Shown here in pieces: positions 1 through 64,000 of a stretch of DNA of 64,000 bases. Under the pieces are notes generated by a model. It was not told the DNA's origin. It saw only the letters and a program-made list of their open reading frames with translations, and ran no database searches. The first letter of the stretch is position 1, and every line of letters begins with the position of its first letter. The position numbers and the translations under genes were made by a program. Source of the stretch: Cohnella herbarum (lineage in GTDB: Bacteria > Bacillota > Bacilli > Paenibacillales > Paenibacillaceae); the NCBI RefSeq assembly GCF_012849095.1, contig NZ_CP051680.1, positions 3,622,501-3,686,500 on the forward strand, in the 5' to 3' direction.

Positions 1-776
1 TCAGGACTCTCTAATTTTTTCAACCTATTCAAGTGCTCCCTAAAGATTCGGACATCGATTTCCACCCGTTCGGGATCGAGATAATATCTCTCGTTCTCGT
101 ACTTCAGAACGCCGTCGAAACCCAATTGCTTCATATTCTTTCTAAGCAGGCTAATGCAAGTGTGCAAATAAACCTTCGCTTTATGAAAGCTGTCTTCAGG
201 CCATAAATTTTCGATAATGAGATCGCGATGAACGCGGCTGTCTTCCTGCACCGCCAAGTAAGCCATCAGTTCCTTCTCTTTCGAAGTTCGCCATTTCATT
301 CTCGGCCCATCGTCGATTCCGGCGAAATACTGGCCGAACAGCCGAATCGTCAGCATGGGAGCGTCAGGGGCTTCGTTGACCAAGGCGGCATGCTCGGCGA
401 CAATGCCGGACCGGGCATTTTCCTTCTGTATTCTTGCGATAGTCTTAGCCAATCTATCCATTTCCAGCGGCTTCAGAATATAATCGATTGCCGCGTGCTC
501 GAATGCGGATATCGCGTATTGGTCATAGGCGGTCACGAAAACGATTTGAACGTCGTTATTGTCGTTTCTTACGATTTCCGCAAGCTCCAATCCGTTCATT
601 TCCGGCATCTCGATATCGAGAAACAGGACGTCGGGGCGAAGCATCTTAAGCTTACGAATAGCATCGAAGCCATTGCTCGAACGGCCGATCACTTCGACCT
701 CGCCGGTTCGTTGTAGAAACAGCTCCAATATATTAAGCGCATGCTCCTCGTCATCCACTACAAATGCTTTAATCAT
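1..776 (-). CDS. Response regulator with winged-helix/SARP-like output, C-terminus cut by window edge
   Basis: The frame opens with ATG at 776 and stays open to base 1. The first ~120 residues form a receiver domain: VVDDEE acidic pocket near residues 6-11, phosphoacceptor Asp in FLDIEMPEMNG, and KP in DYILKPLE. After a linker, a winged-helix DNA-binding segment follows (MLTIRLFGQYF... WRTSKEKELMAYLAV... DLIIENLWPE... HTCISLLRKNM), of the kind seen in SARP-type regulators, where a helical BTAD domain normally comes next. That part is beyond the window. The gene lies 50 bases downstream of the hybrid kinase on the same strand and is its probable partner. The target genes cannot be read from this sequence. 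Confidence 0.85.
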   Translation of the reverse strand, partial: MIKAFVVDDEEHALNILELFLQRTGEVEVIGRSSNGFDAIRKLKMLRPDVLFLDIEMPEMNGLELAEIVRNDNNDVQIVFVTAYDQYAISAFEHAAIDYILKPLEMDRLAKTIARIQKENARSGIVAEHAALVNEAPDAPMLTIRLFGQYFAGIDDGPRMKWRTSKEKELMAYLAVQEDSRVHRDLIIENLWPEDSFHKAKVYLHTCISLLRKNMKQLGFDGVLKYENERYYLDPERVEIDVRIFREHLNRLKKLESP

Positions 777-826
777 CTAGTTTGCTCACCCCGATAGAAT
801 ATGGACAAAGATATGCTTGCCTCAGA

Positions 827-3800
827 TCACGAATACGCTAGCGGAAGCCAAATCGTAACCTTCGTTCCAACGCCCCGTTCGCTTTCCACGACGGGCGTTC
901 TTCCGGTCATATGCGCCACGCGGCGCGTAATGTTGCGGAAGCCGACGCCTTGCTCCTGCTTGCCGACTTCCATGATGGCCCGTACTTGTTCCGCCGTCAT
1001 GCCGATTCCATCGTCCTCCACGACGACGCGCACGAACTCGCCTTCCTGATGGATCGTCAACCGAACGGTGCCACCGCTAAGCTTCTTCGATACGCCATGC
1101 CGAATGGCGTTCTCCACCAAAGGCTCGATCGTCAGCGGCATGACTTGGCACCCTAACAGCTCCTTGTCGACATCGAATTCGACGCGAACGCGATCTCCGA
1201 ACCGCGCCTTCTCGATATCCACGTAAGCCTGGATAAGCTCCATTTCCTTGCTCAGATTAACGGTCTCTTCCGTATTGTCCAGATGGAAAATAATGCGCAA
1301 ATATCGGCTGAAAATACTCAGCAGCTCGCCCGCCCGTACGCCGTCCGTATAACAGAGAGACATGATCGTGCCTAGCGCGTTATATAAAAAATGCGGCTTA
1401 ATCTGCGACCGAAGAAACGCCATCTCGTTCACTGCCGCTTCCTTGACCAAGCGTTTCATAGACAACAGCGTGTTTACCCGAACCCGGATTTCGCCGGGAT
1501 CGAGCGGCCGCGTAATAAAGTCGCTGCCTCCGGCCGAGATGCCCGCTTCGATATCCGCGGACGTGTTGCGGGTACCGATGAGGAGTACCGGCATCTCCGC
1601 TTGCGTAAAATGCTGCCGAATCCGGCGGCACAATTCATAACCGTTATCGCCCGGAAGCATGACATCGATAAGTACCAGATCCGGCCGATCCATCCGCGTA
1701 ACCTGAGCATAAGCCTCCTTGTCCGTTCCGGCGCAGTAAGCTTCGTAGCCCTCCGATGTCAGCATGCCGTAGAGGTGCTCAACGTCTACCGGATCCGCGG
1801 AGGCGATTAAGATTTTGGAGGCTCCTTCTTTCGCTTGTCGCGGTTCGGGAATGACGTTCCCGGCAAACGGATGCACCGATTCCTCATTGCCCGCGGCAAT
1901 CTCCATTAGACTCTCTGACGCCTCCGGCAAAGCGATTTCCAATGTTCCGTCCGTCTCGTTCGGACCGAACTTCCCTCCCATGAGCTCTGTCAGTTCGTTC
2001 GCGATAGACAGACCAAGGGCGAAGCTATTGTCCGCTTCCGGCTCTTCGCCGACGATGGCGTCGTTTACTTCCTGAGGGCCGCTGCCCGAAGACTCGATAT
2101 GTATTAAAATGTTGTGTCCCTCCCTTCTGCTACGGATGGAAACGATCCCGTCCTGAATATGTCTTAAGCTGTAATTGATCGAGTTGTATAGGACCTGTAT
2201 CAATCGGTTCTCATCCGCGATAATATATCTGGCTTCGGGAGAGATACGATGCGTTAGCTGCGTATTTTTCCCTTTGGCGAGAAAACCGAACACTTCCATG
2301 ACAACGGAAACGCAAGCGACGAGATCGACCTGTTTTAGATCAACCTTCAGTTTGCCGTCCTTAATCCGCGCAGCGTCTATGATATCGTTGACCATATTGG
2401 ACATTCGGTAAGCCGTATTCCGTATAAACCTCAGCTTATCTTTCATTTCCTGTTCCGCGGACTTCTTGAAAGGCTCTTTGAGCAGAGCCTGCGAGAGATT
2501 CATAATGCCGTTCAGCGGGGTATTCAACTCATGAGAGGTAATCAGCAGAAATTCATCCTTCATCCGATCCGCTATCTGTAGCTGATTCGTCAATTGTTTC
2601 ATCGAGGTATAGGCACCGACATATTGATGAATGAGCAGCAGGGCGATCGTGACTAGAAAAAAGATAAAAATCATGTTATTGAGCAGAGCCGAGGTCAAAT
2701 TCTCGTTGCTTAGGATTACGTTAAGGTCCAGCAGCAAATGCGACCACACCGCCGCGAAATAAAGTTGGAATTGTCGTTTGTCCAATATTCCGAATTGTTG
2801 CCTCAGGTAAGCCAAGAACAAATATCCGATCAGCACGAGATAGATTAACGTGATTCCCAAATACATGATGTCCTGCGCATAGGAATATACGCGAAACGGG
2901 AAGATGACGATTACGACGCAATAAGCGAAGTTAAATAGTGCCGAACTTAGGAACAGCATTCGGACGCCCGATCTTCGAAACAGTTTCCACGAGAGAATAA
3001 ACAGCAAGGCCGGCGTAATGAATACGGAAACCGTTTTGATTTTGAACGCCAGTTCGAATGGGATATCCGGAAAAAATTGCAGGAACAATCTCTCTCCGTT
3101 CGTAATGACGCTAACCGCTATGAAAAAGAAATAAACCCCGAATAATAGAAGCAGCGAGTTTCTATGGAACCACAAATAGAGGCAGAAAATGAGCATAGCG
3201 GAGATCATCGGAATGATAGCTCCCATTAGCTCCAGCCCGACTTGTATGCTTTTCTTGACTTGAAGTTCCTTTCCTATGCCCAAAGAAAGCGATTCCGCGA
3301 TTCCGCCATTCTTAAAATCGAAATTAGCTGTTTGTAATAAAATTTCGATCTCGTTCCCCTGCGATGGAAAATAAGCGACATAAGGTACGTTTCTTGGCGT
3401 ATATTGCGCCCTGGATACCCCCGGTTGTCCGGATTGTCCTCCTTCTACTCCTCCTATGTATAGCTTGTCCGAAAACCGGACGTAGTTTTTGCTAATCGCC
3501 AGCATTTGGCCCTCGGGGGCATTTTGGATGACTAAACGATACGTGCCATAACCCATCCCGCTCATCGCTCGCCCGTCGCGATCCTGCCACCCGTCCCATT
3601 TCCCGGGCACGGCGATGTAACCTTTGTTATCGCTAGTTTCGCCCGGCATCAACAACTGATTCGGATAAAACTCCCACTCTCCGTCCAACCCGAATATACC
3701 GTGGTTCCGATAATCCCAGTCCTCAAGATCAAGTTCGCCTTTATCCACCGAGGGCACGGCTTTATCCGGCTGTGCCGTAAACCACATCGCGAGTCCCACG

Positions 3801-3856
3801 AAAACAGTCAATAGAAGAAGACCTATGAGAAAGTTATCTCTTGCTCCCTTTGCCAC
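827..3856 (-). CDS. Hybrid sensor histidine kinase: 7TM-DISM sensor, HisKA/HATPase, receiver, LytS-type kinase
   Basis: Start is GTG at 3856 behind GGGAGG. Order: N-terminal membrane anchor (~9-27); extracellular beta-rich 7TMR-DISM sensor (~45-200, typical FGLDGEWEFYPNQLL); seven membrane helices (~205-415); HisKA H-box SHELNTPLNG with His442; a first HATPase (~530-645); a receiver (~680-800, Asp731); and a second LytS/YesM-type kinase (IKPHFLYN, His822; ATPase N-box PLVENAIRHG near 911, G-box DDGIGM near 948). The first ATPase has lost its G1-box Asp (ESSGSG at 588-593). The receiver's acidic pair is replaced (ASADP at 685-689) and its usual Lys is Arg783. The C-terminal kinase looks intact and probably carries the activity. 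The sensed carbohydrate or other ligand is unknown. Confidence 0.9.
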   Translation of the reverse strand: MAKGARDNFLIGLLLLTVFVGLAMWFTAQPDKAVPSVDKGELDLEDWDYRNHGIFGLDGEWEFYPNQLLMPGETSDNKGYIAVPGKWDGWQDRDGRAMSGMGYGTYRLVIQNAPEGQMLAISKNYVRFSDKLYIGGVEGGQSGQPGVSRAQYTPRNVPYVAYFPSQGNEIEILLQTANFDFKNGGIAESLSLGIGKELQVKKSIQVGLELMGAIIPMISAMLIFCLYLWFHRNSLLLLFGVYFFFIAVSVITNGERLFLQFFPDIPFELAFKIKTVSVFITPALLFILSWKLFRRSGVRMLFLSSALFNFAYCVVIVIFPFRVYSYAQDIMYLGITLIYLVLIGYLFLAYLRQQFGILDKRQFQLYFAAVWSHLLLDLNVILSNENLTSALLNNMIFIFFLVTIALLLIHQYVGAYTSMKQLTNQLQIADRMKDEFLLITSHELNTPLNGIMNLSQALLKEPFKKSAEQEMKDKLRFIRNTAYRMSNMVNDIIDAARIKDGKLKVDLKQVDLVACVSVVMEVFGFLAKGKNTQLTHRISPEARYIIADENRLIQVLYNSINYSLRHIQDGIVSIRSRREGHNILIHIESSGSGPQEVNDAIVGEEPEADNSFALGLSIANELTELMGGKFGPNETDGTLEIALPEASESLMEIAAGNEESVHPFAGNVIPEPRQAKEGASKILIASADPVDVEHLYGMLTSEGYEAYCAGTDKEAYAQVTRMDRPDLVLIDVMLPGDNGYELCRRIRQHFTQAEMPVLLIGTRNTSADIEAGISAGGSDFITRPLDPGEIRVRVNTLLSMKRLVKEAAVNEMAFLRSQIKPHFLYNALGTIMSLCYTDGVRAGELLSIFSRYLRIIFHLDNTEETVNLSKEMELIQAYVDIEKARFGDRVRVEFDVDKELLGCQVMPLTIEPLVENAIRHGVSKKLSGGTVRLTIHQEGEFVRVVVEDDGIGMTAEQVRAIMEVGKQEQGVGFRNITRRVAHMTGRTPVVESERGVGTKVTIWLPLAYS

Positions 3857-3936
3857 GCACGCTCTACCTCCCGGTGCCTTCCCCTTAAATGTACAGGTAG
3901 GCGCTTAACAAATACTTAACGAGGTTGTTCATAAAG

Positions 3937-3959
3937 TCCAATTTTGATCACGAAGCCTA
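3937..3959 (+). repeat. Solo end of the dispersed structured repeat family
   Basis: The stretch AAAGTCC(AA)TTTTGATCACGAAG matches AAAGTCC(GC)TTTTGATCACGAAG, which opens each unit of the 34582-35135 array when that array is read on its minus strand. Only two bases differ over 23. Similarity stops after this end, so this is either a decayed relative or a related element. It lies downstream of a dapA-like gene. Confidence 0.5.
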
Positions 3960-3998
3960 TCTTGAAGATACCGCTTACGCTAGCCTCGAAAATCCGAA

Positions 3999-4026
3999 AA
4001 GCTCAAGATGGTCTCATCTTGAGCTT
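3999..4026 (-). terminator. Rho-independent terminator after the dapA-like gene
   Basis: A perfect 12-bp stem (AAGCTCAAGATG / CATCTTGAGCTT) closes a 4-base loop. Read on the minus strand it is followed by TTTTCGGATTTTCG. It sits about 140 bases beyond the stop at 4166 and ends the operon that runs leftward from the permease at 12028. Confidence 0.65.
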
Positions 4027-4165
4027 CTCATACTTCTTAATATAGCACCTCGTAACGATATTGCGGCAACTATTACACGCTGCTATAACGCTTAGCCGTA
4101 GAAGAAGGAGCCAACCACGTTCCATCGGATAACACGATCATCTTATTGCGGACCGCCAGCCGTTG

Positions 4166-5089
4166 TTACGATGGAAGTTGCTTCTCCCACGCCTCCGAAA
4201 GCCTGCGCAGCATCGCGACTTCCGATTTGTTCGTCTCCGTGAACGAAGAGGACGGTTGCGAGCGGCTCCCGTAATTCCCGGCGATCCCTTCCAGCATGAG
4301 ATGATATTTCGCGTTCGTCGGATATAGCTGTTTCTCGATCCAAGATGCCATGGTGAGCAGATCGCTCAACCGCTCCGCTTCAACCGGATGGTTACGGTAA
4401 TCGCGAACGAGCTTCGAATAGAGAGACGGATGGAAATTGCCCATGACACCGCTATATCCCGCAGCCCCCAACCGGAGCGACTCCAGCAAGGTAGCGGTAT
4501 TCGCATTGAAGATTTTCAAATCCGTCCCGCGCACGGCATCCAGCTTGCCCCGGATCAACCCGATGTCGCAGCACGTATCCTTCAGGAAACAGAATCGCCC
4601 CGTATCCGCGAACCATCTTAGCAATTCCGGGGAGACGACCCGCTTGTAGGGAAAAGGACATTCGTACAATCCGATTGGAAGCTTGTCCGGTAACTCTGGC
4701 AAGAGCTTCTCTACGTTTCTCTTGACGATATCGTCCGATTCGCCCTCCAACGCCAGCCTGTTCGTAATCAGTACGAGCGCGTCGATGCCCGTCTCGCTCA
4801 TGGCCCGCAATTCTTCAGCCTGTTCCGCCAACGACTCCGAGATGTGCCCTGAAGCTATGACGGGGATTTTCCCCTTCGTCGCTTTTTTGACGAAAGCAGC
4901 CAATTCAACCCTTTCTTCTAGGTTAAGATAGAACATCTCGCTAGATTGGCACACGGCGAACAAGCCGTCCGCTCCGTTCAGAACGTACCACCGTACCGCT
5001 TTCTCCATCGCGGTATAATCGATTCTACCATTGTCGTTGTACAAGGTGACCATTGTTGGCCAAACCCCGTCTTTCATCCTCTCTAGCAT
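4166..5089 (-). CDS. Dihydrodipicolinate synthase / N-acetylneuraminate lyase family aldolase
   Basis: At 307 residues it has the standard length of this TIM-barrel class I aldolase family. Visible family features are the N-terminal GVWPTMVTLYNDNGRID, the region around YECPFPYK with the conserved Tyr, and the Schiff-base lysine in FCFLKDTCCD. Members cleave or make pyruvate-derived keto acids (DapA, NanA, 2-keto-3-deoxy sugar acid aldolases). Next to a sugar importer, a catabolic keto-sugar-acid aldolase is more likely than lysine biosynthesis. Start: ATG behind GAGGTGAG. It follows the lipoprotein at 5180 across a probable terminator (5116-5139), so it may be expressed partly separately. Exact substrate unknown. 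Confidence 0.85.
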   Translation of the reverse strand: MLERMKDGVWPTMVTLYNDNGRIDYTAMEKAVRWYVLNGADGLFAVCQSSEMFYLNLEERVELAAFVKKATKGKIPVIASGHISESLAEQAEELRAMSETGIDALVLITNRLALEGESDDIVKRNVEKLLPELPDKLPIGLYECPFPYKRVVSPELLRWFADTGRFCFLKDTCCDIGLIRGKLDAVRGTDLKIFNANTATLLESLRLGAAGYSGVMGNFHPSLYSKLVRDYRNHPVEAERLSDLLTMASWIEKQLYPTNAKYHLMLEGIAGNYGSRSQPSSSFTETNKSEVAMLRRLSEAWEKQLPS

Positions 5090-5115
5090 TCCTACTCACC
5101 TCATCTGATTAGAAA

Positions 5116-5139
5116 AGAGGGAGTCTCCTCCCTCCCTCT
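5116..5139 (-). terminator. Probable terminator or attenuator between lipoprotein and aldolase genes
   Basis: On the minus strand an 8-bp stem AGAGGGAG / CTCCCTCT closes an 8-base loop and is followed by TTTTC. It lies about 40 bases after the stop of the solute-binding gene and just before the aldolase ribosome site, so it could cap the lipoprotein message or reduce read-through. Confidence 0.5.
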
Positions 5140-5179
5140 CCATCCTTTTATTCCGTATCCGACTCCAAGAAGTCATCGA

Positions 5180-6805
5180 TTACTGACTCTCCAGCCTAGC
5201 TTGAGCTTCGTTAAAGATCGACTCGAGCTCGCCGGAACCGTCTTTCTGCAGCTTCTTCGCGAACGCCTCGAATTCGTCCATCGGCTTGACGCCCATAATG
5301 AACTTATCCACTTCTTGGAAGACGACCGTATTCAGATCGGTGCGCAGTCGCTTTACCTTCTCCGCTTCCTCTTTCGTAAGCGGCGGCTCGAGCGGCCGGG
5401 TCACGATACCGTTCTTCAAGTCCTTCTCTTGCCGCTTGATATTTTCGCTCCATTTGACCGAATCGGGCGTGCTGTACATACTCGTAGCTCTCTCGTCAAT
5501 GTATAGCGTGAAAGCAAGCAATCCCGTGCCAAGATCGGATTGCAGCTTGTACAAGCTCGTTTCTTTGCCGTACTTTTCCTTAATGCCGTCCGTAACCTTA
5601 TACTCTCCGTTTTCTTTCGTGAAGTGCTCGCCTTCTTTTCCGAAATTAGTGATGTCCGCGCCTTCTTCGCTGTACATCCAATCCAAGTAACGAACGACCG
5701 CTTCCGGATTCTTGACCTTGGAACTGATCAAGAAGTTTTCCGTCAACCAATGATCCGGGAACCGATAGTTGCGTTTCTGACCTTGGCTATTAGCCATATT
5801 CGGTATCATTTCGAACGCGGCATCCGGGTCCGCGGCTTTCAGCGAAGCTCCGAAAGCCGTCGCGTAGCCTATGTTATCGTAGAAGAACAGCGATTTGCCC
5901 GAGCTTAGCTTCTCTTTCCAGGTATCGGAAGTCGATACCGCGTAATCCGGATCCAGCAGCTTCTCCTTGTAAAGCTTGCTCAAGAATTCGAGCGCTTCCT
6001 TAAACTCGGGATGCGCCGGTCCGTAGAGCCATTTTCCTCCATCGACGTCATAATCGTAGTAGACGTCGAAGCCGGAACCGAGCGGGTAAGTCATCACGTC
6101 AAGCAACTGCTGCGTCCCCCATCGGATCGTCATCGGTTGGGAATCCGGGTAAGCTTCTTTCATTTTTTTCAACGTTTCGTACAACTCGTCGAACGTTTGC
6201 GGCGTCTGCAAGCCGAGCTCCTTCATGACGTCTGAGCGAATCATGGGAAAAGGACCGGCGGAGCCTTGATAACGGGCAAGTCTAGGAAATCCGTATAATT
6301 TGTCGCCGATCTTCAGGTTATTGATCTGAGGATTTTCCTCGATCAGCTTCTTCAAGTTAGGCGCGTGATCCAAGTAATCGGATATCGGTAGGAATAAGCC
6401 CGTATTCGCGAACGATTGAATCGTCGTATCCTCGGCGTACATAATGTCCGGCAAGTTATTCGTGGCGATCAGCGTGTGCAACTTCTCTTCGTAGTTGTCC
6501 GAAGGAACGGTCTCGATCTTCAGCTTGACCCCTGTCGCAGCTTCTCTTAAAGCGAATGAAGGCGCGTCGATGATCAGCGGTTGGTTGGGATGCTCGCCAA
6601 GCATGACCCTTAAGGTCATCGGTTCGTTGACGATCTTGCCCGCGCCAACGCCCGCATCGCCGCTTGCCTGACTGCTTGCTTGGCTGCTTGCTTGGCTGCT
6701 CGCCGTCGCATCGTTCCCATTGGATGAATTTCCTCCGCAGCCCGTTAGCGCCAGGGCGATGGACGTCATCGCGATTAAACTGAATTGCCGCTTTTTCCTG
6801 CTCAT
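5180..6805 (-). CDS. Carbohydrate ABC transporter solute-binding lipoprotein (LplA type)
   Basis: ATG at 6805 follows AGGAGGG at good spacing; the upstream in-frame TTG at 6811 is too close to it. The N-terminus is a lipoprotein signal (RKKRQF, hydrophobic stretch, lipobox LTGC) followed by a Ser/Gln-rich spacer with ASSQASSQ repeats. The ~541-residue length and the phrases MRVMLGEHPNQP, DIMYAEDTT and GFPRLARYQ fit the large extracytoplasmic oligosaccharide-binding proteins that pair with LplB/LplC permeases. It captures an oligosaccharide at the outer face of the membrane. It is downstream of the permeases, phosphatase and AraC regulator in one direction of transcription. Ligand unknown. Confidence 0.92.
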   Translation of the reverse strand: MSRKKRQFSLIAMTSIALALTGCGGNSSNGNDATASSQASSQASSQASGDAGVGAGKIVNEPMTLRVMLGEHPNQPLIIDAPSFALREAATGVKLKIETVPSDNYEEKLHTLIATNNLPDIMYAEDTTIQSFANTGLFLPISDYLDHAPNLKKLIEENPQINNLKIGDKLYGFPRLARYQGSAGPFPMIRSDVMKELGLQTPQTFDELYETLKKMKEAYPDSQPMTIRWGTQQLLDVMTYPLGSGFDVYYDYDVDGGKWLYGPAHPEFKEALEFLSKLYKEKLLDPDYAVSTSDTWKEKLSSGKSLFFYDNIGYATAFGASLKAADPDAAFEMIPNMANSQGQKRNYRFPDHWLTENFLISSKVKNPEAVVRYLDWMYSEEGADITNFGKEGEHFTKENGEYKVTDGIKEKYGKETSLYKLQSDLGTGLLAFTLYIDERATSMYSTPDSVKWSENIKRQEKDLKNGIVTRPLEPPLTKEEAEKVKRLRTDLNTVVFQEVDKFIMGVKPMDEFEAFAKKLQKDGSGELESIFNEAQARLESQ

Positions 6806-6920
6806 GTGCAACCCTCCTGAGATATGTGAATCTGGCTGTAACGATACGTTATCTCCGGGAACTCCGAAAGAACCGATACTTGCCCGCAGGTTTCAAATTT
6901 CCTCTAGGCGGTATGACGAT

Positions 6921-9317
6921 TCATGATTCTACCGTAAGCTCGGCGAAGGTGGACTGTTGAATCCCCGACTCCCGATATTGAGAAGGAGAAATCCCCTCGT
7001 ATTTCTTGAAGAGCCTCAAGAAAGTCGTTCGGCTATATATGCCGACCTTGCCCGAAATCTCGTTGATGCTCATATCCGTTTCGAGCAACAGCGTCTTGGA
7101 TCTCGCGATTCGATTGTAGCTGATATAATCGGTCAAATTCATTTTCGTTTTCTCTTTGAACACCTTGGACAAATACTTAGCGGACGTACCCATCTCTTCC
7201 GCGATCTTCTCTAAATACAGATCATGGTGGTAATTGTTCTCGATGTATTCCATAATCATCGTAATCAACATGCCCGAGCCTTTTTCCTTCGGAATGCCGG
7301 TTTGGTCCACGATCCGTTCATAGAAAGCGGCAAGGCATTCCCGCCTTCTCTCGAATTCAATCGTATAATTGCCGCTCCCTCGCAGCACCCCGTCTTCCTC
7401 CTCCGTAATCATCTGGAACAATTGCAAACCCTTTTCGGACAAATAACGCTTGCCCGTGTTGTAGAGCTCCGTCAGCAGCAAGCTCAGATTGTCCGGGGAT
7501 ACGCCCGACAATCGATTTCGCTCGATCTGCTCGTCCAATTGTCGCCGCAAGAGCTCCTTGTCTCCGGTTTTCAAAGCGTTCACGATTTTGTTCTCGTCGG
7601 TCATGGAATAAGAGTAAACGATCTGTTGCGTAGGATGCTCGGCTGTATCCAGCACTTGGAAAGCCTGATTGGAATCCTGGTAACCTAGCACGGACAATGC
7701 CTCTCCGAACGATCTCCCGAGTTGTTCCACTCCCTCATACGGCTTGCCGATCCCCGCATTCATGACGCAGTAGCGCGCATCGTATCGGAAAGTTTCCGTC
7801 AATCTGCGCAGCGCCTTCTTCAGGCGTTCTAATCCTTCATCCTTCGGTAACCTTACAATGCAAGCGAATACGTTGTGTTGATATTCCACCACGTATGTCG
7901 GGATATGCTCGCCGACGAGTCCCCAAACTACGTTCTTCAATTTACTCTGGATCCCTATTCGTTCGGTGTCCTGAATCTCGGTAAAGAAGACGTCATGGAA
8001 CTTGAACCGTACGCAACTGCACACGAATACGCCATCCGCATCTTTGAAATGCTTCTCCACGAGTCTGCACAGCTTCCCTTCCTGACTTCCCCCGCCGTAT
8101 CCCCCGCGTAACAAATGTTGAAGCGCGCTATCGACATACTCGTCGGAAAGCGCATTCAATTTATTCTGAAAATAGGAATTGTTCTCCATGATCTGGTTAA
8201 TCCTTCTTCCGATCATATCGAATTCGTCGTTAGGAATTCTCTTCGAATCGGGCAACTTCCCGTTACCATTCTCGCTCTCGTCGCTTTGAAGTAAAATATC
8301 CCGAATCTTCTTGATCGGATTGTATAAATTCAACGTAAATACGACGGAGAAAGCGATACCGACGACGGTTAACACGATGCAGATCGCAACGATCAACTTC
8401 GTGATTTGGCCAGCGTTCTCGGTAAACTCTCTAGTCGGAGTGATCGAATAATAGTTCCAGCCGTAATTCTCGTCTTTAACCGTAGAAACGAGATAATCTT
8501 CTCCCCCGATGGCGACGTTTTCGTAAGATTGTCCCTTAATTGCGGAATGTTCAGCGATCGCTTCCATCGCTTCGCTTTCCGAGAACCGATCCGAGGTCGA
8601 TAAAATAAAGTTGCCATTCGAATCAAGCAATAGAAATTCGGTCGTCGGGAAGATCGCGTTATTCATCAACGTCGATCTCATCGTCTGCAGAGACATGGTC
8701 ACGACCATAACGACGTCATGTCCTCTTACCGTGTTGCGGGTCAGGATAGGAAGCGTCGGAATCGTCTTGGACGGGGATACATGCGCCTTCGCGGGTTCTA
8801 AGATCTCCAGTATCCTCTCGCCTCGCAGCATTTCCGCCCAACGTGAGGTAGAATAGCGATCGAGCGGATAGGTTTTACCGAAGAAAAGCTCGAAATCCTC
8901 GACTCCTTCGTTCGTATACACCCTCTCGTCATCGACGAATACGAAAATCCGATCCACGTAATCGGAAAGCAGGCTCTGAATTCGAGCAATCGTTTGGGGA
9001 ACGATCGATAACCTCGACCGCTCCTCAAGGGTATACAATCGATCGGGCTGCAATAACGTTCGAATGGCATTATCGTTGAAAAACAAAGTGTTGGTCTCTT
9101 GCACCGTCCGTAAATACATGCCGATCGTGCTAGCCGAGGAGTGAAGATTGACGGAGATTTTCTCCGAGAAGTCCTTCTCCATGTTTTTCGTAGAGCTAAC
9201 GTAAAAGAACGCGCCGATAATCGAGATCGGAAGGAGTAGAGAAAGGAAGGATAGCAGAATTCGCAAGAATAGCTTATTTAGCTTAAATCCCGGCAATCCG
9301 CCGAATTTGGTCTTCAT
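6921..9317 (-). CDS. AraC-family regulator with membrane-bound extracellular sensor
   Basis: This 798-residue protein has a membrane helix near residues 16-42, an extracellular Cache-like region up to ~295, a second helix (~298-325), and a HAMP-like/linker region. It ends in an AraC DNA-binding domain (YLEKIAEEMGTSAKYLSKVFKEKTKMNLTDYISYNRI, then INEISGKVGIYSRTTFLRLFKKYEGISPSQYR). It is the one-component counterpart of YesM/YesN: sensing outside and DNA binding inside in one chain. It is flanked by the phosphatase and the lipoprotein gene, so it most likely controls this importer. Ligand unknown. Confidence 0.9.
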   Translation of the reverse strand: MKTKFGGLPGFKLNKLFLRILLSFLSLLLPISIIGAFFYVSSTKNMEKDFSEKISVNLHSSASTIGMYLRTVQETNTLFFNDNAIRTLLQPDRLYTLEERSRLSIVPQTIARIQSLLSDYVDRIFVFVDDERVYTNEGVEDFELFFGKTYPLDRYSTSRWAEMLRGERILEILEPAKAHVSPSKTIPTLPILTRNTVRGHDVVMVVTMSLQTMRSTLMNNAIFPTTEFLLLDSNGNFILSTSDRFSESEAMEAIAEHSAIKGQSYENVAIGGEDYLVSTVKDENYGWNYYSITPTREFTENAGQITKLIVAICIVLTVVGIAFSVVFTLNLYNPIKKIRDILLQSDESENGNGKLPDSKRIPNDEFDMIGRRINQIMENNSYFQNKLNALSDEYVDSALQHLLRGGYGGGSQEGKLCRLVEKHFKDADGVFVCSCVRFKFHDVFFTEIQDTERIGIQSKLKNVVWGLVGEHIPTYVVEYQHNVFACIVRLPKDEGLERLKKALRRLTETFRYDARYCVMNAGIGKPYEGVEQLGRSFGEALSVLGYQDSNQAFQVLDTAEHPTQQIVYSYSMTDENKIVNALKTGDKELLRRQLDEQIERNRLSGVSPDNLSLLLTELYNTGKRYLSEKGLQLFQMITEEEDGVLRGSGNYTIEFERRRECLAAFYERIVDQTGIPKEKGSGMLITMIMEYIENNYHHDLYLEKIAEEMGTSAKYLSKVFKEKTKMNLTDYISYNRIARSKTLLLETDMSINEISGKVGIYSRTTFLRLFKKYEGISPSQYRESGIQQSTFAELTVES

Positions 9318-9331
9318 CCGTTATCCGCTCC

Positions 9332-10210
9332 CTATAGATCAACGATGACCGCCGATTTGTCATCCGACTTCTTATGCCTCGGATGTAACTTGCAATCCGG
9401 ATCAAGGTTCTCTTCCTCGACGAGCTGTTCAATATAACGTTCGATCCCCAGTTCGTCCAATCGATCCAGGAACCGTTCCCATTTCAGGGGATCGGAACAA
9501 TTCTCGATAAAATGGAACATTCCATCCGTTACCGCATACAATCTGCGAATACCGGATCTCGATATTGAGCCGTATTCCATCGCCCAAGCCAATTCGGGAT
9601 CGCCGTTCATCACCGAATATCCGTTCGGGCAGTTGGCTTGTCCGCGGTTGAGCATCGATTGCCGGCGCACCTTCTCTCCGACTTCCTCGAGAGATAAGAC
9701 GTTCTCCTCCATTAGCCGATGCTTCAGGTTTAATGTCGCCAAGTCGAATTCCGCCACGCGATTGTAGGTGAGAACCCTTACGCTGCCGTCCCGGTACCGG
9801 GCAAAGAGCATGCAATCCCCGCTTTGGACGAATTCGACGGTTCGGGAATGAACGCGGAATATCGCGAACACCGCGCTCCAGAGCTTCCACTTGCTTGCCA
9901 TCTCGACGCCTGCCGCATCCATTCGCTCCCGCAATACGGCGTTCGCCCGCAAGACGGTTTCTCTCAGATCGGGATCAAGCTTCTCCGCTTGAAAAGCTTC
10001 AGCCAGAATTCTCGACGCGATATAACCCGAGGTCATATTCGATTCGAGGACGGACTTGCCCATGGCGGACACCCCGTCGATAACGCCATACACGGCCGCG
10101 AGGTCATTGACGACGCAGGCGTCCTCATTTAACCCCGCTCCTCCCGGCCTTGTGCATGCGAATGCCGTAATACCGTCGTCTTTGCTTGATGTCCCTGTCA
10201 TCTCTGTCAT
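9332..10210 (-). CDS. PP2C-type protein phosphatase in a sugar-import operon
   Basis: The 292-residue chain shows the PP2C metal-site landmarks in order: GAGLNEDACVVN near 24-35, AVYGVIDGVS (the DG pair) near 39-48, a GDC motif (SGDCMLF), LYAVTDGMF, and a terminal DDKSAVIVDL matching the last Asp of the family. PP2C enzymes are Mn/Mg-dependent Ser/Thr phosphatases. No membrane segment or partner kinase gene is present nearby. It lies 15 bases upstream of the AraC regulator and 33 bases downstream of a permease gene, inside an ABC importer operon, which is unusual. It might dephosphorylate the transporter, its ATPase or the regulator, but that is inference. Confidence 0.85.
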   Translation of the reverse strand: MTEMTGTSSKDDGITAFACTRPGGAGLNEDACVVNDLAAVYGVIDGVSAMGKSVLESNMTSGYIASRILAEAFQAEKLDPDLRETVLRANAVLRERMDAAGVEMASKWKLWSAVFAIFRVHSRTVEFVQSGDCMLFARYRDGSVRVLTYNRVAEFDLATLNLKHRLMEENVLSLEEVGEKVRRQSMLNRGQANCPNGYSVMNGDPELAWAMEYGSISRSGIRRLYAVTDGMFHFIENCSDPLKWERFLDRLDELGIERYIEQLVEEENLDPDCKLHPRHKKSDDKSAVIVDL

Positions 10211-10243
10211 CGTAATCCTCGCTTTTCTTGTCGTGGCGATCGC

Positions 10244-11122
10244 TTACCCCTTCAACGAACCGATCATCATTCCCTTGACGAAATACTTCTGAATGAACGG
10301 ATAAACAACGAGAATCGGCAGAATGGTGGCGAAAATAATCGCGTATTTAATGTTCAGTCCCGTAATGTTGGCACCAAGCGCGTTCGCTTCGGCCGCCGCA
10401 GACTGCGTGCTGCTAAGTTCCCCTTGGATAACCATGTTACGCATAATGATCTGTACCGGATACTTGATCTTCTCATTCAAATAGATCATTGCCGGAAAGA
10501 AGCTGTTCCAGTGCCATACGGCATAGAATAACACCATCGTGGCCAGTACCGGAACGGATAGCGGCAAAATAATCCTTAAGAAAATTTGCAAGTCGTTGGC
10601 TCCGTCCACGTATCCGGATTCGTGCAGTTCGTTCGGCAACTGCTGGAAGAACGTCCTCATAATAATCATATACCATACGCTGATTGCCGGTGGGATTAAT
10701 ATCGCCCAAACGGTGTTCACCATGCCCAGACCGTTCACGATCATATAGCTGGGTATGATGCCTCCTTCGAAAAACATCGTAAAAATAATAATCGCCGTTA
10801 ACGCGGTTCGTCCGAAAAACTTGCTTCGGGACAACGGGTAAGCGCACAACGTCGTCATGCACACCGCGATCAACGTCCCTGCAATCGTATAGATGAACGT
10901 GTTCTTGTAGGACATAAGGAAATCCGGATTGTCCAAAATGACTTTATAAGTCGCAAAGGTGATGCCCTGCGGGAAGAAGCTCACTTCTCCTCTCCCTACG
11001 GCTTGGCCGTCGCTAATGGAGATGATCAGCATGTAATAAAGCGGATATAGGATCGATAAACATAAAGCGATCAATATCGCGTAATTCAGAACGTCGAATA
11101 ACCTGCTGCCTTCTTTTCTCAT
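10244..11122 (-). CDS. Carbohydrate ABC transporter permease (LplC/YtcP type)
   Basis: The 292-residue membrane protein has six predicted helices, the typical opening (LFDVLNYAILIALCLSILYPLYYMLIISIS), the EAA loop that contacts the ATPase (ESGYVDGANDLQIFLRIILPLS, from ~residue 180) and the family ending QKYFVKGMMIGSLKG. ATG at 11122 sits behind GGAGGG. It forms the channel together with the LplB-type permease 12 bases upstream. No ATPase gene is in the operon. Confidence 0.93.
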   Translation of the reverse strand: MRKEGSRLFDVLNYAILIALCLSILYPLYYMLIISISDGQAVGRGEVSFFPQGITFATYKVILDNPDFLMSYKNTFIYTIAGTLIAVCMTTLCAYPLSRSKFFGRTALTAIIIFTMFFEGGIIPSYMIVNGLGMVNTVWAILIPPAISVWYMIIMRTFFQQLPNELHESGYVDGANDLQIFLRIILPLSVPVLATMVLFYAVWHWNSFFPAMIYLNEKIKYPVQIIMRNMVIQGELSSTQSAAAEANALGANITGLNIKYAIIFATILPILVVYPFIQKYFVKGMMIGSLKG

Positions 11123-11134
11123 CTGAGTTCCCTC

Positions 11135-12028
11135 CTACCACAAGCTGGCGGCGCCGAGCCGCTTAGCGCCTTTGTTGGCGCCATAGATCAATACGAAAGC
11201 GATAATCGATTGAAACAGTCCCACCGCGGTTCCGTAGCTGAAGTCCGCTCCAAGCACGCCCCTGCGGTAGATGTAGGTGGAGATTACGTCCGCCGTCTCG
11301 TAAGTCGCGCCGGTATACAACAGCAATATTTTCTCGTAACCGATCGATAGAATATCCCCAAGCGTAAGCAGGAACAAGATGGAGATGACCGGAGCGATTC
11401 CGGGCAGCGTAATATGAAGCACCTGCTTCCACCGGTTGGCCCCGTCGAGCCGTGCCGATTCGTAGAGACTCGGATCCACTCCCGCTAAAGCCGCCAAATA
11501 GATAATCGATCCCCAGCCGATCTTCTGCCACACTTCCGTCGAGACGTAGATCGTCCTAAACCAATCGGAGAGCATGAGGAAAGGGATATGTTCACCGCCG
11601 AACGCTTGAACGACCTGATTGACGATGCCGTCGGAAGCAAGAAGATTGACGATCATTCCGCAGACGACCACGGTGGACAGGAAGTGGGGGAGATAGCTCA
11701 CGCTTTGAACGAACCGTTTGAACATGCCTTTTCGAATCTCGTTCAGCAGCAAAGCCAGAATAATCGGAGCCGGAAAATAAAACACGAGCATGTATACATT
11801 GATGACCACGGTATTGCGAACCAACTTCCAGAAGTAAGGATCAAAGATAAATTGCTTGAAATGGTGAAATCCGACCCATTCGCTGCGGAAAACTCCCTTC
11901 ATTACGTTGTAATCCTTAAACGCGATGAGCAACCCGAACATCGGTCCGTATTTGAAGACGATGAAATAAATGAACGGCAGCGCGAACATAAGAAATAAAT
12001 ACCTGTTGTCTTTGATTTGCTTAAGAAT
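11135..12028 (-). CDS. Carbohydrate ABC transporter permease (LplB type), probable ATT start
   Basis: The family-like protein begins LKQIKDNRYLFLMFALPFIY and carries the EAA loop ESARLDGANRWKQVLHITLPG. The reading frame extends upstream to a TTG at 12229, but that codon lies in the T-run of a terminator, and the extra 67 residues look nothing like a permease. A near-perfect ribosome site GGGAGGG (12036-12042) stands 7 bases before an ATT codon at 12028-12026. Initiating there gives a ~297-residue protein of normal family length. ATG at 12199 is in frame but has no ribosome site. I therefore place the start at ATT. It is the first gene of the leftward operon to 4166. Confidence 0.85.
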   Translation of the reverse strand: MLKQIKDNRYLFLMFALPFIYFIVFKYGPMFGLLIAFKDYNVMKGVFRSEWVGFHHFKQFIFDPYFWKLVRNTVVINVYMLVFYFPAPIILALLLNEIRKGMFKRFVQSVSYLPHFLSTVVVCGMIVNLLASDGIVNQVVQAFGGEHIPFLMLSDWFRTIYVSTEVWQKIGWGSIIYLAALAGVDPSLYESARLDGANRWKQVLHITLPGIAPVISILFLLTLGDILSIGYEKILLLYTGATYETADVISTYIYRRGVLGADFSYGTAVGLFQSIIAFVLIYGANKGAKRLGAASLW

Positions 12029-12042
12029 GATCGAACCCTCCC
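12026..12042 (-). promoter_or_regulatory. Strong ribosome binding site with non-canonical ATT start codon
   Basis: Minus strand: GGGAGGG, 7-base spacer TTCGATC, then ATT CTT AAG CAA. No ATG, GTG or TTG occurs in frame at usable spacing. The neighbouring ATC (12031) is 4 bases from the site and less likely. ATT initiation is known from infC and limits expression. Confidence 0.6.
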
Positions 12043-12219
12043 ACGCCAGTTGTTGAACGAATGCATGCGATACGGCTTCTTCCGCTCCGTTCGACCTTAT
12101 GATAAGCGGCGTTTCGATAGGAGGACAACGCGCATCTCTCCTCTTGATGCGCCAGATTCCCACCTTGCAAGGGTTATCGCGAGAAAACCCCGATTCCATT
12201 GCGATTCCGCGATTCGACC

Positions 12220-12267
12220 GAAAAAACAAACAACCTCCAAAGCCGTCTATGAACGGCCTTGGAGGTT
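12220..12267 (-). terminator. Rho-independent terminator after the second lipoprotein gene
   Basis: Minus strand: AACCTCCAAGGCCGT, short loop, ACGGCTTTGGAGGTT, then GTTTGTTTTTT. The stem is about 15 bp with one mismatch. It lies 40 bases after the stop of the gene at 12307 and separates that operon from the permease operon starting at 12028. Confidence 0.9.
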
Positions 12268-12306
12268 CCGATTAATCAACTACCACCCATTTCGAACCCT
12301 TTGCGC

Positions 12307-13644
12307 TTATTCCTTCAACCACTCGTCGATCTGAATCGCAAGCTGCTCAAGTCCCAACTCGATAGGAACGCGACCGCGCATAATAAGTTTCAGAGATTCG
12401 TTGAATTGTTTATCTATCTTCGCCCAATTCGTAACCGGAGGACGTAGGAACGAGGCATTCAGGCTTTCGACGTAGGGACGAATCGTCGGACTAAAGCTGA
12501 GCTCCGATCCGCTAGCCTCAATATTGGTCGGCAACAGTCCCATCTCGAACATGAACTGCTGAGCGGGAGCCCCTGCCATCCATTTCATGAACGTCCATGC
12601 CGCTTGCTTATGGCGGGAACTCGACATAAGCACCAGATTCTCCCCGCCGACGATCGCTCCCTTTTCCCCTGGGTTATGCGGAAACGGAGCAAGCACCGTA
12701 TTCGCCAGCAGTTCTTCGTTATCGTCGCCCGATACGTGGGATAGGATGGAATAGTACCAAGGACCTTCATCGATCATCAGAAGCCTGCCGTCCTGAACCG
12801 CTTCCCATCTCTCGAGTTTCCCCGAAAGGACGTCTTCGCTGATAATCCCTTCGTCCAGCAGCCGCTTGAGCGTACGAACGGCTTGGATGCTAGTCTCGCT
12901 ATCCAAGTACCCGACCGATCGGGTATAGTCGCCATTCGTTAGCTTACCGCCTAATCCCGAAAAATAAGGAAGGATATCCCAGGTGCTGATTCCATTAATC
13001 CCTAGTTGCCATCCGGTTCGTTCGCTAAGGGCGACAAGTTCGTCCATCGTGGACGGAGGATGGTCTAACCCGGCTTGCTCTAAGAGCTTCCGATTATAGA
13101 TCGCCGCTTTCGTATTCATGTTTAACGGCAGACCGTAGTAACGACCGTTATATTTGCCGGATTCTAACGCCGTCTTATGAAGCTTCATCGAAACCTTCCC
13201 GAATTCGGGTAATCTATCTATTGGATCAACTAGACCAAGCTTTGCGAATTCCGGCAGCCAGGGCATATCCAACCGAACGACGTCCGGACCGCTGCCCGAG
13301 GTCGTTTCCGCGATTAACGCGCTTTTAATATTCTCGTAGGTCCGTCTTACAGAATTAACGCTGATCCCGGGATTGGCTTGCTCGAAGGCGGGAATGACCT
13401 CCTGCTCGAACATCCTCGATTCCACGTCGCTATACGTATGCCAGACCGTTATTTCCTCGTTTGCGCTCGGCTGTAACACTTTCTCAACGCGGCTTCCTCC
13501 GATGATGCTCTCGCTCGAACCGCAACCGGATAATAGGGCTCCGATGGCAAGCCCTACAGAGATAACCGTAATCTTTGTTCGCCGTATCCAACCTATCCGA
13601 CCTCTCCATCCACTCCGCTCGGTCTCCTCCCGTTGCCCCGTCAT
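12307..13644 (-). CDS. Second solute-binding lipoprotein, translationally coupled to the response regulator
   Basis: ATG at 13644 overlaps the regulator's stop as ATGA and is preceded by AAGGAGGAG; the in-frame GTG at 13662 has no site. The ~445-residue protein has a long basic N-terminus, a hydrophobic segment and lipobox LLSGC. It aligns throughout with the lipoprotein at 19016 (WHTYSDVES / WHTYSDSEE; YYGLPLNMNTKAAIYN / FYGVPLNTNTKIAIYN; AGLDHPPSTMDEL / AGLDHAPATMDEL). It is therefore a paralogous MalE-type (family 1) sugar-binding protein. Position at the end of the kinase-regulator pair suggests an accessory sensor or an alternative receptor for the same permeases. Confidence 0.9.
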   Translation of the reverse strand: MTGQREETERSGWRGRIGWIRRTKITVISVGLAIGALLSGCGSSESIIGGSRVEKVLQPSANEEITVWHTYSDVESRMFEQEVIPAFEQANPGISVNSVRRTYENIKSALIAETTSGSGPDVVRLDMPWLPEFAKLGLVDPIDRLPEFGKVSMKLHKTALESGKYNGRYYGLPLNMNTKAAIYNRKLLEQAGLDHPPSTMDELVALSERTGWQLGINGISTWDILPYFSGLGGKLTNGDYTRSVGYLDSETSIQAVRTLKRLLDEGIISEDVLSGKLERWEAVQDGRLLMIDEGPWYYSILSHVSGDDNEELLANTVLAPFPHNPGEKGAIVGGENLVLMSSSRHKQAAWTFMKWMAGAPAQQFMFEMGLLPTNIEASGSELSFSPTIRPYVESLNASFLRPPVTNWAKIDKQFNESLKLIMRGRVPIELGLEQLAIQIDEWLKE

Positions 13645-15233
13645 GGACTCTCCTCCTTGCACAAGCCGTGTCCCGTCAGGCTTTCCCGGTAATCGACCGG
13701 CGACAGTCCCGTCATTTTCTTGAATAGCTTGCTGAAATATTTGACGTCGTTAAATCCGGCCTTCTCCGCCACTTCGTAGATTTTCAAGCTATGATCGCCA
13801 ATGATCTCCTTCGCTTTGCCGATCCGCAATCGAATAAGATAATCGATAAAGTTATGACCTGTATGGTGCTTAAACTGCAAACAAAAGTAGTTTTTACTCA
13901 TATGGACGTGATCGGCTAACCGCTGAAGCGAGATATCGCCGGTGTAATGCGCGGAAATATACGCAATCGCTTTATCGATCAACTGCTTATTTCCCTTGAA
14001 CGTATGGGAGCCTGCCGCGAACGATTTGCGGTACCCTCGAATTTGCGTCGTCAGCAGCCCCGTCAGCTCTTCCAACGTTTCCGCTCGTTTCAATTCTTCG
14101 AAGCCTTCGAGCAGAACGCTCATCTCCTGCTCGTTCATGAACAGGGCGGTGACGATCTCGAATGCCTCCTTGCGAACGTTATTCGGGTCCGTTCGCATCG
14201 CTCGCCACCTTTCCGTCCAATTTCGAACGATCGCATCAGCCGCATCGTAGTCCCGTGACTGAGAAGCTGACTTCAGCTCGCGAAACAGCGTTTGGGTTGG
14301 CTTATTCTCATGCGATTGCGGGTACTCCAGAGAGTCGGAACAGTCCGGCAAACCGTACGTCCCTTCCCCCTCGTAGAACCTTCGTTGGGCCGCAAGCCCG
14401 CTTGAACGATAGACGGAACGCAACATTTCGGGAGTCGAGCCGACCGCATACCCTACCGTAACTCGGATGTCTAAGCGGTCGACCCATTCGGAGCAGATCG
14501 CTTTAATGGTTTTTTCCGGCGGCAAGTCGCCGGGTGCCGGAATACCGATCACAAGCGTTCGATCTCCTGCCAGGAACGCAACCCCGACATCCGCCGTTTC
14601 ATAGACGACTTCCTGCAGTTCCTCCAGCAGCATGCCGACGTGCATTTCGCCGTACGACTCTTCCGTCTCCCTCAGTCCGCTAACCAATACGGTACACAGG
14701 GCATAGCCTTCCTTCATCCAAGACGGAGCTTCGTCGGGAGACAGGCGCATCTCCTCGTGAACGAGGGCGCGTTTGATGTCCGTTTCCAGCTTCCTTCGAT
14801 CGGACGTTAATCTAGTCGCTCGTATAAACCGCCGATCGTCGTCGTATTTCCGCTCTTCCTCGATGAGTCTTAAGCACTTTCTTACGAGTTCCAACAAACC
14901 TTCGGGCTCCAAAGTGGGCTTAAGCAAATAATCCACGACGCCAAGCTTCAGCCCTTGCCGCACGAATTCAAAATCGTTATAGCTGCTGACGAGAATCACT
15001 TTCGTCTTCGGATGCAGGGAGAGCGTCCGTTTCGTTAGCTCGAGTCCGTCCATGATCGGCATCTTGATGTCCGTGATCAGAATGTCGACCGGCTCGTCGC
15101 TAATCTTCTTCCACGCCTCTTCGCCATTCGCGAAATCGCCCGCTAAACCTATATTCTCCCGCTCCCAATCCACCGAAGCCCGAATTCCGAAACGAATGAC
15201 CGGCTCATCGTCCACGATCGCTACGCGATACAT
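13641..15233 (-). CDS. YesN-type response regulator with AraC output domain
   Basis: The N-terminal receiver (~1-125) has VAIVDDEP, phosphoacceptor Asp in DILITDIKMPIMDG, and Lys in DYLLKPTLEP. A middle region without clear motifs leads to a C-terminal AraC domain (SLQRLADHVHMSKNYFCLQFKHHTGHNFIDYLIRLRI, then YEVAEKAGFNDVKYFSKLFKKMTGLSPVDYRESL). ATG at 15233 follows GGGAGGGGG and is 2 bases after the kinase stop, so both are co-translated. It should act on the importer genes of this operon (17128-20326). Confidence 0.93.
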   Translation of the reverse strand: MYRVAIVDDEPVIRFGIRASVDWERENIGLAGDFANGEEAWKKISDEPVDILITDIKMPIMDGLELTKRTLSLHPKTKVILVSSYNDFEFVRQGLKLGVVDYLLKPTLEPEGLLELVRKCLRLIEEERKYDDDRRFIRATRLTSDRRKLETDIKRALVHEEMRLSPDEAPSWMKEGYALCTVLVSGLRETEESYGEMHVGMLLEELQEVVYETADVGVAFLAGDRTLVIGIPAPGDLPPEKTIKAICSEWVDRLDIRVTVGYAVGSTPEMLRSVYRSSGLAAQRRFYEGEGTYGLPDCSDSLEYPQSHENKPTQTLFRELKSASQSRDYDAADAIVRNWTERWRAMRTDPNNVRKEAFEIVTALFMNEQEMSVLLEGFEELKRAETLEELTGLLTTQIRGYRKSFAAGSHTFKGNKQLIDKAIAYISAHYTGDISLQRLADHVHMSKNYFCLQFKHHTGHNFIDYLIRLRIGKAKEIIGDHSLKIYEVAEKAGFNDVKYFSKLFKKMTGLSPVDYRESLTGHGLCKEESP

Positions 15234-15235
15234 AG

Positions 15236-17056
15236 CTATGCCCCCTCCCGAAAAGCGTTATCGTCCGCAGGTCTCATTAGCTTCATCAGCACGATCGTTC
15301 CGCTAGACTCGCCGTTCGAGATCCGCAGTTCCGAGCCGACGGGATAGTACAATCTAATCCATTCCCTTACGTGCAGCAGACCGATTCCGGTCATGCCCGT
15401 CGGCTTCGCGGATTCGGCATCGTCCAGCATTCCGATATGCTCCTGCGGAATACCTCTGCCGTTATCCTTGATCTCTATTTCAACGGCATCCTGCGAGCGA
15501 TAGGCTTTTATCCAAATATCCCCGCCTCCTCCGGTCGGTACGAGCCCGTGAAATACGGCGTTCTCCACGATGGGCTGGATTAGCATCCTTGGAATTCGGA
15601 AAGGCTCCGCCTCTATCGCGATATCCAGATGGAGCCGAAACGCCGTATCGTATCGAATCTCCAGGATACTCAAGTATTTGCTCACGATTTCCAATTCCTC
15701 CGTCATCGATACGAAATTGCCCTTCTTGCCCATATTCGCTTCCAGCAAGAGCACGAGCGCGGATAAAGCATCGTAAGCTTTCGTGGATTGATTGTAAAGA
15801 ACAAGCCATTTGATCGTGCTCAGCGTATTAAATAGAAAATGAGGGTGAATCCGGTGCATGACCGCCCTTAGCTCCGCCTCTCGCTTGCTCTCCTGAACGT
15901 TATGCACCTCTTGGACGAGTTCGTCGATGCGCTTGATCATCTTGTTGAACTGACGGCTCATATGTCCGATTTCGTCATGCGATCTTACTTCCGTACGTAC
16001 CGTGAAGTCGCCGCTCTCCGCGACTTTCATCTGGGAGGTCAACTGCTTGATCGGATTCGTTACGAGACGGGCCAGGAACAGACCGATGACGATGGCCACA
16101 AGCGCGAATCCCACGGCGGACGTCCAGATTAAACGGCGCATGCTCGTTAATTCATCCGTTATTTCCCTGATCGGCACGGAACCGACGACGCTCCACCCGT
16201 TGGATAGCGGCTGCTTGATATTGTAATAACTCACTCCGCCCGCTTGATGCTCGAATTCCGCATCGCGGCTCCGGGCCGCCCACTCCCGCAATCCGCTGTC
16301 GGACAAGGGCTGGCCGATGCGCTCTTCATGTCCGTCGATGACGATGATTCCTTCTCCGTCCACGACATAGAACCCGCCCGTCTCCCCAAGGCGTATTTGC
16401 CCGATGCGGTCCACGATTTTCTTCCCGTCGAGATTCACGAGCAAATACCCGATATCGGCGAGAGACTCGAAATCCTTAATGACTCGAGTAACCGGCAAGA
16501 TCAGGTCGTTGCGATCGCCAATTCCGCTATAGGGATCATAGTCAAGCCGCCCCCATACGGGTTGGCCGTCCTTCTGCCGGGCAAGCCGAACCCACTCCAG
16601 CTCTTGAACGGATTGGCTGTATATTTTCGAGAACTTAAACGATCCGCTGCCCCAGCTCGTTCCTTCCTCCCTGAGCACGTAGATCGTCTTCACGAACGAA
16701 TTGGAGCCTACGAAATTGTTCAGCAGATTAGACATCTCTTCTTTGTACTTCTGCTCTTCTTCCGGCTTCGGATCCGTATGGCGTACCGCCTCTTGCAGCT
16801 TAACGTCGCTATAGAGCACCGTCGAGGCATCCGTTCCCGCGACCATAATCGAAGACAAGGCATCCGCCGCCTGCCGAACAAGCTGTAGCGAGGTCACGCG
16901 AACGTTCTTCTTAACCAGCTTCGAGGAAGCCGAATAGAACAACACGCTAGTCAACGTCGGAATAAGAATGACGACCAGCAGGGCGAGAATCATCTTCGTC
17001 GCGAACCTCTTGCCCCACTGAAGCCGTTGTTTTCTCCGGTGCATCCATAAGCTCAT
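15236..17056 (-). CDS. YesM-type sensor histidine kinase
   Basis: Best start is ATG at 17056, 9 bases after GGAGG; an ATG at 17062 is too near the site, and the frame extends to 17131, where it would overlap the permease stop. The protein has a first membrane helix, an extracellular dCache-like sensor region, a second helix (~LIWTSAVGFALVAIVIGLFLAR), a HAMP domain (NPIKQLTSQMKVAESGDFTVRTE), the His_kinase motif HRIHPHFLFNTLSTIKWL and an ATPase with PIVENAVFHG and DNGRGI. It phosphorylates the YesN-type regulator encoded 2 bases downstream. Ligand presumably a sugar or a liganded binding protein. Confidence 0.93.
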   Translation of the reverse strand: MSLWMHRRKQRLQWGKRFATKMILALLVVILIPTLTSVLFYSASSKLVKKNVRVTSLQLVRQAADALSSIMVAGTDASTVLYSDVKLQEAVRHTDPKPEEEQKYKEEMSNLLNNFVGSNSFVKTIYVLREEGTSWGSGSFKFSKIYSQSVQELEWVRLARQKDGQPVWGRLDYDPYSGIGDRNDLILPVTRVIKDFESLADIGYLLVNLDGKKIVDRIGQIRLGETGGFYVVDGEGIIVIDGHEERIGQPLSDSGLREWAARSRDAEFEHQAGGVSYYNIKQPLSNGWSVVGSVPIREITDELTSMRRLIWTSAVGFALVAIVIGLFLARLVTNPIKQLTSQMKVAESGDFTVRTEVRSHDEIGHMSRQFNKMIKRIDELVQEVHNVQESKREAELRAVMHRIHPHFLFNTLSTIKWLVLYNQSTKAYDALSALVLLLEANMGKKGNFVSMTEELEIVSKYLSILEIRYDTAFRLHLDIAIEAEPFRIPRMLIQPIVENAVFHGLVPTGGGGDIWIKAYRSQDAVEIEIKDNGRGIPQEHIGMLDDAESAKPTGMTGIGLLHVREWIRLYYPVGSELRISNGESSGTIVLMKLMRPADDNAFREGA

Positions 17057-17127
17057 AACCATCGCCCTCCGTGTACCTATTGTACATCGCCCGGCGGATT
17101 CGTTGAAAGCCCTCTCAACAATCTTGA

Positions 17128-17961
17128 TCAACCTTTAACGGCTCCTTCATTGAAGCCCGATTGTACGAATTTTTTCTGAAAAGCGACGTAGATGAGAATA
17201 ACCGGCAACAAAGCGATGATGGAAGCGGCGAAAATCTGTCCGTAGTTCGTCGCGTATTTGTCGTTGAACATCAAGATCGCGATCGGGAGCGTGCGAAGCG
17301 CTTCGCTCTTAATGATCGTCAAGGCAAGGAAATATTCCTCCCAAGTCCCTTGGAAAATGAAGATCGCCAACGTCCCCATCGCCGGAAGCGATAACGGCAA
17401 GTAAATATTCCAATAGATGCGCCAGTTTCCTCCGCCGTCGATCAGCACCGACTCTTCCAACTCTCTAGGTATGCTCTCGAAAAAGCCACGCAGGAAGAAC
17501 ATATTGCCGACGACCCCCGCGGCGACGTAGATCAGCCACAATCCGGCATACGTGTTCACGAGCCCCAGATCTTTGATGATAATGAACTGAGGAATAATAT
17601 TAATGACGGAAGGAATCATCATCGTAAGCAGGAACAGCCGGAACACGGCCTCTTTGCCGGGAAAAGCGAACCGGGCGAAGCCGTATGCGGTCAACGAGCT
17701 CACGAGCAAAGCCCCGACCATCGCTACCGATGTGATCAGCAGGCTATTCGCGAAGTAACGGGCGAAGTGATTTTTTCCCCATACGACTTCGTAGTTAATC
17801 AAATTCGGAACGACTTGAAATACTTCTTCAGGCTTAGGAAGCGAGAATGTCGCCGTGAAGAAGCTGGTCAGAATCATATAGATAAAAGGAAATACGAACA
17901 GCAAGGCGCCGAAAATAATAATGGCGTATACTGCGAGCTTAGTAAACCACGGCGCTTTCAT
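17128..17961 (-). CDS. Carbohydrate ABC transporter permease (MalG type)
   Basis: The 277-residue protein opens with a membrane helix (YAIIIFGALLFVFPFIYMILTSFF), has six helices and the EAA loop ESVLIDGGGNWRIYWNIYLPLS, and ends QKKFVQSGFNEGAVKG as in MalG-like subunits. ATG at 17961 follows GAGGGGG. It pairs with the MalF-type subunit 16 bases upstream. In the EAA loop the usual Gly-Ala is Gly-Gly, a tolerated variation. Confidence 0.93.
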   Translation of the reverse strand: MKAPWFTKLAVYAIIIFGALLFVFPFIYMILTSFFTATFSLPKPEEVFQVVPNLINYEVVWGKNHFARYFANSLLITSVAMVGALLVSSLTAYGFARFAFPGKEAVFRLFLLTMMIPSVINIIPQFIIIKDLGLVNTYAGLWLIYVAAGVVGNMFFLRGFFESIPRELEESVLIDGGGNWRIYWNIYLPLSLPAMGTLAIFIFQGTWEEYFLALTIIKSEALRTLPIAILMFNDKYATNYGQIFAASIIALLPVILIYVAFQKKFVQSGFNEGAVKG

Positions 17962-17977
17962 ACCCCAATCCCCCTCT

Positions 17978-18925
17978 CTAGAACAGCCGTTGCTTGCCGA
18001 TCTTGGTCATTTGATAGTAGGTGACGGCGAACACGAGAATTCCCATCATCACGCCCATTGCCGCCGCTTCCCCGAAATGAAAATGCTTGAATGCTTCCAT
18101 ATAAATCAGACTTGGAATAACCTGCGTCTGGTTCATCGGGCCTCCGGCCGTAATAAAGTACACCTGCGGGAAAAAGCCGAACGCTCCGTTGATCAGATTA
18201 ATGAGCACGAACAACGTGATCGGGCGTAACATCGGCAAAGTCACACGTAGAAATTTGTGGATCGGCGACGCGCCATCCATATCCGCCGCCTCGTACAAAT
18301 CCCGGGGAATCCCTTGCAACGCGGCCATATAGATGACAACGCCCCATCCGACCGTCTTCCAAATATGGAACAACCAAATCATGATCATCGCCGACCAATA
18401 ATGGCTTTTCCACGCGATCGGTTCCGAGAGAACACCGAGGTTGAGCAACATATAGTTGACGAAACCGCCCGATCCGTCGGCGAACAAATACTTGAACAGC
18501 AGCGCAACGACGATCCAAGACGTCACGATCGGCAAGTAGTATAACGTCCTGAACGTCACCTTCATTCTTACGAAACGCGTATGGATCAAAGAGGCGAAAA
18601 CCACCGCCAGTAACCAGTTGATCGGAACGGTAACCGCTACGTTAAGAAAAGTATTCTTAAGCGCGATCATGAATTTGCGGTTCGGGTCGTCGAAGACGTC
18701 TTTGTAATTATCCAAACCGATCCAAGGACTCCGGGTACCCGGCAAAATGTTAAACTCCTGAAAGCTGACCTTCACGTTCTGGATCATCGGATACACGACG
18801 AAGACGAGCACGCCGACAATGCCGACCGCGACGAACGGCAGTACTTTCAGCCATTGGGCAAGGCCGATTCGCCAACGGGATTTCCGGACCGGCGCAGGGT
18901 TGCCGGACGATATCGCTTGAGCCAT
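17978..18925 (-). CDS. Carbohydrate ABC transporter permease (MalF/UgpA type)
   Basis: Start chosen at ATG 18925 behind GGGAGG; the frame reaches a GTG at 18964 without a site. About 315 residues with six helices, first helix VLPFVAVGIVGVLVFVVYPMIQ, and the EAA loop EAADMDGASPIHKFLRVTLPM. It forms the channel with the MalG-type protein. Like its partner it needs an ATPase supplied from elsewhere. Confidence 0.93.
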   Translation of the reverse strand: MAQAISSGNPAPVRKSRWRIGLAQWLKVLPFVAVGIVGVLVFVVYPMIQNVKVSFQEFNILPGTRSPWIGLDNYKDVFDDPNRKFMIALKNTFLNVAVTVPINWLLAVVFASLIHTRFVRMKVTFRTLYYLPIVTSWIVVALLFKYLFADGSGGFVNYMLLNLGVLSEPIAWKSHYWSAMIMIWLFHIWKTVGWGVVIYMAALQGIPRDLYEAADMDGASPIHKFLRVTLPMLRPITLFVLINLINGAFGFFPQVYFITAGGPMNQTQVIPSLIYMEAFKHFHFGEAAAMGVMMGILVFAVTYYQMTKIGKQRLF

Positions 18926-19015
18926 TGCTTGTGCCTCCCTTCCATCGGATGAAGACGACCGCACCTAACGGTGATCCGTCGGTGCAGTCGCCGGTATACG
19001 CATTCGCATTATTCG

Positions 19016-20326
19016 TTATTCGCTTAATAAGGCCGACATTTGTTTGACCGCTTCGTTTAGAGCTTCCGCCGCGGTTTGTTCTCCGCGAATCGCCTTCTCA
19101 AAGCTAAGGTTGAAGATCGTCTCCATCTCTCCCCATTGCGGAATCGGAGTACGCGGCAATGCGGTATTCAACTGCTCGATGAACGTAGCGATATACGGAT
19201 TTTTGGTCGTATCGATCGCGTTGGCCGCGTTCTTGTTCGTCGGAACCATTCCCGCCTCGACCATGATTTGCTGCGGCTCTTCTCCGAGCATCCATTTCAT
19301 GAAAGTCCAAGCTTCATCGGGATGTTTGGAGTTGGAGAAGGATACAAGATTTTCTCCTCCGACGACGGATCTGCTTCCTCCAGGACCTGCCGGCAGCAAG
19401 GCGCGTACCGTCTTGTCTACCGGGTTGAATTTATTCTCCGCGTCTCCCAGCAGAATGCTGAAGAACCACGGTCCGTCGTCGATCATCATATATTGGCCGG
19501 ATTTCATTCCGTCCCAAGTTCCGGGCTCGCCGCCTAGCAAGGCAGGAATGACGAGGCCTTCCTTGTTCCAGCTAATAATCGTCTCCAACGCCGTAATACT
19601 GTCGGGACTGTTCAAATAACCGTCCACCTTCGTATAATCTTCATTCGTCACCTGGCCGCCCAGGCTCCAGAAATAAGGCAGCAAACCCCAAGCATTGATT
19701 CCGGAAATACCGATTCCTTGCTTATCCTTTCCCTTCAATGCCCGCGCCGCTTGAACGAGTTCGTCCATCGTCGCAGGCGCATGGTCAAGGCCGGCTTCCT
19801 TTAACGTATCGGAATTGTAAATCGCGATTTTCGTGTTCGTGTTTAGTGGGACGCCGTAAAAATCTCCCTTAAAGATATTCGTCTGCAAAGGACTCTCGAA
19901 TACGCTCGATTTCACTTCGTCGAACCCGGGAAGATCGCTTAGCTTCTTAAGCGCTCCCTTGGATGCAAGCTCCGGCACCCAGATGATGTCCATCCGCATC
20001 AGATCCGGAGCGGCATCGCCCGCGACCGCCGCGATAACTTGATCCTTCAACCCTTCGTAAGGCATGCGCGTCAGCTTCAGCTTGATGTTCGGATACGCCG
20101 ATTCGAACATCGGCTTGATTTTCTCGATCAGCACCTTCTCCTCGGAATCGGAATACGTGTGCCAATATTCGATCTCGACCTGCTTTTCCGTATTCGATGC
20201 TTGCGCTTCCGACGGATTAGCCGTCGTACTTGCGCTCTCGTTCGGGCTCGCATTATTGCCGCCGCTACATGCCCCTAGAACGAGTATGAGCGCCAAAGCC
20301 ACAATCCATGACACCTGTTTTCTCAT
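19016..20326 (-). CDS. MalE-type sugar-binding lipoprotein, first gene of importer operon
   Basis: The 436-residue protein has signal peptide RKQVSWIVALALILVLGAC with lipobox LGAC, a Ser/Asn-rich spacer and the family 1 binding-protein fold (IEYWHTYSDSEEKVL, PDLMRMDIIWVPELA, ENLVSFSNSKHPDEAWTFMKWM). It delivers an oligosaccharide to the MalF/MalG-type permeases encoded next. It is closely paralogous to the lipoprotein at 12307. A cre-like sequence lies about 70 bases upstream. Confidence 0.93.
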   Translation of the reverse strand: MRKQVSWIVALALILVLGACSGGNNASPNESASTTANPSEAQASNTEKQVEIEYWHTYSDSEEKVLIEKIKPMFESAYPNIKLKLTRMPYEGLKDQVIAAVAGDAAPDLMRMDIIWVPELASKGALKKLSDLPGFDEVKSSVFESPLQTNIFKGDFYGVPLNTNTKIAIYNSDTLKEAGLDHAPATMDELVQAARALKGKDKQGIGISGINAWGLLPYFWSLGGQVTNEDYTKVDGYLNSPDSITALETIISWNKEGLVIPALLGGEPGTWDGMKSGQYMMIDDGPWFFSILLGDAENKFNPVDKTVRALLPAGPGGSRSVVGGENLVSFSNSKHPDEAWTFMKWMLGEEPQQIMVEAGMVPTNKNAANAIDTTKNPYIATFIEQLNTALPRTPIPQWGEMETIFNLSFEKAIRGEQTAAEALNEAVKQMSALLSE

Positions 20327-20395
20327 CGCCTGATTCCCCCATTAACGTGGATTCGATCTCGTTTCGCCTTCATTATGAGTTAACCGCCCTTGCAT

Positions 20396-20409
20396 CGTAA
20401 CCGCTTACA
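20396..20409 (-). promoter_or_regulatory. Possible CcpA cre site upstream of the importer operon
   Basis: On the minus strand TGTAAGCGGTTACG fits the cre consensus TGWAARCGYTWNCW at 12 of 14 positions and lies about 70 bases before the ATG at 20326. Catabolite repression would be expected for a sugar importer, but one near-match is weak evidence. Confidence 0.35.
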
Positions 20410-20466
20410 ATACTGGAATGGTGGATATCCTTCCTGCATTGGCAGCCTCGATTAGTTAATCAAACT

Positions 20467-20513
20467 AAAAAGGTGTCGAACATTCCGATTGCGATTCGGA
20501 AGGTTCGACACCT
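20467..20513 (-). terminator. Rho-independent terminator after oxidoreductase gene
   Basis: Minus strand: AGGTGTCGAACCTTCCGAAT, CGC loop, then a near-perfect complement ending GTTCGACACCT and a TTTTTAG run. The stem is about 20 bp with few mismatches. It lies 13 bases after the stop at 20526. Confidence 0.9.
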
Positions 20514-20525
20514 AATACAACGTTC

Positions 20526-21605
20526 TTAAGCTTGAAGATCTTTCACTGAGATTACGGCTCCCTTATGGTGAGCTTGAACGACGGCCTCCAACAACAGTTG
20601 ATTCCGATATCCGTCCTCCAAGACGGCGATTTGCGGAGTTGCTACCTGTTCACCTCGAAGCAGTCCAACGAATTCCCGCCAAGGATTTATGCCCTTCTCC
20701 TCAGCGACCTCAATCGTTTCCGTGATTGTTCCGCTACCGTCTTCCTTAGGATAAGTCCAGACGGCTTGACGGTCATTCAAAGTGCTCACATGTAGAGTCC
20801 CCGCTTCTCCGTATAGAGTCACCTCATGCTGGTTGCCGCAGCCAAGCGCATTCCGCGAAGTCTGGAACACGCCTACCGCGCCGTCTTCGAACCTAACGTT
20901 GAAACAAGCAAAGTCGTCGACCTTAACGGGAATCGGTTCCCCGGTCTGCGGGTGCGCGCGCTCCGGCACGATCGTTCGAAGCATCGCCTGCAACTCCGAC
21001 ATGCGGGAACCCGTCAAGTACTCGGAGATATCGATCATGTGTGAGCCCAGATCGCCCAATACTCCCGTGCCCGTAATCGCCTCGTCGAAGCGCCAGAGGA
21101 AAGGGGTTTTCTTGACCGTCGAGCCCCAATCTTGCATGTATTGCACGAACAAATGGTTTATCCGTCCAAGCTTGCCATCCGCCACGAATTGTCTCGCGAA
21201 CTGAAAGGCAGGCCCGTTGCGATAGGAAAAGTTGATCATAAGCGGAATCGGATGAGTACGGTAGAATGCCAATACTTCCGCTGCTTCCTCGAGCGTCCTT
21301 GTCAACGGCTTCTCCGCGAACAGCGGTTTGCCCGCTTCCATGCAAGCGAGCAGGACGGCCGCATGAGAATCGTTCGGCGTGACGGAGACGATCCCCTCTA
21401 CCGCAGGATCGTTGATCAGCGATTCGATCGAACTGTATCGCTTCTCTTCCGAAACTTCCAATTGCGCGCCGACTTCCTCAAGCGCTTGCGGGCTAACGTC
21501 GCACAGGGCGACGATTCTCGCTCCCGGCACTTCTCCGAGCTTCTGGATATGAAACCGGGACATGCCGCCGAGCCCAATAATTCCAATGCTAACTTCTCTG
21601 CCCAT
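20526..21605 (-). CDS. Gfo/Idh/MocA-family NAD(P)-dependent sugar oxidoreductase
   Basis: ATG at 21605 follows GGAAGGGG; the frame runs upstream to 21701 without a site. The ~359-residue protein starts VSIGIIGLGGMSRFH (Rossmann GxGxxG), has VEGIVSVTPNDSHA, the diagnostic FAEKPLTRTLEEA, and a C-terminal alpha/beta domain with GDLGSHMIDISEYLTG carrying the catalytic-type His. Members oxidise or reduce sugars, inositols or their derivatives. It is monocistronic: terminator downstream, different operon upstream. Substrate unknown. Confidence 0.92.
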   Translation of the reverse strand: MGREVSIGIIGLGGMSRFHIQKLGEVPGARIVALCDVSPQALEEVGAQLEVSEEKRYSSIESLINDPAVEGIVSVTPNDSHAAVLLACMEAGKPLFAEKPLTRTLEEAAEVLAFYRTHPIPLMINFSYRNGPAFQFARQFVADGKLGRINHLFVQYMQDWGSTVKKTPFLWRFDEAITGTGVLGDLGSHMIDISEYLTGSRMSELQAMLRTIVPERAHPQTGEPIPVKVDDFACFNVRFEDGAVGVFQTSRNALGCGNQHEVTLYGEAGTLHVSTLNDRQAVWTYPKEDGSGTITETIEVAEEKGINPWREFVGLLRGEQVATPQIAVLEDGYRNQLLLEAVVQAHHKGAVISVKDLQA

Positions 21606-21739
21606 TTCGATCCCCTTCCTCATTCGCCAGTCTTCTGTATTTGATTCGCATCCGGGGAAGGAAATCCTTCTATTCGTTAACAACATCTGAACATTTAACA
21701 CCTTTCGGAATTTCCGATCAGCGATCCAGGAGGCTTCAA

Positions 21740-22819
21740 CTAAAACGACGTAACCTGCGAGCTTCCCAACAAGTCATTTAACGCATCTTTAATCGTCGTC
21801 GTGGGGATTGCGAATCCGATCCCTTGCGCTTCGGAATTGACTGCCGTATTGATTCCGATAACTTCGCCTTTATCGTTCAGAAGCGGTCCGCCGGAATTGC
21901 CCGAATTGATCGAGGCATCGGTTTGCAACAAATGCTCGTATTTATGCTCGCCTTGTTCGTCCGCGATCGTGATCGGCCGTTCTTTGGCGCTGAGCACGCC
22001 CATCGTGATCGTATGATCCAATCCGTACGGATTGCCGATCGCGATGACCCAATCCCCGATCTTCGCCTGATCCGAATCTCCTAACGTCAGCTTCGGAAAC
22101 GACTTGCCATCCGGACTTTCAACTTTCAGTACCGCTAGGTCGAGCTCGTAACTTGAACCGACCACCTTAGCGGTAAGCGGCTCATCGTAACCTTGCACCG
22201 TAACTTTAAGCTCCGTAGCACCCGCAATGACATGTTCGTTCGTTAGAATATAGCCGTCATTTTGGAAGAAAAATCCGGTTCCCGAACCCATCAGCTGCAA
22301 CTCCCCGCTCTGTTGTTGCTGTTGCTGCTGACGTCCGCTTCCGCGGCCGCCGAAGAGGAAATTCGTTCCGTTCCTCATCGAATCCGTTTGCGTCATGTAA
22401 TTTTCGATTTTCACGACCGCCGGACTCGCTGTCTCGAATACCGACGCAATATCGCCGTTCGCGCCGACGGAAGCCGTAACGATTCCCGCATCGTGCGGCA
22501 AGGAGTTTCCGCTAGCGTTCGACCCTGCTCCCATTCCGCCGCTAAACAGATTTTGTTTGTCCGCCGCATACGACAGTCCCCCGACCAGCAGGGCGCCGAC
22601 CAAAAATGAAGCGGCTATCGATTTGAATCCAGGCCCTTTATGACGCTTAGCGTTATTGTTGTCATTGGAGGACGGCGGTTTCCTTCCCATCATGGCCAAT
22701 TCATTCTCGTACGATGACTTCATCGTCGATACCTGTTTCGTTGAATCGTATACATATACGTTAACCTGTTCGCTAGGGTTGTCCAAATCGTGCTTGTCCT
22801 GCATGTGGTTGTCGTTCAT
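21740..22819 (-). CDS. HtrA/DegP-like membrane-anchored serine protease lacking a PDZ domain
   Basis: ATG at 22819 lies 9 bases after GGAGG; ATG at 22828 abuts the site. A hydrophilic cytoplasmic N-terminus (~70 residues) is followed by one membrane helix (FKSIAASFLVGALLVGGLSYAA) and an extracellular trypsin-like S1C domain. The triad is visible: His in ILTNEHVIAG, Asp in ELDLAVLKVE, Ser in SINSGNSGGPLL (about His199, Asp230, Ser312 counted from 22828). A glutamine tract precedes the protease core. The chain ends right after the protease domain, whereas HtrA proteins usually add a PDZ domain. Role: envelope protein quality control. Confidence 0.92.
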   Translation of the reverse strand: MNDNHMQDKHDLDNPSEQVNVYVYDSTKQVSTMKSSYENELAMMGRKPPSSNDNNNAKRHKGPGFKSIAASFLVGALLVGGLSYAADKQNLFSGGMGAGSNASGNSLPHDAGIVTASVGANGDIASVFETASPAVVKIENYMTQTDSMRNGTNFLFGGRGSGRQQQQQQQSGELQLMGSGTGFFFQNDGYILTNEHVIAGATELKVTVQGYDEPLTAKVVGSSYELDLAVLKVESPDGKSFPKLTLGDSDQAKIGDWVIAIGNPYGLDHTITMGVLSAKERPITIADEQGEHKYEHLLQTDASINSGNSGGPLLNDKGEVIGINTAVNSEAQGIGFAIPTTTIKDALNDLLGSSQVTSF

Positions 22820-22868
22820 ATTGATCATCCTCCTCTTGCTTTCTTGTCTCTATCATGGAGGATGTTCC

Positions 22869-22890
22869 TTAAACGAAACTTAATCTAAAC
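22869..22890 (-). promoter_or_regulatory. Direct 11-bp repeats upstream of the HtrA-like gene
   Basis: Plus strand TTAAACGAAAC followed immediately by TTAATCTAAAC, 8 of 11 positions identical, 50-70 bases before the start at 22819. Tandem 11-bp spacing is typical of OmpR-family regulator sites, and htrA genes in Bacillus are controlled by the OmpR-family regulator CssR. Binding by such a regulator is inference. Confidence 0.35.
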
Positions 22891-23070
22891 TAAATGCTTC
22901 ATGAGAATGCCATAGGCGAGGAATTCGGGAAAAAGAGCGATTGCTAATGGAAATGTGCACGTTTTCGTAAGCGATTAGCCTGGCCCGCGAAATAACTCGG
23001 CATTCTCTTGATTCGTTTCTACTTATTCGGGCGGGAGTTTGTCCATTCTCGACAACTGTCTTTGGAGGGA

Positions 23071-23206
23071 ATAGATGGATTAATACAGGTATTTTCGGTG
23101 CGAATGGCTGTTTTTGAGCAATTAAATGGTTATATACAGTTATCCACCGCCATCAACCGTTTGGGCCCGATCAGGGAAGTAAAACAACTGTATTAAACCA
23201 TCTATT
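23071..23206. repeat. 136-bp element bounded by 18-bp inverted repeats
   Basis: ATAGATGGATTAATACAG at 23071-23088 is the reverse complement of CTGTATTAAACCATCTAT at 23189-23206 except for one position. A related internal stretch (AAATGGTTATATACAG) lies near 23124-23139. The size and ends resemble a small non-autonomous element, but I see no clear target duplication. Confidence 0.5.
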
Positions 23207-23417
23207 TTAGTCGGATGACCCTTAGTGTCGGAACACTACCCGCCGTTTATATAATAACGTTATCCGATATCGCTATTCGCCCTCAAAGTTATCCAGAGTG
23301 CCGCAATAAAGTTATGCCATAACGCTATCTCTCACCTGAAGAAGAAAATGGACAGATTTCAAAAAAATAACGTTATGCCACACCGCTAATTGATCCCGCA
23401 GTCACCCGGAAAACCGG

Positions 23418-23442
23418 AATAACGTTACGCCGTAACGTTATT
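23418..23442. repeat. Perfect palindrome with related copies nearby
   Basis: AATAACGTTACG, one C, CGTAACGTTATT: 12 perfect base pairs around a single base. Related motifs occur at ~23253 (ATAACGTTAT), ~23306-23326 (AATAAAGTTATGCCATAACGC) and ~23366-23380 (AATAACGTTATGCC), so this is a small cluster of one repeat type. Confidence 0.65.
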
Positions 23443-23481
23443 TCGCCATCACAAGGAGTGTATGGTTTCACAGAGCCAAAG

Positions 23482-23519
23482 TTACTCTGAGTACGCTTTC
23501 GAGCTCGGATGGTGCCATA
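23482..23519. repeat. 38-base dispersed repeat shared with 60770-60807
   Basis: TTACTCTGAGTACGCTTTCG and what follows match the reverse complement of 60770-60807 with only about five differences over 38 bases. The partner copy is attached to the last, partial unit of the 51-bp array at 60561. Confidence 0.65.
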
Positions 23520-23660
23520 TAATACCGGAATGTTATCTGCCGGCTATATAGTAGAGTGCACGTCTGTCTGGAAGCAGATGTTCGAGCCCGTCAAAGCCAC
23601 CATACCGAATCTTTCTCTCACCGATAATAACAGTGCGGCGTAAGTAGTAATTATAAGTTA

Positions 23661-24212
23661 TGCAAAATTGGTCAGAATCTAGCAAATTTACGTAATGAAT
23701 CGAATAGAACGCAGATCGAATTATCTGAAATCTTGATTGTCACTCATCAAGCCATTTCCAAATGGGAGCGCGGAGAATCTTTACCCAACATAGAGAGTTT
23801 GCTTACTCTTGGTAAACTATACAATAAATCGATTGATGACTTACTTAGCTGCGGATTACGATCCGTAGAACCGCATAAACCTTTCGAGCCATTAGCACCG
23901 CTCTCAAATTTAGAAATCGATGCAACCGAAATCTGGACACAATCTCTCCAACTCATTCGTACGAAAATGTCCAAACCGAGCTTCGACACTTGGTTCAAAG
24001 AAACATCTGCAGTATTCGATGGGGATTCCATCATTATCTATAGCCCAACCTCTTTTGCTAACGAATGGTTATACACGCGCTACTCTTCTATGATTATTGA
24101 AACCATAAACGAGATTACGGGAAATACGAATCTTAATATCTGTTTCAAATCCTTAAATCTTGTGGAACCGACTTCTAAGCTTAAGGAGCAAGCTATTCTA
24201 ATTGAAGATTAA
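23661..24212 (+). pseudogene. XRE HTH fused to DnaA N-terminal-like domain, start codon out of frame
   Basis: In frame from 23661 the sequence reads KIGQNLANLRNESNRTQ, then LSEILIVTHQAISKWERGES: a complete XRE helix-turn-helix. After a linker, residues in IWTQSLQLIRTKMSKPSFDTWF, SIIIYSPTSFANEWL and RYSSMIIETINEIT match the N-terminal domain I fold and motif order of DnaA. The expected start (ATG AAA ATT GGT) is broken: ATG at 23660 is followed by an extra C, so ATG is one base out of frame with AAA ATT GGT. No ATG/GTG/TTG precedes the HTH in frame and no ribosome site is visible. The TTG at 23733 would delete half of the HTH. Either a young pseudogene, an unusual ATT start at 23667, or a sequencing error. 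Confidence 0.6.
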
Positions 24213-24243
24213 TTTTAACGGATACCAGCCAGTCCATGTGCCC

Positions 24244-24296
24244 AAAAAAAAGTCTGCACGGAGTCAGACTGCAAACGCAGCTTCTCAGGCAGACTT
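24244..24296 (-). terminator. Terminator after the 95-residue protein gene
   Basis: Minus strand: AAGTCTGCC ... GTGCAGACTT followed by TTTTTTTGGG. The 8-9 bp outer stem encloses a further CTGC-rich hairpin. It lies just past the stop at 24310. Confidence 0.7.
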
Positions 24297-24309
24297 ATCT
24301 TTATGCTTC

Positions 24310-24597
24310 TTATTTTCCGGCGTGTTCTTTAGTCGCGGTATCCAACATGGATTCCCAATCGGGGAACTTCGTCTCGCGCGCGATATGACGATCGAACAGC
24401 TCATCCGGGATATTCTGGATATCTTCTCTGGTTCTGACTTGGAAATTGCCCTTGACTAAAAACTCCTCGAAAGTAGCAAAGTTGGAATACTTGCTCATGA
24501 ACGAATCATTACATAACTCGTCTAATGAGACGAAACCAGGTTCTTCTTGAATGGATTTCTGACCTTGCATTTCTTTTAACAATTCGTCGAACGACAT
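24310..24597 (-). CDS. Small acidic protein of unknown function downstream of DEAD-box helicase
   Basis: A 95-residue acidic protein (MSFDELLKEMQGQ ... FEEFLVKGNFQVRTREDI ... DRHIARETKFPDWESML) with no membrane segment or Cys. I do not recognise the family. ATG at 24597 lacks a good ribosome site, but AGGAG stands 7 bases before an in-frame CTG at 24615, which would add RKHKP and could be the real start. It follows the helicase by 40 bases and shares its terminator, so the two are probably co-transcribed. Confidence 0.7.
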   Translation of the reverse strand: MSFDELLKEMQGQKSIQEEPGFVSLDELCNDSFMSKYSNFATFEEFLVKGNFQVRTREDIQNIPDELFDRHIARETKFPDWESMLDTATKEHAGK

Positions 24598-24636
24598 CGG
24601 CTTATGCTTTCTCAGACGATCACTCCTAGATAAAAT

Positions 24637-25782
24637 TTATTTGATTAAGATTGGATCTGATTGGTCTTTGACTACGGGAATGGACTTGCCGATCATCTTC
24701 TCGATGGATTTCAAATACGGAGCTTCTTCCGCATCGCAGAAAGAGATCGCTATTCCGCTTAGCCCCGCTCTTCCGGTACGGCCTATTCGATGAACATAGG
24801 TTTCCGGGATATTGGGAAGGTTAAAATTAATCACATGGGAAAGTTCATCGATATCGATGCCTCTTGCCGCGATATCCGTCGCCACCAACACCCGCGTTTC
24901 CCCGCTCCTGAAATTATTCAAAGCGCCTTGACGTGAATTTTGCGACTTATTTCCATGGATGGCTTGAGCGGAAATATTCGCTTTGGTCAATGCGCGTACG
25001 ACGCGATCCGCTCCGTGTTTAGTCCGGGTGAATACGAGCGCCGAACCGATCGAAGGATCCTGCAACAGATGATTCAATAATCGCAGCTTCATTTCCTTTT
25101 CTACAATATATACCGATTGCTCTATTCTTTCCACTGTGGAAGATGCCGGCGTGACTTCGACTTTTACCGGATCCACGAGCAGCGTCTTGACCAGCTTAGA
25201 GATTTCGGGAGGCATCGTAGCGGAAAAAAACAAAGTTTGTTTCTTAGCGGGCAATGTCGCTATAATCTTCTTCACGTCATGAATAAAGCCCATATCCAGC
25301 ATTCTATCCGCTTCATCCAGCACTAATATTTGAACATGCCGTAAATCCACGAGCTTCTGATTCAATAAGTCGATGAGTCTCCCCGGAGTCGCGATCAGAA
25401 TATCCGTGCCGTGCTCCAGCGATTTTTCCTGTACCTTCTGCGAGACCCCGCCCACGATCGCCGCGCAACGCAAATCCGTAAAATGTCCATACGCTTGAAT
25501 GTTATCCGAAATCTGGAGAGCGAGCTCTCTCGTCGGCGTCAAAATCAATGAACGAATACGGCGGTTCCTCGAGCCGTGGCTGGATTGCTCGCTCAGCAGT
25601 TGGAGGATAGGCAAGGAAAACGCGGCGGTTTTCCCCGTTCCGGTTTGCGCGCAACCGAACAAATCCCTACCCGCCAGCACGACGGGAATCGCCTGCTCCT
25701 GTATGGGAGTCGGCGCTGTATAGTTTTCCTTGCTTAATGCTTTGAGTATTTCCGGTTTAAGCTTTAGATCGTTGAAAGTCAT
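24637..25782 (-). CDS. DEAD-box ATP-dependent RNA helicase, core-only
   Basis: All helicase motifs are visible: Q-motif ([11 protein letters not shown]...[10 protein letters not shown]), Walker [34 protein letters not shown] in [13 protein letters not shown] in FFSATMP, and domain 2 motifs [28 protein letters not shown] and [10 protein letters not shown]. At 381 residues it has almost no C-terminal tail, unlike CshA or DbpA, so it resembles a minimal RhlE-type helicase used in RNA remodelling or cold adaptation. ATG at 25782 follows GGGGAG. Confidence 0.93.
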
Positions 25783-26118
25783 TTGGTCTCCCCATCGTTA
25801 AATACTATAATTCCTTAGCATCTCCACAATCCGTACCTTTAAGACATAACAAGTCAGTATAACATATATTCTCCGTACCGAGGGATTTGTTTATTCTCCT
25901 TAAACTAATTGCCGGAATTCCTTCGCAGTTCCAGTGATTATTCCGCGTTATTCGCTTGTTCAATTACGTACGATATGAGCGCAGATCTATCAAACTGACA
26001 CTGTCCCCCACTGAAACGTTATCGCTACAATTAAGTTGAAAGGAGAACTCCCCTGGAACATATCGCCGTGGACGATGGAAATATGACCCGGCTCAAAGTA
26101 CGAATAAGGAGACTGCCT
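25783..26118. other. Divergent intergenic region, 336 bases
   Basis: It holds the upstream sequences of two divergent transcripts (helicase leftward, unknown operon rightward). I see no clear hairpin, repeat or small gene. The ribosome site AAGGAG for 26119 is at its right end. Confidence 0.5.
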
Positions 26119-27993
26119 ATGATACGTATAACCAGCCAAACTTCGCTCGTTGAGCCTCCGCGTTGGGCGGAATTGCAGCGACGATTGTTCGTTGCCATGG
26201 ACCGGGCTTACGAGCCGATCCTTGAACGGTACGTCCGCGAGGACGGAAGCCTGATGTGGCCTACGGATCCCGATCATCAAGGGATCGACGCGCTCGATGA
26301 CGCCTACGAAAGCTTTCACAATTGGCCCCTGCTCTACTTATTGGGAGGTAACGATAAATATTTGGAGTTATCGCTACGGGAATACGATGCCATCACCGAA
26401 CAATTCTCGAAGTACGGCAGCGGGCATGGGCACCCGATGGCCGTCAAGGAATACGAGCAAGGCTACGACTGGTTTCACCAAGGAGAAGGGTATTTATTTT
26501 TCTATCATCTCAATCTCGCTGCGCCGCATGCCCCGAAGAACAAAGATAGATCGATCCGCTACGCCGGCTTTTATTTGAACGAAGATCCGGAAGCGCCCAA
26601 CTATGACGCAAGCTTGAAGCTGATTCGCTGCGCTTACTCCGGCAGCATGGGACCCGCCTACCGTAATTTCACCGGCGAGCCTTGGGCTTACGAAGATTGG
26701 AAAGCTTTTTACGGATTGCCTTTTTCCGACGTTACCGGAATTTCCGAGATCGAAGACATCCGCGATCCGGACAAAGCAGCGGCTATGGGTGCCGTCATGC
26801 GGGAACGTATGTCCCACGGGGACGTTATCGTAAATCTGGCTGCCACGACGATGGCCGCCAACGCGTTCCTTCATACCGGGGACGAGAAGTACCGAACATG
26901 GGTGAAAGAATATGTCGAGGCTTGGATGGAGCGCGCTCGAGAGAACGGCGGCATCGTGCCCGATAACGTCGGGTTGAACGGCCGCATCGGCGAAACGATG
27001 AACGGCAACTGGTACGGCGGTTACTACGGTTGGACGTGGCCCCACGGCTGGCTATCCGTAGGCGAAGCGTTGTTGATCGCCTCGGAGAACGTGACGCTGC
27101 TTACAGGAGATCTTGCCTATCTGGATTTCGCACGATCCCAAATCGTACGGCTAGCGGATTTGGGTATCGAGCACAAGGGAACGCTGCGCGTTCCTTACAA
27201 ACGCGGCGATATCGGTCTGAAATGCCGATACAAGCTATGGATTCCGGGCGTCCTTCAGAACGACGATGGCGAAATTGTCTCGCGGGACGGTTGGTTCGAA
27301 TTTCAACCTATGGATGCTAAATTCCCACTTCATCTGTGGCATCTATCCCAAGACCGCAAGGACCTGGAATTGGCACGAAGGCTTAAGAACAACGATAGAC
27401 CGGAGTGGGAGCAAGTTGTCGCCAAGCCCGCGAAAGACCTCGGAGGGCATGACGCGCCTTGGGCCTCGTTCTTGAGCGGAGAGTTTCCGGACTATCCAGA
27501 GCGTATTCTCGAATATAACTTGGAGCAGGTGGCGCAACGACTGAAGTTCATCTCGGAAGATAAGCAAGACCCCTCGTCATACACCGACTCCTATTTGCAA
27601 GCCCGCAACCCGATTACGGTGGAAGGCTTAATGCAGCTAACGATGGGCGCTCCATTGCCTGCCTATAACGGCGGTCTCGTCATGGCCACCGTCTCCTATT
27701 GGGACGTTAAGAGGAATCGTCCCGGATTGCCCGAAGACGTCGCCGCGCTCGTCGAATCGATCGAACCCGGTCGTTTCAAGTTAACGATCGTAAACTTAAA
27801 TGCTTCGGACTTGCCGCGCGAGTTAATTATTAAGGCAGGCGCTTACGGCGAACATCGTTTCGTCAAGGCGCGTTTCGAGGGGCGATCGGTAGAGATCGGT
27901 GATCGGCAATTCAGCCTCTTGCTTCATCCATCAACCGTTATCCGACTTGAAATGGAGGTAGAACGTTTTGCATATGATCCGTCCTATGGATAA
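26119..27993 (+). CDS. Unrecognised 624-residue cytoplasmic protein, possibly alpha/alpha-barrel carbohydrate enzyme
   Basis: ATG at 26119 follows AAGGAG; an in-frame ATG at 26068 has no site. No signal peptide or membrane helix. The sequence is rich in aromatic and acidic residues (DDAYESFHNWPLLYLLGG, GYDWFHQGEGYLFFYHLNLA, ETMNGNWYGGYYGWTWPHGW), with helix-rich spacing and repeated Trp/His/Asp clusters as in six- or seven-hairpin glycoside hydrolases and lyases. The C-terminal ~90 residues look beta-rich (FKLTIVNLNASDLPRELIIKAG). It is first in a four-gene operon with an aldo/keto reductase, an oxidoreductase and a creatininase-family protein. An intracellular sugar-processing role is inference. 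Confidence 0.75.
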   Translation: MIRITSQTSLVEPPRWAELQRRLFVAMDRAYEPILERYVREDGSLMWPTDPDHQGIDALDDAYESFHNWPLLYLLGGNDKYLELSLREYDAITEQFSKYGSGHGHPMAVKEYEQGYDWFHQGEGYLFFYHLNLAAPHAPKNKDRSIRYAGFYLNEDPEAPNYDASLKLIRCAYSGSMGPAYRNFTGEPWAYEDWKAFYGLPFSDVTGISEIEDIRDPDKAAAMGAVMRERMSHGDVIVNLAATTMAANAFLHTGDEKYRTWVKEYVEAWMERARENGGIVPDNVGLNGRIGETMNGNWYGGYYGWTWPHGWLSVGEALLIASENVTLLTGDLAYLDFARSQIVRLADLGIEHKGTLRVPYKRGDIGLKCRYKLWIPGVLQNDDGEIVSRDGWFEFQPMDAKFPLHLWHLSQDRKDLELARRLKNNDRPEWEQVVAKPAKDLGGHDAPWASFLSGEFPDYPERILEYNLEQVAQRLKFISEDKQDPSSYTDSYLQARNPITVEGLMQLTMGAPLPAYNGGLVMATVSYWDVKRNRPGLPEDVAALVESIEPGRFKLTIVNLNASDLPRELIIKAGAYGEHRFVKARFEGRSVEIGDRQFSLLLHPSTVIRLEMEVERFAYDPSYG

Positions 27994-28933
27994 CCGTCCC
28001 TCGCTTAACCGAATCATCGGCGGATTTCGCTGCGGCGGCGGGAACGGATTGGCTTACGGATTTGGAGCAGCATGGCTCGGCCGCAACGGCTTGGCGCCGG
28101 AGTCGGTCGCGGAAGACGTCGCCGTGCTAGAGCGAGCTTACGAACTCGGCTTTCGTTATTATGATACATCCATCAAATACGGGAATAGCGAGTACGTCGT
28201 CGGCGAGTTTCTCGCGGGCAAGCGCGCGGTAAGAGATTCGCTGTTCGTCGCGACCAAGTCCGACATTCCCGAGGCTCTTTCCCCCGAAGACGCTAGCGCT
28301 TACGTTCTCTCCAACCTTGAAGCCAGCTTGAGCAGACTTCGATCGGACTACGTGGATTTATTCCAGATTCACGACGTTTATACACTGCACCAAGTTACCG
28401 CGGATAACGGCGTGCTAGCGACTCTTCGGAAAGCCCGCGATGAAGGCAAGGTTCGCTATATCGGCATGGCCACCCGACCATTGGATTTGTTGGAACGCTC
28501 CGTATCCGAGCTAGGGGTCGACTCCGTGCTCACCTATTCGGACTATACGCCGATCGACCAAAGCGCCGGCCCGCTCATTCGATTAGGGGCCGAACGGGGC
28601 GTTGCCGTCATTAACGGAAGTCCGTTGTCGGCGGGCATGCTCGCCGGATCGGACCCGCGTACGCTCGAGGTCCCGGAATGGCACGAGGAATCCGTCAAGC
28701 GACGTTTGCTCGCGACTGAGGTATACGACCTCTGCGCGGAATTCGGCGTGCCGATGCTGGCGGTCACCCTGCAATATCCATTACGTCGCCCGGACATTAG
28801 GATGAACTTGACCGGGCCGAAAAACGCAGAAGAATTGGAATCGACTATGGCGGCTTTGCGCCAACCGATTTCCGCAGCTTTCTGGGAACAATTAGATTCG
28901 CGTAACGCCGGACTATTCGAACCACCCATTTAG
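27968..28933 (+). CDS. Aldo/keto reductase
   Basis: TTG at 27968 is 8 bases after GGAGGT (27954-27959) and is better spaced than ATG at 27974; the gene overlaps the end of the previous one by 26 bases. The catalytic tetrad is present (numbering from TTG): Asp66 and Tyr71 in YYDTSIKYGNSEY, Lys97 in FVATKSDI, His135 in LFQIHDVY. The 321-residue length and the sequence resemble the D-threo-aldose 1-dehydrogenase/L-fucose dehydrogenase group, which oxidises free sugars to lactones with NAD(P). Context in a sugar-related operon agrees. Substrate not determined. Confidence 0.9.
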   Translation: MHMIRPMDNRPSLNRIIGGFRCGGGNGLAYGFGAAWLGRNGLAPESVAEDVAVLERAYELGFRYYDTSIKYGNSEYVVGEFLAGKRAVRDSLFVATKSDIPEALSPEDASAYVLSNLEASLSRLRSDYVDLFQIHDVYTLHQVTADNGVLATLRKARDEGKVRYIGMATRPLDLLERSVSELGVDSVLTYSDYTPIDQSAGPLIRLGAERGVAVINGSPLSAGMLAGSDPRTLEVPEWHEESVKRRLLATEVYDLCAEFGVPMLAVTLQYPLRRPDIRMNLTGPKNAEELESTMAALRQPISAAFWEQLDSRNAGLFEPPI

Positions 28934-28944
28934 GAGGAATGATC

Positions 28945-30099
28945 ATGAAGGTCGCCATTGTCGGAGCCGGCTCCATGGGCGCCGTCAATGCGGAAGCTCA
29001 CGCCAACAATCCTAACGCCGAGCCTACCTATCTGCATAAAGAAAACGTACTGAAGGCCGCCTCCTATGGCAAACACGTCATTTGCGAAAAACCGATCACA
29101 GGCAACTTTGAAGAAGCCCGGACTATGAATAACAAACCGAAACTGTTGTTGATCGGCCTTGAAGGGCTGAACCACTGGCCGGGCTTTCCGGAATTCGATA
29201 CCGTTGGAATCGTGGATCTGTACAATGAAGCGAATGAGTCGTCGTGGCTGCTGGAAGAGTTGGAAAAGCTTCCGCTATACTCGAGCTTGGATGAAGCGTT
29301 GGAGCACACTTCTCCCGACGTCGCGGTCGTCAGCGTCCCCGGCGGCGGCAAGACGACGATCGATGCCGAAGCGAAGTTACTAGCCAGCGGAATCGACGTG
29401 CTGGCCAAGAAATTGCGGCTGAACGCAATGAACGATGTAGACCGGCTGAAGCAAGCTTGCGATCAAGGGTCTGGCCGCCTATACGTCGGAGAGCATTATC
29501 ACTACCTTCCCTCCGTTCGGTCGCTGAAGAAGGCGGTTCAAGACGGCAAACTCGGGGACATCGTTCAAGTGACATGGCGTTGCCTTCTGCCTTACGAGAA
29601 ATACGACTGGATGAAAGGATACCGCCATCTGGCGATGGAGGATCTTGCTTATCACCATCTCGGCGTGCTTCACGACGTGTTCGGCTTTCATCCGTCGACG
29701 GTATATGCGCAATCCTACGAGCCCTCTTTTTCACAGTCGGCGACCCGCACGGTCGTCTCCATGCTGGCCGAGACCGAGGAAGGTTATCGGTTGAACTATC
29801 AGACGGTGTGGTGCTCCAAGCTTAAGCCGTTCTCCTATCTCGGGGAGCTCTCGGTCGAAGGCTCGCAAGGCTCTGTCGAGCTGACTGAAAAGGGCCTTAA
29901 GCTGTACTCCTACTTCGGACGCAAACGCAAAGTCGAGCAGCTTGATGCCCGATACGACGGGCCTTGGGGTTTGCTCTCCGAATGGCTAGAGTTCACGGCT
30001 GGCTCCACCGGCTCGCCCTTCACGTTCCAATCGTTCGAGCCGGTTTTGCGCGCGATCTACCGCGCGGTGGAATCCTCCGAACGGCGCATCGTGATGTAA
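28945..30099 (+). CDS. Chimeric Gfo/Idh/MocA oxidoreductase: truncated N-terminal copy fused to a complete second copy
   Basis: ATG at 28945 is 7 bases from AGGAGG. Residues 1-~27 (KVAIVGAGSMGAVNAEAHANNPNAE) are the start of one Rossmann oxidoreductase. They jump straight to PTYLHKENVLKAASYGKHVICEKPITGNFEEARTM, the segment that normally lies about 45 residues further on. At that ATG (29125) a second family member begins (NNKPKLLLIGLEGLNHWPGF) and continues to the stop with its own dinucleotide and sugar domains (EHYHYLPSVRSLKKAVQDGKLGDIVQVTW, MEDLAYHHLGVLHDVFG). In the second copy the EKP motif has become KKL (VLAKKLRL). The front part seems to be a deletion remnant joined in frame. Alternatively translation could start at 29125, which lacks a good ribosome site. 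Confidence 0.8.
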   Translation: MKVAIVGAGSMGAVNAEAHANNPNAEPTYLHKENVLKAASYGKHVICEKPITGNFEEARTMNNKPKLLLIGLEGLNHWPGFPEFDTVGIVDLYNEANESSWLLEELEKLPLYSSLDEALEHTSPDVAVVSVPGGGKTTIDAEAKLLASGIDVLAKKLRLNAMNDVDRLKQACDQGSGRLYVGEHYHYLPSVRSLKKAVQDGKLGDIVQVTWRCLLPYEKYDWMKGYRHLAMEDLAYHHLGVLHDVFGFHPSTVYAQSYEPSFSQSATRTVVSMLAETEEGYRLNYQTVWCSKLKPFSYLGELSVEGSQGSVELTEKGLKLYSYFGRKRKVEQLDARYDGPWGLLSEWLEFTAGSTGSPFTFQSFEPVLRAIYRAVESSERRIVM

Positions 30100-30148
30100 G
30101 TTGAAGCTTCGCAAAAACAGCTTGAAGAATGGAAAGAGGAACGCGATT

Positions 30149-30889
30149 ATGATGCAACTGACGCACATGAGACCCGACCAAATCCAAGAAGCCGTGCGGA
30201 ACGGAACGCCCGTCGTCATGGCGGCCGGAGTGATCGAGTACCATGGCTACCACCTTCCCATCGGCACGGACATCCTGCTCGCGAGCCATGTCGCCGAGGA
30301 AGCCGCCCGCCGCTCGGGCAGCATCGTGGCGCCTCCGCTCGCATACGGTCCGACGCTAAGCTGGGCGGGAGGACCGGACGAGGGGGAGATCGATTTCGAT
30401 CCCGCTGCCTTCAAAGGTTACGTGAAGGAAGCGTTGCGGGGTCTGTTGAAGATCGGTTTCCGCAGGATCTACATCCTCCAGCATCATCAAGGCGCCGAAG
30501 GCTTGCAATCGCTCGCTTGCCGGATGGCGGCTGCCGAGCTGATCCGCGAGACGACGGCAGCCTGGGGCGCCGGCTGGGGGCGGAAAGCGCCGGACGATAC
30601 GCCGGAGCCGAATATTTTCGGCTTGATCAAGGTTGCCGGCTTAGACGACTTCGGCGATTACGCCGCCGGAAACCCGGAACGGATGCCCGTCGGCCACGCC
30701 GGTAAGGGAGAAACCCAGCTCATGATGGCCGCCGCCCCGGAGACGGTACGCATGGAGCATTTCCATTTGAACGGATCCGATTTGCCGGAGTGGCTGCTCG
30801 ATACTCTGGAGGCGACGGAGTCGGAAGGCAAGCGGTGGATCGAATTATGCGTCGAGGGCTGGACCCGCGAGCTTCTTGGATCGCATTAA
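30149..30889 (+). CDS. Creatininase-family metallo-amidohydrolase
   Basis: ATG at 30149 follows AAAGAGGA; the frame opens at 30101, directly after the previous stop. About 246 residues. The metal-binding signature GVIEYHGYHLPIGTD keeps the Glu, His and Asp of the family pattern (usually STEQHGPHLPLGTD). QHHQG stands where NGHGGN is usual, and GHAGKGETQLMM matches GHAGexETS. Members hydrolyse creatinine, formamides or cyclic amides, or act on sugar-derived amides. The changed second motif suggests a divergent substrate. Last gene of the plus-strand operon. Confidence 0.88.
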   Translation: MMQLTHMRPDQIQEAVRNGTPVVMAAGVIEYHGYHLPIGTDILLASHVAEEAARRSGSIVAPPLAYGPTLSWAGGPDEGEIDFDPAAFKGYVKEALRGLLKIGFRRIYILQHHQGAEGLQSLACRMAAAELIRETTAAWGAGWGRKAPDDTPEPNIFGLIKVAGLDDFGDYAAGNPERMPVGHAGKGETQLMMAAAPETVRMEHFHLNGSDLPEWLLDTLEATESEGKRWIELCVEGWTRELLGSH

Positions 30890-30891
30890 AG

Positions 30892-30924
30892 AACGAGCTG
30901 CCCCGTGTAGGGACAGCTCGTTGC
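30892..30924. terminator. Hairpin between converging operons
   Basis: AACGAGCTGCCCC, loop GTGTA, GGGACAGCTCGTT: a 12-13 bp stem with one mismatch. The T content is weak on both sides, so it may serve both converging transcripts (30149-30889 plus, 30947 minus) as a bidirectional terminator or a barrier. Confidence 0.6.
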
Positions 30925-30946
30925 TCCATCTCGGACTTTATTTCTT

Positions 30947-32611
30947 TTATTTCTTAAACTGGCTATTGTACAGATCGTTAGCCTCCTGCGTCCACTTCGA
31001 ACCGCCGTTGTCGTTGAACCACTTGACGTAATCGTCGTAGTACTCGAGCGGTTTCTCGCCGGAAATGACCTTGATCATCGTGTCGGTCCATTTCTCTTGG
31101 TTGCGTTGGTCCAATTCCGAAGAGGACGGCAGCGGTAGGCCGAATAGCGCGTCCGGCTTATCCGTCGTCAATTGCGTCCAAGTCGTCGCGATGTCCGGGT
31201 CGGTGAACTTGTTCGTGACTTCGATGTTGGCGAACGGAGCGAACGGCCCCCCCGCTCCCATCGCGCCCATCTTCTTGCCTTCGGCCGTCTTCACGTCGTC
31301 GTAAGGCTTAATGAACTGCGGCAAGCCGTTGTCGCCGAGCTTAAACGAAGTGCCTTCGATTCCATAGGCGGCCGTCAACCACTGCTGCTCATTGCTCGCG
31401 ATCGCTTCGATCATCTGCAGCACCTTTTCCATCTTCGCCGGATCGTCCTTTAGTCGGGCGGACATGGCGAAGAAATTTTGCCGCGGTCCCCACGACCAGA
31501 AGCCTTGCTGGCCGCTCGGCCCGGCAGGCGCTTTTTCCCATGCGAAAAGGGCGCTAGGAACGTTCTTCTTCAAGTTGACGTCCGTCGGTTTCTCCGGTTC
31601 GCCCGGCTTAAGCGGTACGGCATCGCTAATAAAACCATTCGATCCGTTGACCAAATACTGCCCTTTCTCCCACTTGCTCGTGAACTGTTCCCCTTTGTCC
31701 GTGACGAACGCGGGATCGATATAACCGGCATCATACCACTCTCTAAGCTTCGCAAGCGCGTCCTTTGTACCCGGCAACAGTTCTCCGCGGACTACGGCCC
31801 CGTTGCCGTCCAATTGCCAAGTGCCCGGCATCGAGCCATAGGCTCCGAACAACCAAGTAAATTGGTTCCAGGCAAAAGCGATATCCGTGCCGGTGAACAT
31901 TTGCAGCTTCTTGAGCGTCGGATTCGTCGCCTTGATGATGTCCTTCTCTTTGTCCTTCACCGCTTTGAAGGCCGCATCGAATTCTTCGATCGTCGTTGGC
32001 GTCTTCGCGATGCCGACTTGATCGAGGATGTCCTTGCGCCATTTCATCGCCGTATCCCAAGTAATGTACTTAATATACTGAGGGATCGCGTAATTTTTGC
32101 CGTCGTAATTGGATAATCCCCATAAGTCCGGATTGACTTCGTTAACCGCCTGATAGATCGAGGGCGTTTTCTCTTGAAGAAGCTCTTGGGGAAGCTCAAG
32201 CAGCAAACCCGCTTTCGCGTACTCCGTCACGTCTTTCGGGTCCGGAAGACGCATCACGTCGGGCATGTCGTTGGAAGAAGCCAGCAGCGGCAGCTTGTCG
32301 TTCTTCGCGTTAATGAATTCGATATCGACGTTGAACTGCTTCTCGATTTCCTGCTCGATCGTGCCGTCGGCATCAAGCTCGGTCTGGAAGTTGCCGTGCC
32401 AGGAAATTTTGATCGGTTCGGCCGGCTCCGCGCTGGCGCTCTCGCTGGGACTCGCGCTTGGACTCGCCGATGCCGAAGTGGTGGAGGATTCGACCGATCC
32501 CGACGTGCTTTCGGGTGATGCGTTGCCACCGTTGTTATTGCTGCAGGCGCTAAGAAGCAGCGTGACCATCAACAATGCGCTGAACAAGATGCGGACTCTC
32601 TTTTTTCCCAT
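30947..32611 (-). CDS. Carbohydrate ABC transporter solute-binding lipoprotein (LplA type)
   Basis: ATG at 32611 (GKKRVRILFSALLMVTLLLSAC) gives a normal lipoprotein signal with lipobox LSAC and a long Ser/Ala/Glu spacer; the frame runs upstream to 32677 without a site. About 554 residues with the layout of large oligosaccharide-binding proteins (KISWHGNFQTELDADGT, MPDVMRLPDPKDVTEYAKAGLLLELP, KNYAIPQYIKYITWDTAMKWRKDIL). Third gene after two permeases; the ligand is probably an oligosaccharide released by the beta-helix proteins upstream. Confidence 0.92.
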   Translation of the reverse strand: MGKKRVRILFSALLMVTLLLSACSNNNGGNASPESTSGSVESSTTSASASPSASPSESASAEPAEPIKISWHGNFQTELDADGTIEQEIEKQFNVDIEFINAKNDKLPLLASSNDMPDVMRLPDPKDVTEYAKAGLLLELPQELLQEKTPSIYQAVNEVNPDLWGLSNYDGKNYAIPQYIKYITWDTAMKWRKDILDQVGIAKTPTTIEEFDAAFKAVKDKEKDIIKATNPTLKKLQMFTGTDIAFAWNQFTWLFGAYGSMPGTWQLDGNGAVVRGELLPGTKDALAKLREWYDAGYIDPAFVTDKGEQFTSKWEKGQYLVNGSNGFISDAVPLKPGEPEKPTDVNLKKNVPSALFAWEKAPAGPSGQQGFWSWGPRQNFFAMSARLKDDPAKMEKVLQMIEAIASNEQQWLTAAYGIEGTSFKLGDNGLPQFIKPYDDVKTAEGKKMGAMGAGGPFAPFANIEVTNKFTDPDIATTWTQLTTDKPDALFGLPLPSSSELDQRNQEKWTDTMIKVISGEKPLEYYDDYVKWFNDNGGSKWTQEANDLYNSQFKK

Positions 32612-32730
32612 GAATGCGTAGGCCCCTCTCTTAATTGGAAGTCCCCTCGGGGATCTCCCCCACAATGTAGCGGACAATGCCGGTTAGAAAATAGTGACAA
32701 TTCGGTACATCGCCGTGAAATTCGTACGTT

Positions 32731-33612
32731 CTATTCCTTAATCGAACCGAACAGAATTCCTTTGACGAAAAAGCGTTGAATGTATGGATACGCCACGAGC
32801 ATCGGAAGGATGGACACGATAATGACCGCGGATACGATCTGCGTCGAAGTCGGTTGCTCGGTGACTTGCGCGATCGCCCGGGCGAAGCTCCCTACCTGCG
32901 TCAAGTCGTTCTCAACGACGTATTTCCGCAACACGAGCGGCAGCGTCACCTTATCCGGGCTGTTAATGAACAAATACGGCGAAAACCAATCGTTCCACAG
33001 TTGCACCGCGAGCCATAACCCGACCGTAGCCAGAACGGGTTTGGATAAGGGCACGATGATCGTGCCGAACACCCTGAAATCGGTAGCCCCGTCGATCTTG
33101 GCCGACTCTTCCAGCTCTTGCGGCACCGCGAGGAAGAAGTTTTTTAGAATGATGATGTTGAACACCCCCGTCATGACGGGGAGCCAGAGCGGGATCCAAG
33201 TATCGATCAGGTTCAACTGCCGAACGACCAAGTAATACGGAATGAGTCCTCCGTTGAACACGATCGTGACCGTCAGCAGGCCGAGCACCGACTTGCGGAA
33301 CGGAAATCTTTTTCGGGACAGCGTGTAAGCGGCGCAAGCCGACACGAGCAGCCCGAGGAAAGTTCCGATAGCGGTTACCGCGACGATGTTGACGTAGCTG
33401 CGCAGAAAATGGCGGTCTTCCCAGATGCCTCTATACGCGGTGAGCCGAAAACCCTCCGGCCAGAGGTGCAGTCCCGTCTGATTGGCGGCGACCGGAGAGC
33501 TAAGCGAGATGTTGAGAATATACAGGAACGGATAGATCGTACCGATGCAGATGAGTACCATCACGGCTCCGTTTACCCAGTCGAACCAGTTTCTTTTGCT
33601 TCCCCAAGTCAT
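32731..33612 (-). CDS. Carbohydrate ABC transporter permease (LplC/YtcP type)
   Basis: 293 residues with six helices, opening NRWFDWVNG-like (KRNWFDWVNGAVMVLICIGTIYP), EAA loop ESAKIDGATDFRVFGTIIVPLS and the family ending QRFFVKGILFGSIKE. Encoded 18 bases after the LplB-type partner. The unusually long gap (about 120 bases) to the lipoprotein gene carries no clear hairpin. Confidence 0.93.
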   Translation of the reverse strand: MTWGSKRNWFDWVNGAVMVLICIGTIYPFLYILNISLSSPVAANQTGLHLWPEGFRLTAYRGIWEDRHFLRSYVNIVAVTAIGTFLGLLVSACAAYTLSRKRFPFRKSVLGLLTVTIVFNGGLIPYYLVVRQLNLIDTWIPLWLPVMTGVFNIIILKNFFLAVPQELEESAKIDGATDFRVFGTIIVPLSKPVLATVGLWLAVQLWNDWFSPYLFINSPDKVTLPLVLRKYVVENDLTQVGSFARAIAQVTEQPTSTQIVSAVIIVSILPMLVAYPYIQRFFVKGILFGSIKE

Positions 33613-33630
33613 GGGTACGATTCTCCTTCC

Positions 33631-34563
33631 TCAGAACAAGGAATACTCGTTGTCGGTCGCCCGGCGGACGAGCCAGTTGGACAAGACGATCAAGACGAGG
33701 CCGACGAGCCCCTTGAACAAGCCGATCGCCGCGGTCTGGCTATACTGCATCTGAAGCACGCCCGCGCGCACGACATACGTATCGATGACGTCCGCCCATT
33801 CGTACACTTGCGGATTATACAAGTTGTAGATCTGATCGAAGTTAACGCTCATCAGGCTGCCCGCGGCGAAAATCAACGAGATGCCGATCGCCGGACGCAT
33901 CCCGGGAATCGTCACGTAGCGCATCCGCTGGTACCTGCCTGCTCCGTCGACGACGGCGGCTTCGTACAAGCTCGGGTTGATCCCCGCGATCGCGGCGATG
34001 TAGATGATCGTCCCCCATCCGATTTCTTTCCATAGATTCGATGCGACTAATAGTTGGATAAAGTGGACGTGGTCGGTCAGAAACTGAACCGGTCGGCTGC
34101 TTCCCCAAGATTCCAATAAACCGTTGACGACGCCGTCGATCGAGAAAAACATCAGGATCATGCCGGCAATGATCGTCCACGGGAAGAAGTGCGGCAAGTA
34201 GCTGACCGTCTGGACGAGCTTGCGGAACTTGCCGCCCCTCATCTCGTTAAACAAAAGCGCCAGCACGATCGGCCCTGCAAATCCGGAAATCAGCGTCAGG
34301 AAGCTGATAACCAGAGAGTTGCGGATGAGGCGCGTGATATCCGAATACGTGAAGATTTTCTCGAATTGCCCCCACCCGACCCACGGACTATCCCATACGC
34401 CCTTGCCGATGTTGTAATCCTTGAACGCGATGACGAGAAACCCCATCGGCACGTACAGGAACAACAGGACGAGCACGACCAAGGGCACCAGCATGAGCGT
34501 CAATTGCCATTGCTTGCCAAGTTGATAAAGCGGCGCATACCATCGTTGCGTACGGGTCGACAC
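33631..34563 (-). CDS. Carbohydrate ABC transporter permease (LplB type)
   Basis: 310 residues; first helix WQLTLMLVPLVVLVLLFLYVPMG, then the LplB hallmark VIAFKDYNIGKGVWDSPWVGW, and EAA loop EAAVVDGAGRYQRMRYVTIPG. ATG at 34563 is preceded by AGGAGGAAC. First gene of the importer, just downstream (in its own direction) of the three-copy repeat array. Confidence 0.93.
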   Translation of the reverse strand: MSTRTQRWYAPLYQLGKQWQLTLMLVPLVVLVLLFLYVPMGFLVIAFKDYNIGKGVWDSPWVGWGQFEKIFTYSDITRLIRNSLVISFLTLISGFAGPIVLALLFNEMRGGKFRKLVQTVSYLPHFFPWTIIAGMILMFFSIDGVVNGLLESWGSSRPVQFLTDHVHFIQLLVASNLWKEIGWGTIIYIAAIAGINPSLYEAAVVDGAGRYQRMRYVTIPGMRPAIGISLIFAAGSLMSVNFDQIYNLYNPQVYEWADVIDTYVVRAGVLQMQYSQTAAIGLFKGLVGLVLIVLSNWLVRRATDNEYSLF

Positions 34564-34581
34564 TGGATGTTCCTCCTATTG

Positions 34582-35148
34582 CTTTTTGAGTTACTCCTTC
34601 CAATCAAGACTCAAAAATCCGGTTTTCAGCACCGAGAAGGTTGGATGAAGCTTAGGGACTGAGGAACGGAGCGTAGGAAAAACCTACGTGAGTACCGGAA
34701 GGCCCGGCTGAATTCAAGATTCGACGTCGAATCCTCTTCTTGAAACCTCTTCGTGATCAAAAACGGACTTTTTGAGTTCCCCTTCCAATCAAGACTCAAA
34801 AATCCGGTTTTCAGCACCGAGAAGGTTGGATGAAGCTTAGGGACTGAGGAACGGAGCGTAGGAAAAACCTACGTGAGTACCGGAAGGCCCGGCTGAATTC
34901 AAGATTCGACGTCGAATCCTCTTTGAAACCTCTTCGTGATCAAAAGCGGACTTTTTGAGTTCCCCTTCCAATCAAGACTCAAAAATCCGGTTTTCAGCAC
35001 CGAGAAGGTTGGATGAAGCTTAGGGACTGAGGAACGGAGCGTAGGAAAAACCTACGTGAGTACCGGAAGGCCCGGCTGAATTCAAGATTCGACGTCGAAT
35101 CCTCTTCTTGAAACCTCTTCGTGATCAAAAGCGGACTTTTTGAGTTCC
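34582..35148 (-). repeat. Three tandem copies of a ~185-bp structured repeat plus a partial fourth end
   Basis: Units at 34582-34767 (186 bp), 34768-34950 (183 bp, missing a CTT) and 34951-35135 (185 bp) are almost identical; 35136-35148 begins a fourth. Read on the minus strand each unit is bounded by ACTCAAAAAGTCCG and CGGATTTTTGAGT, which pair. Inside are at least three hairpins: TTCAAGA...GATTC GACGTC GAATC...TTGAA, CCGG-GCCTT-CCGG, and CGTAGG-TTTTT-CCTACG. The array fills the gap between the beta-helix gene (stop at 35152) and the permease start (34563). No reading frame is conserved among units, which differ by non-multiples of three overall. It may be a structured RNA or a MITE-like element. 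Confidence 0.9.
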
Positions 35149-35151
35149 CTC

Positions 35152-37716
35152 TCAATAAGGGTTTTCCCAGGATGGCGCTTGTTTGACAGTCCCCGCCGCC
35201 CCGTTCTGCTCCACGATGCGGTCTTTCACTTCGTCCATCCGGTTGTTCACGATAATCGTGCCTTTGCCTCCGGACACCCGGACTCCGATCGAAGCATCGA
35301 ACGCGTAGTTTCCGTCGACGACGGTGAACGCGGCGTCTTTCACGTCGATCGCGCCCTCGTACGGAATTCCTTTTTCCTTCACGCCGAACCAGGTATTGTA
35401 ATATTGGTTAATGTCGCCGGATTTCGTCTTCGCCCAGATTTGGTTGCGGCGTACCGTATTCGCGAAGAACCCCCCCGTATCCGCAAGAACTTCGTCCCCG
35501 TACGAATGACCTTTGCCCACGTTCCCTTTCAGGAAAATGCCGCCCGAATTCGCCAAATAGTTGGCGTAAATCTGGTTGTAGGCGGTGATCGCCAAGAACG
35601 GATGCTCCGAATCCGTCCAATCCTCGATGCCCCCGAATACCGTGATGCTTCCCGATCCGTTGATCTGATTGCCGGCGACGACGTTGTCTAGCCCTGCCCC
35701 GTAGGAAAATTGCAGATTCCCCCGGGAATCGCTGATCCAGTTGTTGACGAACAAATTTTTGACCGCCGCGCGGATAACGTCGACGCGGCTTCCCGAGTCA
35801 GGCACGACCGTCCATTTCCGATCCAGATCCAGCTTTCCGTCCGCCGTGTTGCCGACGACTTTGCGGTACTGGCCCATGCCCGTGCCGGACGTGACGAAAG
35901 CGTAGTATTCTACCGCGGTCGTCGTAATCTCCCCGTCTTTCAAGCCGAGGGCGGATCCGACGGTAACCGAATTCGTCGTTGCCGATTTGATCTTGCCAGC
36001 GAACAGGGGCTTCACGTATCCGTCCTCGGACATCAGCATCTCCGAGCCGTTCGCCCTGCCGCCGGTATGGGAAATGACGTTGCCTGATATCCAGTTGCGC
36101 CACATGCCCATCTGCGAAGTAATCGCGCGTCCGCCGTTCTCGATCCTGTTGTTCTCGATAATCGACTCGGCGATCGAATTGACGAAAATGTTGTCCGAGC
36201 TGTTGTTCACCGCCGTCTCGAATTCGTTGTTCGCGATGCGGGCGTGCTTATGGGGTTTATCGCCGGAAAGCATGAACAACGATTGATCGCCGACGACCCT
36301 GCTGTCCGCGAGCGTGAAGCCGTCCGTCGAGGAGACGACGAGTACCCCGCCCATGTAGGCGCCCCACCATTCTTGGGGAGGGAACGCGAGCATATGGCGG
36401 TTTACGATCTCCGTCCTTCTCAGGAACGTGTCGCGAACCGTCGTTTTTGGGTTCTCGTTACCGACCAACACGCCTATGTCAGCGCCGGCTCCGGCGAGGA
36501 CGGATAAATCCTGCAGGCCCGTCTTGTCATCGAGCCATACCATCGGCGTCCGGTCTTTCAAGTACGGTCCGTAATCTCCCGCGAAACCTCGCACCCAGGT
36601 CGGGGAGGCAAACATGTTCGCGATCGGAAACGAGCCCTGAAGCGGCCGGTCCGGATTGACGACGAGCTGCGTCGCGGCTTTGCCCGATCCGGCGAGCACG
36701 ACGTTCGGTTTCACCCGGATCGTCTTGGAGATGGCCAGATTGCCGGGAGGGAGCAATACGATTCCGCCGCCCTTGGCCGCCGTCTGGTCGATCGCTTTCT
36801 GAATTTTGTCCGTATCGTCGGAGAACCCGTCCGCCTTCAAACCGCCGACGGAATCGATACGAACGTTCACCGGGCCTCCGCTCTGCGGAGTTCCGAGCTT
36901 AATGTTGCTCTCTTGCGCGAGCTTCGCAGTCAGGCCGCGGGATGCCGCGACATCAAGCGCGATCGGCTCGCTCCAACCTTGCGCGCCGCCGTACAGCACG
37001 TGCACGGCCAGATCGTAAGTGCCCGCCGGAAGCTTGGCGGGGAGCAGCACGTTCAGCACGTATGGCTTCACGTTCGCTTGCTCTTGCGTTTCTTCCATGA
37101 GCGCTTGAGCCCATTCGACCTTGCCGGTAACGCGGTTCTTCAAGGCAACCGGGTAATCGTAATCGGGGCCGGCGACTTCGAATTTCGTCTCCAGGTTGCG
37201 TCCGAAGACGCGGATGCGCTCACCCGGCAATGCGGCGGATGCGCTGGCGAAATAGAGCTCCGGCCGGTTGAGCAAATAAGGCGAGGACCATCCCGCGGAG
37301 TTTTTCGCCCAGACGATCGTCGGGACGACCGCGTTGCTAAGCGACAAGTTCGGATAGCCGATCTGGCCTGCGGCGATCAGATGCTCTTCGGGAGTGCCGA
37401 CCACCGTCGTCTTGACCGCCCCTTCCGGCGGTATCGCGGGCAGCGGCGATGCCGGATTTCCGTAAGCGGCCTTTAATTGGGCTGCGTCGTCTTTCGCGGG
37501 GCGAAACAGCCAAATTTCCGTGCTTTCGGTGAACCGATCTCCGGTCAAGACGAACGTCCCGCCCTCGTCGACCCCTTCGGTCGCGTAAGAGATCGCCGGA
37601 GGACCGGAATCTTGCGAAGCCGCACCCGCCAACCCGGCGGGCAGCATCAAACATGCGGCTAGCCCCAACGCGATCATTCTCGATAAAAAGCGCGGTTTCC
37701 TATCATTGCCTCTCAT
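35152..37716 (-). CDS. Secreted right-handed beta-helix (pectate lyase-like) protein with IPT/TIG-like N-terminus
   Basis: ATG at 37716 follows GGGAGGG; the frame continues upstream to 37854 without a site. About 854 residues: signal peptide (RFLSRMIALGLAACLMLPAGLAGAA), one or two Ig/IPT-like domains (GGTFVLTGDRFTESTEIWLF; ERIRVFGRNLE), and then a Pectate_lyase_3-type beta-helix starting LKADGFSDDTDKIQKAIDQTAAKGGGIVLLPPG with Asn-rich turns (IANNEFETAVNNSSDN, IIENNRIENGG, VVAGNQINGSG). Probably a secreted polysaccharide lyase or hydrolase. Catalytic residues cannot be assigned by eye. Paralogous in design to 40380-44306. Confidence 0.88.
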   Translation of the reverse strand: MRGNDRKPRFLSRMIALGLAACLMLPAGLAGAASQDSGPPAISYATEGVDEGGTFVLTGDRFTESTEIWLFRPAKDDAAQLKAAYGNPASPLPAIPPEGAVKTTVVGTPEEHLIAAGQIGYPNLSLSNAVVPTIVWAKNSAGWSSPYLLNRPELYFASASAALPGERIRVFGRNLETKFEVAGPDYDYPVALKNRVTGKVEWAQALMEETQEQANVKPYVLNVLLPAKLPAGTYDLAVHVLYGGAQGWSEPIALDVAASRGLTAKLAQESNIKLGTPQSGGPVNVRIDSVGGLKADGFSDDTDKIQKAIDQTAAKGGGIVLLPPGNLAISKTIRVKPNVVLAGSGKAATQLVVNPDRPLQGSFPIANMFASPTWVRGFAGDYGPYLKDRTPMVWLDDKTGLQDLSVLAGAGADIGVLVGNENPKTTVRDTFLRRTEIVNRHMLAFPPQEWWGAYMGGVLVVSSTDGFTLADSRVVGDQSLFMLSGDKPHKHARIANNEFETAVNNSSDNIFVNSIAESIIENNRIENGGRAITSQMGMWRNWISGNVISHTGGRANGSEMLMSEDGYVKPLFAGKIKSATTNSVTVGSALGLKDGEITTTAVEYYAFVTSGTGMGQYRKVVGNTADGKLDLDRKWTVVPDSGSRVDVIRAAVKNLFVNNWISDSRGNLQFSYGAGLDNVVAGNQINGSGSITVFGGIEDWTDSEHPFLAITAYNQIYANYLANSGGIFLKGNVGKGHSYGDEVLADTGGFFANTVRRNQIWAKTKSGDINQYYNTWFGVKEKGIPYEGAIDVKDAAFTVVDGNYAFDASIGVRVSGGKGTIIVNNRMDEVKDRIVEQNGAAGTVKQAPSWENPY

Positions 37717-37879
37717 GAAACAAGTCCCTCCCAATGGGTCGTCGCAATCGGGAACGGATTCGGCCATCTTGTCGGCATCGGTCTTCGAAGTTGCGAACCA
37801 CGCTCCCGTCGCCTTCATCCTAGGGGGATAATCGTTATTTTGACTACGGACCATTTCGCAGATTAGAGAACAAAAGGAC

Positions 37880-40129
37880 CTACTTGACCTTCTTTAAGCT
37901 TTCGTATTTGCGGAATTCTCCGGGCGTCTGGCCCGTATATTCCTTGAACAGCCGATAGAACGCGCGCGGGTTCGTATAACCGATATCTAGGGATATTTCG
38001 TTGACGCTTTTGCCGGACATGATCAGCAATTGCTTCGCTCTCTCTACCCTGGCGTGCACGATCTGCTCTCCTAAGCCTTTGCCGGTAAGGGATTTGCAAA
38101 TGCGGCTCAAATAAGCGGGATGCATATACACTTTTTCCGCGATCGTCTCTAAAGTCAGGTCGTGATCCAAATGCTCGCGAATGTATTGAAGAATGTTATG
38201 GATAAGTTCTTGGTGGATGTGGTCTTTGGTGTCTTTGATTTTGTCGTGGAGCTTGCGGGTGAGGGCGATCATGGCGTGGTTCAGCTCGTCGACGGAAACG
38301 ATGTACCCGGCGCTTAGGTTCAACGGGGATTCGCCGCCCGACAGTTCTTCGAACGGCACGGACAATTCTCCGCACAGCTCGGACAAGCTGGCCGTATACT
38401 GCAAATAGAACACTTGCAAGTCGACTTCGGTCATGCCTTCGTAAGCCATCGTTCGGCTTAATTCGTACAGCTGCTCCTTAACCGAGTCCCATGCCCCGTT
38501 CTGAAGCGAAATTTTGAGACGCTCCTTCGTCTCGTTCCAGGAAACGAGCTTTCGGGGCGCGGCGGGCACATCAGGCAATTTCACCGCGCTCAGAATACTG
38601 CCCTTGCCGTAGTAAACTTTGTGCGATAGAGCCCGGAGTGCTTGCCTGTACGATTCCCGGATAAGTTCCCGCCGATCGCTTCCCGTACCGATGCCGATGC
38701 TGAGCGACATTTTCAAATAGTGCTGTACTTTCTCCTGTACTTTGCGTCCCATCTCCTCGAGCTGTCCGTTATCCGGTGCTTGAGCAAGATTCAGCAACAC
38801 CGCGACCCGGAAAGAATCCAGCGGGGCGGATACCGCTTCCCCGTACTCATTAAGCACTTCCTCCGCGATATTCGTTACGGAAAATAACATGAGTTCTTGT
38901 TCGAGTCCCGTGTACTTGTCCCTGTAGGCAAGCCGGTCGCCAATCTCCATGACCATCACTTCGAAATGTTCGTAGGGCAATCGGAGCCTGAACTTATCGG
39001 GTACGACCATTGCCCGGTAAGCGGTCGTCTCGCCGAGAAGAAGCCGGGAAAGCTGGCGCTGCTTGAACAGATTGCCGTTCGCTTGGAACGCGTTATCGTA
39101 ATCTTGGTTTTTCATGTTCATCTGCGTGATGACCCGTTTCAAATAGTAATATTCGTCGCCGTCGCCGAGTCCGTTCTCTGTCCCTGTCTGGTCGTGATCG
39201 CCGATCAATTGGCGAATATAACGCATCAGATTGCGCAACGGAGTATAGAGCCGTCTCGAACTGAACCATGCCGCGACCGCTTCGAGCAAGATGAGCACCG
39301 CGCAGATCGAGACGATGCTAAGCAGCAATATGCGGTTGTTGGCCGTAATCTGCCCGTTCGGAATCGCGTAAGCGTAGCCCAAGCCGTTCTCGAGAGAATG
39401 GCTGCGAATGACGACGTAATCTTGAGGGTTATCCGCCATGCGATCCATCCACGGCTGTTGATCGGAATTTACAAGTTGACCGTGACCGTTCGTGATCAAA
39501 ATATGACCTCCGCTTCCTGCAGGGTTGCGAGGAGGGAGCACGAATCTGTGCATATCCAAGTCCACGACGAGAAATCCGAGCGTCTTTCCGGTTAGCGGAT
39601 AACGGACGACGTAGCTTGCGACGGTTTCCCCACCGGTCGTTCGCCGGGAGAACAAGTCGTTCAACAGCAGTCCGTCCGGCTTGGAAACGAGGTCGACCAG
39701 CTCGCGGTCGGGAAAATCGTTGAAAGAATAAATGGAAGAGCGGTGCGAATCGATCAACGTGCGGGAGCGATTGTCGATGAAGTAGAAGCTTTTCACGTAG
39801 GCTTGGCTCGCGGTTTTCTTTCTATCCAGGGCGGTGAGGAGGTTAAAAGCATCCGACGTCGTTGCCCGGTTCCGAAGGACGTCGCTGTAATGGTCGAAGT
39901 TCAGCATCATCTCGTAGATGATGCTTTTGGCTTGCTGCAGCATGATCGTATTCGAGTCGATGACCAGATTGAGATATTCCGTGCTGTAGGTCACCGCCTG
40001 CTTCTTCGCGTTGTTAATGGAAACGAAGTAAGCCAACGAGCTAATAAGCAAACATGGAATAATCGCAATGCTTAGCAAAATCGCGAGCAACTTCGTGTAC
40101 CCCTTGCCGATGTTTCTCCGCAGCAGCAT
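37880..40129 (-). CDS. AraC-family regulator with membrane-bound extracellular sensor
   Basis: 749 residues: membrane helix (KLLAILLSIAIIPCLLISSLAYFVS), extracellular Cache-like domain to ~265, second helix (ILLLSIVSICAVLILLEAVAAWF), a cytoplasmic linker, and a C-terminal AraC domain (LTLETIAEKVYMHPAYLSRICKSLTGKGLGEQIVHARVERAKQLL; VNEISLDIGYTNPRAFYRLFKEYTGQTPGEFR). It lies between two secreted beta-helix genes on the same strand and upstream of the importer, and so is the likely regulator of this polysaccharide locus. ATG at 40129. Confidence 0.9.
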   Translation of the reverse strand: MLLRRNIGKGYTKLLAILLSIAIIPCLLISSLAYFVSINNAKKQAVTYSTEYLNLVIDSNTIMLQQAKSIIYEMMLNFDHYSDVLRNRATTSDAFNLLTALDRKKTASQAYVKSFYFIDNRSRTLIDSHRSSIYSFNDFPDRELVDLVSKPDGLLLNDLFSRRTTGGETVASYVVRYPLTGKTLGFLVVDLDMHRFVLPPRNPAGSGGHILITNGHGQLVNSDQQPWMDRMADNPQDYVVIRSHSLENGLGYAYAIPNGQITANNRILLLSIVSICAVLILLEAVAAWFSSRRLYTPLRNLMRYIRQLIGDHDQTGTENGLGDGDEYYYLKRVITQMNMKNQDYDNAFQANGNLFKQRQLSRLLLGETTAYRAMVVPDKFRLRLPYEHFEVMVMEIGDRLAYRDKYTGLEQELMLFSVTNIAEEVLNEYGEAVSAPLDSFRVAVLLNLAQAPDNGQLEEMGRKVQEKVQHYLKMSLSIGIGTGSDRRELIRESYRQALRALSHKVYYGKGSILSAVKLPDVPAAPRKLVSWNETKERLKISLQNGAWDSVKEQLYELSRTMAYEGMTEVDLQVFYLQYTASLSELCGELSVPFEELSGGESPLNLSAGYIVSVDELNHAMIALTRKLHDKIKDTKDHIHQELIHNILQYIREHLDHDLTLETIAEKVYMHPAYLSRICKSLTGKGLGEQIVHARVERAKQLLIMSGKSVNEISLDIGYTNPRAFYRLFKEYTGQTPGEFRKYESLKKVK

Positions 40130-40379
40130 GGCGATGCCCCCTCGTATCTGTCCCGTATACGCTTACATTGTAACAGGTTCGCAAGCCGTCCATGACTGAC
40201 TTATCGTTAAATAAGGGACTAATTCTGATAAAATAAATCGATTGCGTCGGAGCGTCGCTTATTGATCGCTTTATGTTCGAAGTTCACTCGTTTACTGTAC
40301 GCGTATGTACCTCCCGGATCCGAATATTCATGAAGAAACGGCGACCCCAGCGGCCGCCGTCCCTTCTCTATATCAACGA

Positions 40380-43300
40380 TTAAGGATACAGCCGGCTTTG
40401 GGGAACAATCTGTTGCGCTTGTCCCGGGTAAGCCCAGTAAAGCTTGATGACGGCGTTCGGTTGATTGTTGTAGTATTCGATCTTAATGTCGTACTTCGTG
40501 CCGGAGGACAAACTAATCGTCCCCGATCGATCCGTAGGCGAATGGTCGCTATAGTGATCGATGACCATCGTTCCGTTCACCCACACCTTCACCCCGTCGT
40601 CGCTCGTCGTCGTAAACGTATAAGTTCCCGTGACCGGCGCCTCGACTTTGCCCGTCCAACGAATCGAGAACGTGTCGCTCGCATCGAAGTTGATTCCCGT
40701 CGGAATCGACGTTCCCCAATCGAAATTGATCTGGGAATCTATGCGCGTGTTCCGAAGCCCGACGAAATCGATGTTGTTGAAGTACTCGCCCGTCAGCCCG
40801 GTCCCCGTCCCTACGCTCGAGGCATCGGTCGTGACCGTGACCGCGCCGCTTGCCGCGGATACGTTGTTCGCGGCATCTCGCGCCTTCACGGTATAGGTAT
40901 AGCTCGTGTTCGCCGTCAGTACCGTATCCGTGAACGTCGTCGCCGAACCGGCTACCGTACCCGCCAGCATCGTGCCGCGATAAATCTCGTAACCGTCCAC
41001 GCCTACGTTATCGGTGGACGCCGTCCACGTCAGCGTGACCGAGTTTGCCGTCTTGCTCGGAGCGGCTAGGTTCGTCGGCACCGTCGGAGCTTGCGTATCC
41101 GGTCCCGGGTTCGTCGTGACCGTGACCGCGCCGCTTGCCGCGGATACGTTAAACGCGGCATCGCGCGCCTTCACCGTGTAGGTGTAGCTCGTGTTCGCCG
41201 TCAGTCCCGTATCCGTGAACGTCGTCGCCGAACCGGCTACCGTACCCGCCAGCGTCGCACCGCGATAGATCTCGTAACCGTCCACGCCTACGTTATCGGT
41301 GGACGCAGTCCACGTCAACGTGACCGAGTTCGCCGTCTTGCTCGGAGCGGCCAGGTTCGTCGGTACCGTCGGCGCTTGCGTGTCAACGACGCCTCCTCCG
41401 TTACCGATTACGAGCTTCACCCCGACGGTAGAGGACAATCCTCCGTTCGTCGAGATCGTAACCGTACCTGCATAGGTCCCTTCGGCAAGTCCGGCAGTAT
41501 TAACGGCTACGTTGAGCAACCCGTTCGTTTGCTCCGCCGCGACGGTTCCGGTACCGGATCCGACGGATGCGGTGATCCAAGGCTGCGAGGCGGACGCCGT
41601 CCACGTCATGCTCGCGATGCCCGTATTGGCGAGCGGAACCGATTGAGCCCCGATCGATGCGCCGACCCCGCCCTTGAACTCGAGGGAACGCAGCAGCGGC
41701 GTCGGCCGCTCGGCGAGCGTGCTGCTATTCGTCTTCACGTATATCGTAGAGGCTCCGGAGTAAGAGTTGGACATGAAATACGGTTCGCTGTACTTGCGAA
41801 TTTCGACCGGCCTAGCCGCGTACGAAACGTTCGGATTATTCCGTACGGTCAACGAGTTGTTCCGGTAGAGAACTTGCGTCCACTGGTCGGCGCGCGCGCC
41901 GAGCGTCGAGCCGCTCCCCGTCACTCCTTCGAAACCGCTCGCCGCGATGGCGTTACGCGATGCCACGATCTCTTGGCCTTCGTACGGCGAAATCTGCGCG
42001 TTAAACAGCGCTGGAGGCCCTGACGCCACGTTGTTCTGTGCCGTAGTCACCGCAGCCGACCCTCCTCGGAAATAGGAGCCGAGAACGGAAGGACCGAGGA
42101 AATCGTAACCGTCGAACGCCCACGCGACGATGTTCATGCCGCTATGAACCGCGTTATTGGCGATTTCGTCCCGTTGCTCGTTCCAATACCCCGGTCCCGT
42201 GCTATATCCGCCGAGCACTCGGCCCCCGTAGGTACGGTTAGTAATGTTGCCTTCGGCCGCGAAACCGAAAGCATTCCCATCGGCATCGGGTCCAGTACTG
42301 GCCGAATAGAACAGGTTGTACCCTTCCGGGAACGCGTCGATATTGTTCTTGTAGACGACATGGTCCTTGGACAAGTACGTCAACGTGATCTTGCTATCCG
42401 CAGCCGGAGGTATTCTCCACGCCTTGTCGACCGTTATCGTAGACGAAGTATGGCTGACGATTTTCCTCGCTTGACCGATGCCCGTCCCGTTCATGATGAC
42501 GACGTAGGCTTGTCCGTCCAACTGCCCGTGCACGATGTTGCCCGGAACCGAACTGATCGCCGGCATATTATCGACGTTGCGCGCCTGACCGTCAATAAGT
42601 CCGTCGGTTCGGATCGTAAGCGTCGTTCCGGAATTGGATGCCACTTGCGCGTACACTTTGCTCGGGATGCCATGGAACAAAATCAGTTCGCCGCGGTTAT
42701 CGTCCACCGCCACGTTCGTCCCCGTATTCCAAGCGATGTACGAGTTCTCTACCGAGCCGAATTGCGGCGCAGAGTAGAAAACGCGCTTCGCCCATACTTT
42801 ATATTGGAGCTCGTTCGCCGGCACGAAATTCAAATAGTTTTTGCTTCCGTTCGCATCTGTCGGCCAGTTTAACGTTTCGAAATGATTGCGCTCCATAAGC
42901 AGGTTATTGCCGTCCGTGTAAGTCGCGGCTTCGGTTTCCGATACTTGGGCGCCGCCGTAAGGACCGCCGTAGAAGTTATTGTTATGAATCCAGAAATCCG
43001 TCCCGGACAAAGTCAGTCCCCTGTAGAAATCCGACCCGGTCACTTCTCCCCCCGACGTGCGAATGTCCACGGTGCCTCCTTTCGTTCCGGCATCCGCCGT
43101 GATGACGAGATCCTTGAGCCTTATGTCCGCGTAAGGTCCCGGGAAGTTCGTCTTGATCGGCCCGTATTGGGGCTGATTCGGTCCCGTCTTCTGCCGTAGC
43201 GTGAATGCTTCCAGCATCGTGTGCTCGCCGATGATCAGAATGCCCGTCGGGAATTGGTTGACGGGATCGATGTTCAGCTCGGTCGCGGTCTTGCCCGCCC

Positions 43301-44306
43301 CGATTAGCCGAACGTTATCCGTCAGGCTGATCTGTCTCTTCAGCGTGTACGTTCCGGATTGCAGCCTAACGGTGCCTCCGCTAGGATTGGCGTGCTGGGC
43401 GTCGATCGCGTTCTGAATGTTGACCGCGTCGTCCCCGCCGCTCCCGACCGGCGCGACGACCGTCTCCGTTGCCCCGCGCGTCCATGCAGGCGCTACGTTT
43501 AACGTCAGCGGGGAGCTCCAACCGTAGGAACCTCCGTGTCCCGAGTGCAAGTAAACTTTGTAACTCCCGGACGTCAGATTCGCGGGAACCGTAAACTCGA
43601 CCGCGTATGGCTCGACGGACGTTACCGTTGCCGCCTGGAAAGCTCCGCCTCCAGCCGGCTGCAAATAAACGTAGGAATTGGCCGTTCCGTGGCTCTGCGA
43701 CAGGTTTTTGCCGAACAGGCGCTTGGAGCTTCCCGGTGCGGCGGCATTGCCGAACGGTCCCATCCATGTAGGCTCCGGCCGATTCAATGCTACAGGACTG
43801 CTCGCTCCGGCGGCGTTCTCGACCCATACCAAATACATGCCGAAGGGCACCCCGGCGGGGACGATCGCTTGAAGCACTTGATCCGTCACGCTGACGATCT
43901 GGGCTTTCGCGAGCACGCCTCCTCCGGCCGTATTCGCCCATAACCAGACGGTCGTATCGCTTCCTGCCGTTCCCCCCGAAGAAGCGGTGAACCGGACGCC
44001 CGTCATCGTAAAGCTTTCATTCGGCTTCACCGTCCTTGTCCATTCCGCGATCGCGGGCGCCCCCGGCGCTACCGCAATCGGCGGATTCGTAAACGTAACT
44101 CCGTAGGCGTCTCCCGGCGCGCTCGGTGCCCCGCTTGGAGCGACCCATTCGCTCGGAGGCGGCAAAGCCACGTCGTTCGGGTTCGCGTAAGCGATCCGGC
44201 TTCCGGGCCATGCGGCGGATAAAGGCAAGGACGACAGCAACAACAGAACAGACAATAAGCATGACAACCCGTACCCGCTTAGCTTGCTCGTCTTGTGCCA
44301 ACTCAT
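40380..44306 (-). CDS. Large secreted beta-helix enzyme with two FN3 domains and a C-terminal PA14 domain
   Basis: ATG at 44306 follows GGGAGG; 1308 residues. Signal peptide (SGYGLSCLLSVLLLLSSLPLSAAW); IPT/TIG-like domains (VKPNESFTMTGVRFTASSGG; SKRLFGKNLSQ); a beta-helix that starts GGDDAVNIQNAIDAQHANPSGGTVRLQSGTYTL and runs ~500 residues; a BACON/Ig-like region (WTASASQPWITASVGSGTGTV); two near-identical FN3 domains; and a PA14 domain (LTGEYFNNIDF ... TTTSDDGVKVWVNGTMVIDHYSDH) that likely binds carbohydrate. Probably a polysaccharide lyase or hydrolase acting outside the cell. Same overall plan as the protein at 35152. Confidence 0.88.
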   Translation of the reverse strand: MSWHKTSKLSGYGLSCLLSVLLLLSSLPLSAAWPGSRIAYANPNDVALPPPSEWVAPSGAPSAPGDAYGVTFTNPPIAVAPGAPAIAEWTRTVKPNESFTMTGVRFTASSGGTAGSDTTVWLWANTAGGGVLAKAQIVSVTDQVLQAIVPAGVPFGMYLVWVENAAGASSPVALNRPEPTWMGPFGNAAAPGSSKRLFGKNLSQSHGTANSYVYLQPAGGGAFQAATVTSVEPYAVEFTVPANLTSGSYKVYLHSGHGGSYGWSSPLTLNVAPAWTRGATETVVAPVGSGGDDAVNIQNAIDAQHANPSGGTVRLQSGTYTLKRQISLTDNVRLIGAGKTATELNIDPVNQFPTGILIIGEHTMLEAFTLRQKTGPNQPQYGPIKTNFPGPYADIRLKDLVITADAGTKGGTVDIRTSGGEVTGSDFYRGLTLSGTDFWIHNNNFYGGPYGGAQVSETEAATYTDGNNLLMERNHFETLNWPTDANGSKNYLNFVPANELQYKVWAKRVFYSAPQFGSVENSYIAWNTGTNVAVDDNRGELILFHGIPSKVYAQVASNSGTTLTIRTDGLIDGQARNVDNMPAISSVPGNIVHGQLDGQAYVVIMNGTGIGQARKIVSHTSSTITVDKAWRIPPAADSKITLTYLSKDHVVYKNNIDAFPEGYNLFYSASTGPDADGNAFGFAAEGNITNRTYGGRVLGGYSTGPGYWNEQRDEIANNAVHSGMNIVAWAFDGYDFLGPSVLGSYFRGGSAAVTTAQNNVASGPPALFNAQISPYEGQEIVASRNAIAASGFEGVTGSGSTLGARADQWTQVLYRNNSLTVRNNPNVSYAARPVEIRKYSEPYFMSNSYSGASTIYVKTNSSTLAERPTPLLRSLEFKGGVGASIGAQSVPLANTGIASMTWTASASQPWITASVGSGTGTVAAEQTNGLLNVAVNTAGLAEGTYAGTVTISTNGGLSSTVGVKLVIGNGGGVVDTQAPTVPTNLAAPSKTANSVTLTWTASTDNVGVDGYEIYRGATLAGTVAGSATTFTDTGLTANTSYTYTVKARDAAFNVSAASGAVTVTTNPGPDTQAPTVPTNLAAPSKTANSVTLTWTASTDNVGVDGYEIYRGTMLAGTVAGSATTFTDTVLTANTSYTYTVKARDAANNVSAASGAVTVTTDASSVGTGTGLTGEYFNNIDFVGLRNTRIDSQINFDWGTSIPTGINFDASDTFSIRWTGKVEAPVTGTYTFTTTSDDGVKVWVNGTMVIDHYSDHSPTDRSGTISLSSGTKYDIKIEYYNNQPNAVIKLYWAYPGQAQQIVPQSRLYP
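40828..41397 (-). repeat. Two tandem 285-bp copies encoding FN3 domains
   Basis: Copies at 40828-41112 and 41113-41397 are 285 bp (95 codons) each and nearly identical at DNA level, including silent positions. Differences include TTGTTC/TTAAAC near the start and ATC/GTC around the MLAG/TLAG codon. The duplication is recent or kept uniform by gene conversion. Confidence 0.85.
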
Positions 44307-44560
44307 TAGAATTCCTCCCATTCCGATTTGGACATTCCACATCGTTATCGCTTTCTAGATCTCGATGCCTTACGTCCGATCGCCTCCCTCCGGATTTTTA
44401 TCGCATGTTCCTCGCAAGCGGGAAACAACGAGTTTCTCCCCCCTGCCTCTTGATCATACGCCCGTCCGATCCCGCAGCCTACTGACCTATCCCGATATCA
44501 ACGACTATCTGGCACAACTTGAACGATATTTCTCCTTCAAAGGAAGTCCGAAACGCCAAA
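44307..44560. other. Divergent gap between the beta-helix gene and the VOC operator
   Basis: It carries the upstream region of the large beta-helix gene. No gene is supported. AGAAAGCGATAACG near 44342-44355 (minus strand) resembles a cre site only loosely and is not called. Confidence 0.4.
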
Positions 44561-44584
44561 AAATTCAACCGGCCGGTTGAATTT
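44561..44584. promoter_or_regulatory. Perfect 24-bp operator palindrome overlapping the VOC gene promoter
   Basis: AAATTCAACCGG followed by its exact reverse complement. The right half contains the TTGAAT -35 hexamer of the promoter at 44577-44606, so a dimeric repressor bound here would block transcription. Size, symmetry and A/T-flanked CCGG core suit a TetR-family operator. No such repressor gene is in the window. Confidence 0.75.
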
Positions 44585-44606
44585 CGTTCACAACATCATT
44601 TATACT
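44577..44606 (+). promoter_or_regulatory. Sigma-A-type promoter of the VOC gene
   Basis: TTGAAT (44577-44582), 18-base spacer, TATACT (44601-44606). The start of transcription would fall near 44613, about 30 bases before the ATG at 44644. Confidence 0.7.
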
Positions 44607-44643
44607 CAACCACATCCACGGTCTAAAAAAGGAGTTGTCGACA

Positions 44644-45039
44644 ATGGAATTGAATACGCAAAAGGTAACGACCTTCCTTACGTTCTCGGGCGAAGCGGAA
44701 GAAGCAATGAATTTCTATGCGGACGTATTCGACGAATCCCGGGTCGTCAGTCTTATACGGCAAGCGAACGGCAAAGTGCTGCATGCGACATTCACCGTCA
44801 AAAATCATTTGTTTATGTGCATCGACAGTCCCATAAAGCACGAATGGACGTTTACTCCCGGCGTGTCGCTATTCGTTAACTGCGATTCCGGCGAAGAAAT
44901 CGAGAGAGTATTCGAAAAGCTGTCCGACGGAGGCCAGGTTCGCATGCCGTTAAGCGACTCTCCGTTCAGCGAGAAATTCGGTTGGGTGGACGATCGTTAC
45001 GGAGTATCCTGGCAATTGAATCTAGCCAAGACGAATTAA
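44644..45039 (+). CDS. VOC-superfamily (PhnB/glyoxalase-like) protein
   Basis: ATG at 44644 is 9 bases after AGGAG; the in-frame TTG at 44635 abuts the site. 131 residues with the PhnB-type pattern QKVTTFLTFSGEAEEAMNFYADVF, KNHLFMCIDSP, PGVSLFVNCDSGEEIERVFEKLSDGG and a C-terminal FGWVDDRYGVSWQLNL. These beta-alpha-beta-beta-beta proteins include glyoxalases, dioxygenases and resistance proteins; many of the PhnB-like ones have no known substrate. Monocistronic, with its own promoter and operator, so its inducer is probably a small molecule. Confidence 0.88.
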   Translation: MELNTQKVTTFLTFSGEAEEAMNFYADVFDESRVVSLIRQANGKVLHATFTVKNHLFMCIDSPIKHEWTFTPGVSLFVNCDSGEEIERVFEKLSDGGQVRMPLSDSPFSEKFGWVDDRYGVSWQLNLAKTN

Positions 45040-45083
45040 GCAAGGCGTTAAGCAAGGCGTTAAGCAAGGCGTTAAGCAAGGCG
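45036..45083 (+). repeat. Four exact copies of a 12-bp tandem repeat across the VOC stop codon
   Basis: TTAAGCAAGGCG four times without mismatch, beginning one base before the TAA stop. The unit is a multiple of three; had the frame stayed open it would encode Leu-Ser-Lys-Ala in one frame. Typical of slippage during replication. Confidence 0.9.
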
Positions 45084-45114
45084 ATCAATAAGTTAAATCA
45101 ACTCGGAACAGCCT

Positions 45115-46845
45115 TTAGTCGTTGAGTACCCCTACCGCGCGGTTTCGTTTGTCCCGGTACATGGCTTTGTCCGCATGCTGGATCAAAGCGTCGACATTGT
45201 TTCCGTCGCGGGGGTATATCGCGATTCCGATACTTCCGGAGATCGTAATCGCGTTGCCGTCGACCACGAACGTCCGTTGCAGCTCTTGCGCTATCCGATC
45301 GGCAAGCCGCTCGGCCTCCCCTTCAGATGCGCCGTTCGGAACGATGATCGTGAACTCGTCTCCCCCGATCCGTGCCGCGGCATCCTCTTCAGGCTCGCAT
45401 TGCCTTAAGCGGGAAGCGACTTCTCTTAACAAACCGTCGCCTACGTGATGGCCGTATCGATCGTTCACCGGTTTAAATCCGTTGAGATCGACGTATAGCA
45501 ACCCGATTCCCGTCGAACGGCTCTCCGGTTCCGCTGCTTCGAGTCTCGCGATGGCCGATCGAAACTTCTCGTAAAACAGAAAGCGGTTCGGGAGATCCGT
45601 CAACATATCGTAATGCGCTTGACGCGTAATTTTGCTTTCCATCTCGTTCTTCTGCTCGAGCAGTTCTCCGAAGTAACGTATCGATTCATTGAATGCGATC
45701 TCGACGCTCTTCAACTCGTCTTTCGTATCCAGCTTAACTCTTGCGTTCAGATTTCCGGCCGCGATCTCCAGCGAAGTGCGTTGCAACATCTTAACCGAAC
45801 GCATAACGGAAAGGCTTACCGCTAGAAACAACGTAACGGCAATTCCGACTAGCACGAATAGAAGCGCTATAGTTAGATTTCTTCCCCTCTCCAGGGAAAT
45901 CTCCCGTTGTTTAATCGAATCTTCTATTAACCCCATCGCTTGATAATATAATTGATAGCCGGTCATCATCGCTTGGCTGCCTTCTAAGATCAATCCTTCC
46001 GGCACTTCCACGAACTCTTCATCGTCGTTGAATGCGTATTTCATTTTTTCGGAAAACGTTCTAGCGTCGCTAGCCCAACGCTTTGCCGTCATTCTCATAT
46101 TCGAGGTTCCCGCTTCGTCGGCGAAATAAGTCGCGCCTAGTTCGACGCTCCTCCCGATTTCAGCTAAAATATCGTTATTCAATCCGCTCAATATGTGTAC
46201 GCGAACCTGCTGTTCCGCATTGATTTCCTTAGCTTCGGTACCGTAAATCGCCAGTCCGACCAAGGAATCCAGCTGCGAAAGAACAAGCGGAATCTGTTCC
46301 AGAACAACCGGGCCTAGCTCGTTCGGTCCGCGATTCGAATCGTTTTTTAATCCGCTGGCGTTCCCAATGCCGTACATGAAATATCCGTTATTCGCCATGA
46401 CTTCGGAATAAGCGACGTAAAGAAGTCCGGTGTGGATATCGGTATTCATCTTCAGTACGCCATTAAACTGTTCGTAAATCTTTGACCATTCATTCGGCAT
46501 GCGCAGGTAGTCACGCATCTGCGTCTGCATGATCGCAAGCTTAGACCCCTTCTCTTTCAACTCTTTGTCCGTGTTCGATATGATCGCCGCAAATTCGGAC
46601 TGATCTTCGGCTAACCACATTAGACGCCTCTGACTCAACAAATCGTTAAATTGCAATAGTGTCCGGTGGTATTCTAAGCCTTGACGCTCTTTCACCGCAA
46701 ACTGTAATTTCTCGTTCGCATCGGAAACGAGCAAATAACCGGAAATGCACATAGGTACGATCAAAAGCGTTCCGATTAACGTAAATTTGTAGGGATACCT
46801 AAGTCTGTTCATGAAACCCGTAACCGAGAAAAACGACCTGTTCAT
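45115..46845 (-). CDS. Membrane-bound diguanylate cyclase (HAMP-GGDEF)
   Basis: 576 residues: helix near 17-38, an extracellular helical sensor (~40-325), second helix (LTIALLFVLVGIAVTLFLAVSLSV), HAMP (VKMLQRTSLEIAAGNLNARVKLD), then GGDEF (MLTDLPNRFLFYEKF, GLLYVDLNGFKPVNDRYGHHVGD, RIGGDEFTIIV). The signature is intact, so it should make cyclic di-GMP from two GTP. The inhibitory RxxD site upstream of GGDEF is not conserved (PEED), so product inhibition is probably absent. No EAL domain. Monocistronic. Confidence 0.92.
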   Translation of the reverse strand: MNRSFFSVTGFMNRLRYPYKFTLIGTLLIVPMCISGYLLVSDANEKLQFAVKERQGLEYHRTLLQFNDLLSQRRLMWLAEDQSEFAAIISNTDKELKEKGSKLAIMQTQMRDYLRMPNEWSKIYEQFNGVLKMNTDIHTGLLYVAYSEVMANNGYFMYGIGNASGLKNDSNRGPNELGPVVLEQIPLVLSQLDSLVGLAIYGTEAKEINAEQQVRVHILSGLNNDILAEIGRSVELGATYFADEAGTSNMRMTAKRWASDARTFSEKMKYAFNDDEEFVEVPEGLILEGSQAMMTGYQLYYQAMGLIEDSIKQREISLERGRNLTIALLFVLVGIAVTLFLAVSLSVMRSVKMLQRTSLEIAAGNLNARVKLDTKDELKSVEIAFNESIRYFGELLEQKNEMESKITRQAHYDMLTDLPNRFLFYEKFRSAIARLEAAEPESRSTGIGLLYVDLNGFKPVNDRYGHHVGDGLLREVASRLRQCEPEEDAAARIGGDEFTIIVPNGASEGEAERLADRIAQELQRTFVVDGNAITISGSIGIAIYPRDGNNVDALIQHADKAMYRDKRNRAVGVLND

Positions 46846-46938
46846 TATGGCTCTTCTTTCAATAGATAGGATGTCTGTATTATTCGCTAGATTTCGACCA
46901 TATCCTTTCCTTCGTTACTTGCTTTTTTTAGAGAAAAG

Positions 46939-46970
46939 GCCCCAAGATGGAGAGAACTCCATCTTTGGGC
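46939..46970 (-). terminator. Terminator after the monosaccharide permease gene
   Basis: Minus strand: GCCCAAAGATGGAG, loop TTCT, CTCCATCTTGGGGC, then CTTTTCTCT. Stem of about 14 bp with one mismatch, 30 bases after the stop at 47001. Confidence 0.85.
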
Positions 46971-47000
46971 TCATCTGTAAATTCAGTATCGATTCGGCTA

Positions 47001-48176
47001 CTAGCTTCTCTTCTTGCGGGTCATGACGTCAAAGATGACCGCCGCCGCCAGTACGGCTCCTCGGATCATGTACTGGTAGGAGATACCGACGCCCAGCAAG
47101 TTCATCCCGTTGGTCAACGAAGCCATTACTATGGCTCCGATAATAGAGCCCGTTACTTTACCGACGCCGCCAGCAGCGGATACTCCGCCGACGTACGCTG
47201 CCGCAATGGCATCCAATTCAAATAACGTACCCGCGGTCGTCGTCGCCGAATGGAGACGAGCCGTGTACATAATTCCGGACAGCGCCGCGAGCATGCCCAT
47301 GGAACCGAATACGATATACGTAATCTTCTTGACGTTAATCCCGCTAAGATGCGCGGCTTCCGGATTGCTTCCCACGGCATAAATATGTCTTCCCAACACG
47401 GTTTTCCTAGTCAAGAAGTGATAGACCACGACGATGATCAGCATGATGATAACCGTCCAGGAAAATCCTTTATAACCCGCGAGAATCCAAGTGATATAAG
47501 CGATGATTGCGGATACGAAAATGACCTTCACTGTAAAAATACGCATAGAGACAACATCGAATTGATACTTGAGCTTGCTTCTGCGATTCGATATTTCACT
47601 GTAGATGTATAGAAGTATCATTACTCCCCCTAGGATTAAGGAGAGCAGGTTCAGGCCGTTGATCTTGGCGATCGAAGGAATGAACCCGGTGCCGATCGCG
47701 TTAAAGTTTTCGTCATCTACGATAATCGTTCCGCTCTTTTCCGTAACCATCAACAGTCCGCCCCTGAAAATAAGCATTCCCGCGAGTGAAGCGACGAAGG
47801 CAGGAATTCCGAACGAGGCGACGAGTACTCCGTTAAACATACCGATGACGATACCAAGTACGAGGATGATCGGAATCGTGAAGTAGAAAGGTAAGCCTGC
47901 CTGCGTCAGGAGGATAGCCGCGATCGCACCCATGAATCCCGCCGCGAATCCGACGGACAAGTCAATGTGCCGAATGACGATAACAAGCGTCATACCGACG
48001 GCTAATACGGCAATATATCCGGTGGCATCCAGAAGGTTGCTAATATTACGAGAAGACATGAACAGCCCGTCCGTCATGATCGAGAAGGTGAGCATGATGA
48101 CGAATAAGGCAATGTACATGCCGTATTCGCGGATATTCACTTTGACAAGCGACTTCGTTTCATTGAAAAAATTCAT
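47001..48176 (-). CDS. Monosaccharide ABC transporter permease (XylH/MmsB type)
   Basis: 391 residues with about ten hydrophobic segments, including VLAVGMTLVIVIRHIDLSVGFAAGFMGAIAAIL, the hallmark of the RbsC/XylH family, FGIPAFVASLAGMLIFRGGLL and the late GVSAAGGVGKVTGSIIGAIVMASLTNGMNLLGV. The length and the ~60-residue extra central region separate it from RbsC and place it with XylH/MmsB. It forms the channel for the ATPase encoded 11 bases upstream. Last gene of the operon. Confidence 0.93.
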   Translation of the reverse strand: MNFFNETKSLVKVNIREYGMYIALFVIMLTFSIMTDGLFMSSRNISNLLDATGYIAVLAVGMTLVIVIRHIDLSVGFAAGFMGAIAAILLTQAGLPFYFTIPIILVLGIVIGMFNGVLVASFGIPAFVASLAGMLIFRGGLLMVTEKSGTIIVDDENFNAIGTGFIPSIAKINGLNLLSLILGGVMILLYIYSEISNRRSKLKYQFDVVSMRIFTVKVIFVSAIIAYITWILAGYKGFSWTVIIMLIIVVVYHFLTRKTVLGRHIYAVGSNPEAAHLSGINVKKITYIVFGSMGMLAALSGIMYTARLHSATTTAGTLFELDAIAAAYVGGVSAAGGVGKVTGSIIGAIVMASLTNGMNLLGVGISYQYMIRGAVLAAAVIFDVMTRKKRS

Positions 48177-48187
48177 AGGTGCTCCTC

Positions 48188-49708
48188 CTATTGCGTAGCA
48201 AGCTGCATGATTTTTTCCTGATCGGCCTCATCCTTGTTTAGCTCGCCTTTGATTTGGCCTTCGGCCATGACATACACGCGATCGCTCATCCCGAGTACTT
48301 CTCCAAGCTCGGATGAGATCATGATAATGCTCATGCCCTCTTTGATCAGCTCGTTCATGATCGTGTATATTTCGAACTTAGCGCCTACATCGATGCCACG
48401 AGTCGGTTCATCCAAGATCAGCAGCTTCGGCCCGACGTACAACCACTTCCCCAGAGACACTTTCTGCTGGTTGCCTCCGCTTAAGTTGCCAACGATTTGC
48501 TCTACGGAAGGCGCCTTTATGAACATAGAGTCTTTGTATCGGTTAGCAATGACGACTTCTTCGTTGTCATTAATAATCCCTTTAGAGGAAATCCCTCCGA
48601 GATTCGCGGCCGATAGGTTGCTTTTGATATCTTGAATCAAGAACAGCCCGTCGCCCTTTCGGTCTTCGGTGACATAGGCGATCCCCACCTGAATCGCTTC
48701 GCTCGGATGATTAAACGACTTGGGAGAGCCATCCAGCAGCAATTCGCCCTTCAGTTTATACGACTTCGGATTACCGAAGATGCTTAGCGCAAGCTCCGTC
48801 CGTCCTGAGCCCATCAAGCCGGCTATTCCGACGATTTCACCTTTATTAACATGTAGATTGACTTCTTTCACGACTTCCCTGCCTAGCTTAGGATCATAAG
48901 CGTTCCATTCCCTAATTTCAAAAATTTTATCTCCGATTGATTTGTTCGTCCTCTTAGGATAGATGTCTTCGATCTCGCGACCGACCATGTTCTTAATGAT
49001 GATGTTCTCGGACACTTCACCTTTGGAAGCATCCAGCGTACAGATCGTTCTGCCATCGCGGAGCACGGTTGCTTTATCCGCAATGGATATAACTTCCTTT
49101 AACTTGTGAGAAATCATAATAGAGGTGATGCCTTGATTTTTGAGTTCGCGTAGAAGATTCAATAGGTTTGCGCTGTCGTTCTCGTTTAATGCCGCCGTCG
49201 GCTCGTCCAGAATGAGCAGCTTGACGTTCTTGCTTAACGCTTTGGCGATCTCGACAAGCTGTTGCTTGCCTACTCCCAAATCTTTGATCAACGTTTCGGG
49301 GTTCACGTTCAGCTTCACTTTTTGCAGCATCCGCTTGGCCTCGACGATTGTCCGGTTCCAATCGACGAGCGAACCGCGCTTCACTTCGTTACCGGCGAAT
49401 ATATTTTCGTACACCGTAAGATCCGGAAACAAAGCCAACTCCTGATAAATGATTCCGATGCCCGTTTTCACGCTGTCGCTGATCTTGTTGAACCATTGCA
49501 CGCTGCCCTCGAACACGATGTCGCCCTTATAGGTACCGTGAGGATAAACGCCGCTCAACACTTTCATCAAGGTGGACTTCCCTGCCCCGTTCTCGCCGAT
49601 CAGGCAGTGAATCTCGCCTCTCTCGACTTTGAAATTGACATCCGTGAGCGCTTTAACGCCCGTAAATTCTTTGGAGATATCAATCATCTCTAAAATGTAA
49701 TCGCTCAT
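48188..49708 (-). CDS. Monosaccharide ABC transporter ATPase, two cassettes (XylG/MmsA type)
   Basis: ATG at 49708 follows AAGGAG; 506 residues. First cassette: GENGAGKST Walker A, GVGKQQLVEIAKAL signature, LLILDEPTAAL Walker B. Second cassette: GLMGSGRTE (degenerate Walker A, usual in this family), LSGGNQQKVSLGKWL, LLILDEPTRGIDVGAK. Powers uptake of a pentose or other monosaccharide. Part of the operon SBP (49810) - ATPase - permease. Confidence 0.95.
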   Translation of the reverse strand: MSDYILEMIDISKEFTGVKALTDVNFKVERGEIHCLIGENGAGKSTLMKVLSGVYPHGTYKGDIVFEGSVQWFNKISDSVKTGIGIIYQELALFPDLTVYENIFAGNEVKRGSLVDWNRTIVEAKRMLQKVKLNVNPETLIKDLGVGKQQLVEIAKALSKNVKLLILDEPTAALNENDSANLLNLLRELKNQGITSIMISHKLKEVISIADKATVLRDGRTICTLDASKGEVSENIIIKNMVGREIEDIYPKRTNKSIGDKIFEIREWNAYDPKLGREVVKEVNLHVNKGEIVGIAGLMGSGRTELALSIFGNPKSYKLKGELLLDGSPKSFNHPSEAIQVGIAYVTEDRKGDGLFLIQDIKSNLSAANLGGISSKGIINDNEEVVIANRYKDSMFIKAPSVEQIVGNLSGGNQQKVSLGKWLYVGPKLLILDEPTRGIDVGAKFEIYTIMNELIKEGMSIIMISSELGEVLGMSDRVYVMAEGQIKGELNKDEADQEKIMQLATQ

Positions 49709-49746
49709 CGTTATGCACTCCTTAACCAAACAACTCTTACAATTAA

Positions 49747-49778
49747 GGAATAGTGATAGACGAATCTATCACTATTCC
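49747..49778 (-). other. Intercistronic stem-loop between binding-protein and ATPase genes
   Basis: A perfect 13-bp stem (GGAATAGTGATAG / CTATCACTATTCC) with a 6-base loop, followed on the minus strand by TTAATTG without a strong T-run. In importer operons such a hairpin commonly protects the upstream binding-protein message and lowers downstream expression. Confidence 0.75.
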
Positions 49779-49809
49779 GCTCATGCTATGTGCGATTGCA
49801 TTGTAGGGA

Positions 49810-50910
49810 TTACAGTCCGGTGAAGTCGCTTGCTTTGTAATAGCCGGAATCGACAAGCTCTTTTCTAATATTATCTTTAGTGACGACGATAACGTCCGTT
49901 TGCTTTGCTTTGACTTGGATTTTTCCATTGTCATAAGTACCGGTCGTCTGAGGCGTTTTGTCTTCTAAGATGGAGACTGCCATGCCCATTGCATCTTTAA
50001 CGAGGGTACGAACGTCTTTAAACACCGTCATCGATTGTTTGCCGTCGATAATGTATTGACCGGAACCTTTGTCTGCGTCTTGCCCCGTAATCGTGTAGCT
50101 TGTGATCGCCGAATCGGAAGCGAAAACGTCCGCGATCGCACGGGACGTCCCGTCATTCGGAGCAAGAATAGCTACATCGCCTTTCATGTCGGCAGCAGCT
50201 GCGGTCAAATGCGTTTGAGCTTTGTTCTTAGCTTCGTTAGGCTCCCAGTTCGTTGTAACTTGACCAATCACTTTACCCATCTCTTCGCGGGACAAATCGA
50301 CTTTGTCTTTGAGAGCTTCCGCTTCGCTGGAGTTCGCGATTTTGAACGTACCGTCAGCGATTTTCGGTTGCAGCACCTTCCAAGCGCCTTCGAAGAAGAT
50401 GAACGCATTATTATCGGAAGCGGCGCCTGCGTACAAGTACAGCGGCTGGCCGTTTCCTTTGGCGTTGTCTACCAAGTATTGCGCCTGCGCCGCGCCTACC
50501 GAGAGGCTATCGAAAGTGACGTAGTAGTCGACTGCGTCCGTTCCCGTAATCAGACGGTCATAGGCGATGACTGTGATACCTTCATCTTTGGCTGCTTTGA
50601 CCGCGCCCCCGGCGGCTGCTCCGTCGAAAGGACAAATGATCAGAACTTTGATGCCTTTGTTGATCAGCGTTTCTACGTTTTCTTTTTCCTTGGCGGATGA
50701 GCCTTGGCTGAACAAAATTTCCGTCGTATATTTCGTGCCGTCGAGAGCTTCTTTGAACCTTTGTTCATCCTGAAGCCATCTTTCCTCGTCTTTGGTCGGC
50801 AATACGATACCGACGCTCAATTTGTCGCCGCCCTTGTTACAAGCTGCAACGATAATGGCTAACATCATAATAACGAGCGCTAAAGAAATCGACTTGATGG
50901 TTTTTTTCAT
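49810..50910 (-). CDS. Monosaccharide-binding lipoprotein (XylF/ChvE type)
   Basis: ATG at 50910, 7 bases after GAGAGGGG (another ATG at 50916 abuts the site). 366 residues; signal KKTIKSISLALVIMMLAIIVAAC with lipobox; the mature start KLSVGIVLPTKDEERWLQDEQRFKEAL and IKVLIICPFDGAAAGGAVKAAKDEGITVIAYDRLI are typical of ChvE/XylF periplasmic-binding proteins, as is GQDADKGSGQYIIDGKQSMTVFKD. It binds a single sugar (xylose, glucose or galactose are the usual ligands). A cre site lies upstream. Confidence 0.93.
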   Translation of the reverse strand: MKKTIKSISLALVIMMLAIIVAACNKGGDKLSVGIVLPTKDEERWLQDEQRFKEALDGTKYTTEILFSQGSSAKEKENVETLINKGIKVLIICPFDGAAAGGAVKAAKDEGITVIAYDRLITGTDAVDYYVTFDSLSVGAAQAQYLVDNAKGNGQPLYLYAGAASDNNAFIFFEGAWKVLQPKIADGTFKIANSSEAEALKDKVDLSREEMGKVIGQVTTNWEPNEAKNKAQTHLTAAAADMKGDVAILAPNDGTSRAIADVFASDSAITSYTITGQDADKGSGQYIIDGKQSMTVFKDVRTLVKDAMGMAVSILEDKTPQTTGTYDNGKIQVKAKQTDVIVVTKDNIRKELVDSGYYKASDFTGL

Positions 50911-50977
50911 TTTCATACCCCTCTCGAAATTGGACTTAGCGGCTAACAAGAACAACTATAGCACCCAAATTCAGGGA

Positions 50978-50991
50978 TGAAAGCGCTAACT
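50978..50991 (-). promoter_or_regulatory. CcpA cre site upstream of monosaccharide importer
   Basis: TGAAAGCGCTAACT fits the consensus TGWAARCGYTWNCW at all 14 positions. It lies 68 bases upstream of the binding-protein start at 50910, in a promoter-proximal position suited to catabolite repression. Confidence 0.65.
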
Positions 50992-51234
50992 ACTAGCATT
51001 CTTTTACAACCGTCTATACTTTTTTATGGTTTTTGGAACGGGGGAGGCGGATTGAAGGTACCTCTTAGCACAAACTTGGCGATTCCCGCCAATTTGCCTG
51101 CTCTGGCCGATGTAACCCGACTCAGCCGGGCTATTCACGACTATATGTCTCATCCGGCATCTACGCAGTCTAATTTACTCCAACGAAGTTTTCTACTGAA
51201 GAGGTATAGATCAAACAACCACCTTGAGCTGAAG

Positions 51235-51766
51235 TTAGAGCGGCTGCGCCGCTTTAAATCGAGCAAACAGCTACCTTGCGAGGAATTAGAGCGGCTGCGC
51301 CGCTTTAAATCGAGCAAACAGCTACCTTGCGAGGAGTTAGAGCGGCTGCGCCGCTTTAAATCGAGCAAACAGCTACCTTGCGAGGAATTAGAGCGGCTAT
51401 GCCGCTTTAAATCGAGCAAACAGCTACCTTGCGAGGAATTAGAGCGGCTGCGCCGCTTTAAATCGAGCAAACAGCTACCTTGCGAGGAATTAGAGCGGCT
51501 GCGCCGTTACTACTCAGGTCTCCCCAAATACGGAGAGATTCTTTCTTTACCTCCCAACTTTCGGCTAACGAACCACGATACGAACTGAGAGTACGTTATC
51601 TCCGCCAAAGGTCGGCTGACGACGGAGGATGTTACTTAGTGTGAGGCTGGATGACGACTACGGTGAAGCAGACTAAAAAGTGCCTAGTAATACTCCCTAA
51701 AAGAAGTTGACCTGAGTAGTAACGGCTACGCCGCTTTAAATCGAGCAAACAGCTACCTTGCGAGGA
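51235..51766. repeat. 51-bp tandem repeat array, sixth unit split by an insertion
   Basis: Five complete units begin at 51235, 51286, 51337, 51388 and 51439. A sixth starts at 51490, breaks at about 51505 and resumes at 51723 (CGGCTACGCCGCTTTAAATC...) after the 218-bp element. Each unit contains AGCGGCTGCGCCGCT, a 6-bp stem with 3-base loop. Units differ by single bases (GAATTAG/GAGTTAG; CTGCGCC/CTATGCC), so the array is young. Confidence 0.9.
51506..51723. mobile_element. 218-bp MITE-like element inserted in the repeat array
   Basis: It begins GTTACTACTCAGGTC and ends with the exact reverse complement GACCTGAGTAGTAAC; with the flanking bases the inverted repeats span 18 bp (51503-51520 and 51709-51726). 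The flanks CGGCTGCGCC (51496-51505) and CGGCTACGCC (51723-51732) look like a 9-10 bp target duplication with one difference. No coding frame is evident inside, so it would need a transposase from elsewhere. Confidence 0.65.
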
Positions 51767-51792
51767 CGATTCCCATCCTCATGCCGCAAAAA

Positions 51793-51814
51793 AACCGTCA
51801 GCCCCCTGACGGTT
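51793..51814 (-). terminator. Terminator after the second ChvE-like lipoprotein gene
   Basis: Minus strand: AACCGTCAGG, GG loop region, CTGACGGTT followed by TTTTTTGCGG. Lies 35 bases past the stop at 51849. Confidence 0.9.
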
Positions 51815-51848
51815 TTCCTTAAGCTCCCTTAGTCCTCGATCCATCCAT

Positions 51849-52955
51849 TTACTTCCCGGTTCCCACGTTGCGATAAACGTCTTCCTTCGCATGGAAACCG
51901 TCGGCGATGATCGTCTCGTCGATATTCAGCTTATTTACGGCAATCGGCGGAAGGAGAACGGACGGCACTTCGATTTTCCCGTTGTTCACTTTCCGGTCCG
52001 CGCCGACGTTCTCGCCTTTCGCCATCTTAACCGCAAGCTCGGCGGCTTTGTAGGCTAACGCTTTGATCGGCTTATACACGGTCATCGTTTGCATCCCCTG
52101 GACGATCCGCTGAGCGCCTGCAAGCTCCGCATCTTGACCGGCAACCGGAATTTTACCGGCGAGTTCATGCTCAGCAAGCGCCTGAACGGCGCTGCCCGCC
52201 GTCGCATCGTTCCCGGCAATAACTGCGTCGATCTCATTGTCGTTGGCGTTGAGCGCGTCTCTCATATGGGCTAGCGAATTAACCGGCTTCCAGTCCTTCG
52301 TCCATTGGTCGTAGACGACCGTTATGCTCCCGTTGTCGATTAACGGCTGTAAAACGTTAAATACGCCTCGTTTGACAAGATGGGCGTTGTTATCCGTTTC
52401 CGCCCCGCCGATATAAACATATTTGCCCTTAGGCACCAATTTCGTGATCGCCTTCGCTTGGAGCTCGCCCACCTTCTCGTTATCGAACGATACGTAGAGA
52501 TCGATGTCCGCGTTCTTGATCAGGCGATCGTAAGAGAGAACCTTGATGCCTGCCGAATGAGCCTTCTTAACGATTGTCGCCGTTGCCTCGGCATTATGCG
52601 GAACGACGACAAGAATGTCGACGCCTTGACCGATCAATGTTTCGGCTTGGGAAATTTGTCTTGCATCGTCGCCGTTAGCCTCCATAATCTCCACCTCCGC
52701 GCCTAACGCCAACACGGCTTCCTTGAATAAATCCCTGTCCTTCTGCCAACGCTCTTCCTGCAGCGTGTCCATAGAAAACCCGATTTTGATTTTCTTTCCC
52801 TCAACGCCGGGATTCGCACCGGAATCTACCGTGGGCGTAGGCTTAGCGGCCATTGTCGGCTTAGGCGTTCCGCGCTTGTTGCCGTTCTCTTCGCAGGCCG
52901 AGACAAGACAGATCAATGCCAGCGCAAGCACGATCAGATACCTTTGCTTCCCCAT
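51849..52955 (-). CDS. Second ChvE/XylF-type sugar-binding lipoprotein
   Basis: ATG at 52955 follows AAAGGGGGAG; the frame continues upstream to 53165, overlapping the regulator. 368 residues: signal GKQRYLIVLALALICLVSAC with lipobox, then KIKIGFSMDTLQEERWQKDRDLFKEAVLALGAEVEIMEANGDDARQ and VDILVVVPHNAEATATIVKKAHSAGIKVLSYDRLI, paralogous to the protein at 49810. It ends the sensor operon (56947 to 51849), 38 bases after the response regulator. It may deliver sugar to the same ATPase/permease pair, or act in sensing. Confidence 0.92.
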   Translation of the reverse strand: MGKQRYLIVLALALICLVSACEENGNKRGTPKPTMAAKPTPTVDSGANPGVEGKKIKIGFSMDTLQEERWQKDRDLFKEAVLALGAEVEIMEANGDDARQISQAETLIGQGVDILVVVPHNAEATATIVKKAHSAGIKVLSYDRLIKNADIDLYVSFDNEKVGELQAKAITKLVPKGKYVYIGGAETDNNAHLVKRGVFNVLQPLIDNGSITVVYDQWTKDWKPVNSLAHMRDALNANDNEIDAVIAGNDATAGSAVQALAEHELAGKIPVAGQDAELAGAQRIVQGMQTMTVYKPIKALAYKAAELAVKMAKGENVGADRKVNNGKIEVPSVLLPPIAVNKLNIDETIIADGFHAKEDVYRNVGTGK

Positions 52956-52993
52956 TCGCTTCTCCCCCTTTCCATTCACGATCGCCACGGTTT

Positions 52994-54535
52994 TCAACTT
53001 TTTTTGCCGAGAAGCGTTTTCCGGTACTCCGTAGGAGAGACCTCGCACATTTTTTTGAACACCTTGCTGAAATAGTTCGGATCGTGATACCCGACCTCGA
53101 ACGTGATTTCCTTCAAGCTTTTCTCCGGATCGCCCATGAGCTTCTTCGCTTTGTCGATGCGGCATTCGGTTAAGAAATCGATGTAATTGACGCCAAGCTG
53201 CTCCTTGAACATCTTACTAATATAGAACGGGCTCAAATCTACCCTCTTCCCGATCGCTTCCAGCGTGATGTCCTCGTGGGAATGCTCTACGATATATTGC
53301 TTGATCTGCTGAATCGTGTCCGGCTCCAGTCTTTCATAATGTTCCATGTACGATTGCCGCATCCGATCGAGCAGGTTACCCGATTCGGCGCGCAGTTGTC
53401 GATAATCCTGCGCCTGGAAGGAGTAGAGCGGCGTATCCGTTTCGATGCCCATCTCGTTCATCACCCGCGAGGCGATCCAGTGAAGCTCCAGTACCCTCTG
53501 CTGCGTCTGCAGCAGATCTGCCCCCTCGTGCTCGTAGCTTCGGATGAAATCCATGAAGTCCGCATGCACTTGTTCCCACTGGCCTAGCCGGATTTGATCG
53601 AAAAACTGTTTTTCCCGCTGCTTAACCAACTGTCCGTCCCGAACGACGCCGAGAACGGGCATGTCCGAATAAAACCTGTATTTGACGGGGAGTGAAGGAT
53701 CCATGGAAGCGATTAGAGCCTCCTGATAAGATTGCCGGATCTGATCGAGCGACCCGCACACGTTACCGATCCCGATGAACCAGCCCGTACCGACTCCTGG
53801 CTTCGCTACGGAGAGTAGCTCGGTTGCGAGGGAAAGCGCTTGCGACCGGAACGATCTGTCCGGCTCCCGGAACACGATGATCGGGATTTGCCGACCGTAC
53901 AACGCGCCAACCCAACCGCTCGCCGACTGCCGGATCTTTTCTTTAATCGCGGAATAGAACCCTTCCGAGCCCGGAGGCAGGAGAATGAGCATCGCGAATT
54001 TCTCGGCCGTCGTTCGAATGCCCAGCAAACCGACCAACTCGTCCAGATGCACCTCATGCACGTGATCGAACAACAACTGCGTAACGACGTCCGTCTCGAC
54101 GAGCGGCATCGCCTTCTGAAGCGCGTCCTGTTGAAGGCGGTTCGCTTCCAGGGATAGCCGTTCTTCCTCGATCTGCTTCAGCACTTTCCCTACGGTCGCC
54201 AGAATTTCGCTGGCTTTGCTCGGCTTGAGCAAATAATCTTTCACGCCAAGCCTAATCGCCTTGCGCGCGTATTCGAACGTATCGTATGCCGTAACCATGA
54301 CGAATTTAATGTCGGGATACTTCGACCCGATCCGTTCGACCGCTTCAATCCCGTTTATCCCCGGCATCTTGATATCCATTAAGATCAGATCCGGCTGGAA
54401 CTGCTCGGTCATCTGAACGGCGACGTTCCCGTTCTTCGCTTGTTCGATGACGAGCTCGGGAAAGCCTTTCAGCAGTATCGCTTGCAAACCTTCCCGCTCG
54501 ATCTGTTCGTCATCCACGATCAGGAGCTTTATCAT
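52994..54535 (-). CDS. YesN-type response regulator with AraC output domain
   Basis: Receiver with LLIVDDEQIEREG, Asp in DLILMDIKMPGING and Lys in DYLLKPSKASE; C-terminal AraC domain (ITLEAIGKRVDLSPFYISKMFKEQLGVNYIDFLTECRIDKAKKLM; KEITFEVGYHDPNYFSKVFKKMCEVSPTEYRK). 513 residues. Its start at 54535 lies inside the end of the kinase gene (overlap 26 bases), so the two are coupled. By analogy with YesN of the XylFII-LytS-YesN system it should activate the importer operon at 50910. Confidence 0.93.
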   Translation of the reverse strand: MIKLLIVDDEQIEREGLQAILLKGFPELVIEQAKNGNVAVQMTEQFQPDLILMDIKMPGINGIEAVERIGSKYPDIKFVMVTAYDTFEYARKAIRLGVKDYLLKPSKASEILATVGKVLKQIEEERLSLEANRLQQDALQKAMPLVETDVVTQLLFDHVHEVHLDELVGLLGIRTTAEKFAMLILLPPGSEGFYSAIKEKIRQSASGWVGALYGRQIPIIVFREPDRSFRSQALSLATELLSVAKPGVGTGWFIGIGNVCGSLDQIRQSYQEALIASMDPSLPVKYRFYSDMPVLGVVRDGQLVKQREKQFFDQIRLGQWEQVHADFMDFIRSYEHEGADLLQTQQRVLELHWIASRVMNEMGIETDTPLYSFQAQDYRQLRAESGNLLDRMRQSYMEHYERLEPDTIQQIKQYIVEHSHEDITLEAIGKRVDLSPFYISKMFKEQLGVNYIDFLTECRIDKAKKLMGDPEKSLKEITFEVGYHDPNYFSKVFKKMCEVSPTEYRKTLLGKKS

Positions 54536-55976
54536 AACTCTCGTTTCCCCTTATCTTCGGAATGGTCAGAATGACCTTCGTGCCTTGATCGGCGCCGCTC
54601 TCGATCGCGATGACATCGTCATGACCGTAGAAAAGGCGCAACCGCCTGACCACGTTACTGAACCCGATGCCGGTCGAATGCCCTTCCGTCTCCATCGGAT
54701 GCTCCTCCAGAATTTGCTTAATCTTAAGCTCCGACATACCGGGACCGTCGTCTTCGATCTCGATCGTCACCCGCTCGTCGTCATCCGATACGCGGAACCG
54801 GATCGTACCGCCGTCTTCGTTCGGTTCGACCGCGTGAATAACGGCGTTCTCGACGATCGGTTGAAGAGTGAGACCGGGAAGCTGGATGAAGAGGCAGGAC
54901 TCGTCGATGTCCGTAACAAACCGCATACGCTCCGTAAAGCGCGCTTTCTGAATTTCGATATACTGCCGTAATACATTAACCTCATCGTAGAGGGTTACGG
55001 ATCTATCCAACCGTTTGAGGTTATAACGCAGTAACCCGGCAACGCTCGCCAACAGATCGCTCGTTTCTTCCGAGCCCTCGAGGTAAGCCTTCTTGGAAAG
55101 CGTATTCAGCGTATTAAACAGAAAATGCGGATTAATCTGGCTCTGCAGGCTGCGAAGCTGGCTTTCCTGGAGCAACAGCTTGCTCTGCTGAAGCTCGTTC
55201 TCGAGCTGCGCCTTCTGTTGAATTTCCGAGATCAGGTTATTGATGTTAATGCGCATTCGATCGAACATCTTCGCGAGGAAGGAGATTTCGTCGTTGGACT
55301 CCACTTCGATCTGCAGATCGAATCGGCCCCGCGACAGTTCCTTCGCCGCTTGCGTCAGCTTCAGCACCGGGCGGGTGATGCTCATAGAGAACCCGTAAGT
55401 GAAGAGCATGAGCAGGAACGTGATCAATAGCAACAGCCAGACGCCAAGCTTCTTCAATTCTGACGATTGTTCGATAATGCCGCGATAGAAACGGTCATAC
55501 GTCTTTAGTTCCGTATCGAGCAGGGTAAGCGTCATCTCGGAGATGTACTTGCTAATGCGCGTCGCTTCCGAGAACGCTTTGGCGGATTCTTCGGTTTCCT
55601 TCTCCGACTGGAACATCAGCGACCGATCGGTCGTCTCCACGAGACTGTCGATCAAGTTCATGTAGTTGGTCAGAGCGAATTCGTTCTCCTCGTTGCGTAA
55701 TTCGAGCACATCGACCCGTGCTTTGCGCATCTTCTCCTTGCTCAAATTAAGCTGCGTCAAATTATCCCGAGAGGATGCAAGCAAATAGTTGTTCAGATTC
55801 GTAATCGTCTGTTGACTCGTGCTCGTCACTTCGTTCATGCGCAAATACCGTTGCAAAATATCGTTGTATTGATTCTGGGTTTTCTGGTTGTAGTAAGTCA
55901 GCGTGATCCAAATCGCCACCATGATAAACAAGACAACCGCGGCCAACGTCCATATTTTCTTCTGGATGCTGTTCAT
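54510..55976 (-). CDS. LytS/YesM-type sensor histidine kinase
   Basis: ATG at 55976 behind GGCGGGGG (frame extends to 56054, overlapping the upstream gene). 488 residues: helix (IWTLAAVVLFIMVAIWITL), a short extracellular helical region, second helix (VWLLLLITFLLMLFTYGFSM), HAMP (SITRPVLKLTQAAKELSRGRFDLQIEVE), His motif INPHFLFNTLNTLSKKAY and ATPase with PIVENAVIHA and DDGPGM. Its short outer domain lacks a Cache fold, consistent with sensing through the separately encoded anchored binding protein directly upstream (overlap of 4 bases, ATGA). Confidence 0.93.
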   Translation of the reverse strand: MNSIQKKIWTLAAVVLFIMVAIWITLTYYNQKTQNQYNDILQRYLRMNEVTSTSQQTITNLNNYLLASSRDNLTQLNLSKEKMRKARVDVLELRNEENEFALTNYMNLIDSLVETTDRSLMFQSEKETEESAKAFSEATRISKYISEMTLTLLDTELKTYDRFYRGIIEQSSELKKLGVWLLLLITFLLMLFTYGFSMSITRPVLKLTQAAKELSRGRFDLQIEVESNDEISFLAKMFDRMRININNLISEIQQKAQLENELQQSKLLLQESQLRSLQSQINPHFLFNTLNTLSKKAYLEGSEETSDLLASVAGLLRYNLKRLDRSVTLYDEVNVLRQYIEIQKARFTERMRFVTDIDESCLFIQLPGLTLQPIVENAVIHAVEPNEDGGTIRFRVSDDDERVTIEIEDDGPGMSELKIKQILEEHPMETEGHSTGIGFSNVVRRLRLFYGHDDVIAIESGADQGTKVILTIPKIRGNESYDKAPDRG

Positions 55977-56947
55977 TGCGCCCCCGCCTTCAACATCCGG
56001 ATATCGGTAAGATATCCGTCCGTATTGAGTGGAACCGTCTGACCGCTCAGCCATTGGATCATGAGATTTACGCTGATCTTACCCATCTCTTCGGGGGATT
56101 GTTCGATCATCCCGTCAATCTTGCCTTGCATAAGCAATGACATCGATTCGGGGCTATCATCGAAGGAGTAAATATAATAGGGATCTACCTGGGAACGTCT
56201 GCCGATCTCTTGAACCATCGCTCCCGCGATATTCGCGTTAACGGCGACGAAGGCATCCACGTCGGGTACCCTGTTCATCAGATCTTGCGTAGCGGCAATT
56301 ACCCGTTCTCTCGTTTCTGGCGTTTCGGCATATTCCGTGCGAACGTACGGGTAATTCTCCAACACGTCATGAATGCCGTTCAACCGTTGCTGCTGATAAT
56401 ATTCCTGGCGGCTGTCGCCTATAAGGATTACGCTGCCTTCCGTTCCCATATCCGACAACAGTTGTCTAGCAATCATTTGACCTGCCAAGAATTGATCGGA
56501 ACCGACATACGTTCTTCTAATGCTTTCAACCATCGGCACGTCGTTCGCTACGGTAATGATAGGAATGCCGTAGAAAGAGGCTTTTATTTTCGTTAGCTCG
56601 TTGAATCCGTCCGTATCCAGCCCTTGAACGATAATGCCGTCTACTTTGGAGTCGATGGCGATTTCGATTTTTTTCAAAAAATCCTCTTGGTTCTTGTTGT
56701 AACTTCCCCATACCTCGATGCTTGCCCCAAGCTGCCGTGCTTCCTCGATCGCGCCGTTGCCGACCTTAACCCAGAATGGCGTCTCCAGCTCCTGAGTAAT
56801 CAGAACCAATCGGTATTGGGCTTGCTCCCGTTCCGATAGTTGCGGCAATTGCCAATTCGAGCGAAATACTTTGTACGCCGATACGAATGTAAAATAGAAA
56901 AGAAATACGCATACGAGGCCGAGTATAAAGAGGACCGTTTTTCGCAA
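55973..56947 (-). CDS. Membrane-anchored sugar-binding sensor protein (XylFII-like)
   Basis: TTG start at 56947 with an upstream GGAG; no ATG is available. 324 residues: an uncleaved-looking N-terminal helix (KTVLFILGLVCVFLFYFTFVSAYKVF) without a lipobox, then a type I periplasmic-binding fold (RLVLITQELETPFWVKVGNGAIEEARQLGASIEVWG, KVDGIIVQGLDTDGFNELTKIKA, GIPIITVANDVPMVESIRRTYVGSDQFLAG). It overlaps the kinase gene by ATGA. In Clostridium beijerinckii the anchored XylFII binds xylose and activates LytS. The present gene has the same design and place; the ligand here is inferred. Confidence 0.88.
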   Translation of the reverse strand: MRKTVLFILGLVCVFLFYFTFVSAYKVFRSNWQLPQLSEREQAQYRLVLITQELETPFWVKVGNGAIEEARQLGASIEVWGSYNKNQEDFLKKIEIAIDSKVDGIIVQGLDTDGFNELTKIKASFYGIPIITVANDVPMVESIRRTYVGSDQFLAGQMIARQLLSDMGTEGSVILIGDSRQEYYQQQRLNGIHDVLENYPYVRTEYAETPETRERVIAATQDLMNRVPDVDAFVAVNANIAGAMVQEIGRRSQVDPYYIYSFDDSPESMSLLMQGKIDGMIEQSPEEMGKISVNLMIQWLSGQTVPLNTDGYLTDIRMLKAGAQ

Positions 56948-56996
56948 GAGGATGATCTCCGTTTCCCATATGAACTAAATCTATCCTAGCGCGTTC

Positions 56997-57854
56997 TTAA
57001 GCTCGATCAACAAGATTCGCCTTCAAATAGGGATTGGCTTGAACGATGCCTTTCAGCTTCTTCATCGTATCCGGCCCTCCGGGGGTGGCTCCGTATTTAT
57101 TTAGCAGTATCCACCTAAGGCACGCGAGCGCTTCGAATCGTTCAAGTTCAACCTGCGAAATCTCAATCGCGGACAAGTAGGCGGATCGAAAAGCTGTCGC
57201 GTAAAGCTCGGAAACGTATAACCGTTTAAGCAGCAGCGACCATGCGAAATCATATCTGGTATCTCCGAGCTGCCCGTTCGTCCAATCGATCACGGTAAGC
57301 CGCCCATCGTCTTCCACGATATTGTTGAGATGGAAATCTCCATGAATGAGTCGGTCTTGTTTTAACTCTGCATCCCGCACGAGAGGAATCAGAGATTCTT
57401 GCAAGTTAGGAAAGTCGCTTACGCCCGGGAAAAAATAATCTGTAAAATCGTGCAGAGGCAAATTGCTGATATCCTCTGCTCGCATGCGGTGGATTCGGGA
57501 AAGAATGTCCGCAAGCTCGGCTATTCTCTTAACGTTCTGCGGTCGAAACGGCATTCCGTCGAAGGTCGTTAATAACGCCTGATCCTTTGCAGTGTTAAAG
57601 CCCCAGCCTACCGGTTTGGAGACGGCCAATTCCCGTTCATGAAGAACGTTCAGCAAGGAGTACTGGAAACGAATATCCGGCTTGGAGCTCTTATTCCATA
57701 CTTTAAGCACGTAGCTCCTTCTGCCCGTCCCGATCTTCACGACTTCGGCCTCGAAACCTTGAACCATCGTATCTACGGTTATAACGCTATCCGAATGGAA
57801 TAGCTCATCCTCGCTCTTTTCAATCCAATCTATGCCGACCATCGGGTTATTCAA
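56997..57854 (-). CDS. Aminoglycoside phosphotransferase (APH)-family kinase
   Basis: Best start is TTG at 57854 (7-8 bases after AGGAAG); the frame extends to a TTG at 57875, and ATG at 57842 is a weaker alternative. About 285 residues. Kinase-like landmarks: catalytic loop LIHGDFHLNNIV (H-G-D-x-H-x-N-N), metal-binding TVIDWTNGQLGD, and a bilobed layout starting with a short Gly-poor N-lobe. Family members phosphorylate aminoglycosides, homoserine, choline or sugars. Substrate not evident. Precedes no clear partner gene. Confidence 0.85.
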   Translation of the reverse strand: MNNPMVGIDWIEKSEDELFHSDSVITVDTMVQGFEAEVVKIGTGRRSYVLKVWNKSSKPDIRFQYSLLNVLHERELAVSKPVGWGFNTAKDQALLTTFDGMPFRPQNVKRIAELADILSRIHRMRAEDISNLPLHDFTDYFFPGVSDFPNLQESLIPLVRDAELKQDRLIHGDFHLNNIVEDDGRLTVIDWTNGQLGDTRYDFAWSLLLKRLYVSELYATAFRSAYLSAIEISQVELERFEALACLRWILLNKYGATPGGPDTMKKLKGIVQANPYLKANLVDRA

Positions 57855-57886
57855 TTGAACTCTTCCTTCCTGCAATTAAGTTTATA

Positions 57887-58282
57887 TTATTTCTTAGATT
57901 TCTGTTTGGCTGTCTTGGCTTCCGCCCGTCTACGATTATCGACAATCCTGAACTGAACGATCCGACGGATTAGCTCATAGGGCAACGGCTTGTCTATCGG
58001 AAATTGTACCGACCCTTTAGCCCCTTTGTATCCCGCCAGCTCTGGCTGGAATTCATGGATTCCGTTTGCTCCCGGGTAAAATCCGATATGATTTTTGTAT
58101 GCGGCAAAATGCACCAAATTCCCCTGCTGCTCGAAGGTCGGCATCTGGTAACTGATCTTTTCCTTCGCGTCCGGCGCGGCGTCCCGAATGACTTTCCTTA
58201 ACGTTCGAAGAATTTCCCGGACCTCGGGCGGAAAATGGGAAATGTAATGATCAATGGATTCATACGCGGATTTATTGTCCAT
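57887..58282 (-). CDS. DUF1801 / YdhG-like protein
   Basis: 131 residues, ATG at 58282 behind GAGGAGG. Family features: YESIDHYISHFPPEVREILRTLRKVIRDAAPDAKEKISYQMPTF, FAAYKNHIGFYPGANGI and a C-terminal PYELIRRIVQFRI followed by a Lys-rich tail. This fold includes frataxin-like proteins such as YdhG of Bacillus subtilis, proposed as an iron chaperone. Function here unproven. Confidence 0.88.
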   Translation of the reverse strand: MDNKSAYESIDHYISHFPPEVREILRTLRKVIRDAAPDAKEKISYQMPTFEQQGNLVHFAAYKNHIGFYPGANGIHEFQPELAGYKGAKGSVQFPIDKPLPYELIRRIVQFRIVDNRRRAEAKTAKQKSKK

Positions 58283-58454
58283 AACGACCGTCCTCCTCGG
58301 TATCGCTCTCTCTTTGAAGTTCGCCGTCGGTCGTCATCTTACCTTCATTTCTTTGTATCTCTTTCGACAATTTGTATCCTAACCCGCGAATAGCAAGAAT
58401 TGCCTGCGGATGGCCGGGTTCTTCCTCGATCGGTTTAAGATTGCGATTTTCTCT
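58272..58454 (-). pseudogene. Remnant of an OmpR-family response regulator C-terminus
   Basis: In one frame the segment reads RENRNLKPIEEEPGHPQ, then AILAIRGLGYKLSKEI, which is the recognition-helix/wing end of an OmpR-type winged helix (compare [28 protein letters not shown]). No receiver domain or start codon remains. It begins inside the last codons of the PlsY-like gene and runs into the ribosome site of the DUF1801 gene, so a deletion probably joined these parts. Confidence 0.65.
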
Positions 58455-59064
58455 TATTACGGCCGTACGTCCTTCTCGCCCATGAAACGATTTCCGCCCT
58501 GTGCGTATAAGCGAGTATGGCGAAATTTCCAAACCAAATCCAGAGAAGAGCAACGGAGTATATGCTTATATACAAATAAACGGATAAAAGTAAAAACCCG
58601 ACGACCACCTGCAAGCCGTCCGCCTCGGCGGAGTTATGGCCGCGTCCTCGGAGCAAGCGGGTAAAGACTGAAATCACCGCCAAAATTACGGCATAAGCCA
58701 ATGAAGCCTCGAACATCGTTAACGCGCTCCATACGCCGAAGGTGACAGCTATCGCTTTACCCCCTTTTCCTCGAAGAAACGGAGAAAAGGCATGGCCCGC
58801 AAGAGGAGCGATGGCTAGAGGAACAATGCGATAACCATGGGCATATTCGGTTCCAAGTAACCACAGCAGCGGAAGGTACCCTTTCATAAAGTCCAGCGCG
58901 ATACCGGCAAAACCTAACGGAAACCCGGCTGCCTTCCACAAATTCAAGCCACCCGGATTCCCGTCTCCGACGGTTCTAAGGTTTTTCTTCGTTAGTTGAC
59001 CTAACCAATAAGAGAACATGAGAGAGCCCGATAGAAAAGCGGCCGCGATTAATAGAAGGATCAT
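58435..59064 (-). CDS. PlsY-like glycerol-3-phosphate acyltransferase homologue
   Basis: ATG at 59064 overlaps the stop of the glycosyltransferase as ATGA. 209 residues, mostly membrane: ILLLIAAAFLSGSLMFSYWLGQL, the PlsY motif VGDGNPGGLNLWKAAG (usually SGNPGATN), and GHAFSPFLRGKGGKAIAVTFG (usually GHxFPVFLxFKGGKGVAT). PlsY transfers acyl groups from acyl-phosphate to glycerol-3-phosphate. The altered motifs and coupling to a glycosyltransferase suggest a paralogue acylating another acceptor, such as a glycosylated lipid. The extreme C-terminus (RNKRKSQS) may have been replaced by the deletion next to it. Confidence 0.8.
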   Translation of the reverse strand: MILLLIAAAFLSGSLMFSYWLGQLTKKNLRTVGDGNPGGLNLWKAAGFPLGFAGIALDFMKGYLPLLWLLGTEYAHGYRIVPLAIAPLAGHAFSPFLRGKGGKAIAVTFGVWSALTMFEASLAYAVILAVISVFTRLLRGRGHNSAEADGLQVVVGFLLLSVYLYISIYSVALLWIWFGNFAILAYTHRAEIVSWARRTYGRNKRKSQS

Positions 59065-60155
59065 CGATTCCGCATGCCCCCTACTCGGACGTGCCTCCCT
59101 TTCCATTTGACATGTCCGATGACGAATACCTGATAGAACGAATAGAGCATGATGAAGATGAAAAATAACGAGGAGATGAAATGCAGGACGGGGATGAGGA
59201 GTCCGAAAACGCCGACGTATTTATTCAAATAGAAGATCTGCGCCATATACAGAAGATACCCGGCCAACAATGGCAACGCCCATGACGTGTTAACGAAGAT
59301 CAGAGCGGTTTCCGAGGCTAGCAGTCCGATCACCCAGATCGCGACGAGGATGATCGTCCGAGGGCTTAGCGTCGAAGTGCTTAGGACCGCTCCTTTGCTG
59401 AAACCTTCGATTACGCTGTGGATGCCTTGCGGGTACATACGGAAAGAGACCATGCCATATCCGATATAATTCGTGACCGGGATGCCGGCATCCATGAACT
59501 TCGATCCTAGGAACAGATCGTCCAGCACTTCGGACTTAACGCTTTCGTGGCCGTTGATCCGTTCATAATCTTCCTTTAGTGCTATGATGCAGGAGCCGTA
59601 TAACCCCTTCCTCGGATTCTTCCTCTCGAACACCGAAGTGAACGCGAACAGACCTAGCAAATTCAAGATCATGGCCAGCTTCTCGTACAGCTTCTCCGTA
59701 TGATGAAACGGAACGACCGATAGCACTCCCATCGTCCGTTCCCTTGCTTGCAATAACGACGCGATAGCGTTCGGCGCCAGCCGAATATCGGCGTCCAAGA
59801 AGGCGAACACATCGCCGGAAGCGTGCGAAACCCCATTCCACACGGCCCAGCTTTTTCCTGTCCATCCTTCGGGGAGACTGCTATTCGTTACGACCTTGAC
59901 CCCGTAGCTCTCGGCGACTTCCCGGGTTCCGTCCTCCGAGAAATCGTCCACGACGATGATTTCGAAAGGGGCGACGCTTTGCGACTTGAGCGATTGCAGC
60001 AAATGGGACAAGTTGTATTCTTCATTCCTGGCGGGAATGATCACGGACAGTTTCCTTTGAATCTGATCGTGCTCCCGGGAGCTCGGCAACGTGTTTTTTC
60101 TGAAAAGAAAAAAGCCGGAAAGACATCCGACTAACATGAAGACAATGATCAACAT
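59061..60155 (-). CDS. Family 2 glycosyltransferase (CrtQ-like)
   Basis: 364 residues: N-terminal helix (LIIVFMLVGCLSGFFLF), GT-A core with LSVIIPARNEEYNLSHLLQSLKSQ, EIIVVDDFSEDGT, and the DxD in FAFLDADIRLAPNAI; later KSEVLDDLFLGSKFMDAG; then three or four membrane helices at the C-terminus. This architecture resembles the carotenoid/hopanoid-type glycosyltransferases such as 4,4'-diaponeurosporenoate glycosyltransferase. ATG at 60155 follows GGAGGGGAGG. It is translationally coupled to the PlsY-like acyltransferase. No carotenoid synthesis gene is present nearby. Confidence 0.88.
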   Translation of the reverse strand: MLIIVFMLVGCLSGFFLFRKNTLPSSREHDQIQRKLSVIIPARNEEYNLSHLLQSLKSQSVAPFEIIVVDDFSEDGTREVAESYGVKVVTNSSLPEGWTGKSWAVWNGVSHASGDVFAFLDADIRLAPNAIASLLQARERTMGVLSVVPFHHTEKLYEKLAMILNLLGLFAFTSVFERKNPRKGLYGSCIIALKEDYERINGHESVKSEVLDDLFLGSKFMDAGIPVTNYIGYGMVSFRMYPQGIHSVIEGFSKGAVLSTSTLSPRTIILVAIWVIGLLASETALIFVNTSWALPLLAGYLLYMAQIFYLNKYVGVFGLLIPVLHFISSLFFIFIMLYSFYQVFVIGHVKWKGRHVRVGGMRNR

Positions 60156-60560
60156 CGGCTAACCTCCCCTCCTATCTATATATCTATGAGGGATAAGCTG
60201 ATTTTATTTTTCAAGATTCGAAACGGTTTCTAAGTGCCATTTTGAAGCTGTCTATTAACTGGGGATAACCTGATTCACACTCCGCGTCAAATCGATTTTT
60301 GTTTGAGGTCAGCCGTCTCTTAATAAGAAAATCGCTATCAATTGATCTGCAGCCACTTTTATATAGACAGCAATATAGAATCCGTCACCTTCTATAGCAA
60401 GACAGGCTCAAAATCGAAATCAGTGCTTGTCCATCATTGTTAAGTACCTTATCTTCATCGGATGGCGGGTATGGGAGAGTTGGTGCACAGGATAGAGTGC
60501 TCTGAGGGGTCAAATTGGTCGGATACCGAGGGGGAGTGAGCTGTAAGTCGCTGAATTTCT

Positions 60561-60790
60561 GGCACTATAGCCCCATCCGTGCCCGGAGTCAGCGCTATAG
60601 CGTTACTTTTTGGCACTATAGCCCCATTCGTGCTCGGAGTCAGTGCTATAGCGTTACTTTTTGGCACTATAGCCCCATCCGTGCTCGGAGTCAGTGCTAT
60701 AGCGTTACTTTTTGGCACTATAGCCCCATCCGTGCTCGGAGTCAGCGCTATAGCGTTACTTTTTGGCACTATAGCCCCATCCGTGCTTGA
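60561..60790. repeat. 51-bp tandem repeat array, four full units plus one partial
   Basis: Units start at 60561, 60612, 60663, 60714 and 60765 (partial); each opens GGCACTATAGCCCCATCCGT and contains the palindrome CGCTATAGCG (or TGCTATAGCG) followed by TTACTTTTT. Variation is limited to single bases (GCCCGG/GCTCGG; CAGCGC/CAGTGC). Unit length equals that of the unrelated array at 51235. Confidence 0.9.
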
Positions 60791-60807
60791 GAGCGTACTC
60801 AGAGTAA
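60770..60807. repeat. 38-base dispersed repeat shared with 23482-23519
   Basis: Its reverse complement begins TTACTCTGAGTACGCTCTCA and matches 23482-23519 with about five differences. It starts inside the last partial 51-bp unit and extends past it, so the array grew from, or next to, one of these dispersed copies. Confidence 0.65.
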
Positions 60808-60949
60808 TTTAATGGATTCATTTTTGCCATCTATATAGGATAGATCCTTGATCCAAAATGAGTTATAAACATTAAATCGACAGCATCATTTTCACACCTA
60901 GATGTTGGTGTAGAGGAGAAGAATTTTATTCTTCCTAATAGATCAAACA

Positions 60950-60984
60950 AAAACGGCCCGCCGGGATGGCGGAAGCCGTTTCTG
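60950..60984 (-). terminator. Terminator after the SLH-domain protein gene
   Basis: Minus strand: AAACGGCTTCCGCC, loop ATCCC, GGCGGGCCGTTTTTGTTT. Long G/C-rich stem with a small internal mismatch and a T-run, 35 bases after the stop at 61019. Confidence 0.9.
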
Positions 60985-61018
60985 CTTTGAATCGCATTAT
61001 TTTGTTCGAAACAGGCTT

Positions 61019-62368
61019 TTACTTTTTCTGCTGAGCTGGTAATTTCAATAGTACGGTTACGGCTTCAGCCCTCGTTGCTTGATCTTGAGGAGCGAATTGG
61101 TTATCGCCTTTTCCTTGCACAATGCCAGCTTGCTTCACATAAGCAACGCTTGCCTTCGCCCATGCAGGAATATCTTTGTCATCCGCGAAGCCGGTTGCGG
61201 CATTCGATTGGCTAGACTGACCCGCAGCATTGGCGAGCATAGCAGCCATCTCCGCGCGCGTAATTTCCGCATCCGGACGGAACGTACCATCCTTATAGCC
61301 TTTAATAATGCCTGCTTGTACCGCTTGCGCGACCGCTTTCCGTGCCCAAGCACCAATCTTCGCCGAGTCGGAGAATATCAACGCCGATCCTTCCTCTTGC
61401 GGTTTCAACGCATTCATCAACATGACCGCGAATTCCGCACGAGTTACGGTTTTACCCGGTTTAAATGTTCCGTCGGCGTAACCCTTAACGATGCCCATAC
61501 TTACTGCTTGCTTGATATTGGCCTCAGCCCAGTGACCGGAGATGTCGCTAAATTTAGTATCCGTATCCGTTTGGCCTACGGCGAGTACCGCAAATTTAGT
61601 AAAGTGATCGACTTCGACGGTAATATGATTGCCGTCTACTTTGCCGCCGATGTCTACCCATACCTTCTTCACTTCGTCGTAATAGAATACGGACGGCTTT
61701 TGATTACCCTTCAGACTTGCCGAGTCGAATACAAAGGTCAACGTCACTGGCTTGCTGAAGTTTTCCGGGAAGTTTTTCAGAATCTCAAAGATCGAGCTGA
61801 GTAGAACCTCTTTATTCGTTAAAAGATTCTGAGTTGTTAACAGTTTTTCTATCGTTAATTTCAATTCTTTGCTAGTAGCATTCGCAGGAATAGAGACCGT
61901 AACTTTATCTTCCAAGCTAACTACGCCTGTTCCACCTGCCGGAAGCGTCAATTTACCATTCGTGGAAGTTACGATGGATGGTCCACCGCCTCCACCGCCT
62001 CCGCCGCCTCCGACGACTGGTTTCGCTACAACAACAAGGTCTTGAGTGCCTACATCATTCCCTTGTCCGGCAACAATCTTGTATGTTCCCGCCGCTTCAC
62101 CGCTGCCTAAAGTAAACGAAGTTGAAAACTTACCGTCCGCCGCGTTCACTTTCACGATATCGAAGAAAACGACGCTATTACTTGGACGAACGACTTTTAT
62201 ATTGACTTCCGACAATGAGAATGTCCCCGAGATGGTAACGGATTCCCCTGGATGAATCGATGGTACGGCATTCAAGGAAACGGAAGCACTCGCAGCGGAT
62301 GCCGTGAATGGTATTAGCCCTATAATAAGCATCAGGGTTAATACGAAACTAAATTTTTGAAATTTCAT
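61019..62368 (-). CDS. Cell-surface protein with three C-terminal SLH domains
   Basis: 449 residues: signal peptide (FSFVLTLMLIIGLIPFTASAASA), a beta-rich domain (PSIHPGESVTISGTFSLSEVNIKVV), a ten-glycine linker near 121-132, a ZU5-like region (KLTLPAGGTGVVSLEDKVTVSIPANA) and three SLH repeats (FSDISGHWAEANIKQAVSMGIVKGYADGTFKPGKTVTRAEF; FSDSAKIGAWARKAVAQAVQAGIIKGY; FADDKDIPAWAKASVAYVKQAGIVQGKG). SLH domains attach proteins to pyruvylated wall polysaccharide. It follows the partial surface-protein gene by 26 bases. Confidence 0.93.
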   Translation of the reverse strand: MKFQKFSFVLTLMLIIGLIPFTASAASASVSLNAVPSIHPGESVTISGTFSLSEVNIKVVRPSNSVVFFDIVKVNAADGKFSTSFTLGSGEAAGTYKIVAGQGNDVGTQDLVVVAKPVVGGGGGGGGGGPSIVTSTNGKLTLPAGGTGVVSLEDKVTVSIPANATSKELKLTIEKLLTTQNLLTNKEVLLSSIFEILKNFPENFSKPVTLTFVFDSASLKGNQKPSVFYYDEVKKVWVDIGGKVDGNHITVEVDHFTKFAVLAVGQTDTDTKFSDISGHWAEANIKQAVSMGIVKGYADGTFKPGKTVTRAEFAVMLMNALKPQEEGSALIFSDSAKIGAWARKAVAQAVQAGIIKGYKDGTFRPDAEITRAEMAAMLANAAGQSSQSNAATGFADDKDIPAWAKASVAYVKQAGIVQGKGDNQFAPQDQATRAEAVTVLLKLPAQQKK

Positions 62369-62394
62369 TTTAACTTTCGTCCCCTCACCCGTTG

Positions 62395-64000
62395 TTATTG
62401 GTTATTATGTATCTGTTCGTTCAACATCAAATCGTATTCCGTTTGCGTCACTTCCGTTGTCATTTTCAAACCAACATTAGTGTAATCGTTGCTGAATTTA
62501 TTTAATACAAACGCTTTAACCGAATATTTATCATTCGTAGCAGCGTCTATAACGTTAAATTGCGCGGTATAAGTACCTGTATACACGTCTAACTCGGAAG
62601 CTACAATGCTTACAGGTGTCGTTCCATTAAATAACTCGAAAACGACCGTTTGTGTCGAGCCATTGTCAACATCAATATCATTATCTCGAAGGAGATTGAC
62701 TTTAGCCACAATTCCGCTTTGCTTGCTGATTACCGGTGCAGTCATGTAAAAGAGTTCAGAAGAATTAAATGCTTCGCCTCTAATCTCATTCCTGCTATAA
62801 CCGTCAGCATCGATATAAACTCTATAATCGAAGCCTTTTTGAAATACACCCTTGTTAATCGTAAGCTTACCTGCGGTCAGAGTGTATTCCGAACTGGTCA
62901 ATTTCCTTTCAACTTCGTCATCACCTTCATATACATATACAATCACATCTCTTACTTTACTTCTCCAAGACGCATCGTCCTCGAATTCAAATTCACTTGC
63001 AGAATTACTGAAGAAATAACCTTTAAGGAGCGGAGTGTTGTCAACAATCACTGTTTTAATTTCTGAATTCCGTAAACCATTAATGAGATGTGAATATCTT
63101 ACTGCATCTGCTTCAACTATAACTTGAAGGGTTCCGCTCTTCTTTGCATTGTGGAATAAAACGAGTAGCCGGTTACCTCTGATGGTCACAACATCTTCTA
63201 CGGCTAATGGCTCAAAGTTTACACCTTGATCCGTTGAAACTTTAATCATTTCTTTTAAATGCGATATCCCGTCAACTATCGTATTGTCAGCTAGATCAAG
63301 GTTAAAGTCTAAGTTCAACAACCGACCATTTTGAGAAATTCTTCCATAATTAAGGACTAATGGCGTATTCGGATACATCCAGTTTGTGTAAATGCCGTCA
63401 TTCAAGACGTTTCCAGCCTTATCTTTTATTGAATTGGAATAAATTGAGATATAATACTGATATCCGGTCGCTGGTTCATTAAAGTGTAAAATTATCGTAT
63501 TTGCCAAGAATTCCACTGCGATGCCGTTTCCCCAACTCCATGTAGAACCACCTTTATCTATTCTCGAATTAAAGTCCGCTGTATTACTCAACACATCCTC
63601 ATCGAACACAAACGTTAAATTCGTTTTGTCACTCGAAAAATAGTAATTTAACAATTTAGGTGGTGTAATGTCTGTTACTGCTCCTACTTCAATCGTAGGA
63701 GATATCGTTTCATTTGTAGCAATGTTACCGTCAAAGTCCTTCAGCACATAGCCATCAATAACAATTTGATTGTTCCTACCAACGAGGGCTTGCGCGAATG
63801 TTACGACAAGCTTCCCGTCAACAATGGAGACAGTATCGCTATCATCATTGATGCCATCGCCATTGCCATCGCCTACGACCCAGTCTGTCCGCGTCCCATT
63901 TTTCTTTAAATAAATGTAGTCTTGTAAGTCGCCATCAATCCAATCCGTATTCTCGAATATACTCTCGTTAAACGTAATCGTCACCTTTTTGTCCGCATCG
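62395..64000 (-). CDS. Large surface protein with Ig-like (SbsA/Big_5-type) domains, N-terminus beyond window
   Basis: The frame is open to the end of the window: the bases before the first possible start still read DADKK-VTITFNESIF, so the start lies outside. About 535 residues visible. Repeated beta-sandwich units of the type found in S-layer and adhesion proteins: LVVTFAQALVGRNNQIVIDGYVLKD, LTFVFDEDVLSNTADF, IILHFNEPATGYQYYISIYSNSIKDKAGN. An acidic DGNGDGINDDSD stretch looks calcium-binding. No SLH domain in this part; anchoring may depend on the SLH protein encoded 26 bases downstream or on the missing N-terminus. Confidence 0.85.
   Translation of the reverse strand, partial: DADKKVTITFNESIFENTDWIDGDLQDYIYLKKNGTRTDWVVGDGNGDGINDDSDTVSIVDGKLVVTFAQALVGRNNQIVIDGYVLKDFDGNIATNETISPTIEVGAVTDITPPKLLNYYFSSDKTNLTFVFDEDVLSNTADFNSRIDKGGSTWSWGNGIAVEFLANTIILHFNEPATGYQYYISIYSNSIKDKAGNVLNDGIYTNWMYPNTPLVLNYGRISQNGRLLNLDFNLDLADNTIVDGISHLKEMIKVSTDQGVNFEPLAVEDVVTIRGNRLLVLFHNAKKSGTLQVIVEADAVRYSHLINGLRNSEIKTVIVDNTPLLKGYFFSNSASEFEFEDDASWRSKVRDVIVYVYEGDDEVERKLTSSEYTLTAGKLTINKGVFQKGFDYRVYIDADGYSRNEIRGEAFNSSELFYMTAPVISKQSGIVAKVNLLRDNDIDVDNGSTQTVVFELFNGTTPVSIVASELDVYTGTYTAQFNVIDAATNDKYSVKAFVLNKFSNDYTNVGLKMTTEVTQTEYDLMLNEQIHNNQ

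Follow-up and report, generated by a model that had tools for sequence, protein, structure and literature searches.

A covarying and very probably mobile RNA element in Paenibacillaceae that forms polar arrays with 5′-truncated leaders

Bacterial MITEs are non-autonomous, lie between genes and carry target duplications, and REP/REPIN elements are dispersed extragenic palindromes. Penelope-like elements have a tandem layout in which a truncated copy stands upstream of a full one. We know of no non-coding retroposon class of the retrozyme or SINE type that has been described from bacteria. The Bacillus cereus group (Firmicutes) carries bcr1–bcr18, short dispersed repeats of 100–400 bp, of which bcr1 reaches tens of copies per strain, bears signs of a mobile element and has a short A/T-rich motif, TTTAT (PMC6542083). 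Animal retrozymes are small non-autonomous RNA-encoding units of 150–450 bp that occur as dimers or multimers, carry hammerhead ribozymes and have target duplications where these are present (PMC7229834).

The element analysed here, a unit of ~170–185 bp, stands as a three-copy array in a 64,000-nt stretch of the Cohnella herbarum genome (the window). It is like MITEs in its non-autonomy, intergenic location and target duplications, but its outermost 6 nt are not inverted repeats, it shows RNA-strand covariation, and no parental transposase was found for it in the Cohnella herbarum genome. Unlike REP/REPIN elements, its unit is much longer, branched and accompanied by target duplications. With Penelope-like elements it shares the layout, whereas it has no coding capacity, a bacterial host and a unit of only ~180 bp. 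Its nearest likeness in working, as a short mobile non-coding repeat, is to the bcr repeats; it is set apart from them by a different host group, by ~6-bp TATAAG-like duplications in place of TTTAT, by a covarying fold and by polar arrays with truncated leaders (PMC6542083). Its layout also resembles that of small tandem retrozymes, but, unlike retrozymes (PMC7229834), it has no match to a known ribozyme, and its occurrence does not follow that of reverse transcriptase genes. The element is a variant of the mobile structured repeat with a strong polarity.

In the window, three near-identical copies of the unit, spaced 185 and 183 bp apart, occupy 34596–35149, as seen from the sequence itself, a repeat finder and Tandem Repeats Finder. 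The last of these reports 34582–35149 as 3.1 copies of period 185 with 98% matches, confirming the three-copy, 185-bp repeat proposed in the original prediction, and the copies are as nearly identical as it had stated: one substitution and one 2-nt deletion are the differences within the unit, and the first junction spacer is also slightly divergent. The closing stem it had named, ACTCAAAAA...TTTTTGAGT, is present in the units. The array is preceded by an 11-nt piece of another copy's 3′ end, and its parts are as follows.

34582–34592, + strand: 5′-truncated leader, reduced to the final 11 nt (CTTTTTGAGTT) of a copy lying upstream (assigned partly by eye)
34593–34608, + strand: leader 3′ tail and junction spacer preceding copy 1
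34609–34777, + strand: copy 1, closing stem to closing stem (covariance model match, 185.8 bits)
34718–34733: GATTCGACGTCGAATC palindrome of copy 1, found again at 34903–34918 and 35086–35101
34778–34793, + strand: junction spacer between copies 1 and 2
34794–34960, + strand: copy 2, lacking 2 nt in the variable part (covariance model match, 180.6 bits)
34961–34976, + strand: junction spacer between copies 2 and 3
34977–35145, + strand: copy 3 (covariance model match, 188.2 bits)
35146–35151, + strand: element 3′ tail TCCCTC, the counterpart of the family's TACCTC (by eye)
35152–35157, strand not applicable: right-junction target side TCAATA, which includes the stop codon of the beta-helix gene

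The right end of the array abuts this stop codon (35152–35154, − strand); the product of this gene (35152–37854, − strand) is 900 aa long and has a pectate-lyase-like domain. On the left, the array ends a short way upstream of the ribosome-binding site that serves a transport permease (33631–34563, − strand). The array had been said to fill the whole gap, which is nearly so: the 18 bp at the permease start are the sole part of the intergenic gap that it leaves free. We saw no left duplicate of TCAATA at this array, target duplications being defined on single copies elsewhere. The short leader is of the same kind as the longer leaders found at 32 of 101 loci, discussed below. Further repeats in the window are an array of 5.8 copies in which each 51-bp unit contains a GCGGC..GCCGC hairpin (51212–51506, 95% matches), 4.5 copies of a different 51-bp unit with CTATAGC motifs (60556–60787, 96% matches) and a 285-bp direct repeat of 1.9 copies (40828–41381, 93% matches), perhaps domain repeats inside a gene.

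Lying directly upstream of the permease ribosome-binding site, the array is placed where it might regulate the flanking operon in cis or stabilise its mRNA, a local role that the original prediction had entertained. However, its RNA strand (+) is antisense to this importer operon, and in several sister genomes the orthologous site lacks a full copy. Across 101 loci, orientation to the flanking genes, assigned with a simple ORF caller, is unbiased rather than fixed (++ 41, −− 39, −+ 17, +− 4), which argues against a cis-regulator. We consider this explanation highly improbable, and a local regulatory RNA was ruled out as the main reading by these orientation statistics.

What the copies share is a fold. 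For the + strand of the window unit the predicted folding energy is −61.1 kcal/mol (z −2.56), equalled by 1 of 200 shuffles; the − strand folds more weakly (z −1.38; 16 of 200 shuffles). In an alignment of 66 diverse copies, from which the structure used for the covariation counts was itself predicted, 24 of 45 consensus stem pairs carry compensatory changes on both sides, and 97.7% of consensus-pair cells form pairs. Cells changed on both sides total 144, where shuffles give 29.4; none of 500 shuffles reached any of five covariation measures, and sliding the partners by one column lowers pairing to 44–46%. Pairs 63–94, 65–92, 71–87 and 19–166 are each altered in many sequences, for example among G–C, U–A and A–U. 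The resulting plan consists of one closing helix, a long branched arm and hairpins retained through compensatory change, with unpaired conserved stretches between the covarying helices.

Counted over predominantly Watson–Crick pairs, G–U occurs 86 times against 11 for A–C (46 against 5 in the closing stem alone). A DNA-only hairpin predicts no such strand bias; the wobble asymmetry therefore speaks against DNA-only folding and indicates that one strand is selected as RNA. By these comparisons, covariation shows the element to encode a predicted structured RNA on the + strand, under RNA-level selection, and from covariation alone we infer that it is transcribed. The structured RNA suggested in the original prediction is thus upheld by strong covariation and strand-specific wobble pairs, and a chance palindrome is ruled out. 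One detail holds only locally: the full palindrome GATTCGACGTCGAATC is present in all three window copies but is not a feature of the family, since across the 66 copies its site keeps just a UUCG..CGAA hairpin out of the 16 bp.

The family is large. BLAST of the Cohnella herbarum genome finds 42 places, and a covariance model (R1) built from 22 of its copies finds 28 near-full-length copies there, each scoring at least 141 bits. With this genome included in every count, model matches occur in 12 of 37 genomes of the genus (E 1e-4) and, as lower bounds because searches over 40 genomes used stricter filters, with few candidates scored in each genome, in 130 of 295 genomes of the family (E 1e-8), 163 of 392 of the order (E 1e-6) and 37 of 398 of the class (E 1e-6). 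Some genomes hold tens of copies. The order-level matches include members of two further families (f2 and f66). The class-level set adds strong matches in ten genomes of one genus in yet another family (f23), where the 16 loci read share the branched plan but differ in most of the long-arm sequence (by eye); single weak matches (E ~1e-7) in two other genomes of this set, G632 and G638, were excluded from membership. The hosts named for the 80 listed stretches, of at least 116 in all, are Paenibacillus, Cohnella, Fontibacillus and a Paenibacillaceae bacterium. Viral contigs have no match to an exact 26-base pattern and phage records no BLAST match, while three Paenibacillus plasmid records carry the element at 22 places. 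The 2.7-Mb replicon NZ_CP054613.1 (Paenibacillus cellulosilyticus), held in the plasmid collection, carries it at 19 places.

Some variants (L009, L006, L158, L181, L295, L338 and L339) are ~36 to 110 nt longer, with extra sequence inside the unit. Others (L096, L091, L114 and L116) are small hairpin remnants that keep both ends and have lost much to nearly all of the interior.

At the gathering cut-off, none of the 4227 Rfam families matched the window or six loci from other genomes; the best sub-threshold matches were snoRNA models with E values of 0.35 and worse. The element is also undescribed in the literature searched, a scope outside which most subscription papers lie. The suggestion that it is an undescribed element is supported within this scope: it is real, widespread and absent from the RNA family library. 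A ~180-nt covarying RNA present in 163 of 392 sampled genomes of an order has no entry there. In Paenibacillus and Cohnella it can serve as a marker, and it also calls for caution when genomes are annotated or assembled.

The conserved unpaired stretches, together with a single fixed 3′ end beside host DNA, would suit an RNA that serves as guide or scaffold, whether for an RNA-guided nuclease or for a comparable system acting in trans, and that has spread as a non-coding mobile unit. The Rfam result for these seven sequence stretches provides no such family, a search of the element's own genome identified no protein partner, and the element has target duplications, which are not expected of the IS200/IS605 group. 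We regard a guide function as very doubtful.

Single copies end in a TGCGTG-like 5′ tail and a TACCTC-like 3′ tail and are flanked by a ~6-bp repeat, often TATAAG-like. Flanks match exactly over at least 6 nt in 21 of 61 single copies (re-paired flanks: mean 3.0, maximum 9); 8 of 69 rows had been dropped from this test, five (L001, L006, L010, L193 and L210) for leaders detached or below BLAST length that were spotted by eye and three (L183, L213 and L009) as leaderless arrays. At one site, an element-free sister genome has one copy of the target where the insertion has two (L171 versus L258, by eye). These target duplications imply that the element moves. Terminal inverted repeats were not seen at the extreme ends, where the outermost 6 nt are unpaired; an inverted repeat begins ~6 nt inside them (both by eye). 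Copies are dispersed and mostly intergenic, and on the right they often end against the stop codon belonging to an opposite-strand gene, the window array included. In four genus genomes (L016, L143, L170 and L197) a copy lies against the same gene end, with AAAGCATCATTTGCGG on its right and differing left flanks; this common right flank reflects either a shared old site or repeated targeting.

Arrays are short and run in one direction: 14 of the 101 loci with a full copy hold two or three. Their construction is polar. At 32 of 101 loci the full copies have a partial same-strand copy immediately upstream, and at none is there one immediately downstream, after correction of the 35 upstream and 2 downstream cases flagged automatically; left uncounted were L145 and L171 (5′-part matches) and L193 (a 3′ fragment 45 nt off) upstream, and 13–16-nt matches at L185 and L217, at least 87 nt distant, downstream. 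Thirty of the 32 leaders end within 2 nt of the unit 3′ end (the exceptions are L170 and L191), and they start anywhere between unit positions 33 and 155. A second, non-overlapping locus set from named genomes gives 9 of 64 upstream and 0 of 64 downstream; here matches were judged full length, 75 groups were reduced by 9 earlier loci and 2 at contig edges, and part of the set comes from already used genomes, at other places. The array polarity is strong and family-wide. Selection at neighbouring gene starts was rejected as its cause, as leaders occur in both orientations to genes. A defective copy can nevertheless sit downstream of a full one: at L213 an internally deleted copy lies between two full copies, a position outside the partial-copy scan, which covered the flanks of the outermost full copies.

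Arrays appear mostly to expand in place, because the closest relative of a leader is its own neighbouring full copy in 22 of 26 testable cases (6 of the 32 leaders were unrankable, other units lacking). In the exceptions the neighbour ranks second (L155 and L160) or eleventh (L170 and L175). The 22 cases led us to reject independent insertion beside an old copy as the general origin of arrays, although L170 and L175 may have arisen in this way. In 10 of 11 testable arrays, all but L006, the units are also closer to one another than to the remaining copies from that genome sample. With dispersed copies, target duplications and array units mostly closest to each other, the idea of a mobile element amplified in place has held up well, and we are confident, short of certainty, that this is a mobile structured-RNA element. 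Array spacers (for example, those of L003, L177, L161 and L005) tend toward TTCAAATGAAG, unlike the TATAAG-like repeats of single copies.

At truncated loci, no flank repeat was found within 10 nt (0 of 32) and 2 of 32 had one within 40 nt, as in re-paired controls; without a target duplication, insertion and later erosion are inseparable in these data. Comparison with orthologous sites in sister genomes, made by eye, reveals several histories. At L150 a 6-nt word is common to leader and host DNA where they join, and the host has lost ~20 nt. At L160 the leader starts right at the target, and the host has lost little or nothing. Some leaders (L155, L003, L174 and L178) keep a short 5′ stub or, on the left, a target-like word, marking part of them as later internal deletions; at L155 and L003 both word and stub are retained, which indicates that the deletion took place within the leader. 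Sister genomes retain just element 3′ ends where L003, L177, L178 and L184 lie, and at the L155 site G024 has an apparent 5′ stub instead. Some truncation is thus later erosion, mostly but not always one-sided. At L259 (G019:C11:37400-38050), orthologous to L168, another short repeat with TTTGTACGATTTT-type units takes the element's place.

Deletions of this kind, in the L155 and L003 leaders and the middle copy of L213, would also be at home in a plain DNA transposon derivative, a MITE whose folding is a by-product, whose arrays arise by slippage and whose leaders arise by hairpin-driven deletion; deletion derivatives that retain both ends, target duplications and the dispersed, mostly intergenic copies fit as well. 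Such a derivative does not account for internal helices that covary across genera or for wobble pairs that favour one strand by 86 to 11, it leaves the upstream polarity unexplained, and no transposase relative with these ends was found in the Cohnella herbarum genome. We judge it unlikely.

The fixed 3′ ends and variable 5′ truncation of the leaders are, by comparison, what would be left by retroposition of a SINE- or retrozyme-like kind, in which an RNA, as a linear multimer or a circle, is reverse-transcribed from its 3′ end at a nicked TATAAG-like site; a multimeric or circular template would yield tandem units and an early stop a 5′-truncated leader. The 6-nt junction overlap at L150, the single copies with target duplications and the RNA-level selection on the closing stem are in keeping with it. 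So is the BLAST count of weak-hit regions in the Cohnella herbarum genome, of which 10 of 19 are 3′-only and 3 of 19 are 5′-only, in a hand-picked set where L232 and L233 also hold the other-end motif. The enzyme does not follow the element, however. A survey of 37 genus genomes found RVT_1 matches in 9 of the 12 that bear the element, yet none in G005, G016 and G029, each with 8–10 element matches, and the RVT_1-rich G002, G009 and G018 are element-free. G005, one of those without an RVT_1 match, has an array with identical units (L185). A reverse transcriptase link was set aside on the absence of tracking in this survey. The truncated loci are without target duplications, and no Rfam ribozyme or other family matched, which leaves room for an unknown ribozyme. 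Retroposition is in our estimate an unlikely route. The fuller version, a bacterial retrozyme- or SINE-like element whose circular or multimeric RNA is reverse-copied from the 3′ end to give full copies with target duplications and truncated-leader tandems, seems quite improbable; if true, it would constitute what is, to our knowledge, a new class of non-coding retroposon in bacteria.

The account that we favour, and hold to be reasonably probable, is a non-autonomous mobile element that encodes a structured RNA, is moved by a putative enzyme acting in trans and whose arrays are made or mended starting from the 3′ side. Preservation of the 3′ junction with variable loss at the 5′ end points to a process that runs out toward the 5′ side; polar copying or repair as the array mechanism is offered more tentatively, at somewhat less than even confidence. 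As to the putative enzyme, the part played by the RNA and the succession of steps, we infer the following. A trans-acting enzyme would recognise the conserved ends (5′ UGCGUG-stem, stem-UACCUC 3′), cut A/T-rich TATAAG-like sites and insert a copy, and the RNA might participate in the cycle, for example as a bound cofactor. For an array to form, re-synthesis or repair of a copy would proceed from the 3′ side. Beginning at the intact 3′ junction, copying could run round again or start anew and so add full units; where it halted at random and joined the left flank, a 5′-truncated leader without a left target duplicate would result. Together, mobility and polar arrays offer a way into the question of how a purely non-coding unit moves and multiplies in bacteria, and of whether RNA participates.

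A search of the Cohnella herbarum genome with the end motifs, exact and with up to 3 mismatches, found no ORF-bearing relative or transposase with the same ends. The additional end-motif places were read in part, and those read are remnants, so an autonomous relative with these ends was set aside for this genome. One inverted pair of ends, 2.5 kb apart (C1:6548565/6551091), encloses a gene that by eye resembles an AraC-type regulator.
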